Source: Clostridia bacterium
GTDB taxonomy: Bacteria; Bacillota; Peptococcia; DRI-13; UBA5745
Length of the DNA: 35,121 nucleotides
Reading direction: 5' to 3'
Assembly (NCBI GenBank): GCA_018434325.1
Contig: JAHDPO010000006.1
Location: 95,668 to 130,788, forward strand
Shown here: one piece after another, positions 1-35,121 of the stretch
Layout of the letters: each line of letters starts with the position of its first letter
How positions within the stretch are numbered: the first letter of the stretch is position 1
Program-made: the position numbers and the translations under genes
The notes under the pieces: model-generated
What the model was told of the DNA's origin: nothing
The model's database searches: none
Seen by the model: only the letters and a program-made list of their open reading frames with translations

Positions 1-1497
1 GGTGGCGCCGGTGCTGATTTCCTCCAGCACCAGGCTTTCGGCAATGCGTCCGCCCAGCAGGGTTTTGACGTCGTCCAGGAGCTTGCCTCTGGGAATGTAA
101 TTCGTATCCCGGTCCGGCAGCATCAGGGTATAGCCCCCGGCTCGGCCTCTGGGTACAATGGATACTTTGTGGATGGGGTCCGTATGGGCCAAAAGGGCGG
201 CTACCAGAGTATGGCCGGATTCATGGTAAGCCACCAGACGCTGGTCGTAAGCCGTGACTTTCCGTGATTTTTTCTCAGGGCCGGCAATGGTCCGCTCAAT
301 GGCTTCTTCCAATTCGGTCATGGAGACCTTTTTCTTGTTGCGGCGGGCTGCCAAAAGGGCGGCTTCATTCATTAAATTAGCCAGATCGGCGCCGGTGAAA
401 CCGGGGGTGCGCTTGGCCAATATCTCCAGGTCTACCCCTTCTTCCAAAGGCTTGCCTTTGCTGTGGACCTTAAGGATAGCTTTGCGTCCGTCCAGATCGG
501 GGGCGTCCACCACTACCTGGCGGTCAAAACGGCCGGGCCGCAGTAAAGCCGGATCCAAAATATCCGGGCGGTTGGTGGCGGCAATAATAATGATGCTCTC
601 GTTGACGGTGAAGCCGTCCATTTCCACCAGCAACTGGTTTAATGTCTGCTCTCTCTCGTCATGGCCGCCGCCTAAACCGGCGCCTCTTTGACGGCCGACG
701 GCGTCGATCTCATCGATGAAAACGATACAGGGGCTGTTTTTCTTGGCCTGATCAAAAAGATCCCGCACCCGGGAAGCGCCCACGCCCACAAACATTTCGA
801 CGAAGTCAGAGCCGCTGATGCTGAAGAAAGGCACCCCCGCCTCGCCGGCCAAAGCTCTGGCCAGCAGGGTTTTACCGGTACCCGGCATACCGATAAGCAG
901 TACGCCCTTGGGGATTTTAGCGCCGATGGCGATAAATTTGTCGGGGTTTTTCAGGAAGTCCACCACTTCCTGAAGCTCTTCTTTGACCTCCCCTATGCCG
1001 GCTACATCGGCAAAGGTGATGCGCTTTTTGTCGTAAGTCTGCAATTTAGCCCTGCTTTTGCCGAACTGCATGGCCTTGCCGCCGCTTTGGGTCTGCTGCA
1101 GCATAAAAAACATCAGGGCTACCAATAAGATCATCGGAACAAAGTTCAGCAAAAAGCTGAAGATTGCATTTTGAGGTACCGGCTTCTGATAAAAAGGGAT
1201 ATTTTTTTCTTTGATCAGCTCCGTGAGCTGCTCATCAAAAGGCGGCGCCACAAGCTCAAAGGTTGTGCCATCTGCCAGGGTGCCTTTAATTTCTTTAACG
1301 TCGGATTTTTGTACCACATCAAGGGAAGCCACCTTACCTTGCTGCAGAGCCTGAATAAATAAATTATAGTCGCCTTTAAAAGGATCAGGATCTGCTTCTT
1401 TACTGCTTAGACCATTCATAAAAGACAGGGCCAAAACAACAATCAGCGAAAATAGTGCCAAATTTCTTAACGCTGCATTCCGATATGAACGATTCAC
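1..1497 (-). CDS. ftsH: ATP-dependent zinc metalloprotease FtsH (C-terminus beyond window)
   Basis: Membrane-anchored AAA+ protease that degrades misfolded membrane proteins and some regulators. The 499 residues present run from the N-terminus into the protease domain; the last 100 or more residues are lost at the window edge. Visible in order: a transmembrane segment at about residues 9-28, an extracytoplasmic stretch, a second transmembrane segment near residues 110-130, Walker A GMPGTGKT at 203-210 (Met replaces the usual second residue Pro), the zinc motif HESGH at 425-429 (plus-strand 211-225), and the conserved GRIAE...STGA stretch at the edge. The start is GTG at 1497, chosen because GGGAGGAGG lies 8 bases upstream and translation gives [17 protein letters not shown] followed by the membrane segment. 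It lies 113 bases downstream of tilS, the usual tilS-ftsH neighbourhood, but hpt, which often sits between them, is absent. Confidence 0.96.
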
Positions 1498-1610
1498 TCT
1501 TAGCCTCCTCCCGGCTTTTTTATGGTTGCCATAAGCACAAATTGTGCATTTTTTCCCATTAGGAATTAGCGTCTGACTCAACGCATTTTATAATGATATC
1601 ATGATTGTTT

Positions 1611-3068
1611 TTATTTTTCAAGAAAGTAAAGGATATATTGCAACGGATTCTCATTTTTTCCGCAAGCTTTATTTTCCTCGTTGATTTGTTGTTCAAAAGG
1701 CCCCAGCGCCTTGCTTAAACCGGGTACCCACAACACTTGGGAACCCCAGGCCAGAAGCGGTAAAAATTCCCGCAGCTCTTGGGAAACTTTTTTTTCGTTA
1801 AAAAGGTCTTTGAGTTTTTTGCGGCCGTAAGGCAGTAAAAGCCAATCGCCGGGCCGGCGGCGGCGCAGAACAGGCCAGTCTTGGTCCTGGGGCCAGCGGC
1901 AAATATACTCGTCAAGGATTTTCTCCGGCGAATCAGGACCGCTATGGCCGGAGGCTTCTTGCCGGCAAACCCTGATGGCCGCCCTGCCGCCGGCGATGGC
2001 CAAGGGGCTGCCGGGAAGGACGGCCTGTTCCCGAAAGCCCGGCGGGCTGCCATCCTTCTGCTCTTCTATGATAAGGCAGCCTTTTTCTTTTTTGACTCGC
2101 AGGCCCCCGGCCGCTTCCGCCCGGGCTCCGCTCCGTCCCCCTGCGGCCAAATCATAGATCCGCTGGATGCCGGCATAGTCCGTTTCCCTATCTAACCATA
2201 AACGCAAAGCCCTTCTGGCCAGTACCGGATCCAACTGCAGCAAGGCCTCTGCCGCCAAGCCCCTTCGTTCTTGAGCGCCGGGGGTCAGGCCTGCCAAAAG
2301 CTCCAGAATCTCCGGGTTTTCCAGAGGCTGCAGCATTTTTTCTAAAGCCTGGGCCGCCAGCCCGTCTAAAAAACGATCCTCCTGACGGATCAGCTCCGCC
2401 AGCCTGCCTACGGCAGCGCCGAACCGGGGGTTGCATTCCTTGAGCACGGGAATCACCTGGCGGCGCAGACGATTGCGCAAATAGGCCTGGTCTTCATTGC
2501 TGCTATCCTGCCGGGGTTCCAAGCCCAGCTCTGCGATATAATCCAGGATCTCACGGCGGCTGATCTCCAGCAAGGGCCGGATATAAGGCAGCCGCACAGG
2601 CCAAATTCCTCCCAGGCCTCGAAGACCGGCGCCGTTGATCATATGGATTAATACGGTTTCCGCCTGATCATCCCGGTGATGGCCCAGGGCGATGACCTGC
2701 CCCCCCCATTTTTGCAGCGTTTGTCCCAGAAAACGGCGGCGGGCTTGGCGGGCCGCTGCCTCCGGCGATTGACCGGCTTTGACTTCCCGGTGGCCGGGCC
2801 AATAACCGCGAAAAAAAATGACATTCTGCTTGCGGCAGAAATCCTCAGCCCAGTCGGCATCCTGCCGGGAAGCTTCTCCCCGCAGACCGTGATCCAAATG
2901 AGCGCAGGCCAGCTCCAGACCCCATTCTTCTTTTATCGCTAAAAATGCACACAGCAAAGCCAGGGAATCGGGGCCTCCCGAAAAAGCCACCAATACCCGG
3001 CTGCCTTTGTCAACCATCTGATAATGCAGAAGGGTTTCTGCCATTTTTTTAGGTAAGGCTGTGGGCAA
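1611..3068 (-). CDS. tilS: tRNA(Ile)-lysidine synthase TilS
   Basis: Modifies C34 of the CAU-anticodon isoleucine tRNA to lysidine with ATP and lysine, so that it decodes AUA. The N-terminal PP-loop ATPase domain carries SGGPDS at residues 30-35, and further on the family motif LGHHRDDQAET. A middle substrate-binding region and a C-terminal TilS domain (about 400-470, RRRRPGDWLLLP...KKLKDLF) follow. At 485 residues it is close to the B. subtilis enzyme. The start is TTG at 3068: GGGAGG sits 5 bases upstream and the protein then begins shortly before the PP-loop, as usual. It is probably cotranscribed with ftsH. Confidence 0.95.
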   Translation of the reverse strand: MPTALPKKMAETLLHYQMVDKGSRVLVAFSGGPDSLALLCAFLAIKEEWGLELACAHLDHGLRGEASRQDADWAEDFCRKQNVIFFRGYWPGHREVKAGQSPEAAARQARRRFLGQTLQKWGGQVIALGHHRDDQAETVLIHMINGAGLRGLGGIWPVRLPYIRPLLEISRREILDYIAELGLEPRQDSSNEDQAYLRNRLRRQVIPVLKECNPRFGAAVGRLAELIRQEDRFLDGLAAQALEKMLQPLENPEILELLAGLTPGAQERRGLAAEALLQLDPVLARRALRLWLDRETDYAGIQRIYDLAAGGRSGARAEAAGGLRVKKEKGCLIIEEQKDGSPPGFREQAVLPGSPLAIAGGRAAIRVCRQEASGHSGPDSPEKILDEYICRWPQDQDWPVLRRRRPGDWLLLPYGRKKLKDLFNEKKVSQELREFLPLLAWGSQVLWVPGLSKALGPFEQQINEENKACGKNENPLQYILYFLEK

Positions 3069-3137
3069 ACCGTCCTCCCGGCTGCGGAAGTTTTCGTGTC
3101 TGGCTGCATAAATCTCATCAATCTATGCAACTAGATA

Positions 3138-3416
3138 CTAGTGACGAATCAAAGATCTTACCGATTCATTATAGGATTTAGCCACATTATAATAACCGTT
3201 ATTGGCCAGTTCCGCCACTACAAAATAATGGATTTCCTTTGAAGGGACTTCGTCTGTATAATACCGGCTGATTCTGCCGGTAACGCCTTTCGTTATGATG
3301 CGAATATTGCCTGAGCTCATGGGCTCGCCAATTTCATCGGAGGTAGTCTCCAGGGAAGCTCGTATCTTGTCTTCATTAAATTCTTGACTTGAACCATTTC
3401 TCTTTAATACAATCAC
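3138..3416 (-). CDS. Stand-alone ATP-cone domain protein
   Basis: A 92-residue protein that is almost entirely one ATP-cone domain (MIVLKRNGSSQEFNEDKIRA at the start). This nucleotide-binding fold is normally found at the N-terminus of anaerobic ribonucleotide reductases and in the repressor NrdR. No NrdR-type zinc ribbon and no reductase domain are attached. The frame is open upstream to a GTG at 3440, but AAGGAGG lies inside that extension, 8 bases before the GTG at 3416, so 3416 is the likely start. The gene lies 69 bases upstream of tilS on the same strand. A role in sensing ATP/dATP is plausible from the fold; the partner is unknown. Confidence 0.85.
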   Translation of the reverse strand: MIVLKRNGSSQEFNEDKIRASLETTSDEIGEPMSSGNIRIITKGVTGRISRYYTDEVPSKEIHYFVVAELANNGYYNVAKSYNESVRSLIRH

Positions 3417-3450
3417 GGAAACTGCCTCCTTAATTATCACCTTTTGACTT

Positions 3451-3456
3451 ATTATA
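3451..3456 (-). promoter_or_regulatory. Candidate -10 element for the ATP-cone gene
   Basis: On the minus strand this reads TATAAT, about 35 bases upstream of the chosen start at 3416. No good -35 is visible at the correct spacing (TGTTAA at best). The surrounding CGTTATAA string also occurs in the intergenic repeats at 25.6 and 32.7 kb. Confidence 0.4.
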
Positions 3457-3491
3457 ACGCCTCCCGGACAAATTTAACAGGGCAATTTAAT

Positions 3492-3519
3492 TTGATTTCC
3501 TGGGCAGCCGTGATATAAT
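3492..3519 (+). promoter_or_regulatory. Sigma-A-type promoter for the zinc-ribbon/asd genes
   Basis: TTGATT (3492-3497), a 16-base spacer, then TATAAT (3514-3519). It lies 56 bases upstream of the zinc-ribbon gene and is divergent from the ATP-cone gene. Confidence 0.65.
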
Positions 3520-3575
3520 TTCATGATAGATGAATACATTAAAAGCGGATATATCATCCTTGAGGAGTGTTGGAC

Positions 3576-3968
3576 ATGCATTGGCTACGAAAATTCATGG
3601 AGGGCAGAAATGGCGCCGATCAATTCTTATTTGCTCTCTTAATCATTTATTGGCCCTTCTCTTTGGCCGGCCGCCTGACCGGCATCAGCATTTTTGGCTC
3701 TCTGGCCTTAGCCTGTCTGATCTTTGCCATTTTCCGTTTTTTATCGAAAAACAGGGCCCGCCGGCAGGCAGAAAACCAGCAGTTCCTTAAGCTTTGGCAG
3801 CCCTTTGCCCGCTGGTCCGGCCAATACCTGCGCCGGGTCAAGGAGTTCAAGACCCATCGTTATTTTAAATGCCCCGGCTGCAGCCAGACCCTGCGGCTGC
3901 CGGCAGGCAAAGGCAAAATCACCATTCGCTGTCCCAAGTGCGACACCACCTTTGATAAACGAACCTAA
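3576..3968 (+). CDS. Small membrane protein with C-terminal zinc ribbon
   Basis: A 130-residue protein of unknown function. Two hydrophobic helices lie at about residues 17-55 (FLFALLIIYWPF and ISIFGSLALACLIFAIF), followed by a basic linker and a C-terminal ribbon with CPGC and CPKC, which should hold one zinc ion. The start is the ATG at 3576, preceded by GAGGAG with 8 bases spacing; a GTG nine bases earlier overlaps that site and is less likely. Similar small proteins starting with an 'MxGRxGxDQ'-like motif are known in Clostridia without an assigned role. It is followed after 49 bases by asd and is probably cotranscribed with it. Confidence 0.85.
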   Translation: MHWLRKFMEGRNGADQFLFALLIIYWPFSLAGRLTGISIFGSLALACLIFAIFRFLSKNRARRQAENQQFLKLWQPFARWSGQYLRRVKEFKTHRYFKCPGCSQTLRLPAGKGKITIRCPKCDTTFDKRT

Positions 3969-4017
3969 AATTCAACATAAACAATCAAATCAAAGTGAAA
4001 CGAAGGAGGCTTTCCTA

Positions 4018-5118
4018 ATGAATAACAAACAAAAATGGCAGGTTGGTATCGTCGGCGCTACCGGCATGGTGGGTCAGCGCCTGATCCTTCTGTTAAAGAA
4101 TCATCCCTGGTTTCAGCTGAGCCTTTTGGCCGCCAGCGGCCGTTCTGCCGGCAAAACCTATATGGAGGCCGCCGGCCACCGTTGGTTTATGGATGAGCCG
4201 ATTCCCGACGCGGTCAAAGACATGAAGCTTTACGACGGCGAAAATGACATCAAAGCTATTGCCGGCCAGGTGGATTTCATCTTTTGCGCCGTAGATATGG
4301 ATAAAAAGGCTTTACAGGCTTTGGAGGAGGCTTACGCCAAGGCGGAATGCCCCGTCCTATCCAATAACAGCGCCCATCGCTGGACCGCTGATGTGCCCAT
4401 GATTATTCCCGAGCTGAACCCGGACCACGCCCAGGTAATTCCCCAGCAGCAGCAGCGTCTCGGCTCGGTTCACGGCTTCATCGCCGTCAAATCCAACTGT
4501 TCTCTGCAAAGCTATCTGCCGGCCCTCTGGCCCCTTCATGAAAAATACGGCTTGACGAAAGCTCTGGCCTGTACTTATCAGGCCATTTCCGGCGCCGGCA
4601 AGAATTTTCACACCTGGCCGGAAATGGTGGACAACATCAATCCTCTGATTAAAGGCGAAGAGGAAAAAAGCGAGCAGGAGCCGCTAAAAATCTGGGGTAA
4701 AGTCACACCCCAAGGCATCCTGCCGGCTGCCGGCCCTTCACTCACTGCCCAATGCCTGCGGGTACCCGTCACCGACGGCCATATGGCGGCAGTCTTTGCC
4801 TCTTTTGAAAAGAAGCCGGATATTGAAGAGATCAAAAAAATCTGGTCCGGCTTTGCCGGCTTGCCCCAGCAGCTTAAGCTGCCCTCGGCTCCCCAGCAGT
4901 TCCTCTATTACTTTGAAGAGGAAGACCGGCCCCAGACCCGCCTGGACCGGGACCGGGAGCAGGGCATGGGCATCTCCATCGGCCGCCTCAGACCCGACAG
5001 CCAATACGACATCAAGTTCGTCTGCCTGTCCCACAATACCCTGCGGGGAGCTGCCGGCGGCAATCTGCTCTTGGCGGAGCTCCTGTGCCAGCAAGGCTAC
5101 ATCAGACAAAACAGATAG
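4018..5118 (+). CDS. asd: Aspartate-semialdehyde dehydrogenase (archaeal/fungal-type)
   Basis: Reduces aspartyl-4-phosphate with NADPH to aspartate semialdehyde, the branch point to lysine/diaminopimelate, threonine and methionine. The 366 residues begin with the nucleotide-binding loop GIVGATGMVGQR (10-21). The catalytic Cys161 lies in KSNCS, Gln188 in CTYQAISGAG, and substrate-side Arg248 and His255 in RVPVTDGH. The length and motif context match the archaeal/fungal subfamily rather than the E. coli type. The open frame extends upstream to 3724, but that stretch only shadows the zinc-ribbon gene; the ATG at 4018 has AAGGAGG with 8 bases spacing. A strong terminator follows at 5147-5191. Confidence 0.93.
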   Translation: MNNKQKWQVGIVGATGMVGQRLILLLKNHPWFQLSLLAASGRSAGKTYMEAAGHRWFMDEPIPDAVKDMKLYDGENDIKAIAGQVDFIFCAVDMDKKALQALEEAYAKAECPVLSNNSAHRWTADVPMIIPELNPDHAQVIPQQQQRLGSVHGFIAVKSNCSLQSYLPALWPLHEKYGLTKALACTYQAISGAGKNFHTWPEMVDNINPLIKGEEEKSEQEPLKIWGKVTPQGILPAAGPSLTAQCLRVPVTDGHMAAVFASFEKKPDIEEIKKIWSGFAGLPQQLKLPSAPQQFLYYFEEEDRPQTRLDRDREQGMGISIGRLRPDSQYDIKFVCLSHNTLRGAAGGNLLLAELLCQQGYIRQNR

Positions 5119-5146
5119 CGCAAACAACGGTATAATCCTGCAAAAC

Positions 5147-5191
5147 AAAAGGGTGCGCCCGGAGATTTTTCCTCCCGGCAGCACCCTTTTT
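5147..5191. terminator. Bidirectional intrinsic terminator between asd and glycerate kinase
   Basis: GGGTGC-GCCCGGAG pairs with CTCCCGGC-A-GCACCC around an ATTTTTC loop, with one mismatch and one bulge. The stem is flanked by A4 on the left and T5 on the right, so it can serve both converging genes. Confidence 0.85.
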
Positions 5192-5213
5192 ATGATCTTT
5201 TAGATATCGTGCA

Positions 5214-6407
5214 TTACTTCGTTTTTTGCACATCTGGGGGAGCAGCGACGGTCAGCGCCGTGCGTGACAAACGCAAGCCTACGGCAACGGCCCGCAGCAG
5301 CCGTTCAGCGGCGGCGCAGACCATGTCCTCAGCCTCAGCCATGGCCTGAGCCAATTCCATAGGAGAGCAAATTGCCGCCTCCGCTGCCGCAATCCCGGCG
5401 GCATAGACATTTCCCAGATCCCGGGCCAAAGAACCGGCCAGAGCCACTACGGGAATGCCAAACTCTCCGGCTTTGCGGGCGATGCCCGCCGGGGTTTTGC
5501 CAAAAGACGACTGCCCGTCCAGCCGTCCTTCGCCGGTGATGACCAAGTCTGTCTGGCTTAGCTTTTCTTCAAAGCCGGCGGCGGTAAGCAGGAAGTCGAT
5601 GCCAGGATAAAGCTTGGCCTTTGCAAAAGCCATCAAGCCAAAACCCAAACCGCCGGCGGCGCCGGCGCCGGGCGCCTTAGCCAGATCTCGCCCCAGGCAG
5701 GCATTAACAAGATCGGCCAGCCGGGCCAGGCCGTCGTCCAGCAAACGTATTTCTTCCGGGCTGCCGCCTTTTTGGGGCCCGTATATCTGAGCCGCTCCTG
5801 TCTCACCGCAAAGGGGATTGGTCACATCACAGAGCACTATAATTTCTGCCGCCAAAATCCTGGAATCTAAAGCGGCCATATCCACATGGCTGATTCGGGC
5901 CAAATCCCGGCCGCCGGCGCCGGGCTCCACCAGCCGCCCCTGCTCATCAAAAAAGCGGACGCCTAAAGCCTGAGCCATACCTAAACCGCCGTCATTGGTA
6001 GCCGAACCGCCGATACCTACATACAGCCGCCGGCAGCCCTGGCCAAGAGCCGCCAACATTAGCTCCCCGGTACCGTAGGTGCTGGCGGACATGATATCCA
6101 GCTGATCCGCGGACAGCAGAGTCAGTCCGGAAGCGGAGGCCATATCGATGACAGCGCTGCCGTCAGGCAAAATCCCGTAAGCCGCCTCGACTTTTTTACC
6201 CAGGGGCCCGCTGACTGCAGTTTGATAAAGCTTGCCCCCCAAGGCCTGAGTCAAAGCCTGGGCCGTACCTTCTCCGCCGTCAGCCACCGGCAGGCAAATA
6301 ATTTCGGCGTCAGGAAACACCTGCAGCACGCCCCGGGCAATGGCTGCCGCAGCTTCGCTGCTGCTGAGGCTGCCTTTGAAAGAATCGCAAGCGATCATGA
6401 TACGCAT
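5214..6407 (-). CDS. Glycerate kinase (GK1/GarK family)
   Basis: Phosphorylates D-glycerate with ATP; the GarK/GlxK family generally yields 2-phosphoglycerate. The 397 residues start MRIMIACDSFKGSLSS, the typical opening, followed by PVADGGEGTAQAL (about 41-53), GIGGSATNDGGLGMAQALG and ITGEGRLDGQSSFGKTP, all family hallmarks. AGGAGA precedes the ATG at 6407 by 11 bases. It is divergent from the TRAP/LarA operon across a 360-base regulatory gap. That suggests, but does not prove, that the operon's product is glycerate or a compound converted to it. It is slightly longer at the C-terminus than the usual 380 residues. Confidence 0.92.
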   Translation of the reverse strand: MRIMIACDSFKGSLSSSEAAAAIARGVLQVFPDAEIICLPVADGGEGTAQALTQALGGKLYQTAVSGPLGKKVEAAYGILPDGSAVIDMASASGLTLLSADQLDIMSASTYGTGELMLAALGQGCRRLYVGIGGSATNDGGLGMAQALGVRFFDEQGRLVEPGAGGRDLARISHVDMAALDSRILAAEIIVLCDVTNPLCGETGAAQIYGPQKGGSPEEIRLLDDGLARLADLVNACLGRDLAKAPGAGAAGGLGFGLMAFAKAKLYPGIDFLLTAAGFEEKLSQTDLVITGEGRLDGQSSFGKTPAGIARKAGEFGIPVVALAGSLARDLGNVYAAGIAAAEAAICSPMELAQAMAEAEDMVCAAAERLLRAVAVGLRLSRTALTVAAPPDVQKTK

Positions 6408-6506
6408 AGGCTTTTTATCTCCTGTCCCCCGTCTTTTTTCAGCTTCTTTTTATCAGGCATCTATAGGATACCAGAGTCAAGCTTTATTGTTAACTGTTTT
6501 CTCCGC

Positions 6507-6530
6507 AAGGACTATGCCAAGGACTATGCC
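6507..6530. repeat. Tandem 12-bp direct repeat in the divergent regulatory gap
   Basis: AAGGACTATGCC occurs twice head to tail (6507-6518 and 6519-6530), about 190 bases upstream of the -24/-12 promoter. It could be a duplicated operator half-site or a slippage product. Confidence 0.6.
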
Positions 6531-6570
6531 AAAGCAAATAGATGAGTTCCTGCTATATTCCTCAATTGTG

Positions 6571-6604
6571 CTTAAGCCTTTGGTTGACTAACCAATGACT
6601 TAAG
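6571..6604. promoter_or_regulatory. 34-bp dyad, candidate activator site or hairpin
   Basis: CTTAAGCCTTTGGTT and AACCAATGACTTAAG are inverted copies (13 of 15 positions match) separated by GACT. The centre is about 128 bases upstream of the -12 element at 6715-6716, a usual distance for a sigma-54 enhancer-binding-protein site. A T-run follows on the plus strand, so a terminator-like hairpin is the alternative, although no plus-strand gene lies upstream to be terminated. Confidence 0.6.
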
Positions 6605-6701
6605 TTTTTTTGGACTCAAAACAAAACAAACTTAACAAATCAAATACAACTCATTTCTAAAAATTACTCTCCTTTTTCTTTTGAAATTTCCCTTTATCAG
6701 T

Positions 6702-6717
6702 TGGTATGTTTTTTGCA
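6702..6717 (+). promoter_or_regulatory. Sigma-54-type (-24/-12) promoter for the TRAP/LarA operon
   Basis: TGGTATGTTTTTTGCA matches the consensus TGGCACG-N4-TTGCW at all specified positions except two (C4 and C6 are T). The invariant GG (6703-6704) and GC (6715-6716) have the required spacing. Transcription would start near 6727, about 40 bases before the TRAP gene. No sigma-54 activator gene is in the window. Confidence 0.65.
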
Positions 6718-6767
6718 TATAAATCAAAGGCAATGACCTTACTAAAAATAAACGGAGTGATAATTCT

Positions 6768-8621
6768 ATGAAAGCTGCGATGAACAAGCTCTATTTTGGC
6801 CTATCGGTTATTTTTGTCTTTTTTCATCTGTACACCGCACTTTTTGGTGTATTGCCCGGTATAGGCCAGCGGGTGGTTCACCTCTGCCTGATTCTCAGCC
6901 TTTACTTTTTAAGTTCATTGGCAAAGGCAGACCGGCCCGGGATCGGCCGTCTTCTGGATTTTCTGTGCATTGCCGCCACGGTGGCCAGTTCAGCTTATAT
7001 TATGTCGATTGAGAAGATGCTGGATTTCCGAGCCGGCGTCATCTTGCCTGCCGATATCGTCTTCGGTCTGATGCTGGTAGTGGTAATGCTGATTGCTTGC
7101 TGGCGGACGGTAGGGTCTTCCCTGACTATCGTGGTGATTGTCTTTATCGCCTATGCCTTTGCCGGCCCTTATCTTCCGGGAATGCTGGCCCATAGCGGCA
7201 TGAGCATCGGCAAATTCTCCCACATTGCCGTTTTAACCACAGACGGCATATTCGGCACACCCTTATACGCTTCCGCCGCCTATGTGGTTCTTTTCATCAT
7301 TTTAGGAGCTCTTTTTAACGAAACCGGCGTAGGCGACTATTTTACCAGCCTTTCAACGGCTGCCTTCGGCAAAATGGTGGGCGGTCCGGCTAAAGTTGCC
7401 GTTATTGCCAGCGGCCTTTTCGGCTCCATCAACGGCAGTGCTATCGCCAATGTTTTGGGTACCGGTACTTTTACTATTCCCATGATGAAACGGGCGGGCT
7501 TCGAGCCTAAGGTTGCCGGCGCCGTGGAGGCCTCCGCTTCCGTAGGCGGCCAAATTATGCCTCCAATCATGGGCGCCACCGCCTTTTTGATGGCGGAGTT
7601 AATCGGCGTTTCTTATTATGAAGTGGCCAAGGCCGCCGCCATTCCCGCCATACTTTACTTTGTCTCAATCTTGATGACGGTGGATATCTACGCCAGAAAG
7701 ATGAAGCTGGGCGGCTCCGTAGACGCCGTACCTTCTCTCAACATCATGATCAGGAAGGCTTATCTGTTTTCGCCTTTAGTCTTATTGGTTATCCTGCTGG
7801 TGCAAAGAATGACCGTCACCCGGGCCGGTATCTACACCATCATCTTTACCTGTATTATTGTCATGCTCAATAAAGAGTCCCGAGTCGACTGGCCCCGTTT
7901 CGTCAAAATTATCGAAGGCTCCGTCTCCGGCGCTACTTCCGTAGCTATTTCCTGCGGCATCGTCGGCATCGTTATCGGCATGGTTATGGCTACGGGCTTA
8001 GGCTTCCGTCTTTCCGGCATCCTCATTGATTTAGCGGCCGGCCGCCTGCTGGTTCTGCTGGTTCTGACCATGATCTGCTCCATCATTCTGGGCATGGGCG
8101 TTCCTACCACAGCAGCTTACCTGGTTCTGGCGGTGCTGGTGGCGCCGGCCCTGATCAAAATGGGCATCTCCGCCATGGCTGCCCATATGTTTGTCCTGTA
8201 TTTCGGCATTGTTTCCGGCATTACTCCGCCAGTGGCCCTGGCCGCCTATACGGCTGCCGGCTTAGCCAAGTGCAGTCCCAATGAATGCGGCTGGCAGGCC
8301 TTCCGCTTAGCTTTGGCCGGTTTCATCATGCCTTTCATGTTTATTTATAATCCCTCTTTACTACTGATGGGTCATTGGACCATCATTGTACGGTCGGTTA
8401 TCACCTCTTTGATCGGCGTTTACTGCCTGGCCTCGGCTCTGGAGGGATTTACGATAAAGTGGCGCATCAATATGGTACAAAGGGTTATGCTGTTTGCTGC
8501 CGCCCTGCTCTTGATTGATAGCGGTCTGGTCACCGATCTGGCGGGCGCCGCCCTTATCATCGTCGTCTTGGGAGATCGGCTTATCCGCAGTAAAAAACAG
8601 CCGACAGAGGCCAGTATATAA
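6768..8621 (+). CDS. TRAP transporter fused permease (DctQM-type, TAXI system)
   Basis: Inner-membrane permease of a tripartite ATP-independent periplasmic (TRAP) transporter, driving uptake with an ion gradient. The 617 residues are strongly hydrophobic throughout. About 130 N-terminal residues with several membrane helices correspond to the small DctQ subunit; the rest is the large DctM subunit, with GGPAKVAVIASGLFGSINGS, EASASVGGQIMPPIMGATAF and GMGVPTTAAYLV, typical of the 4TM/12TM fusion class. The start at 6768 has GGAG upstream. First gene of the operon and partner of the TAXI binding protein, 53 bases downstream. The substrate cannot be read from sequence. Confidence 0.93.
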   Translation: MKAAMNKLYFGLSVIFVFFHLYTALFGVLPGIGQRVVHLCLILSLYFLSSLAKADRPGIGRLLDFLCIAATVASSAYIMSIEKMLDFRAGVILPADIVFGLMLVVVMLIACWRTVGSSLTIVVIVFIAYAFAGPYLPGMLAHSGMSIGKFSHIAVLTTDGIFGTPLYASAAYVVLFIILGALFNETGVGDYFTSLSTAAFGKMVGGPAKVAVIASGLFGSINGSAIANVLGTGTFTIPMMKRAGFEPKVAGAVEASASVGGQIMPPIMGATAFLMAELIGVSYYEVAKAAAIPAILYFVSILMTVDIYARKMKLGGSVDAVPSLNIMIRKAYLFSPLVLLVILLVQRMTVTRAGIYTIIFTCIIVMLNKESRVDWPRFVKIIEGSVSGATSVAISCGIVGIVIGMVMATGLGFRLSGILIDLAAGRLLVLLVLTMICSIILGMGVPTTAAYLVLAVLVAPALIKMGISAMAAHMFVLYFGIVSGITPPVALAAYTAAGLAKCSPNECGWQAFRLALAGFIMPFMFIYNPSLLLMGHWTIIVRSVITSLIGVYCLASALEGFTIKWRINMVQRVMLFAAALLLIDSGLVTDLAGAALIIVVLGDRLIRSKKQPTEASI

Positions 8622-8674
8622 TTGCTCCGGCAATAATATAGCTACAAAGTCATAAGAAATGAGGAGGAAATTCT

Positions 8675-9727
8675 ATGGGTAAATGGAAACAAAGCTCTTT
8701 GTTAATGGTTACGGTTTGCTTGATTATGTTGATGGCAGTCAGTCTGGCCGGCTGCGGCAGTTCCGGTGCAGTAACCTCCGGCACCACAGCTACTGCGCCT
8801 GCTGCCACCGGCGGCGGACAACAGAGTACCGAGCCTGAAGTAAAACGGGAAAGAATGACTATTGCTTTCGGCTCCGCATCCTCCACTTCCAACAACTACG
8901 TTATGGTTTCCGCTTTTGCCAACCTTTGGTCCCGTCAATATCCCAACTATATCGTTTCACCGGAGCTGACCACCGGCGGTGTGCAAAACGTCAGGGAAAT
9001 CAAAGCCGGCAACTGCCAGATGGGTATCTGCGCCGCCGACGTTATGTACTATGCCTATAATAATAGCCGGGAGTTTGAAGGGGAAAACATCGATAATATC
9101 CGTTATGTCACCGCCGGCAGCCACTGGACTTACAGCGGCGTAACTTTGGACCCCTCCATCAACAGCTTTGAAGATGTCAAGGGCAAGAGAGTGGCCATAT
9201 TAAACGGCACTTCTCTGCAGACTTACTGGCCGATTCTGCTGGAAGGCTACGGCTATACCGAAGCTGATTTTTCCAAGGTTATAGGACTGGCCAGCCAGGA
9301 TCTGGCTAATGCCCTCCTTGACGGCACCATAGACTACGCCTTGTTTACCACCACTATTCCCACCCCCGTTATTTCCGACATAGCTTTGTCCAAAAAAGTA
9401 AAAATGATCGGCATCAGCGATCAGGTCAGGGAGAAACTGATGAAGGAACATTCCTACATGATGGAATATACCATTCCTGCCGGTACCTACGGTATTGAAG
9501 CTGACGTTATCACCCTGGGCGGCAAAAACGTGGTTGTGGCCGACAAAGACCTGCCGGATCAGGCCGTCTATGATTTCCTGGAGGTCATTATGAACTCCAA
9601 TGAGGAACTGAAGCAGGCCGCTCCTATCGCTGCCGAGTACAACACGGAAAATTGCCTTCCTTTCATGAATCTGATCCCCATGCATCCCGGCGCCGAAAAA
9701 TGGTATAAGGACAACGGGATTATTTAA
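8675..9727 (+). CDS. TAXI-family TRAP solute-binding lipoprotein
   Basis: Extracytoplasmic receptor that delivers the solute to the fused TRAP permease. The 350-residue protein has a lipoprotein signal with lipobox LAGC (Cys27), as needed in a cell without an outer membrane. A low-complexity Gly/Ala/Thr linker follows, then the TAXI domain beginning at MTIAFGSASSTSNNY, with TTGGVQNVREIKAGNCQMG as a typical stretch. The start is preceded by GAGGAGG. TAXI receptors elsewhere bind small carboxylates such as 2-oxoglutarate or glutamate; the ligand here is unknown, though the neighbouring LarA homologue argues for a hydroxy acid or a derivative. Confidence 0.92.
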   Translation: MGKWKQSSLLMVTVCLIMLMAVSLAGCGSSGAVTSGTTATAPAATGGGQQSTEPEVKRERMTIAFGSASSTSNNYVMVSAFANLWSRQYPNYIVSPELTTGGVQNVREIKAGNCQMGICAADVMYYAYNNSREFEGENIDNIRYVTAGSHWTYSGVTLDPSINSFEDVKGKRVAILNGTSLQTYWPILLEGYGYTEADFSKVIGLASQDLANALLDGTIDYALFTTTIPTPVISDIALSKKVKMIGISDQVREKLMKEHSYMMEYTIPAGTYGIEADVITLGGKNVVVADKDLPDQAVYDFLEVIMNSNEELKQAAPIAAEYNTENCLPFMNLIPMHPGAEKWYKDNGII

Positions 9728-9747
9728 TTAAAACAGGGAGGTCTTTC

Positions 9748-11034
9748 ATGAAAGCTCTGGAACAGGTGCTTATACCTTACGGGGAAACCGCGCAAATACT
9801 GGAAACCCAAGGGCTACCCTTACTTGCGGTACTCACGCCACGCACCAAAGACCTGAACTACGGCGTTGCTCAAGAGGTTTTGGTGAGAGAAGCTTTGGCT
9901 GCCCCTATCAATAGTCTGGGTCTGGAACAGTTAGCCAAGGGTAAAAAAAATGCGGTGGTAATTATCAGCGACCATACCCGTCCTGTACCCAGCAAGCTGC
10001 TTTTGCCTCCTATGCTGGCGGCTTTACGCCAAGGCAATCCCGACATAGACATTACTTTATTGGTAGCTACCGGCTGTCACCGGGGGATCACCCCCGGTGA
10101 GCTGGAGGCTAAGCTGGGCCCGAAAATGGCCGTCCAGGAGAAAATTGTCATTCATGATTGTGACGACGAGACCAATATGGTCTTTCTGGGTATCTTACCT
10201 TCCGGGGCTCGGCTATCGATTAACCGGCTTGCCGCAGAAGCGGATCTGCTCTTAGCTGAAGGTTTTATTGAGCCCCATTTCTTTGCCGGCTTCTCCGGCG
10301 GCCGCAAAAGCGTGCTGCCGGGTATCTGTCAGCGAACCACCGTATTAGGCAACCATTGCAGCTCCTTCATCAGCCATCCTGCCGCCAGAGCCGGCGTATT
10401 GCAGGATAATCCTATTCATCAGGATATGCTGGCAGGGGCAGCTATGGCCGGTCTGGATTTTATTCTCAATGTAATCATCGATGAAAATAAACGGATAGCG
10501 GCCGCCTTTGCCGGGGACCCGGACCAAGCCCACGAAGCCGGCTGCCGCCTCTTGGCGGATCACTGTCTGGTAAAAGCTGTACCGGCAGATATCGTCATTA
10601 CCTCCAACGGCGGCTACCCCCTGGATCAGAATATCTATCAATGCGTCAAAAGCTTAACTGCCGCCGAGGCTACAGCCGCTCCCGGAGCGGTACTCATCCT
10701 TTGCGCCGCTTGCAGCGACGGTCACGGCAGCCAGCCGTTCTACGACGCCCTGACCCATTGCCGGAGCTTACCGGAACTGATGGAGCAGGTCCTGGCCACC
10801 TCCAGAGAAAACACTTTGCCGGATCAATGGCAATATCAGATCCTGTTGCGCATTTTACTCAAGCATGAAGTGATCTTTGTTACCGAGGCAAAGAATCGTC
10901 CCTTAGTTGAAGCCATGCATATGACCTATGCGTCGGCTCTGCAGGAAGCTCTATCCTTGGCCCGAGCCAAAAAAGGTTCCCAGGCGGGGGTAACGATTAT
11001 TCCCGACGGCGTTTCCATAATTGTTGACCAATGA
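9748..11034 (+). CDS. LarA-family nickel-dependent racemase/epimerase
   Basis: A 428-residue homologue of lactate racemase LarA, which uses the nickel-pincer (NPN) cofactor bound to a lysine to move a hydride at an alpha-hydroxy-acid carbon. Each catalytic residue of the L. plantarum enzyme appears here at an offset of +3: Asp75 and Arg78 in SDHTRPVP, His111 in ATGCHRG, His177 in EPHFF, cofactor lysine Lys187 in GFSGGRKS, His203 in GNH, and Gln298 and Lys301 in YQCVK. It should therefore be active. Substrate is open, since the family includes lactate, malate, phenyllactate and sugar-acid enzymes. The cofactor genes larB, larC and larE are not in the window. Start ATG 9748 with GGGAGG; 20 bases after the TAXI gene. 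Confidence 0.9.
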   Translation: MKALEQVLIPYGETAQILETQGLPLLAVLTPRTKDLNYGVAQEVLVREALAAPINSLGLEQLAKGKKNAVVIISDHTRPVPSKLLLPPMLAALRQGNPDIDITLLVATGCHRGITPGELEAKLGPKMAVQEKIVIHDCDDETNMVFLGILPSGARLSINRLAAEADLLLAEGFIEPHFFAGFSGGRKSVLPGICQRTTVLGNHCSSFISHPAARAGVLQDNPIHQDMLAGAAMAGLDFILNVIIDENKRIAAAFAGDPDQAHEAGCRLLADHCLVKAVPADIVITSNGGYPLDQNIYQCVKSLTAAEATAAPGAVLILCAACSDGHGSQPFYDALTHCRSLPELMEQVLATSRENTLPDQWQYQILLRILLKHEVIFVTEAKNRPLVEAMHMTYASALQEALSLARAKKGSQAGVTIIPDGVSIIVDQ

Positions 11035-11084
11035 TAATACCTTATAAAAAAGATTCTATTTATAAAGAAAGGCGGTAATTTTCC

Positions 11085-12353
11085 ATGGACAATTCTCTAC
11101 TGATTCAAAAGGCCACCCTAATCGACGGCACCGGTAAGCCCCCAAAGGAAAATTGCACAATAGTCGTCAAGGACGGCAAATTCGCCCATATTTATGACTG
11201 CCCTGAGGGAGCCGATAAAGGCTTGCGGGAAAATCCCGATTTACCGGTGATCGATGCTGAGGGCTGCTATCTTTTGCCCGGCTTAATGGATTTGCATATT
11301 CATCTTGATGGCTACTCCCTTAAGGATCATATTATCGCCAAGTACTGGCATATGACTACCGCCAAGGCCCTGAAGCTGCTCCATGCGGTCAATAATGCTT
11401 CCCAGGTTCTGGATTGCGGCTTCACTACCCTGCGCTTTATGGGGATGTACCAATCCATGGATATCCATCTGCGGGAAGCCATCAATTTGGGTTTGGTTCG
11501 GGGGCCCCGCCTCCTCTGCTCGGGCCAGCAGGTAACCATGACCGCCGGCCATTGGGATTTATTTACGCCCAACTGGGCTCTTCGGGAGCCTGGCGAAACC
11601 TCCGACGGCATTGACGAGTGCTTGAAAGCGGTACGCCGCCTTGTTCGGGAGGGCGCCGATTTCGTAAAGATCCATTCCAGCGGCGGCTTAATGTCCCCCA
11701 GTGATAAGGTAGGCTGGCGCAACTACACTTACGAGGAAACCAAAGCCATCTGCGACGAGGCCCATGCCTTTGATATGCGGGTAGCTGCCCACGCCGGTGG
11801 CCGGGAGGGCATCAAGGTCTGTCTGGACGCCGGTGTCGATACTATCGAGCATGGCTATTATTTAGGAGAAAACGACGACCTGATCGAGCAAATGATAAAA
11901 CAGGGCGCCTTCCTGATCCCTACTGTAGCCGTTACCGATGCCTGTAAAAACCATGCTGCCAGCACAGGGGCCCCCGCCGGCACCATCGCTAAAGGACAGG
12001 CTGCCTATGAAGCCCACCAAAACAGTATTTATAAAGCCTATAAAGCCGGCGTCAAAATGGGCAGCGCCAGCGACGCTTACAATCTGTTGAAATGCTGGGA
12101 TCTGGGCAGAGAATTTGCCATTCTGGAAAGAGTGGGAATTAAGCCTCTGGACATTATAAAATTTGCCACCCTGGGATCCGCCGACGCCATTGGCCGCATG
12201 AATGAACTGGGCAGCATTGAAGAAGGCAAAATTGCCGATCTGATCTTATTGAACTGCAATCCTTTGGAAAACATGGATAAGCTGGGCTCCGACGCCGCTA
12301 CTCCCTTGGTTGTCCTGGCCGGGAAAGTGGTGAAAAATAATTTGGAGCAATGA
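11085..12353 (+). CDS. Metal-dependent amidohydrolase, catalytically complete
   Basis: A 422-residue cytosolic amidohydrolase-superfamily member resembling the imidazolonepropionase/Xaa-Pro-dipeptidase-like group. A small N-terminal beta domain ends at PGLMD and the TIM barrel follows. All metal-site residues are visible: His71 and His73 (DLHIHL), Lys195, presumably carboxylated (ADFVKIHSSGG), His236 (AAHAGG), His256 (TIEHGYY) and Asp330 (SASDAYN). It should hydrolyse a cyclic or linear amide or ester; the substrate is not evident. It could release a hydroxy acid or amino acid from an imported derivative for the LarA homologue, which is inference from the operon. GGCGG lies upstream of the ATG. 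The next gene is a paralogue 9 bases away. Confidence 0.9.
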   Translation: MDNSLLIQKATLIDGTGKPPKENCTIVVKDGKFAHIYDCPEGADKGLRENPDLPVIDAEGCYLLPGLMDLHIHLDGYSLKDHIIAKYWHMTTAKALKLLHAVNNASQVLDCGFTTLRFMGMYQSMDIHLREAINLGLVRGPRLLCSGQQVTMTAGHWDLFTPNWALREPGETSDGIDECLKAVRRLVREGADFVKIHSSGGLMSPSDKVGWRNYTYEETKAICDEAHAFDMRVAAHAGGREGIKVCLDAGVDTIEHGYYLGENDDLIEQMIKQGAFLIPTVAVTDACKNHAASTGAPAGTIAKGQAAYEAHQNSIYKAYKAGVKMGSASDAYNLLKCWDLGREFAILERVGIKPLDIIKFATLGSADAIGRMNELGSIEEGKIADLILLNCNPLENMDKLGSDAATPLVVLAGKVVKNNLEQ

Positions 12354-12362
12354 GGTGCGGCC

Positions 12363-13631
12363 ATGAGTCAGCGAATCCGCATCAAACAAGTAACGGTAAT
12401 CGACGGACTGGGCAATCCCCCCCTGCCCGATTGTACCGTTATCATCGAGAATCAACGAATCCAAGGCCTTTGGCAAGGCAATCAAGCGCTTTCAGCCGAT
12501 AAATCAGCCGATAAACCAACGGAGCTGGTCATCGACGGCAAGAACAAATATTTACTGCCGGGCTTGATGGATATGCAGATTTTCCCCCATGCCTACGCTT
12601 TGGCGGAACCTACCCACATCAATTTGTGGCACCGCAGCAATGCTAATGAAATGAAAATGCTCCACGCCGTAAAAAACCTTTCTTTCCTTTTGGATAGCGG
12701 ATATACTACTATCCGGGCTTTCGGCATGCCCGGCTCACTGGATATCCATCTGCGGGAGGCGGTCAGTTTAGGCCTGATCCGCGGTCCCCGGCTCTTTTGT
12801 TCCGGCCAGCATCTCAGCCCCACCGGCGGCCACGCCGAGGAAATGTATGGCTCCCCCTTCGGTCTGCGGGAACCGGGCCAAACGGTGGACGGCGTCACGG
12901 AATGTCTGAAGGCGGTACGCACAAGGCTGCGAGAGGGCGCCGATTTTATTATGATCCACTGCGGCGGCGGTATTATGGGCAAGGATAAGATGTATTGGCG
13001 GAATTTTACACCGGCGGAAATGCAGGCTATTGTTCAGGAGGCCCATGCCTTTGATATGCTGGCTTCGGCCCACGTAGGCTCCGGTCTTAGTGTAAAAACC
13101 GCTCTTGATGCCGGTGTGGATATTATCGAGCAAGGCTACTGTCTGGACGATCAACACATTGCCCAAATGAAGGAGCAAGGAACCCGTTATGTACCCACCC
13201 TGGCCGTCACCTATGCTTGTGTGGCCCATGCCGAGAAAACCGGTATTTCCCGGCAAGCTCTTTACAAAGGACAGCGGGCTTGGGAAACTCACCAGGCCAG
13301 CGTCCGCAAGGCCTACAAAGCCGGGGTCAAACTGGCCAGCGGCAGCAATTGTTTCAACTTGATCCGGGTGGAATCGGCCAGGACGGAATTTCCTTTATTG
13401 GCCGGTGTGGGTATTCCGGCTCTGGAAATAATTCGTCTGGCTACCTCGGCGGCGGCAGAAGCCCTCCGCTTCGGCAGTCAATGCGGCAGCATTACGCCGG
13501 GCAAGCTGGCGGATCTGATCTTGCTGACAGCAGATCCCCTGCAGAACATTGCAGTGCTGGGAGACCCGGCCCTGACGTCACTGGTTATTAAAGAAGGAAA
13601 GATTGTCAAGCAGAGCAAAGGCTCCCCATAA
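12363..13631 (+). CDS. Amidohydrolase-fold paralogue lacking its metal site (predicted pseudoenzyme)
   Basis: A 422-residue paralogue of the preceding gene, the same length and collinear throughout. Five of the six metal-site residues are replaced: the HxH pair is Gln72 and Phe74 (MDMQIFPH), the lysine is Met197 (ADFIMIHCGGG), the second barrel histidine is Gln257 (IIEQGYC) and the aspartate is Asn329 (SGSNCFN). Only His237 (SAHVGSG) remains. The frame is open and the rest is well conserved, so this is a maintained protein, not a decaying copy. It may form a hetero-oligomer with its neighbour, bind the ligand, or catalyse something metal-free. The start overlaps the coupling zone of the upstream stop (GAGGTG then ATG), and a terminator follows at 13640. 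Confidence 0.9.
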   Translation: MSQRIRIKQVTVIDGLGNPPLPDCTVIIENQRIQGLWQGNQALSADKSADKPTELVIDGKNKYLLPGLMDMQIFPHAYALAEPTHINLWHRSNANEMKMLHAVKNLSFLLDSGYTTIRAFGMPGSLDIHLREAVSLGLIRGPRLFCSGQHLSPTGGHAEEMYGSPFGLREPGQTVDGVTECLKAVRTRLREGADFIMIHCGGGIMGKDKMYWRNFTPAEMQAIVQEAHAFDMLASAHVGSGLSVKTALDAGVDIIEQGYCLDDQHIAQMKEQGTRYVPTLAVTYACVAHAEKTGISRQALYKGQRAWETHQASVRKAYKAGVKLASGSNCFNLIRVESARTEFPLLAGVGIPALEIIRLATSAAAEALRFGSQCGSITPGKLADLILLTADPLQNIAVLGDPALTSLVIKEGKIVKQSKGSP

Positions 13632-13639
13632 GTAAAAAT

Positions 13640-13661
13640 GCTGCCGCGAATTTGCGGCAGC
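13640..13661. terminator. Bidirectional terminator between the TRAP/LarA operon and the ABC operon
   Basis: GCTGCCGC (13640-13647) pairs perfectly with GCGGCAGC (13654-13661) around a 6-base loop. The minus-strand side is followed by ATTTTTACTT, the plus side by ACCTTTATA, so it works better for the ABC operon. Confidence 0.8.
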
Positions 13662-13694
13662 ACCTTTATATACGCCCGGCAGTGTGTTCTAACC

Positions 13695-14489
13695 TCAAGA
13701 AAGAATCATCTTATCTTCGGCTTCGTCGGAGCCGCTGGCCCGGCTGAAAAGCTCCAGCAGCTTTTCAACGGTGAGCCGTTTTTTCTCCTCGCCTGAGACA
13801 TCCACGACGATTTGGCCTTCATAAAGCATAATCAACCGGTCGCCGTGCATAATGGCGTCCTTCATGTTGTGGGTGATCATCAGGGTGGTAAGCTTATCCC
13901 GGTTAACGATGCTTTCGGTGGTCTCCAGCACTTTGGCCGCCGTCTTGGGGTCAAGAGCCGCCGTATGCTCGTCCAGCAACAGAAGCCGGGGTTTTTTTAT
14001 GGTTGCCATCAGCAGGGTGAGAGCTTGCCGCTGGCCCCCGGAAAGCAGGCCTACCTTAGTGGTCAATCGGTCCTCCAACCCAAGCCCCAAAGAGGCCAGC
14101 AGCTGGCGGTACTGCTCCCGCTCTTTATGGGAAATCCCCCAGCGCAGGCTGCGCCGTTGACCCCGGCGCAGGGCCAAGGCCAAATTTTCTTCAATGCCCA
14201 TACTGGCAGCGGTCCCCATCATGGGATCTTGAAAAACCCGGCCGATAAAGGCCGCCCGCTTGTATTCCGGTAAACGGGTTACATCGTCGCCGCCAATGAG
14301 AATATGCCCGTCGTCTACAGGGAAAACGCCTGCTACGGCATTGAGCATAGTGGATTTACCGGCGCCGTTGCCACCGATAACCGTAACGAACTCGCCGTCT
14401 TTCAAGACAAGGGAAAGGCCCTTCAAAGCGATCTTTTCGTTGACCGTATTAGGATTAAAGGTTTTGCTGATTTTTTGTATCTCAAGCAT
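13695..14489 (-). CDS. ABC importer ATP-binding protein
   Basis: The 264-residue ATPase of an importer of the PF04392-receptor (TrpXYZ-like) type. Walker A GGNGAGKST is at 39-47, the signature LSGGQRQ near 150, Walker B LLLLDEHTAALDP after it, and the H-loop is in MITHNM. The start is ATG 14489: AGGAGG lies 8 bases upstream, and the ATG overlaps the permease stop by 8 bases (ATGCTTGA), giving translational coupling. A start at 14513 would place the ribosome site inside the gene. Last gene of the three-gene operon. Confidence 0.93.
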   Translation of the reverse strand: MLEIQKISKTFNPNTVNEKIALKGLSLVLKDGEFVTVIGGNGAGKSTMLNAVAGVFPVDDGHILIGGDDVTRLPEYKRAAFIGRVFQDPMMGTAASMGIEENLALALRRGQRRSLRWGISHKEREQYRQLLASLGLGLEDRLTTKVGLLSGGQRQALTLLMATIKKPRLLLLDEHTAALDPKTAAKVLETTESIVNRDKLTTLMITHNMKDAIMHGDRLIMLYEGQIVVDVSGEEKKRLTVEKLLELFSRASGSDEAEDKMILS

Positions 14490-15429
14490 CGCGGCCGCCT
14501 CCTTTTCTGGCAAAAGGTGCGGTCAGGGATTTCTTCCAATGAGGCACGGCAAGGAAAACTGCCACAATCAAAGCGGAGAGCAGCTTCAGGTTGTTGGGAT
14601 CCAGCTTCATCCAAAGGACTGCTTGAATAACTACGTAATATATAATTGCGCCGGCAGCAATGCCAAGGAGACGCAGGGCGAAGTTCCTGAAAATCCTGGC
14701 GAAGACCACCTCGCCGATAATCACAGCGGCCAAGCCGATAACAATAGCCCCCCGTCCCATGTTAATATCGGCAAAACCCTGATATTGGGCCAGCAAGCCG
14801 CCGGAAAGAGCCACTAAACCATTGGAGAGCATCAACCCCAGCACTTTGTTGAAATCGGTATTAATGCCTTGGGCCCGTGCCATGTGCAGATTCGTCCCCG
14901 TCGCCCGGATGGAACAGCCCAGCTCGGTGCCGAAAAACCAGTAAAGCAGCCCCACAATAACTACCACAAAGAGGCCGGCGACCAGGATAGGCGACCAATA
15001 AAAGGGCCTTGTTCCCTTTAGCACCTCCTGCAGATAACGCAGGGATACCAAAAGGTCATAGTTGTTGACGTTAATCGCCTGGTTGGGCTTGCCCATAATG
15101 TTCAGATTCACCGACCAAAGGCCCAGTTGGGTCAGAATGCCCGCCAGGATAGCCGAAATGCCGCAAACGGTTTGAAAAAGTCCGGTAGCTAAGCCAGTAA
15201 GCATCCCTGCCAAAAATGCACAAAGAAGCGACAGTCCCACGTTATAGCCGCTTAAAAGCATGACAACACAAACGGCGCCGCCTGTACAAAAGGAGCCGTC
15301 CACCGTAAGGTCGGCAATATTTAAGATGCGATAAGTAATATAGACGCCGATAGCCATGATGCCCCAGATAAGACCCTGGGCCACGGCGCCCGGCAGCTGG
15401 GCAAAAAGCTCCAGTGGATTAAGTGACAA
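14482..15429 (-). CDS. ABC importer permease
   Basis: A 315-residue membrane protein with eight or more hydrophobic segments, similar to branched-chain-amino-acid-type permeases and to the permease of TrpXYZ-like importers. The stretches RILNIADLTVDGSF, GLFQTVCGISAILAGILTQ and ATGTNLHMARAQGI are characteristic. The start is chosen as the TTG at 15429, 9 bases after GGGGAGG; a TTG at 15447 would overlap that site. A perfect 12-bp hairpin separates it from the binding-protein gene upstream. Confidence 0.92.
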   Translation of the reverse strand: MSLNPLELFAQLPGAVAQGLIWGIMAIGVYITYRILNIADLTVDGSFCTGGAVCVVMLLSGYNVGLSLLCAFLAGMLTGLATGLFQTVCGISAILAGILTQLGLWSVNLNIMGKPNQAINVNNYDLLVSLRYLQEVLKGTRPFYWSPILVAGLFVVVIVGLLYWFFGTELGCSIRATGTNLHMARAQGINTDFNKVLGLMLSNGLVALSGGLLAQYQGFADINMGRGAIVIGLAAVIIGEVVFARIFRNFALRLLGIAAGAIIYYVVIQAVLWMKLDPNNLKLLSALIVAVFLAVPHWKKSLTAPFARKGGGRDA

Positions 15430-15469
15430 GCGCTCATTCCTCCCCAATCAGAATGGTATAAATATAACA

Positions 15470-15502
15470 GAAGTGGCAGAAAAAATCCAGTTCTGCCACT
15501 TC
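15470..15502. terminator. Intercistronic hairpin between binding protein and permease genes
   Basis: GAAGTGGCAGAA (15470-15481) pairs perfectly with TTCTGCCACTTC (15491-15502) around a 9-base loop. The minus-strand transcript continues with TGTTATATTTAT, not a proper U-run. It is therefore likely a partial terminator or a 3'-end stabiliser that keeps binding-protein mRNA in excess over permease mRNA. Confidence 0.65.
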
Positions 15503-15522
15503 CCTTATTTTTCTTATGGAAT

Positions 15523-16533
15523 TTATTCGGTGATGGCGATGTAACCTTCCGGAGGAGTAATGTTCAAATCTGCGGTGATTTCTGCATTATACATCTTCGT
15601 GAAGTTGGGCGCATATTCAATGGGCATGGCGGAAATATCCTCCTGGCCCGTCAGCACCCGGTAAGCCATTTCACCGGTAGCATAGCCAAGGTCGTAATAG
15701 TCAATGGAAAGGGTGGCGACGCCGGCGCCGGCGCAAATGCCTTTCTCCCCTGCAATGATGGGGATGCCGGCAGGGCGGCTGATGCTGTCGATGATGCCCG
15801 TGTTGGAAGCCACGGTATTATCCGTGGGCAGATAAATAACGTCGCTGCCGGCTACCGCGGTGGTGGTCACAGCCGCCAGGTCGTTGGAGTCGGAGAAAGG
15901 ATAGAAGGCACAGGTATAGCCCATTTCTTCCAAAAGGGTTTTCACCGTCTCCACCTGATAAAGGGAATTGGGTTCACCTGAGCAGTAAAGCAGTCCTACG
16001 TTCTTGGCGTCGGGGAAAAACTCCTTAACCATGGCCGCCTGCTGGTCCAGCGGGGCCAGATCCGAGGTTCCCGATACGTTGCCGCCTACGGTGCCGTTGA
16101 AATCCTTGATCCCCAGCGCAACGCCGTATTCGGTGACAGAGGTCCCCAGAATGGGGATATCGGCAGTAGCTGCGGCTGCCGCTTGCAAGGCAGTGGTTGC
16201 ATTAGCCATGATCAGATCCACCTTGGCGGAAACGAAGCCGTTGGCAATGGTGGCGCAGGTAGCCGGATCGCCCTGGGCATTTTGTTCGTCAAAAATAACT
16301 TTGTCCCCCAGCTTTTCCGTGAGGGCATCCCGGAAGCCCTTAGTGGCAGCGTCTAATGCGTCATGCCGAATCAACTGGGAAATACCTACGGTATAGGTTT
16401 TTTCCTGACTGGGCTGAGAGCCTGCCGGCTCAGTAGGGTTAGTGGAGTTAGCGACACCGCCGCCGCAGGCGGTCAAGGAAAAAAGCAAGGCCAGACTTGC
16501 GGCCATTGTAATAAATTTGCGTGATTTCTTCAT
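15523..16533 (-). CDS. ABC importer substrate-binding lipoprotein (PF04392 type)
   Basis: A 336-residue membrane-anchored receptor. It has a lipoprotein signal with lipobox LTAC (Cys23), a Ser/Pro/Glu/Gln-rich linker, then a two-lobed periplasmic-binding fold starting at YTVGISQLIRHDALD. The ABC_sub_bind family includes TrpX-like tryptophan/tyrosine receptors; the ligand here is not determined by sequence. First gene of the operon; its leader carries a sigma-A promoter and a terminator-like hairpin (16560-16621). AAAGGAAACG precedes the ATG. Confidence 0.93.
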   Translation of the reverse strand: MKKSRKFITMAASLALLFSLTACGGGVANSTNPTEPAGSQPSQEKTYTVGISQLIRHDALDAATKGFRDALTEKLGDKVIFDEQNAQGDPATCATIANGFVSAKVDLIMANATTALQAAAAATADIPILGTSVTEYGVALGIKDFNGTVGGNVSGTSDLAPLDQQAAMVKEFFPDAKNVGLLYCSGEPNSLYQVETVKTLLEEMGYTCAFYPFSDSNDLAAVTTTAVAGSDVIYLPTDNTVASNTGIIDSISRPAGIPIIAGEKGICAGAGVATLSIDYYDLGYATGEMAYRVLTGQEDISAMPIEYAPNFTKMYNAEITADLNITPPEGYIAITE

Positions 16534-16552
16534 TTTTCGTTTCCTTTCGTGT

Positions 16553-16580
16553 AAAAAAATAAGGGTGCTTTATCACCTTA
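16553..16580 (-). terminator. Terminator-like hairpin in the ABC operon leader
   Basis: On the minus strand TAAGGTG pairs with CACCCTTA (one bulge) around ATAAAG and is followed by seven Ts. It starts only about seven bases after the predicted transcription start. It could attenuate the operon or protect the mRNA 5' end. No T-box or other long leader is present. Confidence 0.5.
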
Positions 16581-16593
16581 ATCAATGGGATTA

Positions 16594-16621
16594 ATTATAA
16601 TCGTATCTGCATAAAAGTCAA
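16594..16621 (-). promoter_or_regulatory. Sigma-A promoter of the ABC operon
   Basis: On the minus strand TTGACT (16616-16621), a 16-base spacer, then TATAAT (16594-16599). The leader to the ATG at 16533 is about 55 bases. Confidence 0.8.
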
Positions 16622-16696
16622 GCCAAAACATCTGCCATTTCGACAATCCATTGCGACAGCCGACAGCGCCATCAGGCCGATTTTATGCTTGAGATA

Positions 16697-17611
16697 TCAC
16701 AAAAGGATATCCAAATACCGTTTCAACCGCTCTTCTAAATATTCCACCAGCATTTCCACCATCGGTGCGGCGGATTTGTCTTTATAGTAACGGTCAAAGC
16801 AGGTATAGTACCGTTTTCTGTCTGAGAATTTAATATCAATCGGTGGGTACCCTTGCTGCATCAGCATAAGATTAAGAATCAGTCTGCCGGTGCGCCCATT
16901 GCCATCGATAAATGGATGAATCCCCTCAAAATCCAAATGAAAGAGAGCGGCATTCTCAATGGGATGACGCTTTGTTTCTTTTTGCCCGGCAATAAGCTGT
17001 TCCATCTGAACAGGCACCAAATATGGCTGCGGCGGCTCATTGTATGCACCCATAATAGCGACAGGTATCCGGCGATACACGCCTTTGTCATCCGGTCTGT
17101 TCATCAGCACCAGGGAATGAATATCCTTGATCATTTTTTCTGAAATTGTAATATTGTCCGTTACAAGCCACTGAACATATAAAAAAGCGTCCCGATGCCC
17201 AACAGCCTCCAGATGATCTTTTAACGGTTTTTTGTCTATGGTAACACCTTCCAACACCAAGGCTGTTTCCCTGAGAGTGAGCGTATTCCCTTCAATGGCG
17301 TTAGAGTTGTAGGTGAATTCAATCAGAAATTCTTCCCGCAACTTTTCCAGCTCGCCTTGGGTTAGCGGGCGGCGTTTCTTCAGTTCAGATTTCAAAGCAT
17401 CTACACGAGCAAAGGAAGCAGAATACTCTTGTGGAATCACTTTGCCGCGCAAACCACGCCCGTCAGCCGGTTTTACGGCATCAGCAGGGATACGATAGGA
17501 ACGTCCTTCACGGATTGTACCGGGAATCCTTCCTTGCTCACAGAGCAACCTTACACGCCGATCAGACAAATCCCATTGTGCTGCGGCCTTTTGTACACTG
17601 ATATATTCCAT
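16697..17611 (-). CDS. Fic-family AMP-transferase with N-terminal helix-turn-helix
   Basis: A 304-residue protein expected to transfer AMP from ATP to a target protein. An N-terminal MerR/excisionase-like helix-turn-helix (about 1-45, ISVQKAAAQWDLSDRRVRLL) precedes the Fic domain. The catalytic motif HPFIDGNGR is complete at 232-240. The inhibitory helix motif SNAIEG at 103-108 fits the intrinsic [S/T]xxxE[G/N] type, so the enzyme is probably self-inhibited and needs no separate antitoxin. It stands alone with its own promoter in AT-rich flanks, consistent with acquisition as a single cassette. Target unknown. Confidence 0.9.
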   Translation of the reverse strand: MEYISVQKAAAQWDLSDRRVRLLCEQGRIPGTIREGRSYRIPADAVKPADGRGLRGKVIPQEYSASFARVDALKSELKKRRPLTQGELEKLREEFLIEFTYNSNAIEGNTLTLRETALVLEGVTIDKKPLKDHLEAVGHRDAFLYVQWLVTDNITISEKMIKDIHSLVLMNRPDDKGVYRRIPVAIMGAYNEPPQPYLVPVQMEQLIAGQKETKRHPIENAALFHLDFEGIHPFIDGNGRTGRLILNLMLMQQGYPPIDIKFSDRKRYYTCFDRYYKDKSAAPMVEMLVEYLEERLKRYLDILL

Positions 17612-17636
17612 GATATCACCTCGATTCTTACCTTAT

Positions 17637-17666
17637 AGTATACACCAACAATAGGAATAATATCAA
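17637..17666 (-). promoter_or_regulatory. Sigma-A promoter of the fic gene
   Basis: On the minus strand TTGATA (17661-17666), an 18-base spacer, then TATACT (17637-17642), about 26 bases before the fic start. The rest of the gap up to the glpX terminator (about 17670-17815) is AT-rich and I see no gene in it. Confidence 0.6.
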
Positions 17667-17821
17667 TCAAATAACATGATTTATTATTTTATTATTCCGA
17701 ACAATTGATTACCATCGTCGCAGATGCACTGAGACGAAGCACTTGCTTTAATTAGAATTGATTCCTATTAGTCATGCACTGCCTCAAATTTTGTACAGTT
17801 AGCTCTTATATCCGCATAAAA

Positions 17822-17850
17822 AAGAGCCTGCCTTTAATAAGGAGACTCTT
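17822..17850 (-). terminator. Terminator after glpX
   Basis: On the minus strand AAGAGTCTCCTT pairs with AAGGCAGGCTCTT (one bulged C), followed by TTTTATG. It ends the fba-glpX transcript. Confidence 0.8.
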
Positions 17851-17893
17851 TTCTTTGGACTACATACTATTTCCTGGGCCAACAATATATCCC

Positions 17894-18913
17894 TTAACTG
17901 CCGCAACCGCAGTTGCCCAAGGGCTCTAAGACCTTCTTCAGCCGTTCCGGCTTCCGGTCCAGCCGGTGCTGGGTTTCCAGGAAGCGGATGGTCCCGGTTT
18001 CTCCCCGCATAACCAGCGTATGGGTGGTGGCAAAATCCCCGTAAAAACGGACGCCCTTCAGCAGCTCGCCGTCGGTGACGCCGCTGGCGGAAAAAATCAC
18101 GTCGTCGGTCTTCACCAGATCATCCAAGGTCAGAAGCTGCTCCGCATCGCCGCCCAGCATCTGGGTAGCCCGGTAACGCTCCTCATCATTTTCCGGCCAT
18201 AAGCGGCCCATGAATTCGCCGCCCAAAGAACGCAGAGCCGCCGCCGCCAAAACGCCTTCGGGAGCGCCGCCGATGCCTACCATCATATCGATGCCGCTTC
18301 CTTCAATGCCGGTGGCCACCGCCGGGGAAACGTCGCCGTCGGTAATCAGCTTGATCCGGGCGCCGCTGGCCCGCAGCTCATCGATGATCCTTTTGTGCCG
18401 GGGCCGGTCTAAAACCACCACCGTCACATCCCAGGGCTCTTTGCCTAAAGCCGCCGCCACTGCCTTGACATTTTCGGTGACGGAGCGATCCAAATGTATC
18501 TTGCCTTTGCATTTGGGGCCGGCGGCTATTTTATCCATATACATATCGGGGGCGTGAAGCAGGCAGCCTTTGGGCGCGATGGCCAAAGTAGCGATGGCGC
18601 CGGTCATGCCCTTAGCGACCAGGTTGGTTCCTTCCAAAGGATCTACGGCAATATCCACCTCAAAGCCGCAGCCCATGCCTACTCTTTCGCCGATATACAG
18701 CATGGGGGCTTCATCCATTTCGCCTTCACCGATAACTACCGTGCCGTTGACGCTGACGGAGTCGAACATGGCTCGCATAGCCTCCACTGCTGCGCCGTCG
18801 GCGGCGTTTTTATCTCCTTTGCCCCACCAGCGGGCAGCAGCCAAAGCCGCTACTTCCGTCACCCGGGCCATCTCCAGGGAAAGCTCCCTGCCCATTGATT
18901 CATGATGAACCAT
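17894..18913 (-). CDS. glpX: Class II fructose-1,6-bisphosphatase
   Basis: Hydrolyses fructose 1,6-bisphosphate to fructose 6-phosphate in gluconeogenesis. The 339 residues contain the class II motifs VVIGEGEMDEAPMLYIGE (about 59-76), VDPLEGTN, KITDGD-like LITDGDVSPA and GIGGAPEGVLAAAAL. The start ATG 18913 has AAGGAAGG upstream. It follows fba by 47 bases, so aldolase and bisphosphatase are made together, as in the pyrG-fba-glpX region of Bacillus. The C-terminus ends in a short Cys/Gly tail (GNCGCGS), which may be a local peculiarity. Confidence 0.95.
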   Translation of the reverse strand: MVHHESMGRELSLEMARVTEVAALAAARWWGKGDKNAADGAAVEAMRAMFDSVSVNGTVVIGEGEMDEAPMLYIGERVGMGCGFEVDIAVDPLEGTNLVAKGMTGAIATLAIAPKGCLLHAPDMYMDKIAAGPKCKGKIHLDRSVTENVKAVAAALGKEPWDVTVVVLDRPRHKRIIDELRASGARIKLITDGDVSPAVATGIEGSGIDMMVGIGGAPEGVLAAAALRSLGGEFMGRLWPENDEERYRATQMLGGDAEQLLTLDDLVKTDDVIFSASGVTDGELLKGVRFYGDFATTHTLVMRGETGTIRFLETQHRLDRKPERLKKVLEPLGNCGCGS

Positions 18914-18960
18914 AGCTGATCCTTCCTTTCAAGGGTAATACCGTTTGTCGCCTATCCTGC

Positions 18961-19815
18961 TTACGCTTTGCCGCTGGAGCCAAAGATTTGAATCTTCTCC
19001 CGGATTACATCCACCATGGCTTGGCGAGCGGGCTTCAACAGCTTCCGGGGATCGATTTCTCCCGGTTGTTTGACGAATTCCTCCCGCAGGGTATTGCAGA
19101 AAGCTTCCCGGATATTGGTGTCAATATTGATTTTGCGGACGCCCAGGGAAATAGCGGTTCTCAGATCATCGGCAGGCACGCCGGAGGAACCGTGGAGGAC
19201 GATAGGCACGGAAATCAAAGCTCTGATTTTCTCCAGCCGGGCAAAATCCAGCTTCGGCGGCAGCTTGTAAGGACCATGGGCGGTGCCGATGGCTACGGCC
19301 AGGGAATCCACTCCGGTCTGCTCCACGAAAAGCCTGGCTTCTTCCGGATCCGTCATCATGGCGTCCCGCTCGCTGACGTTGATATGCTCTTCTATGCCTC
19401 CCAGCTTGCCTAATTCCGCTTCCGTGGAAACGCCGGCAGCTCTGGCGATTTCGATAACTTTCTTCGTCATGGCTACGTTTTCTTCAAAAGGCTTGGCGGA
19501 ACCGTCGTACATCACGCTGGTGAAACCGCCGGTGATGCACTGAATAACCTGCACCATGTCGGTGCCGTGATCCAAATGCAAAGCAATGGGAATGGAGGCG
19601 TTTTTTGCTGCTGCGTTGCACAGAGCTACCACGTAATCCAGCCCGGCGTACTTAATGGCTCCCTGGCTGGCTTGAATGATTACCGGTGATTTTTCCTTTT
19701 CTGCCGCTTCCACAATGGCCTGGACGATCTCCATGTTGTTGCAGTTGAAGGCTCCCACACCGTAGCCGCCTTTTTCTGCCGCGTCTAAAAGGGTTTTTAC
19801 TGTGACTAATGCCAT
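18961..19815 (-). CDS. fba: Class II fructose-bisphosphate aldolase
   Basis: Zinc-dependent interconversion of fructose 1,6-bisphosphate with glyceraldehyde 3-phosphate and dihydroxyacetone phosphate. In its 284 residues the catalytic Asp82 and zinc ligands His83 (HLDHG), His180 (GTAHG) and His208 (VLHGSSG) are all present, with Glu134 in EAELG. The phosphate-binding part NIDTN is intact. AAGGAGG precedes the ATG. It lies 75 bases downstream of pyrG and 47 upstream of glpX. Confidence 0.95.
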   Translation of the reverse strand: MALVTVKTLLDAAEKGGYGVGAFNCNNMEIVQAIVEAAEKEKSPVIIQASQGAIKYAGLDYVVALCNAAAKNASIPIALHLDHGTDMVQVIQCITGGFTSVMYDGSAKPFEENVAMTKKVIEIARAAGVSTEAELGKLGGIEEHINVSERDAMMTDPEEARLFVEQTGVDSLAVAIGTAHGPYKLPPKLDFARLEKIRALISVPIVLHGSSGVPADDLRTAISLGVRKINIDTNIREAFCNTLREEFVKQPGEIDPRKLLKPARQAMVDVIREKIQIFGSSGKA

Positions 19816-19890
19816 TTTAACCTGCCTCCTTTATTTCAAATGATCCGCGTAAAGGCGGGGTTGAATTTATTACTGCTGCCAGGCTGGGGA

Positions 19891-21510
19891 TTACTGTTGG
19901 CGAGCCAAAGCCGCGCCGATGAAATCCCGGAAAAGAGGATGGGCCCGGTTGGGGCGGGATTTGAATTCCGGCTGGAAAGAACAAGCCACAAACCAGGGAT
20001 GCTCAGGTAGTTCCACTACCTCCACAAATTCGTCGTGATCAGAAAGACCCGTAAGAGCAAGGCCGCCGTCAATAAAGGTCTGGCGATAAGCGTTGTTCAT
20101 TTCCAGGCGGTGGCGGTGCCGTTCCCGAATCTCCTCGCTGCCGTAAGCAGCGGCGGCTTTGGAACCTCTTTTCAATACACAGCCGTAGCTGCCGATTCGT
20201 AAAGTACCGTTTTCGCCGAAGCTGGAGGGGTCGGACTTATCGTCTTTACGGGCGTAATGGACGACTTTATCCTGACTTTCGGGATGGGCTTCCTCGGAAC
20301 CGGCATCCATACCCAATACATTCCGGCCGTATTCCACCAAAGCCAGCTGCATACCTAAACTTATGCCGAAGTAGGGGATTTTATTTTCTCTGGCATATTG
20401 AATTGCTAATATCTTACCCTCGATGCCCCGGGTGCCGAAGCCGCTGGGCACCAGTATGCCGTCATAACCTGCCAATATTTCTTTGGCTTTTTCTTTGCTG
20501 GTGATATTGCCGGAAAAAATCAGGGAATGCTGGACTTCCGTCTCATGATGGATGCCGGCATGGCGCAAAGCCTCGCAGACGCTGAGATAGGAATCCGGCA
20601 GCTCTGTATATTTGCCGACGATGGCAATTTTGACCCGATTCTTGGGGTTTTTGGCACGGCGTACCATGGCCTCCCATTCGTCCATCATGGCCGGACCGCA
20701 CTCCAGGCGGAAATAATCCACTACGATGTCGTCCAGACCCTCAGAACGCAAAAGCAGCGGAATCTCGTCCAGATTGTCTACATCTGGCGTCTGAATTACC
20801 GCTTCTTTGTCAATATCGCAGAATAAGGCGATCTTCGATTCCGTATCCTTTGATAAAGGCCGCTCGGAACGGCAGACGATGGCGTTGGGCTGGATGCCGA
20901 TGCTGCGCAGTTCCTTGACGCTATGCTGTGTGGGTTTTGTCTTGGCTTCGGAGGAAGCGGAAAGATAAGGCACCAGCGTTACATGGATATACATGATATT
21001 TTCGCTGCCGAGATCCCGCTTCATCTGGCGGATGGCTTCAATAATCGGCAGAGACTCGATATCGCCTACCGTCCCCCCTACCTCAGTAATCACCACATCG
21101 GGATAGAGCCTGTCCGCCACTGTCCGGATGGAGTTTTTAATCTCATTGGTAATATGGGGAATAACCTGAACAGTGCCGCCCAGGTATTTGCCTTCCCGCT
21201 CATTGCGGATGACCCTGTCGTAAACGGAGCCCATGGTAGTGCTGCAGCAGCCCGGCAAAGTACTGTCGGTGAAACGCTCGTAGTGGCCTAAATCCAGATC
21301 CGTCTCAGCGCCGTCGTCGGTGACAAAAACTTCGCCGTGCTGAGTAGGGCTCATATTGGTAGGATCTACATTGATGTAAGGATCAAACTTTTGGTTGACC
21401 ACTTTCAGGCCCCGGTTTTTTAATAAACGTCCCAAGGAGGCCGCGGTAATTCCTTTCCCCAGTGAGGAGACTACTCCTCCGGTGATGAATACGTATTTTG
21501 TCGATGACAT
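19891..21510 (-). CDS. pyrG: CTP synthase with degenerate glutaminase active site
   Basis: Makes CTP from UTP, ATP and a nitrogen donor. The 539 residues have the normal two-domain length. The synthetase half (1-270) is intact: P-loop GGVVSSLGKGI (11-21), HGEVFVTDDGAETDLDLGH, EVGGTVGDIES and KTKPTQHSVKELRSIGIQP. In the glutaminase half (about 293-535) the nucleophile is Ser384 (YFGISLGMQ, normally GICLG), the catalytic histidine is Gln513 (SFQPEF, normally QFHPEF), and the first Gly of GGFG is Ser356 (VPSGFG). Glu515, Arg361, Gln388 and the surrounding fold are kept. Glutamine hydrolysis is therefore predicted to be lost, leaving ammonia as donor; other departures from consensus (VDPTNMSPTQ, SASSEAK) mark a divergent lineage. 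argS lies 36 bases upstream. Confidence 0.95.
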   Translation of the reverse strand: MSSTKYVFITGGVVSSLGKGITAASLGRLLKNRGLKVVNQKFDPYINVDPTNMSPTQHGEVFVTDDGAETDLDLGHYERFTDSTLPGCCSTTMGSVYDRVIRNEREGKYLGGTVQVIPHITNEIKNSIRTVADRLYPDVVITEVGGTVGDIESLPIIEAIRQMKRDLGSENIMYIHVTLVPYLSASSEAKTKPTQHSVKELRSIGIQPNAIVCRSERPLSKDTESKIALFCDIDKEAVIQTPDVDNLDEIPLLLRSEGLDDIVVDYFRLECGPAMMDEWEAMVRRAKNPKNRVKIAIVGKYTELPDSYLSVCEALRHAGIHHETEVQHSLIFSGNITSKEKAKEILAGYDGILVPSGFGTRGIEGKILAIQYARENKIPYFGISLGMQLALVEYGRNVLGMDAGSEEAHPESQDKVVHYARKDDKSDPSSFGENGTLRIGSYGCVLKRGSKAAAAYGSEEIRERHRHRLEMNNAYRQTFIDGGLALTGLSDHDEFVEVVELPEHPWFVACSFQPEFKSRPNRAHPLFRDFIGAALARQQ

Positions 21511-21546
21511 TACCTTTTCCCTCCAAATATATAAAAAATATAAATA

Positions 21547-23253
21547 TTACATTCTTTCCGGGGCGCTGACGCCGATTAAATGCAAGACATTGCGCAGCAC
21601 GATTCTGGTAGCGTCGGATAAAAACAGCCGGGCCTGGCACAAAGCCGTATCTTCCACCAGGCAGCGGCACTCCGTATAAAAGCTGTGATACAAAGCGGCC
21701 AGATCCATGGCATACCTGGGCAGGCGATGGGGCTCTCTGTCGATGGCCGACTGAATAATCTCCTCCGGTAGATCAGCCAGCTTACGAATCAGCTCAAGCT
21801 CCGCCGGATGGACGAGGAGGCTAAGGTCTGCCTGGGGCCAAGGCCGGCCGCCGCCGGCTTCTAAAGAAGTCTCGTCAGAGGTTGCTTGTACAGACATTTT
21901 AAGCAGGCTGTGGATTCTGGCGTGGGCGTATTGGACGTAATAAACGGGGTTTTCCGAGGATTGGGATTTAGCCAAATTCAAGTCAAAATCCATCTGGCTG
22001 TCGGCACTGCGCATAACGAAAAAGAACCTGGCCGCATCCCGCCCTACTTCTTCCATCAGCTCATCCAAAGTGATGTATTGGCCGCTGCGCTTGGACATCC
22101 TGACGATCTCATCGCCCCGCAGCAAGCGCACCAATTGCATCAGGATCACTTCCAGGTCGCCCGGGTCATAGCCTAAAGCGCCCATGGCTCCCTTCATCCT
22201 GGCCACGTGGCCGTGATGGTCGGCGCCCCAGATATCGATAAGCGTCTGGAAGCCCCTCTCGAATTTATCCCGGTGGTAAGCAATATCTCCCGCAAAATAA
22301 GTGGGTACGCCACTGGCCCGCACCATGACTTCGTCTTTTTCGTCACCGAAAGCCGTGGCCTTCAGCCAAATAGCGCCGTCCTTCTCACAAAGCAGTCCCT
22401 TCTCCCCCAAAACATTGACGGTTTCCTGGATCTTGCCATTATCGTGGAGGCTTTGCTCGCTGAACCAGACGTCATAATGAACGCCAAAATTCTCCAGGCT
22501 TCTGCGGATGGAGCTCAGTTTTTCCTGGAGGCCTGCCTGGATCATAAATTCCCGGCGCAGACTGGACTCTATATGCAGAAAGCGGTCGCCTTCTCTTTCC
22601 AGGATCAGTTTGGCCGTCTCGGTAATATCCTCGCCCTGATAGCCGTCTTCGGGGAAAACCACCTTCTCGCCCAAAAGCTCCAGATACCTGGCCTCTAATG
22701 ACTTGCCGAAATTCTCGATCTGGTTGCCGGCGTCATTGATATAGTACTCCCGGCTCACCGAAAAACCGGCGGCGCTGAGTACATTGCCCAGGCTATCGCC
22801 TAAAGCTGCGCCTCTGGCATTGCCCATATGCAGCAAGCCCGTAGGATTGGCGCTGACGAATTCGATCTGAACCTTGCGGCCGCCGCCGAAATCGCTGCTG
22901 CCGTAAGCTGCATCCTCAGCCAAAATCGCCGCCAGCACCGGGTGAAAATAGCCGGGAGTCAAGTAAAAATTGAGAAAGCCGGGTCCGGCAATCTCCAGCT
23001 TGTCCAGCCACTCCAGATCCTTGGCAAAGTGATCTACAATGATCTGAGCGATTACCCGAGGGGCTTTGCCGGCTGCTTTTGCCATGATCATGGCAACATT
23101 AACAGCAAAATCCCCGTGGTTTTTATCACGGGGGGCGTCTATCGCAAAAGCCGGCGGCTTGCCGGCAGGCAGCTGGCCGACCTTTTCCGCCCTGCTCAGG
23201 GCTGCCGATACCTCCTGCCGGATCAATTCTTTAATTTGTTTCACTCTATTCAT
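21547..23253 (-). CDS. argS: Arginyl-tRNA synthetase
   Basis: Class I synthetase that charges tRNA(Arg). The 568 residues show the N-terminal additional domain (ends near residue 95), the HIGH-like motif as LLHMGNARGA near 140, REYYINDAGNQ, the KMSKS-like motif as VRMSKRSGQ, and a C-terminal DALR anticodon-binding domain with YAHARIHSLL. The HMGN and MSKR variants are common among Clostridia and are not signs of inactivity. AGGAGG-like GGAGGAAG precedes the ATG, and a strong sigma-A promoter lies upstream. Confidence 0.96.
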   Translation of the reverse strand: MNRVKQIKELIRQEVSAALSRAEKVGQLPAGKPPAFAIDAPRDKNHGDFAVNVAMIMAKAAGKAPRVIAQIIVDHFAKDLEWLDKLEIAGPGFLNFYLTPGYFHPVLAAILAEDAAYGSSDFGGGRKVQIEFVSANPTGLLHMGNARGAALGDSLGNVLSAAGFSVSREYYINDAGNQIENFGKSLEARYLELLGEKVVFPEDGYQGEDITETAKLILEREGDRFLHIESSLRREFMIQAGLQEKLSSIRRSLENFGVHYDVWFSEQSLHDNGKIQETVNVLGEKGLLCEKDGAIWLKATAFGDEKDEVMVRASGVPTYFAGDIAYHRDKFERGFQTLIDIWGADHHGHVARMKGAMGALGYDPGDLEVILMQLVRLLRGDEIVRMSKRSGQYITLDELMEEVGRDAARFFFVMRSADSQMDFDLNLAKSQSSENPVYYVQYAHARIHSLLKMSVQATSDETSLEAGGGRPWPQADLSLLVHPAELELIRKLADLPEEIIQSAIDREPHRLPRYAMDLAALYHSFYTECRCLVEDTALCQARLFLSDATRIVLRNVLHLIGVSAPERM

Positions 23254-23279
23254 AATACTTCCTCCATCATCATGCTTTT

Positions 23280-23309
23280 ATTATAGCTAAGTGGTAACGG
23301 GCCTGTCAA
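23280..23309 (-). promoter_or_regulatory. Sigma-A promoter of argS
   Basis: On the minus strand TTGACA (23304-23309), an 18-base spacer, then TATAAT (23280-23285). The -35 hexamer lies in the hairpin at 23298-23321. Confidence 0.75.
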
Positions 23310-23321
23310 CCGACAGGCCCG
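23298..23321. terminator. Hairpin between ypeB and argS
   Basis: CGGGCCTGTC and GACAGGCCCG form a perfect 10-bp stem with an AACC loop. A TTTT run follows only on the plus strand; the minus-strand (ypeB) side has none, so termination there would be weak. It shares sequence with the argS -35 box. Confidence 0.55.
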
Positions 23322-23329
23322 GTTTTCTA

Positions 23330-25012
23330 CTAAAGGCGCAGGATTTTTTCTTCGGCGCCGGTGATGCAATTATAGTATAGAGAGAAGCGTTCTTTTCCCA
23401 CAGTGGCTCTGACTTCCCAGGTCAAAATTTCCTTGCCCCAATCGTCCTGAATGAGGGCCAAGTTAATTTCTTCCAGACGCAGATAGGGGCTGATAAAGGT
23501 CATCAGCTTGCTGCGGGTGACCACTATATCTTCCAGGACCCGCTCCTTATGATTGCGATAGAAAGGAGAGCCTTCATAACCGGTAATCTTCATTTCCTGA
23601 AGGTCGACCTGCACCTTGACTTGATCGGAATAAAGCCGGACGCCTTCCTGCAGCGGCGTCAGCGTATATACGCCGTAACCGCCTTCTTCCTGGCTGTAAG
23701 CCAGCATCATATCGGGGAAATTGCGTTGGGCCAAAAAGTCAATGGCCCGGTGGCCGCCTTGCAGGAGCCGCTCGTCGGAACCTGCCGGCGGACTCATCAT
23801 TCCTGTTTGGCTGCCGGCCTCCCGGTCAGGATCCGGTATGGCCATGGCCCACAAAACATGGCCGTCCCGCTTTACCACATCGACTTCGGCAAAGGGTATG
23901 GTGATGTTGTTCTGCACCAGTGAAAGCTCCACGCTGTAAGTAGGCGTATCCCCGACGCTTTCATAGGCTACCCGGCCTTGAAAGCCGGCAGCGTTTTCGC
24001 CCAGCCAAAAATCTTTAGCAATTTGGATGGCCATTTCAGCCCCGATATCTCTTTCCGGCTCTTGTACTACCTGATCACCGGCGATCTCTGTTCCCGGCTC
24101 CGTCGCCGGCTGGCCTTGGCCTTGGCCTGTTTGAGCTTGGTCCGGTTGGGTTTGCTGGGGTTGAGTCTGTTGCTGCCCCGGCTGAGTCGCTTCCGGCTGA
24201 GTTGTTCCCGGCTGGGCCCCTGCAACGCCCGGCTCATTTTGCCGGATTTCGGCCAGAGGCTTGGGTGGGCCGGTATACTCCGCCGCCGGGCCTGTCAAGG
24301 CTTTCAGATCCCCGGTCACATTAATTTCCGGATATTCTGCCAGCCCCGTTTCCATAAGGCTCAGCCCGTCAATAACAGCATTGGCTTCCGTTCCCTCAGG
24401 ACGCCAGAGCAGCTGCTGTACATCCACCAGCTTCAAATCCTGTTCAACCACTTGGGTAGATATCTCATCCAGGCTGTCTCTTAAATGCCGGGCTTGCTGA
24501 TAAAGCTTAAAAACGTGATCCTTCTCCTGATCCACCAACAGGTTGTCTTCTCTGGCTGTACGCCAAAGCAAATAATAAGCAGTGTCAGCCGTAACCCCCA
24601 GGAAATTCTCCGTTTGCTCCAAAGGCATAAAGGAAAGGGGCAGTCCTCCCAGATTTGACTGGGCGGCAAAGGATTGACGCCATAGAGCGGAAAGGGACAA
24701 AACCAATTGCTCCCGGGAACTGCAGGATAATACCTGAGCTAATTGGCCCGTAATATCGTCCAGGTTTTGGGTGAGATCATGGAAATCCCGCTGATAATTG
24801 TTTTCCGCTAAAGTGATCAGGCTTTCCCGCTCCCGCAGCCGCATGGCGCCTTGATATACGGCTGCCACCAAAGCCGCCGCCAGGCAAAGGGATAGCAGCA
24901 TCAGCCAACGGCTTTGCCCCTTCTTCGGCTGACTCTCCCTATTTTCTTTGCTCTCTGCGCGCTCTGAGCCATTGCCTTGCTCAGCGTATTCATTATAATT
25001 CTTGTCACTCAT
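23330..25012 (-). CDS. ypeB: Germination protein YpeB with a Gln/Pro-rich insert
   Basis: Spore protein that stabilises the cortex-lytic enzyme SleB and localises with it in the dormant spore. One membrane segment (RWLMLLSLCLAAALVAAV, about residues 35-52) is followed by the N-terminal helical region and C-terminal PepSY-like repeats. The 560 residues exceed the roughly 450 of B. subtilis, mainly because of a low-complexity insert (about 270-320) rich in Thr, Gln, Pro and Gly (GTTQPEATQPGQQQTQP). The start is ATG 25012, with AAGGGAAGGG 7 bases upstream; a farther frame start at 25090 overlaps the upstream gene. It follows the SleB-like gene by 20 bases. Confidence 0.88.
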   Translation of the reverse strand: MSDKNYNEYAEQGNGSERAESKENRESQPKKGQSRWLMLLSLCLAAALVAAVYQGAMRLRERESLITLAENNYQRDFHDLTQNLDDITGQLAQVLSCSSREQLVLSLSALWRQSFAAQSNLGGLPLSFMPLEQTENFLGVTADTAYYLLWRTAREDNLLVDQEKDHVFKLYQQARHLRDSLDEISTQVVEQDLKLVDVQQLLWRPEGTEANAVIDGLSLMETGLAEYPEINVTGDLKALTGPAAEYTGPPKPLAEIRQNEPGVAGAQPGTTQPEATQPGQQQTQPQQTQPDQAQTGQGQGQPATEPGTEIAGDQVVQEPERDIGAEMAIQIAKDFWLGENAAGFQGRVAYESVGDTPTYSVELSLVQNNITIPFAEVDVVKRDGHVLWAMAIPDPDREAGSQTGMMSPPAGSDERLLQGGHRAIDFLAQRNFPDMMLAYSQEEGGYGVYTLTPLQEGVRLYSDQVKVQVDLQEMKITGYEGSPFYRNHKERVLEDIVVTRSKLMTFISPYLRLEEINLALIQDDWGKEILTWEVRATVGKERFSLYYNCITGAEEKILRL

Positions 25013-25032
25013 CTTTATACCCTTCCCTTTCG

Positions 25033-25560
25033 TCATTTGGCAAACACGTGGTTGCCGATCCGGGCGATGATAGGACGGGACCAGATCCATTTAGAGGTAG
25101 CCGTTACGGGATTCCAGTAGTAGATAGCTCCGTTGCTGGGATCCCAGCCGCCTAAGGCTGCTTTGGCGGCTTTAATGGCTGATTCCGTAGGTTCCTGATA
25201 ATATTGGCCGTCTTTGACGGCGTCAAAAGCGCCGGGCTCAAAAATTACACCGTAGACTGAATTAGGAAAGTTGGGATGCTTGCAGCGGTTGATGATAACC
25301 GCTCCCACCGCCACCTGGCCGATATACGGTTCCCCCCGGGCTTCGCCGCTGATAACCTTGGCCAGCACCGTCGTATCTTTGCTGCTTGCCGTGCCTACGC
25401 CTCTGGTTGCCACTGACAGGCTCTGTTTTTGCTCTGCAATCTCAGACTGCTGCCACAGACCAACCGCCAATAAGCCGGCAAAGGCAAAAAGAAAGACCAC
25501 CAGCCATAGCGCTCTTTGCTTTCTACCATAGTTGAGATGTTTTGGCTCTTTATTCCCCAT
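25033..25560 (-). CDS. SleB-like spore cortex-lytic / cell wall hydrolase
   Basis: A 175-residue protein with a short cytoplasmic N-terminus, one membrane segment (about 18-36) and the Hydrolase_2 domain (about 63-175). That domain has the motif SGEARGEPYIGQVAVGAVI; Glu73 is the probable catalytic acid of the lytic transglycosylase activity. Classical SleB also has an N-terminal peptidoglycan-binding domain, which is missing here, so this is a minimal membrane-tethered form closer to CwlJ in size. Its position before ypeB supports a germination role. GGGAGG precedes the ATG, and a sigma-G-like -10 lies at 25590-25596. Confidence 0.88.
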   Translation of the reverse strand: MGNKEPKHLNYGRKQRALWLVVFLFAFAGLLAVGLWQQSEIAEQKQSLSVATRGVGTASSKDTTVLAKVISGEARGEPYIGQVAVGAVIINRCKHPNFPNSVYGVIFEPGAFDAVKDGQYYQEPTESAIKAAKAALGGWDPSNGAIYYWNPVTATSKWIWSRPIIARIGNHVFAK

Positions 25561-25589
25561 GGCCGTCCTCCCGCTCTTGCTTTTTATCC

Positions 25590-25596
25590 TAGTATG
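25590..25596 (-). promoter_or_regulatory. Candidate sigma-G (forespore) -10 element for sleB-ypeB
   Basis: On the minus strand CATACTA matches the sigma-F/G -10 exactly, 30 bases before the start codon. An approximate -35 (GTTATA) lies 18 bases upstream, inside the repeat head. Forespore expression is the known control of sleB-ypeB in Bacillus. Confidence 0.5.
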
Positions 25597-25611
25597 AACA
25601 AAATGGCCGGA

Positions 25612-25775
25612 CGTTATAACGCCTCAGTAGCAAAATTTCGATTGTAGAAATTTTGCTTACCTATGTGCGTTTCAACGAGTCGGAAACTTATCGACTCGTT
25701 ATAACGCCTCAGAAGAAAGATTCTTTGTCTTGGTAAAAATCTTTCTTTGGCAAAATTTCGATTGTAGAAATTTTG
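25612..25775. repeat. Modular hairpin repeat block (two units)
   Basis: Two copies of the head CGTTATAACGCCTCAG (25612-25627, 25697-25712) and two identical 26-bp hairpins built on CAAAATTTC-N7-GAAATTTTG (25630-25655, 25750-25775). A further hairpin, GAAAGATT...AATCTTTC (about 25715-25744), is present only in the second unit. Between the units, AACGAGTCG pairs with CGACTCGTT (25674-25700). A diverged copy with the same order lies at 32667-32735. No protein is encoded in this 360-base gap. Confidence 0.75.
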
Positions 25776-25801
25776 TCAAAGATGCATATGGCTGCAAAAT
25801 A

Positions 25802-25839
25802 AAAATACGCCAAAGAGCTCAAACTCTTTGACGTATTTT
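25802..25839. terminator. Bidirectional terminator after the stalk/SH3 protein gene
   Basis: AAAATACG-c-CAAAGAG pairs with CTCTTTG-a-CGTATTTT around CTCAAA, with a single internal mismatch. The minus-strand transcript runs into TATTTTTATTTTG. Confidence 0.85.
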
Positions 25840-25923
25840 CAGGGCTGCCCTGCCCCTCATTTTATCTCATTTTGTCTTTCTTACTTATCCTATCTAACCT
25901 TACTTATACCGCGTTGCCTTATC

Positions 25924-28056
<2,133 letters not shown>

Positions 28057-28197
28057 GCTGGATGCTCCTTTCCCATTGCCAATCTGGATTTTCTATTCGA
28101 TTATATCACATATGACGGAATTTCCTGAATAAAAGATGGCCCAATCCCCAGAAAAACGAGGATTTAATAAAAATTTTACAATTCTCAGCATCAAAAG

Positions 28198-28239
28198 AAG
28201 CCGCTCCTCTAATACTAATCGTATTGTTCGGAACGGCTT
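28198..28239 (-). terminator. Terminator after spoVT
   Basis: On the minus strand AAGCCGTTCC pairs with GGAGCGGCTT (one G-T wobble), enclosing a second small stem AATAC/GTATT. The transcript continues with CTTTTGATG, so the U-run is short. Confidence 0.6.
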
Positions 28240-28279
28240 ACGTATCGACCGGCAAAATCTGGTACTGCCGAAACTTGCT

Positions 28280-28837
28280 TTACTGCTCCATTTGTTTGGC
28301 CAAAAAAGCCGCCGCCGTCTCCACAAGACGGAGCTCAATATCACTGAATTTGGCATTGGCTTCCTGGCTTGCTAAAGCTACGGCGCCGATGGAGTCGCCT
28401 TCGGCGATGATCGGGGCTAAAGCTACGGCGCTATATTTGCCTTCCCGCTCGTCCCCTTCGCAAATAGCGGCCGCCAAGGCGGTACCGGGCTGATTCTGCA
28501 TTATGGATCGCCGGTCGTTCATGACCTTGTCAATGCCGCTGCCAATGGGTTTATTCAAAAATTCTTTTTTTGAAGCCCCGGCTACGGCAATAGTCTGATC
28601 CCGGTCGGCGATAATGGCGATATGCCCGGTAGCTTCATAAAGAGATTCCGCATACTCCTTGGAAAAATCCCCTAACTCGCCGATTAAGGAATATTTTTTA
28701 AGAATTACTTCTCCTTCCCGATCAACAAAGATCTCTAATGGGTCCCCTTCCCGTATCCTTAGTGTACGGCGAATTTCTTTAGGAATAACGACCCGGCCCA
28801 GATCATCGATTCTTCTTACAATGCCGGTTGCTTTCAT
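28280..28837 (-). CDS. spoVT: Stage V sporulation transcription regulator SpoVT
   Basis: AbrB-family regulator that adjusts forespore sigma-G genes late in sporulation. Residues 1-50 form the AbrB swapped-hairpin DNA-binding domain (MKATGIVRRIDDLGRVVIPK, almost identical to the B. subtilis protein). Residues about 60-180 form the GAF-like domain. At 185 residues it is slightly longer than the 178 of B. subtilis. AGGAGG precedes the ATG. Its presence is good evidence that the organism forms spores. Confidence 0.95.
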   Translation of the reverse strand: MKATGIVRRIDDLGRVVIPKEIRRTLRIREGDPLEIFVDREGEVILKKYSLIGELGDFSKEYAESLYEATGHIAIIADRDQTIAVAGASKKEFLNKPIGSGIDKVMNDRRSIMQNQPGTALAAAICEGDEREGKYSAVALAPIIAEGDSIGAVALASQEANAKFSDIELRLVETAAAFLAKQMEQ

Positions 28838-28909
28838 CGAACTAATTCCTCCTTGCGCTGCATGGTCTAGTGCTATTATTTGCGATCTGGGAAAATTTAT
28901 TCTTTTACC

Positions 28910-28936
28910 GGCGGTTTTTTATCAAAGCAAACCACC
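28910..28936 (-). terminator. Weak hairpin after hrb
   Basis: On the minus strand GGTGGTTT pairs with AAACCGCC (one wobble), but no U-run follows, so termination is doubtful. Confidence 0.3.
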
Positions 28937-28943
28937 ATTAGCT

Positions 28944-29594
28944 TTAGCCTTCCAAGACAAAAACTTCCTTGCCCCTTTGGCATACGGGGCAGCGCCAATC
29001 TGCCGGCAATTCTTCAAAGGGTATTTCTCCGTCATAGACGTAATGGCAAACCGAGCAAACCCATTTGCCTTGCTTGGCCTGGGGAACAGCGGCGTCGGCA
29101 GGGGTTTCTGTTTTTCTAGGGGCGCCGCCGGATTTCATTTTGCGATAATCGGCATAAGTGATCGGCTCCTCCTGGCCGGTGCACTGGCAATCCTCCACCT
29201 CGCAAATAAACAAATAATGGCTGTCTAAATCTATGGTCTGCTCCACCCGGCAGCTAAAACGGGCAATCGTGCCATCCACTATGTAGGGATTGCCCCGCCC
29301 GTCTTTTTCAAAGGGAATATCGGCGAATTTTTCTTTGTTTCTGCCGCTTTGCATACCGAAGTGGGTTATTTTATCCAAGGGGCAGTCTATGGACAGGACA
29401 GATATGGCCATACTGCCTTTTTTGGTAATCATTTCCGTAGTCAGATTTGTCTTCAGCATGGTGGTCACCAGGCGTCCTGGCTCAGAGGTGGCCTGGGAGG
29501 CCGTATTGATAATACAACCATTAAGCTGCCCTTCAAACTCCACGCCTACTACAAATAAGCCGTAGGTCAATTTAAAAAAGGCCTTTTTATCCAA
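28944..29594 (-). CDS. hrb: High-molecular-weight rubredoxin (flavin reductase-rubredoxin fusion)
   Basis: A 216-residue electron carrier. Residues 1-150 form an FMN-binding flavin-reductase-like domain ([39 protein letters not shown] in pieces); a Pro/Ala linker follows; residues 176-214 are a rubredoxin with iron ligands Cys180, Cys183, Cys202 and Cys205. In Moorella the same fusion passes electrons from NADH to the flavodiiron protein FprA for oxygen or NO reduction; no fprA is seen nearby. The usual Gly after each CxxC pair is His184 and Gln206, a modest change near the iron site. The start is TTG 29594 with AGGGAGGG 7 bases upstream. Confidence 0.9.
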
Positions 29595-29775
29595 AAAAAT
29601 CCCTCCCTATTTATCTTTACCTTATCTATCCAGATTATATCCTATATTCTTTGCAAGCGCCACGGTCTCTTGCGAAAAATGATGGAAAGTCTTCACGAAA
29701 CTGAAAGAATTTAAACACATGATCTTCACCTGGCTTCTTTATAATAAAGATAATCGATAGAGAGGAGCCCAATAC

Positions 29776-29907
29776 ATGAATCCCGTCATTATTCCGTCGG
29801 TCTTTGCCGCCTTGGTTTTAGCTGCCTCCATTTTCATTATGGGCAATAACGGCGCTTTTCAGCCTAAGAATGAACCTTCTTTAGAAACAGACAATAGTAT
29901 AAGCTGA
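29776..29907 (+). CDS. 43-residue single-span membrane protein
   Basis: A short ORF preceded by GAGGAG with suitable spacing. It reads MNPVIIPSVFAALVLAASIF... with one membrane helix (about residues 4-22) and a polar tail (QPKNEPSLETDNSIS), ending at TGA 29905-29907. No family recognised. A TATAAT about 30 bases upstream of the start may be its -10, though no clear -35 is seen. It is followed by a strong hairpin. Real expression is plausible but not proven. Confidence 0.6.
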   Translation: MNPVIIPSVFAALVLAASIFIMGNNGAFQPKNEPSLETDNSIS

Positions 29908-29945
29908 AAAAGAGTTTGGTCTGGAGCGCCGATGATGTAATAGAA

Positions 29946-29990
29946 AAACAGAGGAGACTTGCCTTGAAAAAGCGCAGGTCTCCTCTGTTT
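29946..29990. terminator. Bidirectional terminator between the small ORF and the lipoprotein gene
   Basis: AAACAGAGGAGAC (29946-29958) pairs perfectly with GTCTCCTCTGTTT (29978-29990). The minus-strand side continues with TTTTTCTATT, making it a good terminator for the lipoprotein gene. Confidence 0.85.
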
Positions 29991-30034
29991 GCATATCCTT
30001 GGGTGTGGTTTTATTGGTTCTTCTGTACGCCCGT

Positions 30035-30610
30035 TTAGGCCTGGCTCTTAGGCATAGACAAATCAAAGTAAATAAAGAAGACGTTGCCTTCCACATCATC
30101 CTCGTAATATTCCAGATAGCTGATGCTATATTCGTTTTCGTCTTCCGGGATGGGCACCTCATACACGACGTTCTTCGTGATGGTTTCGCCTTTGGCCAAT
30201 TCGTATTCTTCCGCCATCTGGCTGTCGCTAAAACCGGTCAGAGGAAAACCGTAATCCTCGTCGCCCTCGCCCCATTGCACCTGGAAATCGTCAGCCCACA
30301 TAGGCAAAGGCTCACCGTAAATGTTTTTTACCGTAATCTCCGCCACAAGATAAGCATGCCCCGCCGCCGGCGCCTTGCCTTCATGTTCGGCGGTCAGGTA
30401 AGCTTTATTGACGCTGTAAGCAAAGAAATTATTTGCCAATGTATCGCCGAGCCTGCCCTCTGCAACACCGCCGGTCTCCCGGCCGTCCTCCAGCTTTTCG
30501 GCGCCGGTTATCAGCGTTTGGGGAGTCTCCGCAGCAGGAGTCGAGCCGCATCCCGTTACAAAAACCAGCAAACACACCATAATAACCGCAATCCATAAAC
30601 TTTTTTTCAT
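30035..30610 (-). CDS. DUF4352-type lipoprotein
   Basis: A 191-residue membrane-anchored lipoprotein of unknown function. The signal ends in lipobox VTGC (Cys21). After a variable linker, residues about 60-185 resemble the Telokin-like/DUF4352 beta-sandwich (YLVAEITVKNIYGEPLPM, then a conserved DDFQVQW and a tail of acidic residues). Such proteins are common on Gram-positive cell surfaces. GGAAGG precedes the ATG. It lies 44 bases downstream of the class V aminotransferase gene on the same strand. Confidence 0.8.
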   Translation of the reverse strand: MKKSLWIAVIMVCLLVFVTGCGSTPAAETPQTLITGAEKLEDGRETGGVAEGRLGDTLANNFFAYSVNKAYLTAEHEGKAPAAGHAYLVAEITVKNIYGEPLPMWADDFQVQWGEGDEDYGFPLTGFSDSQMAEEYELAKGETITKNVVYEVPIPEDENEYSISYLEYYEDDVEGNVFFIYFDLSMPKSQA

Positions 30611-30654
30611 TCTCTATACCTTCCGTTTCCTTATATTCTCCAGGCTCTTGACCA

Positions 30655-31932
30655 TCATGATGAGCGGTCGGCCAGAAAGTGCTTTATCGCCTGAATTGTT
30701 CGCTCCACTTCTTCCAGCGTATTGTAAGGAGCAAAACCAATGCGTACCAATCCGCCATTTTTCTGCTGATCAAGAACTTCAAAGACCATCTTGATGGCAT
30801 AGAAGCTGCCTGCCCAGACAAATATCCCCTTTTCAGCCAGATAGGCGGCGCAATCGGCGACTTTTCTGTCTTTAATGGCAAAAGAAACCGTCGAGGTTCG
30901 GGGATGGCCCGGCTGGGGCCCAAAAAGGGTAAGGCCTTCTATCTCCCCCAGCCCCGCCCGCAATTTAGCAGCCAACGTCTCTTCATAAGCGTCGATGGCC
31001 AGCATGCCGGCCACAATATTTTTACGGCGGCCCGTCAGCCCCTTAAGCTGTTCTTCAAAGCTATCACTATATTTAGCGCCCAGGTCGGCAATAAACTCCA
31101 CGGCTTCTGCCGCGCCGCAAATAGCCTCAAAACTGGGTGTGCCGATTTCGAATTTTTCCGGCGCTAAAGTATTATCCAAAGCCAGCACCCGAATGGTATT
31201 GAGCCTATCCATTACCGAGGTTTTGGCATAAATCACGCCTAAATGGGGGCCAAAAAACTTGTAGGCGGAGCAGATCAGAAAATCCGTATCGATATCCTGC
31301 ACATCGATAGGCTTATGAGCGGCGTAGTGGACGGCGTCCACCACCGTCAAGGCTCCCACGGCATGAGCCATAGCGATAATTTTCTTGACGTCATTGATGG
31401 CTCCTATGGCGTTTGATGCCCAGTTGACGGCCACCACCTTCGTCATTTTAGAAAGCTTCGCCTGGTAGTCGGCCAGATCCAGGGTGCAATTATTCTTATC
31501 CACTTTTACACTTTTGACGATGGCGCCGTATTCCTCCAATAAACGCCAGGGGGAACGGTTACCTTCATGATCCAGGTCCGTAATCAGCACTTCGTCTCCC
31601 GGCCGGATGGCGCGGGCTATGGACAAAGCCAGGCGGAAATTATTAGAGGAGGAATTAAAGCCGAAAGAGACCTCCTGCCAGCGGCAGTTGAAAAAATCGG
31701 CATAAGTTTCCCGGGCCTGCTGGAAAAGGGCGTCGCTTTCTACGGAAGTGATAAACTTGCCATGGGTATTGGCATTATGGTGATAAAGGTAATCGTTGAT
31801 TTTCTCCACCACCCGGACAGGAACCTGGGTACCGCCGGGGCCGTCGAAATAGATTGCCGGCTGGCCATTGACCTGTCTTTTTAAGGCGGGAAACTGATCG
31901 ATGACCCACTGAACGTCAAAACTAAATGCCAT
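30655..31932 (-). CDS. Class V aminotransferase, cysteine-desulfurase-like but without the active-site Cys
   Basis: A 425-residue PLP enzyme of the cysteine-desulfurase-like (VC1184-type) group. The PLP lysine is Lys225 in SAYKFFGPHLG, and Asp199 with His202 (VDAVHYAAHKP) stacks on and pairs with the cofactor. The loop that carries the catalytic Cys in SufS (GHHCA) reads WAGSFYA here, so sulfur transfer by the usual persulfide route is unlikely; another PLP reaction such as a lyase or epimerase fits better. The start ATG 31932 has GGGAG with 8 bases spacing, favoured over the frame start at 31950. Confidence 0.85.
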   Translation of the reverse strand: MAFSFDVQWVIDQFPALKRQVNGQPAIYFDGPGGTQVPVRVVEKINDYLYHHNANTHGKFITSVESDALFQQARETYADFFNCRWQEVSFGFNSSSNNFRLALSIARAIRPGDEVLITDLDHEGNRSPWRLLEEYGAIVKSVKVDKNNCTLDLADYQAKLSKMTKVVAVNWASNAIGAINDVKKIIAMAHAVGALTVVDAVHYAAHKPIDVQDIDTDFLICSAYKFFGPHLGVIYAKTSVMDRLNTIRVLALDNTLAPEKFEIGTPSFEAICGAAEAVEFIADLGAKYSDSFEEQLKGLTGRRKNIVAGMLAIDAYEETLAAKLRAGLGEIEGLTLFGPQPGHPRTSTVSFAIKDRKVADCAAYLAEKGIFVWAGSFYAIKMVFEVLDQQKNGGLVRIGFAPYNTLEEVERTIQAIKHFLADRSS

Positions 31933-31977
31933 GTATAACGCTCCCTTCAAAACTTTGCATATTTAAGGTATTTGGCC

Positions 31978-32012
31978 AAGTTCAAGTTTAAATTCAAGTT
32001 CAAGCTCGAAGC
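31978..32012. repeat. Short TTCAAG repeats between two genes
   Basis: TTCAAG recurs three times and TCGAAG once in 35 bases, giving a simple-sequence stretch with no coding content. Origin unclear. Confidence 0.5.
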
Positions 32013-32027
32013 TGGACCGCCGGCCCC

Positions 32028-32618
32028 TTAGTCCGCCTCGGGAGCGGGAGTCCCGACCAAACCCAAGGGCTCCGCCGCTTTGCGCAGAGCGATGATCGTC
32101 TGGCTGATCAGCTCATCCAAAGGCATGCCCAGCATATCCGCTCCTTCCTGGATCACTTCCCGCTTAACCCCGGCCGCAAAGGCCTTATCTTTCCATTTCT
32201 TCTTGACGGATTTCAGCTCCAAATCCAAAAGGCTGCGGCTGGGCCGCATCAGGGCGGCGGCCATAATCAGCCCTGTCAGCTCGTCAGTTGCGTAAATTAC
32301 TTTTTCCATAGGAAGCTGGGGCTCCACATCGGTGCAAAGCTTCCAACCGTGAGCCATTACCGCTCTGATCCAATCCTCAGGCCAGCCTGCTTCCTCCAGC
32401 ATAACCTTCGTCATCCGGCAGTGCTGTTCGGGATACTTCTCATAATCCAGGTCATGACAAAGACCGATAATACCCCACTTGTCTTCGTCTTCCCCTAAAA
32501 GGCCGGCAAAGTGCCGCATGGTGGCTTCCACAGCCAGGGCGTGCTTCAAAAGATTTTCCTGGGTATTATGGGCCAGAAATAAGGTCATGGCCTCTTCCCG
32601 GTTCGGTATTTTCGTCAT
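32028..32618 (-). CDS. HD-domain hydrolase
   Basis: A 196-residue predicted metal-dependent phosphohydrolase. Metal ligands of the HD fold are His26 (LLKHALAVE), His55-Asp56 (GLCHDLDYEKYP) and His90 (AVMAHGW), with a later Asp in TDELTGLI. The substrate is unknown; small HD proteins of this kind act on nucleotides or phosphate esters. AAGGAAGG lies upstream of the ATG at a rather long 13 bases. A CGTTATAAT string on the minus strand in the repeat at 32667 may provide its -10. Confidence 0.85.
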   Translation of the reverse strand: MTKIPNREEAMTLFLAHNTQENLLKHALAVEATMRHFAGLLGEDEDKWGIIGLCHDLDYEKYPEQHCRMTKVMLEEAGWPEDWIRAVMAHGWKLCTDVEPQLPMEKVIYATDELTGLIMAAALMRPSRSLLDLELKSVKKKWKDKAFAAGVKREVIQEGADMLGMPLDELISQTIIALRKAAEPLGLVGTPAPEAD

Positions 32619-32666
32619 AGGCTCTACAAATCCTTCCTTACTATATGTTATTGATTCTGTCTTTTA

Positions 32667-32735
32667 TTATAACGCTTCAAAAGAAAGATTGTATATCTCA
32701 ATCTTTCCAGAGAAAGTTTCGATTGGAATTTTTCT
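32667..32735. repeat. Diverged copy of the modular hairpin repeat
   Basis: It has the same order as the second unit at 25697: head TTATAACGCTTCA, hairpin GAAAGATT...AATCTTTC (32683-32707), then a degenerate hairpin around TTTCGATTG (32711-32735). It lies in the gap between the AEC gene end and the HD gene start. Confidence 0.65.
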
Positions 32736-32748
32736 TGCCGGCTGAAGA

Positions 32749-33714
32749 TTATCCCAGGATCAGCAATACCAAAGGAATGGTAATAGCCGACAGCAATGTG
32801 CTTAAAAACACAGCTCTGGTACACCAGCGGTCGTCGCCGCCGCAACTGCCGGTATAAATAGTTAAAATGGAAACAGGGGGACAACTCAGCATGATCGCCA
32901 AAATCATCAGCATTGTACGATTTGCGCAAACAAGGGACCCCAGCCAATAAATAATCACAGGGAAGATAACCAGCCTGACGGCGCATATGGCATAGAGCTT
33001 TTTGTCGCCGAATATCTCCTTTAAGCAACAGGAGAATAGTTTGCAGCCGATAATGATCATGGCTAAGGGAGCGGTGGCCTTGCCTGCTAATACCAGGCCC
33101 TGATGGACTGCCCCCGGTAAAGGAAGCTTGAAAAGCTGCAAAGCCAGTCCGAACAGAAAGCCGATCACGGCCGGCGAGAAGGCTAATTTCCGGAGGGGGG
33201 TCTCTTCCTGCTCTACGCCGGCAAAATATTGGATGAGAGGCTCCGCCAGGCTGCCTAAAAGCAGATTCGTCAAAATGATGGCCATCCCGCTATACAAAAT
33301 AGCTGCCGGCTGATCCTTGATAAAATCGGGATGGGCATATACCGACTGCACCACGGCTAAACCAATGTAGCCTACGTTGGGGAAAATACAACCGGCCAGC
33401 CATGGCCCCAGGCATTTGCCGCCCAATTGCTGCTTTTTGACCAGCAGATAGCCGAATAAAATCATGAAAACCAGGCCCGCCAAATGCAAAGCAAGGTATT
33501 GCAAAGATTCCTGTAATTTATCCACCGAAAAATACGCGTAGAAAGAGTTAAAGACGAGAATGGCCAACAGCAGAGTGGTAACCAAGCGGGATAGCCATTG
33601 TACTGCTTCGTCTTTTAAAAGCCGGAAGCGGCACAGCAAATAACCTATTAAAATAAAAGCCAGCAAATAGAGCATTTTGCCCAGGGTAATCGTAAAAATA
33701 TTCGCGGTTCTCAC
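32749..33714 (-). CDS. AEC-family (auxin efflux carrier-like) permease
   Basis: A 321-residue membrane protein with about ten hydrophobic segments in the five-plus-five arrangement of the AEC family. Bacterial members include malonate and malate/lactate carriers. The central polar GCIFPNVGYIGLAVVQS (N and G within the crossover helix) is a family feature. The start is uncertain: the frame opens with GTG 33714, but AGGAGG directly abuts it; codon 6 (ATT) or codon 14 (ATG, further away) are alternatives, and the first helix begins soon after. It is 35 bases downstream of an amidohydrolase, so that hydrolase may act on its substrate. Confidence 0.86.
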   Translation of the reverse strand: MRTANIFTITLGKMLYLLAFILIGYLLCRFRLLKDEAVQWLSRLVTTLLLAILVFNSFYAYFSVDKLQESLQYLALHLAGLVFMILFGYLLVKKQQLGGKCLGPWLAGCIFPNVGYIGLAVVQSVYAHPDFIKDQPAAILYSGMAIILTNLLLGSLAEPLIQYFAGVEQEETPLRKLAFSPAVIGFLFGLALQLFKLPLPGAVHQGLVLAGKATAPLAMIIIGCKLFSCCLKEIFGDKKLYAICAVRLVIFPVIIYWLGSLVCANRTMLMILAIMLSCPPVSILTIYTGSCGGDDRWCTRAVFLSTLLSAITIPLVLLILG

Positions 33715-33749
33715 CCTCCTTCCGGCCCGTCCGGCGCCCTCGTCCGCGT

Positions 33750-34568
33750 TTATTTAATATCCAGCAAATCCGCTGCATTATCATAAAAGATTGCCGTTAG
33801 CTCTTCCCGGTTAAGGCCCGACCGGATCAGGGCTTCTTTGGCGGAGTCAAAGTCGGCCCAGGGGGCGTCGGTTCCAAAAAGGGTGCGTTTCACACCGTGC
33901 TGCCGGATAAGACCTCTAACCTCTGCCGGCTCCATCCGCTCCGCCGCAAAGGAGGTATCAAACCACAGGTTTTCCCTGCCCGCCAGCCATTGACTTACAG
34001 CCTCATATTGACGATAGCCTCCCATATGGGCAGCCACAATGCGGCCTTGAGGAAACAGATCGCAAACTCTGGCAATCCGCTTGGCGTCGGCTTTCACCGG
34101 CGGCGGATAGCCCGGGTCTTCCCCGGCGTGAAAATAAAGGATCAGATTCCGGGCAAATATGGCTTCATAAATAGGCAATACTTTTTCATCATCGGCAAAG
34201 AATTCCTGGTATTCCGGATGCATCTTCACCCCTTTTAATCCCATAGCTTTGATGCGATCTAGCTCTCCTTCATAATCCTCAAACTCCGGGTGGACGCTGC
34301 CGAAGGCATAAACCTCTTCACCGATCTGCTCCGCCACCCAGTCGTTGACGGCAACAGTCATTGCCGAATTGGTGGCGATGGGCAAGAGGAGAAACCCGGC
34401 AACACCGGCTGCTCTCTCAAATTCCAGCAGGCTTTGAAAGCTGCCTTCATGGTAGTAGGGGGCGTCGGCCCTGGCCGAGGTTAAGGCGATGGCCTTAGCG
34501 GCCACTTTATCGGGAAAAGCATGGGTATGCATGTCGAAAATTTTATAATCCTGCTGACCAGTGGACAA
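33750..34568 (-). CDS. TIM-barrel amidohydrolase (amidohydrolase-2-like)
   Basis: A 272-residue metal hydrolase or decarboxylase of the PF04909-like group. All expected ligands are present: His14 and His16 (FDMHTHAF), His147 (YFHAGEDPG), His181 (AAHMGG) and Asp234 (FGTDAPW). The substrate is not identifiable. The frame continues upstream to 34628, but the TTG at 34568 is preceded by AAGGGAGG with 8 bases spacing and puts the HxH motif at the usual place near the N-terminus. It probably forms an operon with the AEC permease downstream. Confidence 0.87.
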   Translation of the reverse strand: MSTGQQDYKIFDMHTHAFPDKVAAKAIALTSARADAPYYHEGSFQSLLEFERAAGVAGFLLLPIATNSAMTVAVNDWVAEQIGEEVYAFGSVHPEFEDYEGELDRIKAMGLKGVKMHPEYQEFFADDEKVLPIYEAIFARNLILYFHAGEDPGYPPPVKADAKRIARVCDLFPQGRIVAAHMGGYRQYEAVSQWLAGRENLWFDTSFAAERMEPAEVRGLIRQHGVKRTLFGTDAPWADFDSAKEALIRSGLNREELTAIFYDNAADLLDIK

Positions 34569-34612
34569 AACAAGGCCCTCCCTTGACTGTTTGAGGTATT
34601 TATTAATCATAT

Positions 34613-34798
34613 CTATTGATAATACCATGCTCCAGGCTGTTTGTCATGGGGAAACGCACGGTCAAAAGCATATTCTTTGCAGGTAATGGCTGCCTCGACG
34701 GCATAGCCCCGATGCCAGTATGCTTTTTGAAACAAATAGCCGATCTCCAAAACCTGCCAGCTTGAATCAGCCGCCTCGTTATAATCTTGCATAGTCAA
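34613..34798 (-). pseudogene. GNAT acetyltransferase remnant
   Basis: About 61 codons keep the core of a RimJ-like GNAT domain: GLTMQDYN, then VLEIGYLFQKAYWHRGYAVE (the acetyl-CoA loop region) and AITCKEYAFDRAF. Homology appears to run a few codons further upstream (QCG before GLTMQ) but meets a TGA there. The C-terminal half is missing, with the reading frame ending soon after the AFDRAF stretch. Both ends lost means a decayed gene, next to the repeat cluster at 34.9-35.1 kb. Confidence 0.7.
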
Positions 34799-34923
34799 TC
34801 CGCATTGTCATTTAGATAAACAAAAAGTTGGCGAATTCATGGCATTGGCCGACGCCGCGCCAATAGAACAATGCAGCGATGACTCCCGGCACTGCTGTTA
34901 GTGGACCCTTGGCGGCGGTAGCT

Positions 34924-35115
34924 TGTACAAAAATTGCGGTTGTGGTCAATTGGCCGGGGCAGGGTGTACAAAAATTGCGTTTGTAGGTGAAATGCAGGGG
35001 AAGCATTCCCTCACAACCGAAAAAATTGCACAAAATAGCCTGAGATTGGCCTCGATTTGGCTAAAAGAGGTCTCAGCTGCTGCTGCAATTCACCCACAAA
35101 CGCAAAAATTGTACA
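34924..35115. repeat. Cluster of two direct and two inverted copies of a 22-33 bp repeat
   Basis: Direct copies begin TGTACAAAAATTGCG at 34924 and 34965; inverted copies end at 35032 and 35115 (minus strand TGTGCAATTTTTTCGG and TGTACAATTTTTGCG). Copies 2 and 4 match over 33 bp with five differences and would bound a 151-bp element (34965-35115), as a MITE's terminal repeats do. Copies 1 and 3 share CGGTTGTG. I see no credible gene from 34800 to the window end; a 73-codon minus-strand frame there has no recognisable content. Confidence 0.7.
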
Positions 35116-35121
35116 GGCCGA

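What the first reader, a model, noticed from the sequence alone, without database searches (positions are those of the whole stretch)
11085..13631. Tandem amidohydrolase pair: one complete enzyme, one without a metal site
The two 422-residue products are collinear paralogues. The first has His71, His73, Lys195, His236, His256 and Asp330; the second has Gln72, Phe74, Met197, His237, Gln257 and Asn329. Five of six ligands have changed at single codons (12576, 12582, 12951, 13131, 13347) while the rest is maintained. This suggests selection for a non-hydrolytic role: a regulatory or structural partner in a hetero-oligomer, a ligand sensor, or a metal-independent reaction.
Basis: partly seen in the sequence, partly recalled or inferred. 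Interest (0 to 1): 0.76.

Follow-up and report, generated by a model that had tools for sequence, protein, structure and literature searches.

The report
Live and dead amidohydrolase gene pair
Two neighbouring bacterial genes encode sister amide-cutting enzymes, one complete and one in which just the metal-holding residues have been replaced; the second looks like a kept, non-cutting partner protein and not a decayed gene, but no close relative of it was found to prove that.

Summary
Genes A (11085-12353) and B (12363-13631) encode 48%-identical, 422-aa amidohydrolases of the prolidase/ochratoxinase type. A has the full binuclear metal set (H71, H73, K195, H236, H256, D330); B has Q72, F74, M197, H237, Q257, N329. 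The loss is targeted: of 24 columns at least 90% conserved among 31 homologues (each pair under 50% identical), B departs at exactly five, all metal ligands (p about 1e-4). Outside the metal site B keeps the family consensus as well as A does (67 against 65 of 84 columns). B's predicted fold matches solved metal enzymes (Z 52), the frame is intact, it has a ribosome site, lies 9 bp after A, and is followed by a terminator. So B is very probably a retained pseudoenzyme. The likeliest mechanism is a non-catalytic partner of A in a mixed oligomer; binding was not tested. A and B end a five-gene operon: TRAP-TAXI transporter, LarA-type racemase, A, B. Verdict: a new variant of a known kind (live enzyme plus dead paralogue).

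The parts
6702..6717 (+). sigma-54 type (-24/-12) promoter-like site TGGTATGTTTTTTGCA before the operon
   Evidence: exact match to TGGYAYGNNNNTTGCW; 0.02 exact matches expected in the window. A consensus match, not proof of use
6768..8621 (+). TRAP transporter fused permease
   Evidence: TIGR02123, 614 bits, cut-off 321; DctM
8675..9727 (+). TAXI-family TRAP solute-binding protein
   Evidence: TIGR02122, 189 bits, cut-off 84
9748..11034 (+). LarA-type nickel-dependent 2-hydroxyacid racemase
   Evidence: NF033504, 576 bits, cut-off 460; H111, H177, K187, H203 present; the exact substrate is not known
11085..12353 (+). gene A: amidohydrolase with complete binuclear metal site (H71, H73, K195, H236, H256, D330)
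   Evidence: fold
12363..13631 (+). gene B: paralogue without the metal site (Q72, F74, M197, H237, Q257, N329), proposed pseudoenzyme
   Evidence: fold
13639..13662 (+). hairpin closing the operon (terminator-like; 10 pairs, 7 of them G-C, 7 bases after the stop codon of B)
   Evidence: -20.8 kcal/mol, z -3.5; the T tract is short

Best explanation
Gene B is a retained pseudoenzyme: an old duplicate of A that kept the whole fold of the prolidase-type amidohydrolases, including the family-conserved histidines H157 and H237, but gave up the two-metal centre. It most likely works as a non-catalytic partner of A in a mixed oligomer. Known relatives form homo-octamers, and B would fill some of those places, stabilising A or tuning it through its own metal-free pocket. 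A would be the hydrolase, cutting an N-acyl or peptide-like amide that the TRAP-TAXI transporter brings in, with LarA racemising a 2-hydroxyacid of the same pathway. Shown here: selective ligand loss, preserved fold, operon anatomy. Inferred: binding to A, regulation, substrate. Retained function of some kind is about 90% likely; the partner role about 50%.
For: B departs from the family at five of the 24 columns conserved at 90% or more, all metal ligands. With the ligand columns left out B keeps 67 of 84 well-conserved columns, A 65 of 84, and relative-rate tests against six outgroups are not significant in five. AlphaFold2 model of B has mean pLDDT 87.7, and VIA-align Z to metal enzyme 9kov is 52.3 (1.8 A over 373 residues), the same as for A. 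A and B are sisters (SH-aLRT 97 and 100) on long branches, B's own being 0.9-1.1 changes per column with no stop or frameshift. B lies 9 bp after A with its own Shine-Dalgarno-like sequence, host-like codon use and a terminator-like hairpin after it. The genome holds no other member of the family. Ochratoxinase, a solved relative, is a D4 homo-octamer (PMC11342369), and several other relatives are deposited with 8 chains of one sequence. Dead paralogues that activate their live partner are known: trypanosomatid AdoMetDC and deoxyhypusine synthase (PMC5201418, PMC3663545), and the inactive DHOase-like chain required by Pseudomonas ATCase (PMC7053772).
Against: No physical or functional link between A and B was tested. 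The pair was found in one genome only, so its persistence is unproven, and the ligand loss could be recent on B's long branch. Loops on the pocket face are less alike (39%) than the rest (50%), and the N-terminal 61 residues are 25% alike, so a shared interface or shared ligand is not evident from conservation. B's branch is somewhat longer than A's.
Confidence: 0.5

Rival explanations
1. B is a free-standing metal-free enzyme or ligand-binding protein of the same pathway, using the barrel pocket without metals (for example a lyase, isomerase or sensor), and does not assemble with A.
For: Pocket-face loops of A and B differ more than the rest (39% against 50% identity), as expected if B binds something else. 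H157 and H237 are kept. The amidohydrolase superfamily has at least one metal-independent member, LigI (from memory, not tested here).
Against: No metal-free catalytic set can be named from the sequence. B has no added domain. The gene sits directly behind its intact paralogue.
Confidence: 0.2
2. The metal site was rebuilt: B holds a single or different metal through new ligands such as the cysteines C200, C260, C330 and the histidines H76, H199, H237.
For: C200, C260 and C330 lie one to three residues after the lost ligands, are absent from A, and are rare or absent at these columns in the family (2, at most 1 and 5 of 76 rows). H76 lies two residues after F74.
Against: Side-chain geometry was not checked (no coordinates). 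H199 is also in A, so it is not a B novelty. Cysteines at three positions can arise without a site.
Confidence: 0.1
3. B competes with or titrates something else: a dominant-negative subunit that lowers A's activity, or a moonlighting regulator of the operon.
For: Inhibitory pseudoenzymes are known in general (PMC10211241). No dedicated regulator gene was recognised beside the operon among the proteins scanned.
Against: B has no DNA-binding or extra domain. An exact sigma-54 promoter match suggests control by an unlinked activator.
Confidence: 0.08
4. B is a decaying duplicate on its way to a pseudogene.
For: Five of six ligands are gone; B's branch is longer than A's (0.91-1.13 against 0.58-0.76); found in one genome only.
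Against: All losses at the most conserved columns are metal ligands; elsewhere B is as conserved as A. Intact frame, host-like codon use, ribosome site, confident fold.
Confidence: 0.07

Closest known systems
Prolidase/ochratoxinase-type amidohydrolases (3mtw Cc2672, 2qs8, 3be7, 3mkv, 9kov, ADH3, A. niger ochratoxinase)
   Same: Fold, length and end-to-end alignment for both proteins; A also has the metal ligands
   Different: B lacks five of the six ligands; the known enzymes are active alone, and no tandem live/dead pair is described in what was read
Pseudo-dihydroorotase of class A2 ATCases (Pseudomonas PyrX/pDHO; PMC7053772)
   Same: Same superfamily; metal site lost, fold kept, proposed role as structural or regulatory partner
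   Different: Its partner is an unrelated enzyme (ATCase); B's neighbour is its own live paralogue. Different subfamily
Trypanosomatid prozymes (AdoMetDC, deoxyhypusine synthase; PMC5201418, PMC3663545)
   Same: Dead paralogue beside a live one; works-like model for activation in a mixed oligomer
   Different: Unrelated folds, eukaryotes, not an operon; activation shown there, not here
Mycolicibacterium/Mycobacterium homologues with E-x-N in place of H-x-H (L060-L064)
   Same: Same family; part of the metal site replaced, identically in five records
   Different: Just the HxH half is changed, K, H, H, D are kept; no paralogue in the fetched flanks; beside Rieske oxygenase and acyl-CoA dehydrogenase genes (L060)

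Membership tests
Prolidase-type metal-dependent amidohydrolases (Amidohydro_1, binuclear subtype I) | amidohydrolase barrel plus beta-sandwich fold, whole length | tested here: met
   A and B: Pfam above cut-off; Z 52.7 and 52.3 to 9kov
Prolidase-type metal-dependent amidohydrolases (Amidohydro_1, binuclear subtype I) | HxH, Lys, His, His, Asp metal ligands, gene A | tested here: met
   H71, H73, K195, H236, H256, D330
Prolidase-type metal-dependent amidohydrolases (Amidohydro_1, binuclear subtype I) | HxH, Lys, His, His, Asp metal ligands, gene B | tested here: not met
   Q72, F74, M197, H237, Q257, N329: B is filed by fold, not as a metal enzyme
Xaa-Pro dipeptidase NF051886 (equivalog) | score above the curated cut-off of 500 | tested here: not met
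   A 268.9, B 213.9 bits: relatives, not members
Prolidase-type amidohydrolases | homo-octamer and amide hydrolysis | not testable with these tools
   octamer known for ochratoxinase (PMC11342369)
Live enzyme plus dead activating paralogue (prozyme-type pair) | paralogue in the same genome with its catalytic residues replaced and its fold kept | tested here: met
Live enzyme plus dead activating paralogue (prozyme-type pair) | physical complex with, and activation of, the live partner | not testable with these tools
   no complex prediction available
Live enzyme plus dead activating paralogue (prozyme-type pair) | pair and replacements conserved across species | tested here: inconclusive
   no orthologue found to compare
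Pseudogene | stops, frameshifts or loss spread over all conserved positions | tested here: not met
   intact frame; loss confined to ligands among the most conserved columns
Nickel-dependent lactate racemase LarA (neighbour, 9748-11034) | NF033504 above cut-off, with the His/Lys residues of the active site | tested here: met
   576 bits against 460; H111, H177, K187, H203 (equivalence to the L. plantarum residues is from memory)

The most novel reading that the evidence does not exclude
B is a metal-free amidohydrolase-fold enzyme or sensor with a new pocket (possibly built on the B-only cysteines C200, C260, C330 with H237), assembled with A into an alternating live/dead oligomer that couples hydrolysis to a bound pathway metabolite.
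Probability: 0.15. Interest if true: 0.72.

Novelty: new variant of a known kind. Interest (0 to 1): 0.45.

Why it matters
If B is a kept, metal-free partner of A, it would be a bacterial prozyme-like pair inside the prolidase/ochratoxinase group, which has many solved structures. It would show a metallohydrolase held under selection for its shape or pocket alone, and would give a clean two-gene system to test how a dead subunit tunes a live one. In the searched sample no other member of the family has lost its metal site so completely, although Mycolicibacterium relatives have lost part of it.

Tried and rejected
Orthologues of B were sought in two genome-contig scans (B alone: none; A+B: 21 loci, at most 36% identity), eleven whole-genome searches with B or the A+B alignment, one with LarA, plasmids (best rows 31-34% identity) and viral contigs (none). 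All give distant, nearly all metal-complete, unpaired homologues. Two of these calls covered just 1 and 13 genomes (54, 70). One search used a cut-off under which nothing rang, so it speaks only against close relatives. A better-conserved pocket face shared by A and B was looked for and not found. dN/dS between A and B (0.45/1.79) was dropped as evidence because synonymous sites are saturated. Decay was rejected for the focused pattern of loss. Sequencing error was rejected because five separate in-frame replacements in an otherwise intact gene are not what errors look like. The careful tree was not finished; two quick trees agree on the A+B clade. Paper searches for amidohydrolase pseudoenzymes returned nothing specific beyond the ATCase case.

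Full report
WHAT WAS CHECKED. The window holds two adjacent 422-codon genes on the + strand, A (11085-12353) and B (12363-13631), which align end to end at 48% identity. All twelve residues and all codon positions in the finding were re-read and are correct. A has the six ligands of a binuclear amidohydrolase; B has Q, F, M, H, Q, N in their place.

FAMILY. Both proteins are Amidohydro_1. Their nearest NCBIfam model is Xaa-Pro dipeptidase NF051886, far under its cut-off for both. The nearest solved structures are 9kov, 2qs8, 3mtw, 3be7, 3feq, 3mkv, the ADH3-type ochratoxin amidohydrolases and fungal ochratoxinase. AlphaFold2 models, made with a 15-row alignment, have mean pLDDT 89.1 (A) and 87.7 (B); VIA-align Z to 9kov is 52.7 and 52.3. 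So B has the complete fold of the metal enzymes. In the relatives one metal is held by the HxH pair and an Asp, the other by two His, with a carboxylated Lys bridging them; ADH3 mutants of metal ligands are reported as wholly inactive; ochratoxinase is a D4 homo-octamer; relatives cut dipeptides and N-acyl-amino acids (PMC11342369).

IS THE LOSS SELECTIVE? In the aligned set 85 of 91 rows (A among them; some loci are entered twice) read HHKHHD, five Mycolicibacterium/Mycobacterium rows read ENKHHD, and B alone reads QFMHQN. With homologues thinned to 31 under 50% identity, B departs at five of the 24 columns conserved at 90% or more, and all five are metal ligands (p 1.4e-4; 1e-4 to 7e-4 for cut-offs of 70-90%, 3e-3 at 95%). 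With the ligand columns left out, B keeps the consensus at 67 of 84 columns conserved at 70% or more, A at 65 of 84; relative-rate tests show no significant difference for five of six outgroups. This is the pattern of a protein kept for something other than metal chemistry.

AGE AND RECURRENCE. A and B are sisters with SH-aLRT 97 and 100 in two quick trees, on long branches (A 0.58-0.76, B 0.91-1.13 changes per column). The duplication is therefore old, but when the ligands were lost along B's branch cannot be said. The genome holds no further member of the family. No orthologue of either gene was found in the four other genomes of the genus, four further genomes of the family, or the 25 of the order and 46 of the class (own genome counted). 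None was found in 398 genomes across the phylum, 399 of another class of that phylum, 398 and 247 of two other phyla, plasmids or viral contigs. The best homologues elsewhere reach about 37% identity. The operon's LarA likewise has matches of 52% identity at most in the order, which suggests that the whole operon was acquired, or has been lost in relatives; this is an inference.

SURROUNDINGS. The operon runs TRAP fused permease (6768), TAXI solute-binding protein (8675), LarA-type racemase (9748), A, B, with gaps of 53, 20, 50 and 9 bp and a Shine-Dalgarno-like sequence before each gene. A strong hairpin directly follows B. An exact sigma-54 -24/-12 match ends 50 bp before the first gene; 0.02 such matches are expected in the window. 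A sister genome has another LarA operon with a TRAP transporter and a different amide hydrolase, of M20 type (L107). That makes 'import, hydrolyse an amide, racemise a 2-hydroxyacid' a reasonable guess. N-lactoyl or other 2-hydroxyacyl amino acids would fit, but this is speculation, and PMC7583248 warns that context does not always reveal LarA substrates. Flanking genes (FtsH, TilS, CTP synthase, ArgS, YpeB) are chromosomal core genes of a spore-forming Firmicute type (the last step is inference).

MECHANISM. Best supported: A is the hydrolase and B a metal-free partner in the same oligomer. Shown: targeted ligand loss, retained fold, operon anatomy. Inferred: binding, regulation, substrate. 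The closest working models are the trypanosomatid prozymes (PMC5201418, PMC3663545) and, within the same superfamily, the pseudo-dihydroorotase that is inactive yet required for Pseudomonas ATCase (PMC7053772). Against B being a simple copy of A's pocket: the pocket-face loops are less alike (39%) than the rest (50%), so B may bind another ligand. B also has three cysteines that A lacks next to lost ligands (C200, C260, C330), which leaves open a rebuilt site. Without coordinates or a complex prediction these cannot be separated.

VERDICT. Selection for a role without the metal is well supported (about 90%), the hetero-oligomer is plausible but untested (about 50%), decay is unlikely (about 7%). 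As a kind it is a live enzyme with a dead paralogue, new in this subfamily as far as the sample goes; interest is moderate because recurrence could not be shown.

Noticed in passing
L060-L064 (Mycolicibacterium/Mycobacterium records): Homologues in five records share E-x-N in place of the H-x-H metal motif while K, H, H, D are kept: an independent, conserved partial loss of the metal site in the same family.
   Followed up: partly
L107:7371-14277 (sister genome G004, contig 22): Another LarA operon with a TRAP transporter, an M20-type amidohydrolase and a GntR/FCD regulator: same theme of TRAP, racemase and amide hydrolase with an unrelated hydrolase.
   Followed up: partly
window 6702-6717 (+): Exact sigma-54 -24/-12 promoter match before the operon; 0.02 expected in the window.
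   Followed up: partly
L065:7659-9131 and 9077-10498 (+): A second tandem pair of this family, in an uncultured gammaproteobacterium, 25% identical, both with the complete metal set.
   Followed up: no
window 12363-13631, codons 200, 260 and 330: Three cysteines absent from A lie one to three residues after lost metal ligands of B; unexplained.
   Followed up: no
window 16697-17611 (-): Fic-domain protein with an N-terminal HTH_17/excisionase-like domain, beside an ABC transporter set with a TrpX-like binding protein.
   Followed up: no

Follow-up and report, generated by a model that had tools for sequence, protein, structure and literature searches.

A CTP synthase with a degraded glutaminase site, probably dependent on free ammonia, in a family of Clostridia

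The genome of a Clostridia bacterium contains, in the stretch of 35,121 nucleotides analysed here (the window), a CTP synthase gene, pyrG-a, whose glutaminase domain has lost its nucleophile and its catalytic histidine. As judged from its sequence, PyrG-a is quite probably a natural CTP synthase that depends on ammonia and not on glutamine, and probably not on GTP either. CTP synthase is generally treated as a glutamine amidotransferase that GTP switches on. No description of a natural glutaminase-dead CTP synthase was found in the literature searched (subscription journals and preprints lay outside its scope), and a 2012 comparison of amidotransferase families across 800 genomes puts the fusion of pyrG to a glutaminase at 100% (PMC3376133, Table 1), which we read as a count of domains and not of catalytic residues. 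A lost glutaminase and dependence on ammonia had been proposed in the original prediction, and this proposal is partly supported: the loss extends through the nine family genomes available, a canonical second copy exists, three further lineages have lost the nucleophile, and the GTP site has changed as well.

Substitutions in the glutaminase domain

The features of the gene are as follows, with PyrG of E. coli MG1655 as the reference for residue numbering.

19891..21510, minus strand: pyrG-a, CTP synthase of 539 amino acids with a degraded glutaminase triad (translation, family models, alignment)
20704..21498, minus strand: synthase (amidoligase) domain, Pfam CTP_synth_N, intact (residues 5-269)
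19918..20601, minus strand: class I glutamine amidotransferase (GAT) domain, fold predicted to be kept, catalytic residues lost (residues 304-531; AlphaFold2 model, structure match)
20359..20361, minus strand: Ser384 (AGT) at the position of the nucleophile Cys, C379 in E. coli (codon, alignment)
19972..19974, minus strand: Gln513 (CAG) at the position of the catalytic His, H515 in E. coli (codon, alignment)
20443..20445, minus strand: Ser356 (AGC) at the position of the oxyanion-hole Gly, G351 in E. coli (codon, alignment)
19966..19968, minus strand: Glu515, third residue of the triad, kept, equivalent to E. coli E517 (alignment)
21355..21357, minus strand: Asn52 in place of E. coli Thr51, L2 loop of the GTP cleft (alignment; GTP role from PMC9138612, section 3)
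20191..20211, minus strand: altered GTP 'wing', NGTLRIG against canonical GGTMRLG (alignment; role from PMC9138612)
20104..20106, minus strand: Leu469 at a Tyr/Phe position, Y471 in E. coli, with Leu in 9/9 family members (alignment)

Two NCBIfam PyrG models recognise PyrG-a with scores far over the cut-off (775.7 and 744 bits), the latter being TIGR00337, glutamine-hydrolysing CTP synthase, with a cut-off of 462.75. CTP_synth_N gives 406.1 bits against a curated cut-off of 26.1, and the protein falls below the cut-off of PRK06186, CTP synthase C-terminal region-related (seleno)protein (137 vs 260 bits). In the alignment, the Cys-His-Glu triad of the TIGR00337 enzymes reads Ser, Gln and Glu. 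By its synthase domain and architecture PyrG-a belongs with the CTP synthases, but in sequence it lacks the defining triad of the glutamine-hydrolysing enzymes. As the NCBIfam model that supplies its name calls it glutamine-hydrolysing, metabolic models could carry the wrong nitrogen source for it. The conserved synthase residues are present, and in sequence the ATP/UTP site is conserved. The tunnel gate described in PMC9138612 is likewise present in the alignment (P54, H57, V60). The GTP-activation motif from the same source, GG(TS)(ML)RLG together with Thr51, appears in PyrG-a as NGTLRIG and Asn.

Most of this had been anticipated. The three substitutions at Ser384, Gln513 and Ser356 named in the original prediction are confirmed by the minus-strand codons and the alignment to E. 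coli PyrG, and so are the open frame (a translation of 539 amino acids without interruption), the retention of Glu515, which aligns with E. coli E517, and the intact synthetase half, for which the conserved residues and the CTP_synth_N score speak. Its statement that the glutamine-binding surroundings are kept stands for E403, Q383, R356, R440, R468 and R470 (E. coli numbers) but not for T51 (now Asn), Y/F471 (Leu) and the wing (GGTMRLG to NGTLRIG). The AGT and CAG codons recur in G004, a separate assembly of another species whose protein is 96% identical, and Gln takes the place of the His in all nine family members; a sequencing or assembly error as the source of the changes is ruled out by the same changes in separate genomes.

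An AlphaFold2 model of PyrG-a built from 30 window and locus sequences has a mean pLDDT of 86.2 and a pTM of 0.86, with values below 50 at residues 46-60 and 429-435, which are parts of the GTP and tunnel loops. Its best solved match is the T. thermophilus CTP synthase with glutamine (1vco; Z 47.8, rmsd 1.9, 525 residues aligned). Since the model matches a solved full-length CTP synthase, the GAT fold is predicted to be kept, a statement about the fold alone and silent on catalysis.

Two other regions of the window were noted by eye. At 11085-12353 and 12363-13631 lie adjacent, similar amidohydrolase-like genes near transporter-like genes, an apparent tandem duplication, and 25924-28056 encodes a long protein that looks secreted, in which a low-complexity GTGTGT linker precedes the C-terminal part.

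Distribution, inheritance and selection

A protein search among 60 relatives gave a match in 57. In the window's family pyrG-a is found in 9/9 genomes available (the window's own included), without a stop codon in any of them; identity to the window protein is 76-97% in seven of the eight others and 66% in G006. The catalytic His is Gln throughout (9/9), and the oxyanion-hole Gly351 is changed in six of the nine. The nucleophile position is less uniform, with Ser in two, Gly in six and Cys in one (G006). A Ser/Gln pair as a signature, suggested in the original prediction, is not borne out by these counts, as Ser is found in 2/9, Gly in 6/9, and G006 combines Cys with Gln. This last combination suggests that the His was possibly lost before the Cys. 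Among the synthase residues, which are otherwise kept, the exception is D72, changed in G005a. It is hardly credible that the glutaminase activity survives, with Ser384 as the nucleophile and another residue serving for the His. A serine could in principle be a nucleophile, and Glu515 and E403 are kept, but the Gly in 6/9 orthologues leaves no side chain able to act as one, the His is absent from all nine, and the oxyanion hole is altered in the six mentioned.

In the tree, pyrG-a is monophyletic (100/100) and groups with the single pyrG of the order (97/89). It is found in the order argS-pyrG-fba-glpX, and the same order, with other genes interspersed, occurs in the single-copy genomes G009, G011, G013, G018 and G023. 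On this evidence from sequence, the window pyrG-a is the vertically inherited copy, in the ancestral argS-pyrG-fba-glpX locus. The second copies (pyrG-b) fall in a distant clade, beside genes of another family of the class. There, G006b and the second copy of G179 are sisters (98/99), and G006b stands apart from the other five b copies (100/99); for this reason pyrG-b may have entered on more than one occasion or have been handed on. Deeper forks of this clade lack resolution. The fragments G029 and G042 were excluded from both trees. The pyrG of G029 (L030) is broken by one in-frame TAA, which may be an error or a true interruption; relatives have intact copies.

A viral origin was also considered. 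A tblastn search of phage records returned 18 records, one of them in the 60-80% identity band; the 10 matches listed had 52.7-58.5% identity, 9/10 of these were unannotated, and no lead came from them. OR846731, OR846738, OR846587 and OR845006 are unannotated 'phage' records from Listeria, Enterococcus and Staphylococcus with nearly full-length CTP synthase genes, which are probably host DNA.

Selection was estimated from Nei-Gojobori pairs, many with dS > 1, so that the values are rough. For pyrG-a, omega is 0.013-0.063 in the synthase domain (6 pairs, a seventh being saturated) and 0.039-0.227 in the GAT domain (7 pairs). The GAT domain gives 0.054-0.206 in pyrG-b (5 pairs) and 0.049-0.178 in single-copy pyrG (6 computable of 10 pairs, two of the six involving degraded members of family f8). 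Purifying selection acts on both domains of pyrG-a. For the two closest pyrG-a pairs, dN of the GAT domain divided by that of the synthase domain comes to 4.8 and 3.9, and for the other five pairs to 1.8-2.5; the corresponding ratios are 1.3-2.1 for b pairs and 1.6-3.1 for single-copy pairs (one uninformative pair omitted), canonical pairs lying at 1.3-2.3 except in f8, where the ratio goes up to 3.1. Because amino-acid changes gather in the GAT domain at 3.9 and 4.8 times the rate of the synthase domain in the closest pairs, some relaxation is possible; constraint on the GAT domain of pyrG-a is clear, if perhaps a little weaker than in canonical enzymes.

These values bear on the idea that PyrG-a is decaying, made redundant by the acquisition of PyrG-b, with loss of the glutaminase as the first step to loss of the gene. 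The b copies do fall outside the pyrG clade of the order itself and seem to be acquired, the active site has lost two residues, and in the two closest pairs the GAT domain outpaces the synthase domain. Against this stand nine genomes out of nine without a stop codon, the identities given above, the low omega of the synthase domain, and the same change in genomes where no second pyrG was found. Decay is very improbable.

A canonical second copy

The window genome (3.83 Mb, 98.3% complete) has two CTP_synth_N genes, pyrG-a and pyrG-b. The original prediction had named a second pyrG as a possibility; it lies at C29:67655-69373 and is canonical, with GICLGMQ and YHPEF intact. Such a copy was found in 6/9 family genomes; in G001-G003 (80-85% complete) it was looked for and not found, possibly through an assembly gap. 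The neighbours of pyrG-b are purF, carA, carB::dapF, nadE and glmS, names that come from reading the translations and not from a family search. The set is the same in G004, G007 and G008; on the short contig of G005 it consists of carA, carB::dapF, pyrG-b and glmS, with nadE absent between the last two, and G006b is located elsewhere, away from the cluster. The CarA of this cluster retains the Cys motif GICLGHQ, so the window genome has not abandoned the use of glutamine in general.

It is worth recording the cluster itself: in G000:C29 (L035:7370-19541) users of amide nitrogen stand together in the order purF, carA, carB::dapF, pyrG-b, nadE, glmS, with an L,D-transpeptidase-like gene on the opposite strand. 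The gene carB::dapF is a fusion of the carbamoyl-phosphate synthetase large chain with diaminopimelate epimerase, seen in several family members (L035:12788-16954; L227:4749-8690 in G006).

Independent losses and the GTP site

On a quick tree of 140 rows (SH-aLRT support only), from which G179b (a fragment) and L082-L085 (same contigs as G001, G003, G016 and G033) were omitted, the state of the nucleophile changes four times. These changes fall in the window's family, in G023 of family f8 (same order), in family f88 and in the Sporosarcina loci retrieved. In G023 (92% complete, single pyrG found) the Cys is Gly and the His is kept. In its relatives G015, G022 and G024 the Cys is present, but R356, R470 and a large part of the wing are gone. 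In sequence, the f8 members are apparent intermediates, the GTP and glutamine site degrading with the Cys present in three of the four. These four genomes (G015, G022, G023 and G024; loci L025, L057, L020 and L028) are 1.3-1.7 Mb in size, with one pyrG found in each. In f88, G179 and G347 both have Ser at the nucleophile position; G179 has an additional canonical pyrG at a contig edge, no second pyrG was found in G347, and a search for pyrG in G256, G367 and G388 found none.

The Sporosarcina loci come from 78 named relatives (the best 80 loci by similarity less L082 and L083), 69 with Cys, six with Ser and three with Gly; the nine without Cys are the nine Sporosarcina loci. All nine have Met for T51 and an altered wing and retain His and Glu. 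One CTP_synth_N gene was found in each of the nine genomes; completeness is not given for them, and one, S. thermotolerans, is a complete chromosome. The relatives' loci were found by short peptide patterns of the window protein, none spanning the nucleophile, and further Sporosarcina genomes lie outside that set.

Two nucleophile codon patterns place a Cys-less pyrG in at least 4 of 398 sampled genomes of the phylum (G000, G023, G179 and G347), a lower bound, as the patterns need ATG (Met) after the second Gly, where 5/9 Sporosarcina loci have Leu. Two further pattern matches were rejected: the one in G383 is a 25-amino-acid frame and not pyrG, and the one in G027 is another protein, G027's own pyrG having Cys. 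A looser pattern searched in the order matched in 9/25 genomes, with a second match in G007 at C3:14046-14077. For carB, which was looked for in G001, G003, G023, G179 and G347, nothing beyond weak ATP-grasp matches was found, and for that reason de novo synthesis of UMP may be missing from several of the Cys-less genomes.

The GTP site has changed along with the glutaminase. According to PMC9138612 this site includes T51, the L11 lid, the 429-440 loop, R468 and R470. Among 49 canonical rows, T51, R356, C379, E403, G436, R440, R468, R470, H515 and E517 each occur in 48 or 49 (one fragment row lacks T51). In the pyrG-a family, T51 is Asn, Y/F471 is Leu and G436 is Asn or Thr in 9/9; R356, R440, R468, R470, E403 and the gate P54, H57 and V60 are retained in 9/9. 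Since E403 and these four arginines are conserved in the family, some ligand binding may remain. In loop L4, R105 is Glu in eight and Gln in one, and D107 is Lys in seven, Gln in one and Glu in one, at positions that vary in canonical rows too.

Across the 140 rows, T51 differs in 18/20 Cys-less rows vs 2/120 rows with Cys, G436 in 19/20 vs 5/120, and T438 in 13/20 vs 6/120. R356 (3/20 vs 4/120) and R470 (1/20 vs 3/120) have no overall link to loss of the Cys. The Cys rows with changed GTP-site residues include G006a and the degraded f8 members, and the Cys-less G023 and G179a keep T51. With C379 itself excluded, 176 columns are conserved at ≥95% among Cys rows, and 11 of them are changed in at least two of the four losing lineages. 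Five of these 11 lie in the published GTP cleft of 15 conserved columns (p 0.00077), or six in 16 columns if the 429-440 loop is added (p 7.5e-5), in a hypergeometric test that treats columns as independent. The remaining changed columns, outside both cleft and loop, are 497, 413, 351, 153 and 73. Because the rows are related and there are only four independent pairs, too few for significance, the association is a consistent pattern and not proof.

The distribution of single copies also helps to weigh another explanation, in which PyrG-a is mainly a partner of PyrG-b in mixed tetramers or filaments, a glutaminase-dead regulatory or complementing subunit. The two copies occur together in 6/9 family genomes, purifying selection persists on the GAT domain of PyrG-a, and loop L4, which extends into the adjacent protomer, has an altered position 109 in 5/6 b copies, with Leu kept there in 7/9 a copies. 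However, position 109 also varies in enzymes with an intact Cys (Cytobacillus and others) and is therefore not diagnostic, which weakens complementary L4 defects as proof of mixed tetramers. The b copy was not found in G001-G003, and G023, G347 and the nine Sporosarcina genomes show a single copy, leaving G179 as the one genome with two among the other losing lineages. A role mainly as partner is unlikely.

Proposed function

As an ammonia-dependent CTP synthase, PyrG-a would phosphorylate UTP with ATP, and free NH3, entering by the vestibule at the GTP cleft, would then aminate it. The GAT domain would remain as a scaffold for the domain interface, the tunnel and the tetramer, and control by GTP would have been lost. 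In the CTP synthases studied, GTP activates the hydrolysis of glutamine and weakly inhibits the use of outside NH3, the latter described for exogenous NH3 in the E. coli enzyme (PMC9138612); given these two effects, loss of the GTP site would be neutral or helpful. PyrG-b, adjoining other users of glutamine, would handle glutamine-dependent CTP synthesis in a division of labour with PyrG-a. As the canonical PyrG-b is present, PyrG-a need not carry CTP synthesis in the window genome. The degraded PyrG is the sole copy found in G023 and in the nine Sporosarcina genomes retrieved.

Ammonia in the habitat and wider meaning

The original prediction pointed to an ammonia-rich habitat. Two members of the window's genus, G001 and G003, are the MAGs Th196P3bin90 and Th196P4bin44; according to PMC7024585, Th196 is the humus feeder Termes hospes, and P3 and P4 are gut compartments. 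High ammonia has been reported for termite hindguts (PMC8784593, PMC4675541). The habitat argument draws on these two hindgut relatives.

For Sporosarcina, the species described is S. pasteurii, which lies outside the nine loci. According to PMC7775470, ammonia is described as mandatory for its growth and urea can replace it, and in the presence of urea growth did not differ without added ammonia. The same source reports that the organism shows activity of neither glutamine synthetase nor glutamate synthase. It attributes the poor use of inorganic nitrogen to a glutamate dehydrogenase of low affinity, and it cites a glutamine requirement for other strains. The link from PyrG to the ammonia requirement is one that we infer, and the requirement has this other proposed cause, the glutamate dehydrogenase.

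A broader reading is offered tentatively. Glutamine-independent, GTP-uncoupled CTP synthases may be a natural class that arose convergently, the glutaminase and the GTP switch being given up jointly, and in Sporosarcina with a sole PyrG, CTP may be tied to free ammonia and the enzyme so contribute at the molecular level to the long-known ammonia requirement. If so, the synthesis of RNA, DNA and lipids would, wherever this PyrG is the sole one, stand directly under the supply of free ammonia, and the Cys-less PyrG would offer a concrete, testable tie to the need for ammonia reported in ureolytic Sporosarcina. The four natural losses would also make a natural experiment on the purpose of GTP binding, as activator of glutamine hydrolysis or as plug of the NH3 entrance.

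Comparison with known systems

PyrG-a resembles the glutamine-hydrolysing PyrG (TIGR00337; E. coli 1S1M, T. thermophilus 1VCO) in domains, fold, synthase residues and tunnel gate, and differs from it in lacking the nucleophile and the His and in its altered GTP-activation elements. Ureotelic carbamoyl-phosphate synthetase I has kept its glutaminase domain with Ser for Cys and uses free ammonia. The likeness lies in the retained domain with Ser; the synthetase is unrelated, so the parallel is an analogy between whole enzymes. Another example is type N NadE, which belongs to a mixed family of amidating enzymes and takes ammonia and not glutamine, as proposed for PyrG-a; it is a single-domain protein without a glutaminase, whereas PyrG-a retains a dead one (PMC3376133). 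A laboratory counterpart is the mutant G352P of E. coli PyrG (Weng and Zalkin, cited in PMC9138612, section 2.3.3), a change beside the oxyanion hole that left no detectable glutamine-dependent activity and almost full activity with NH4Cl. G352P is an engineered single change, whereas the loss in PyrG-a is natural, involves several residues and is conserved.
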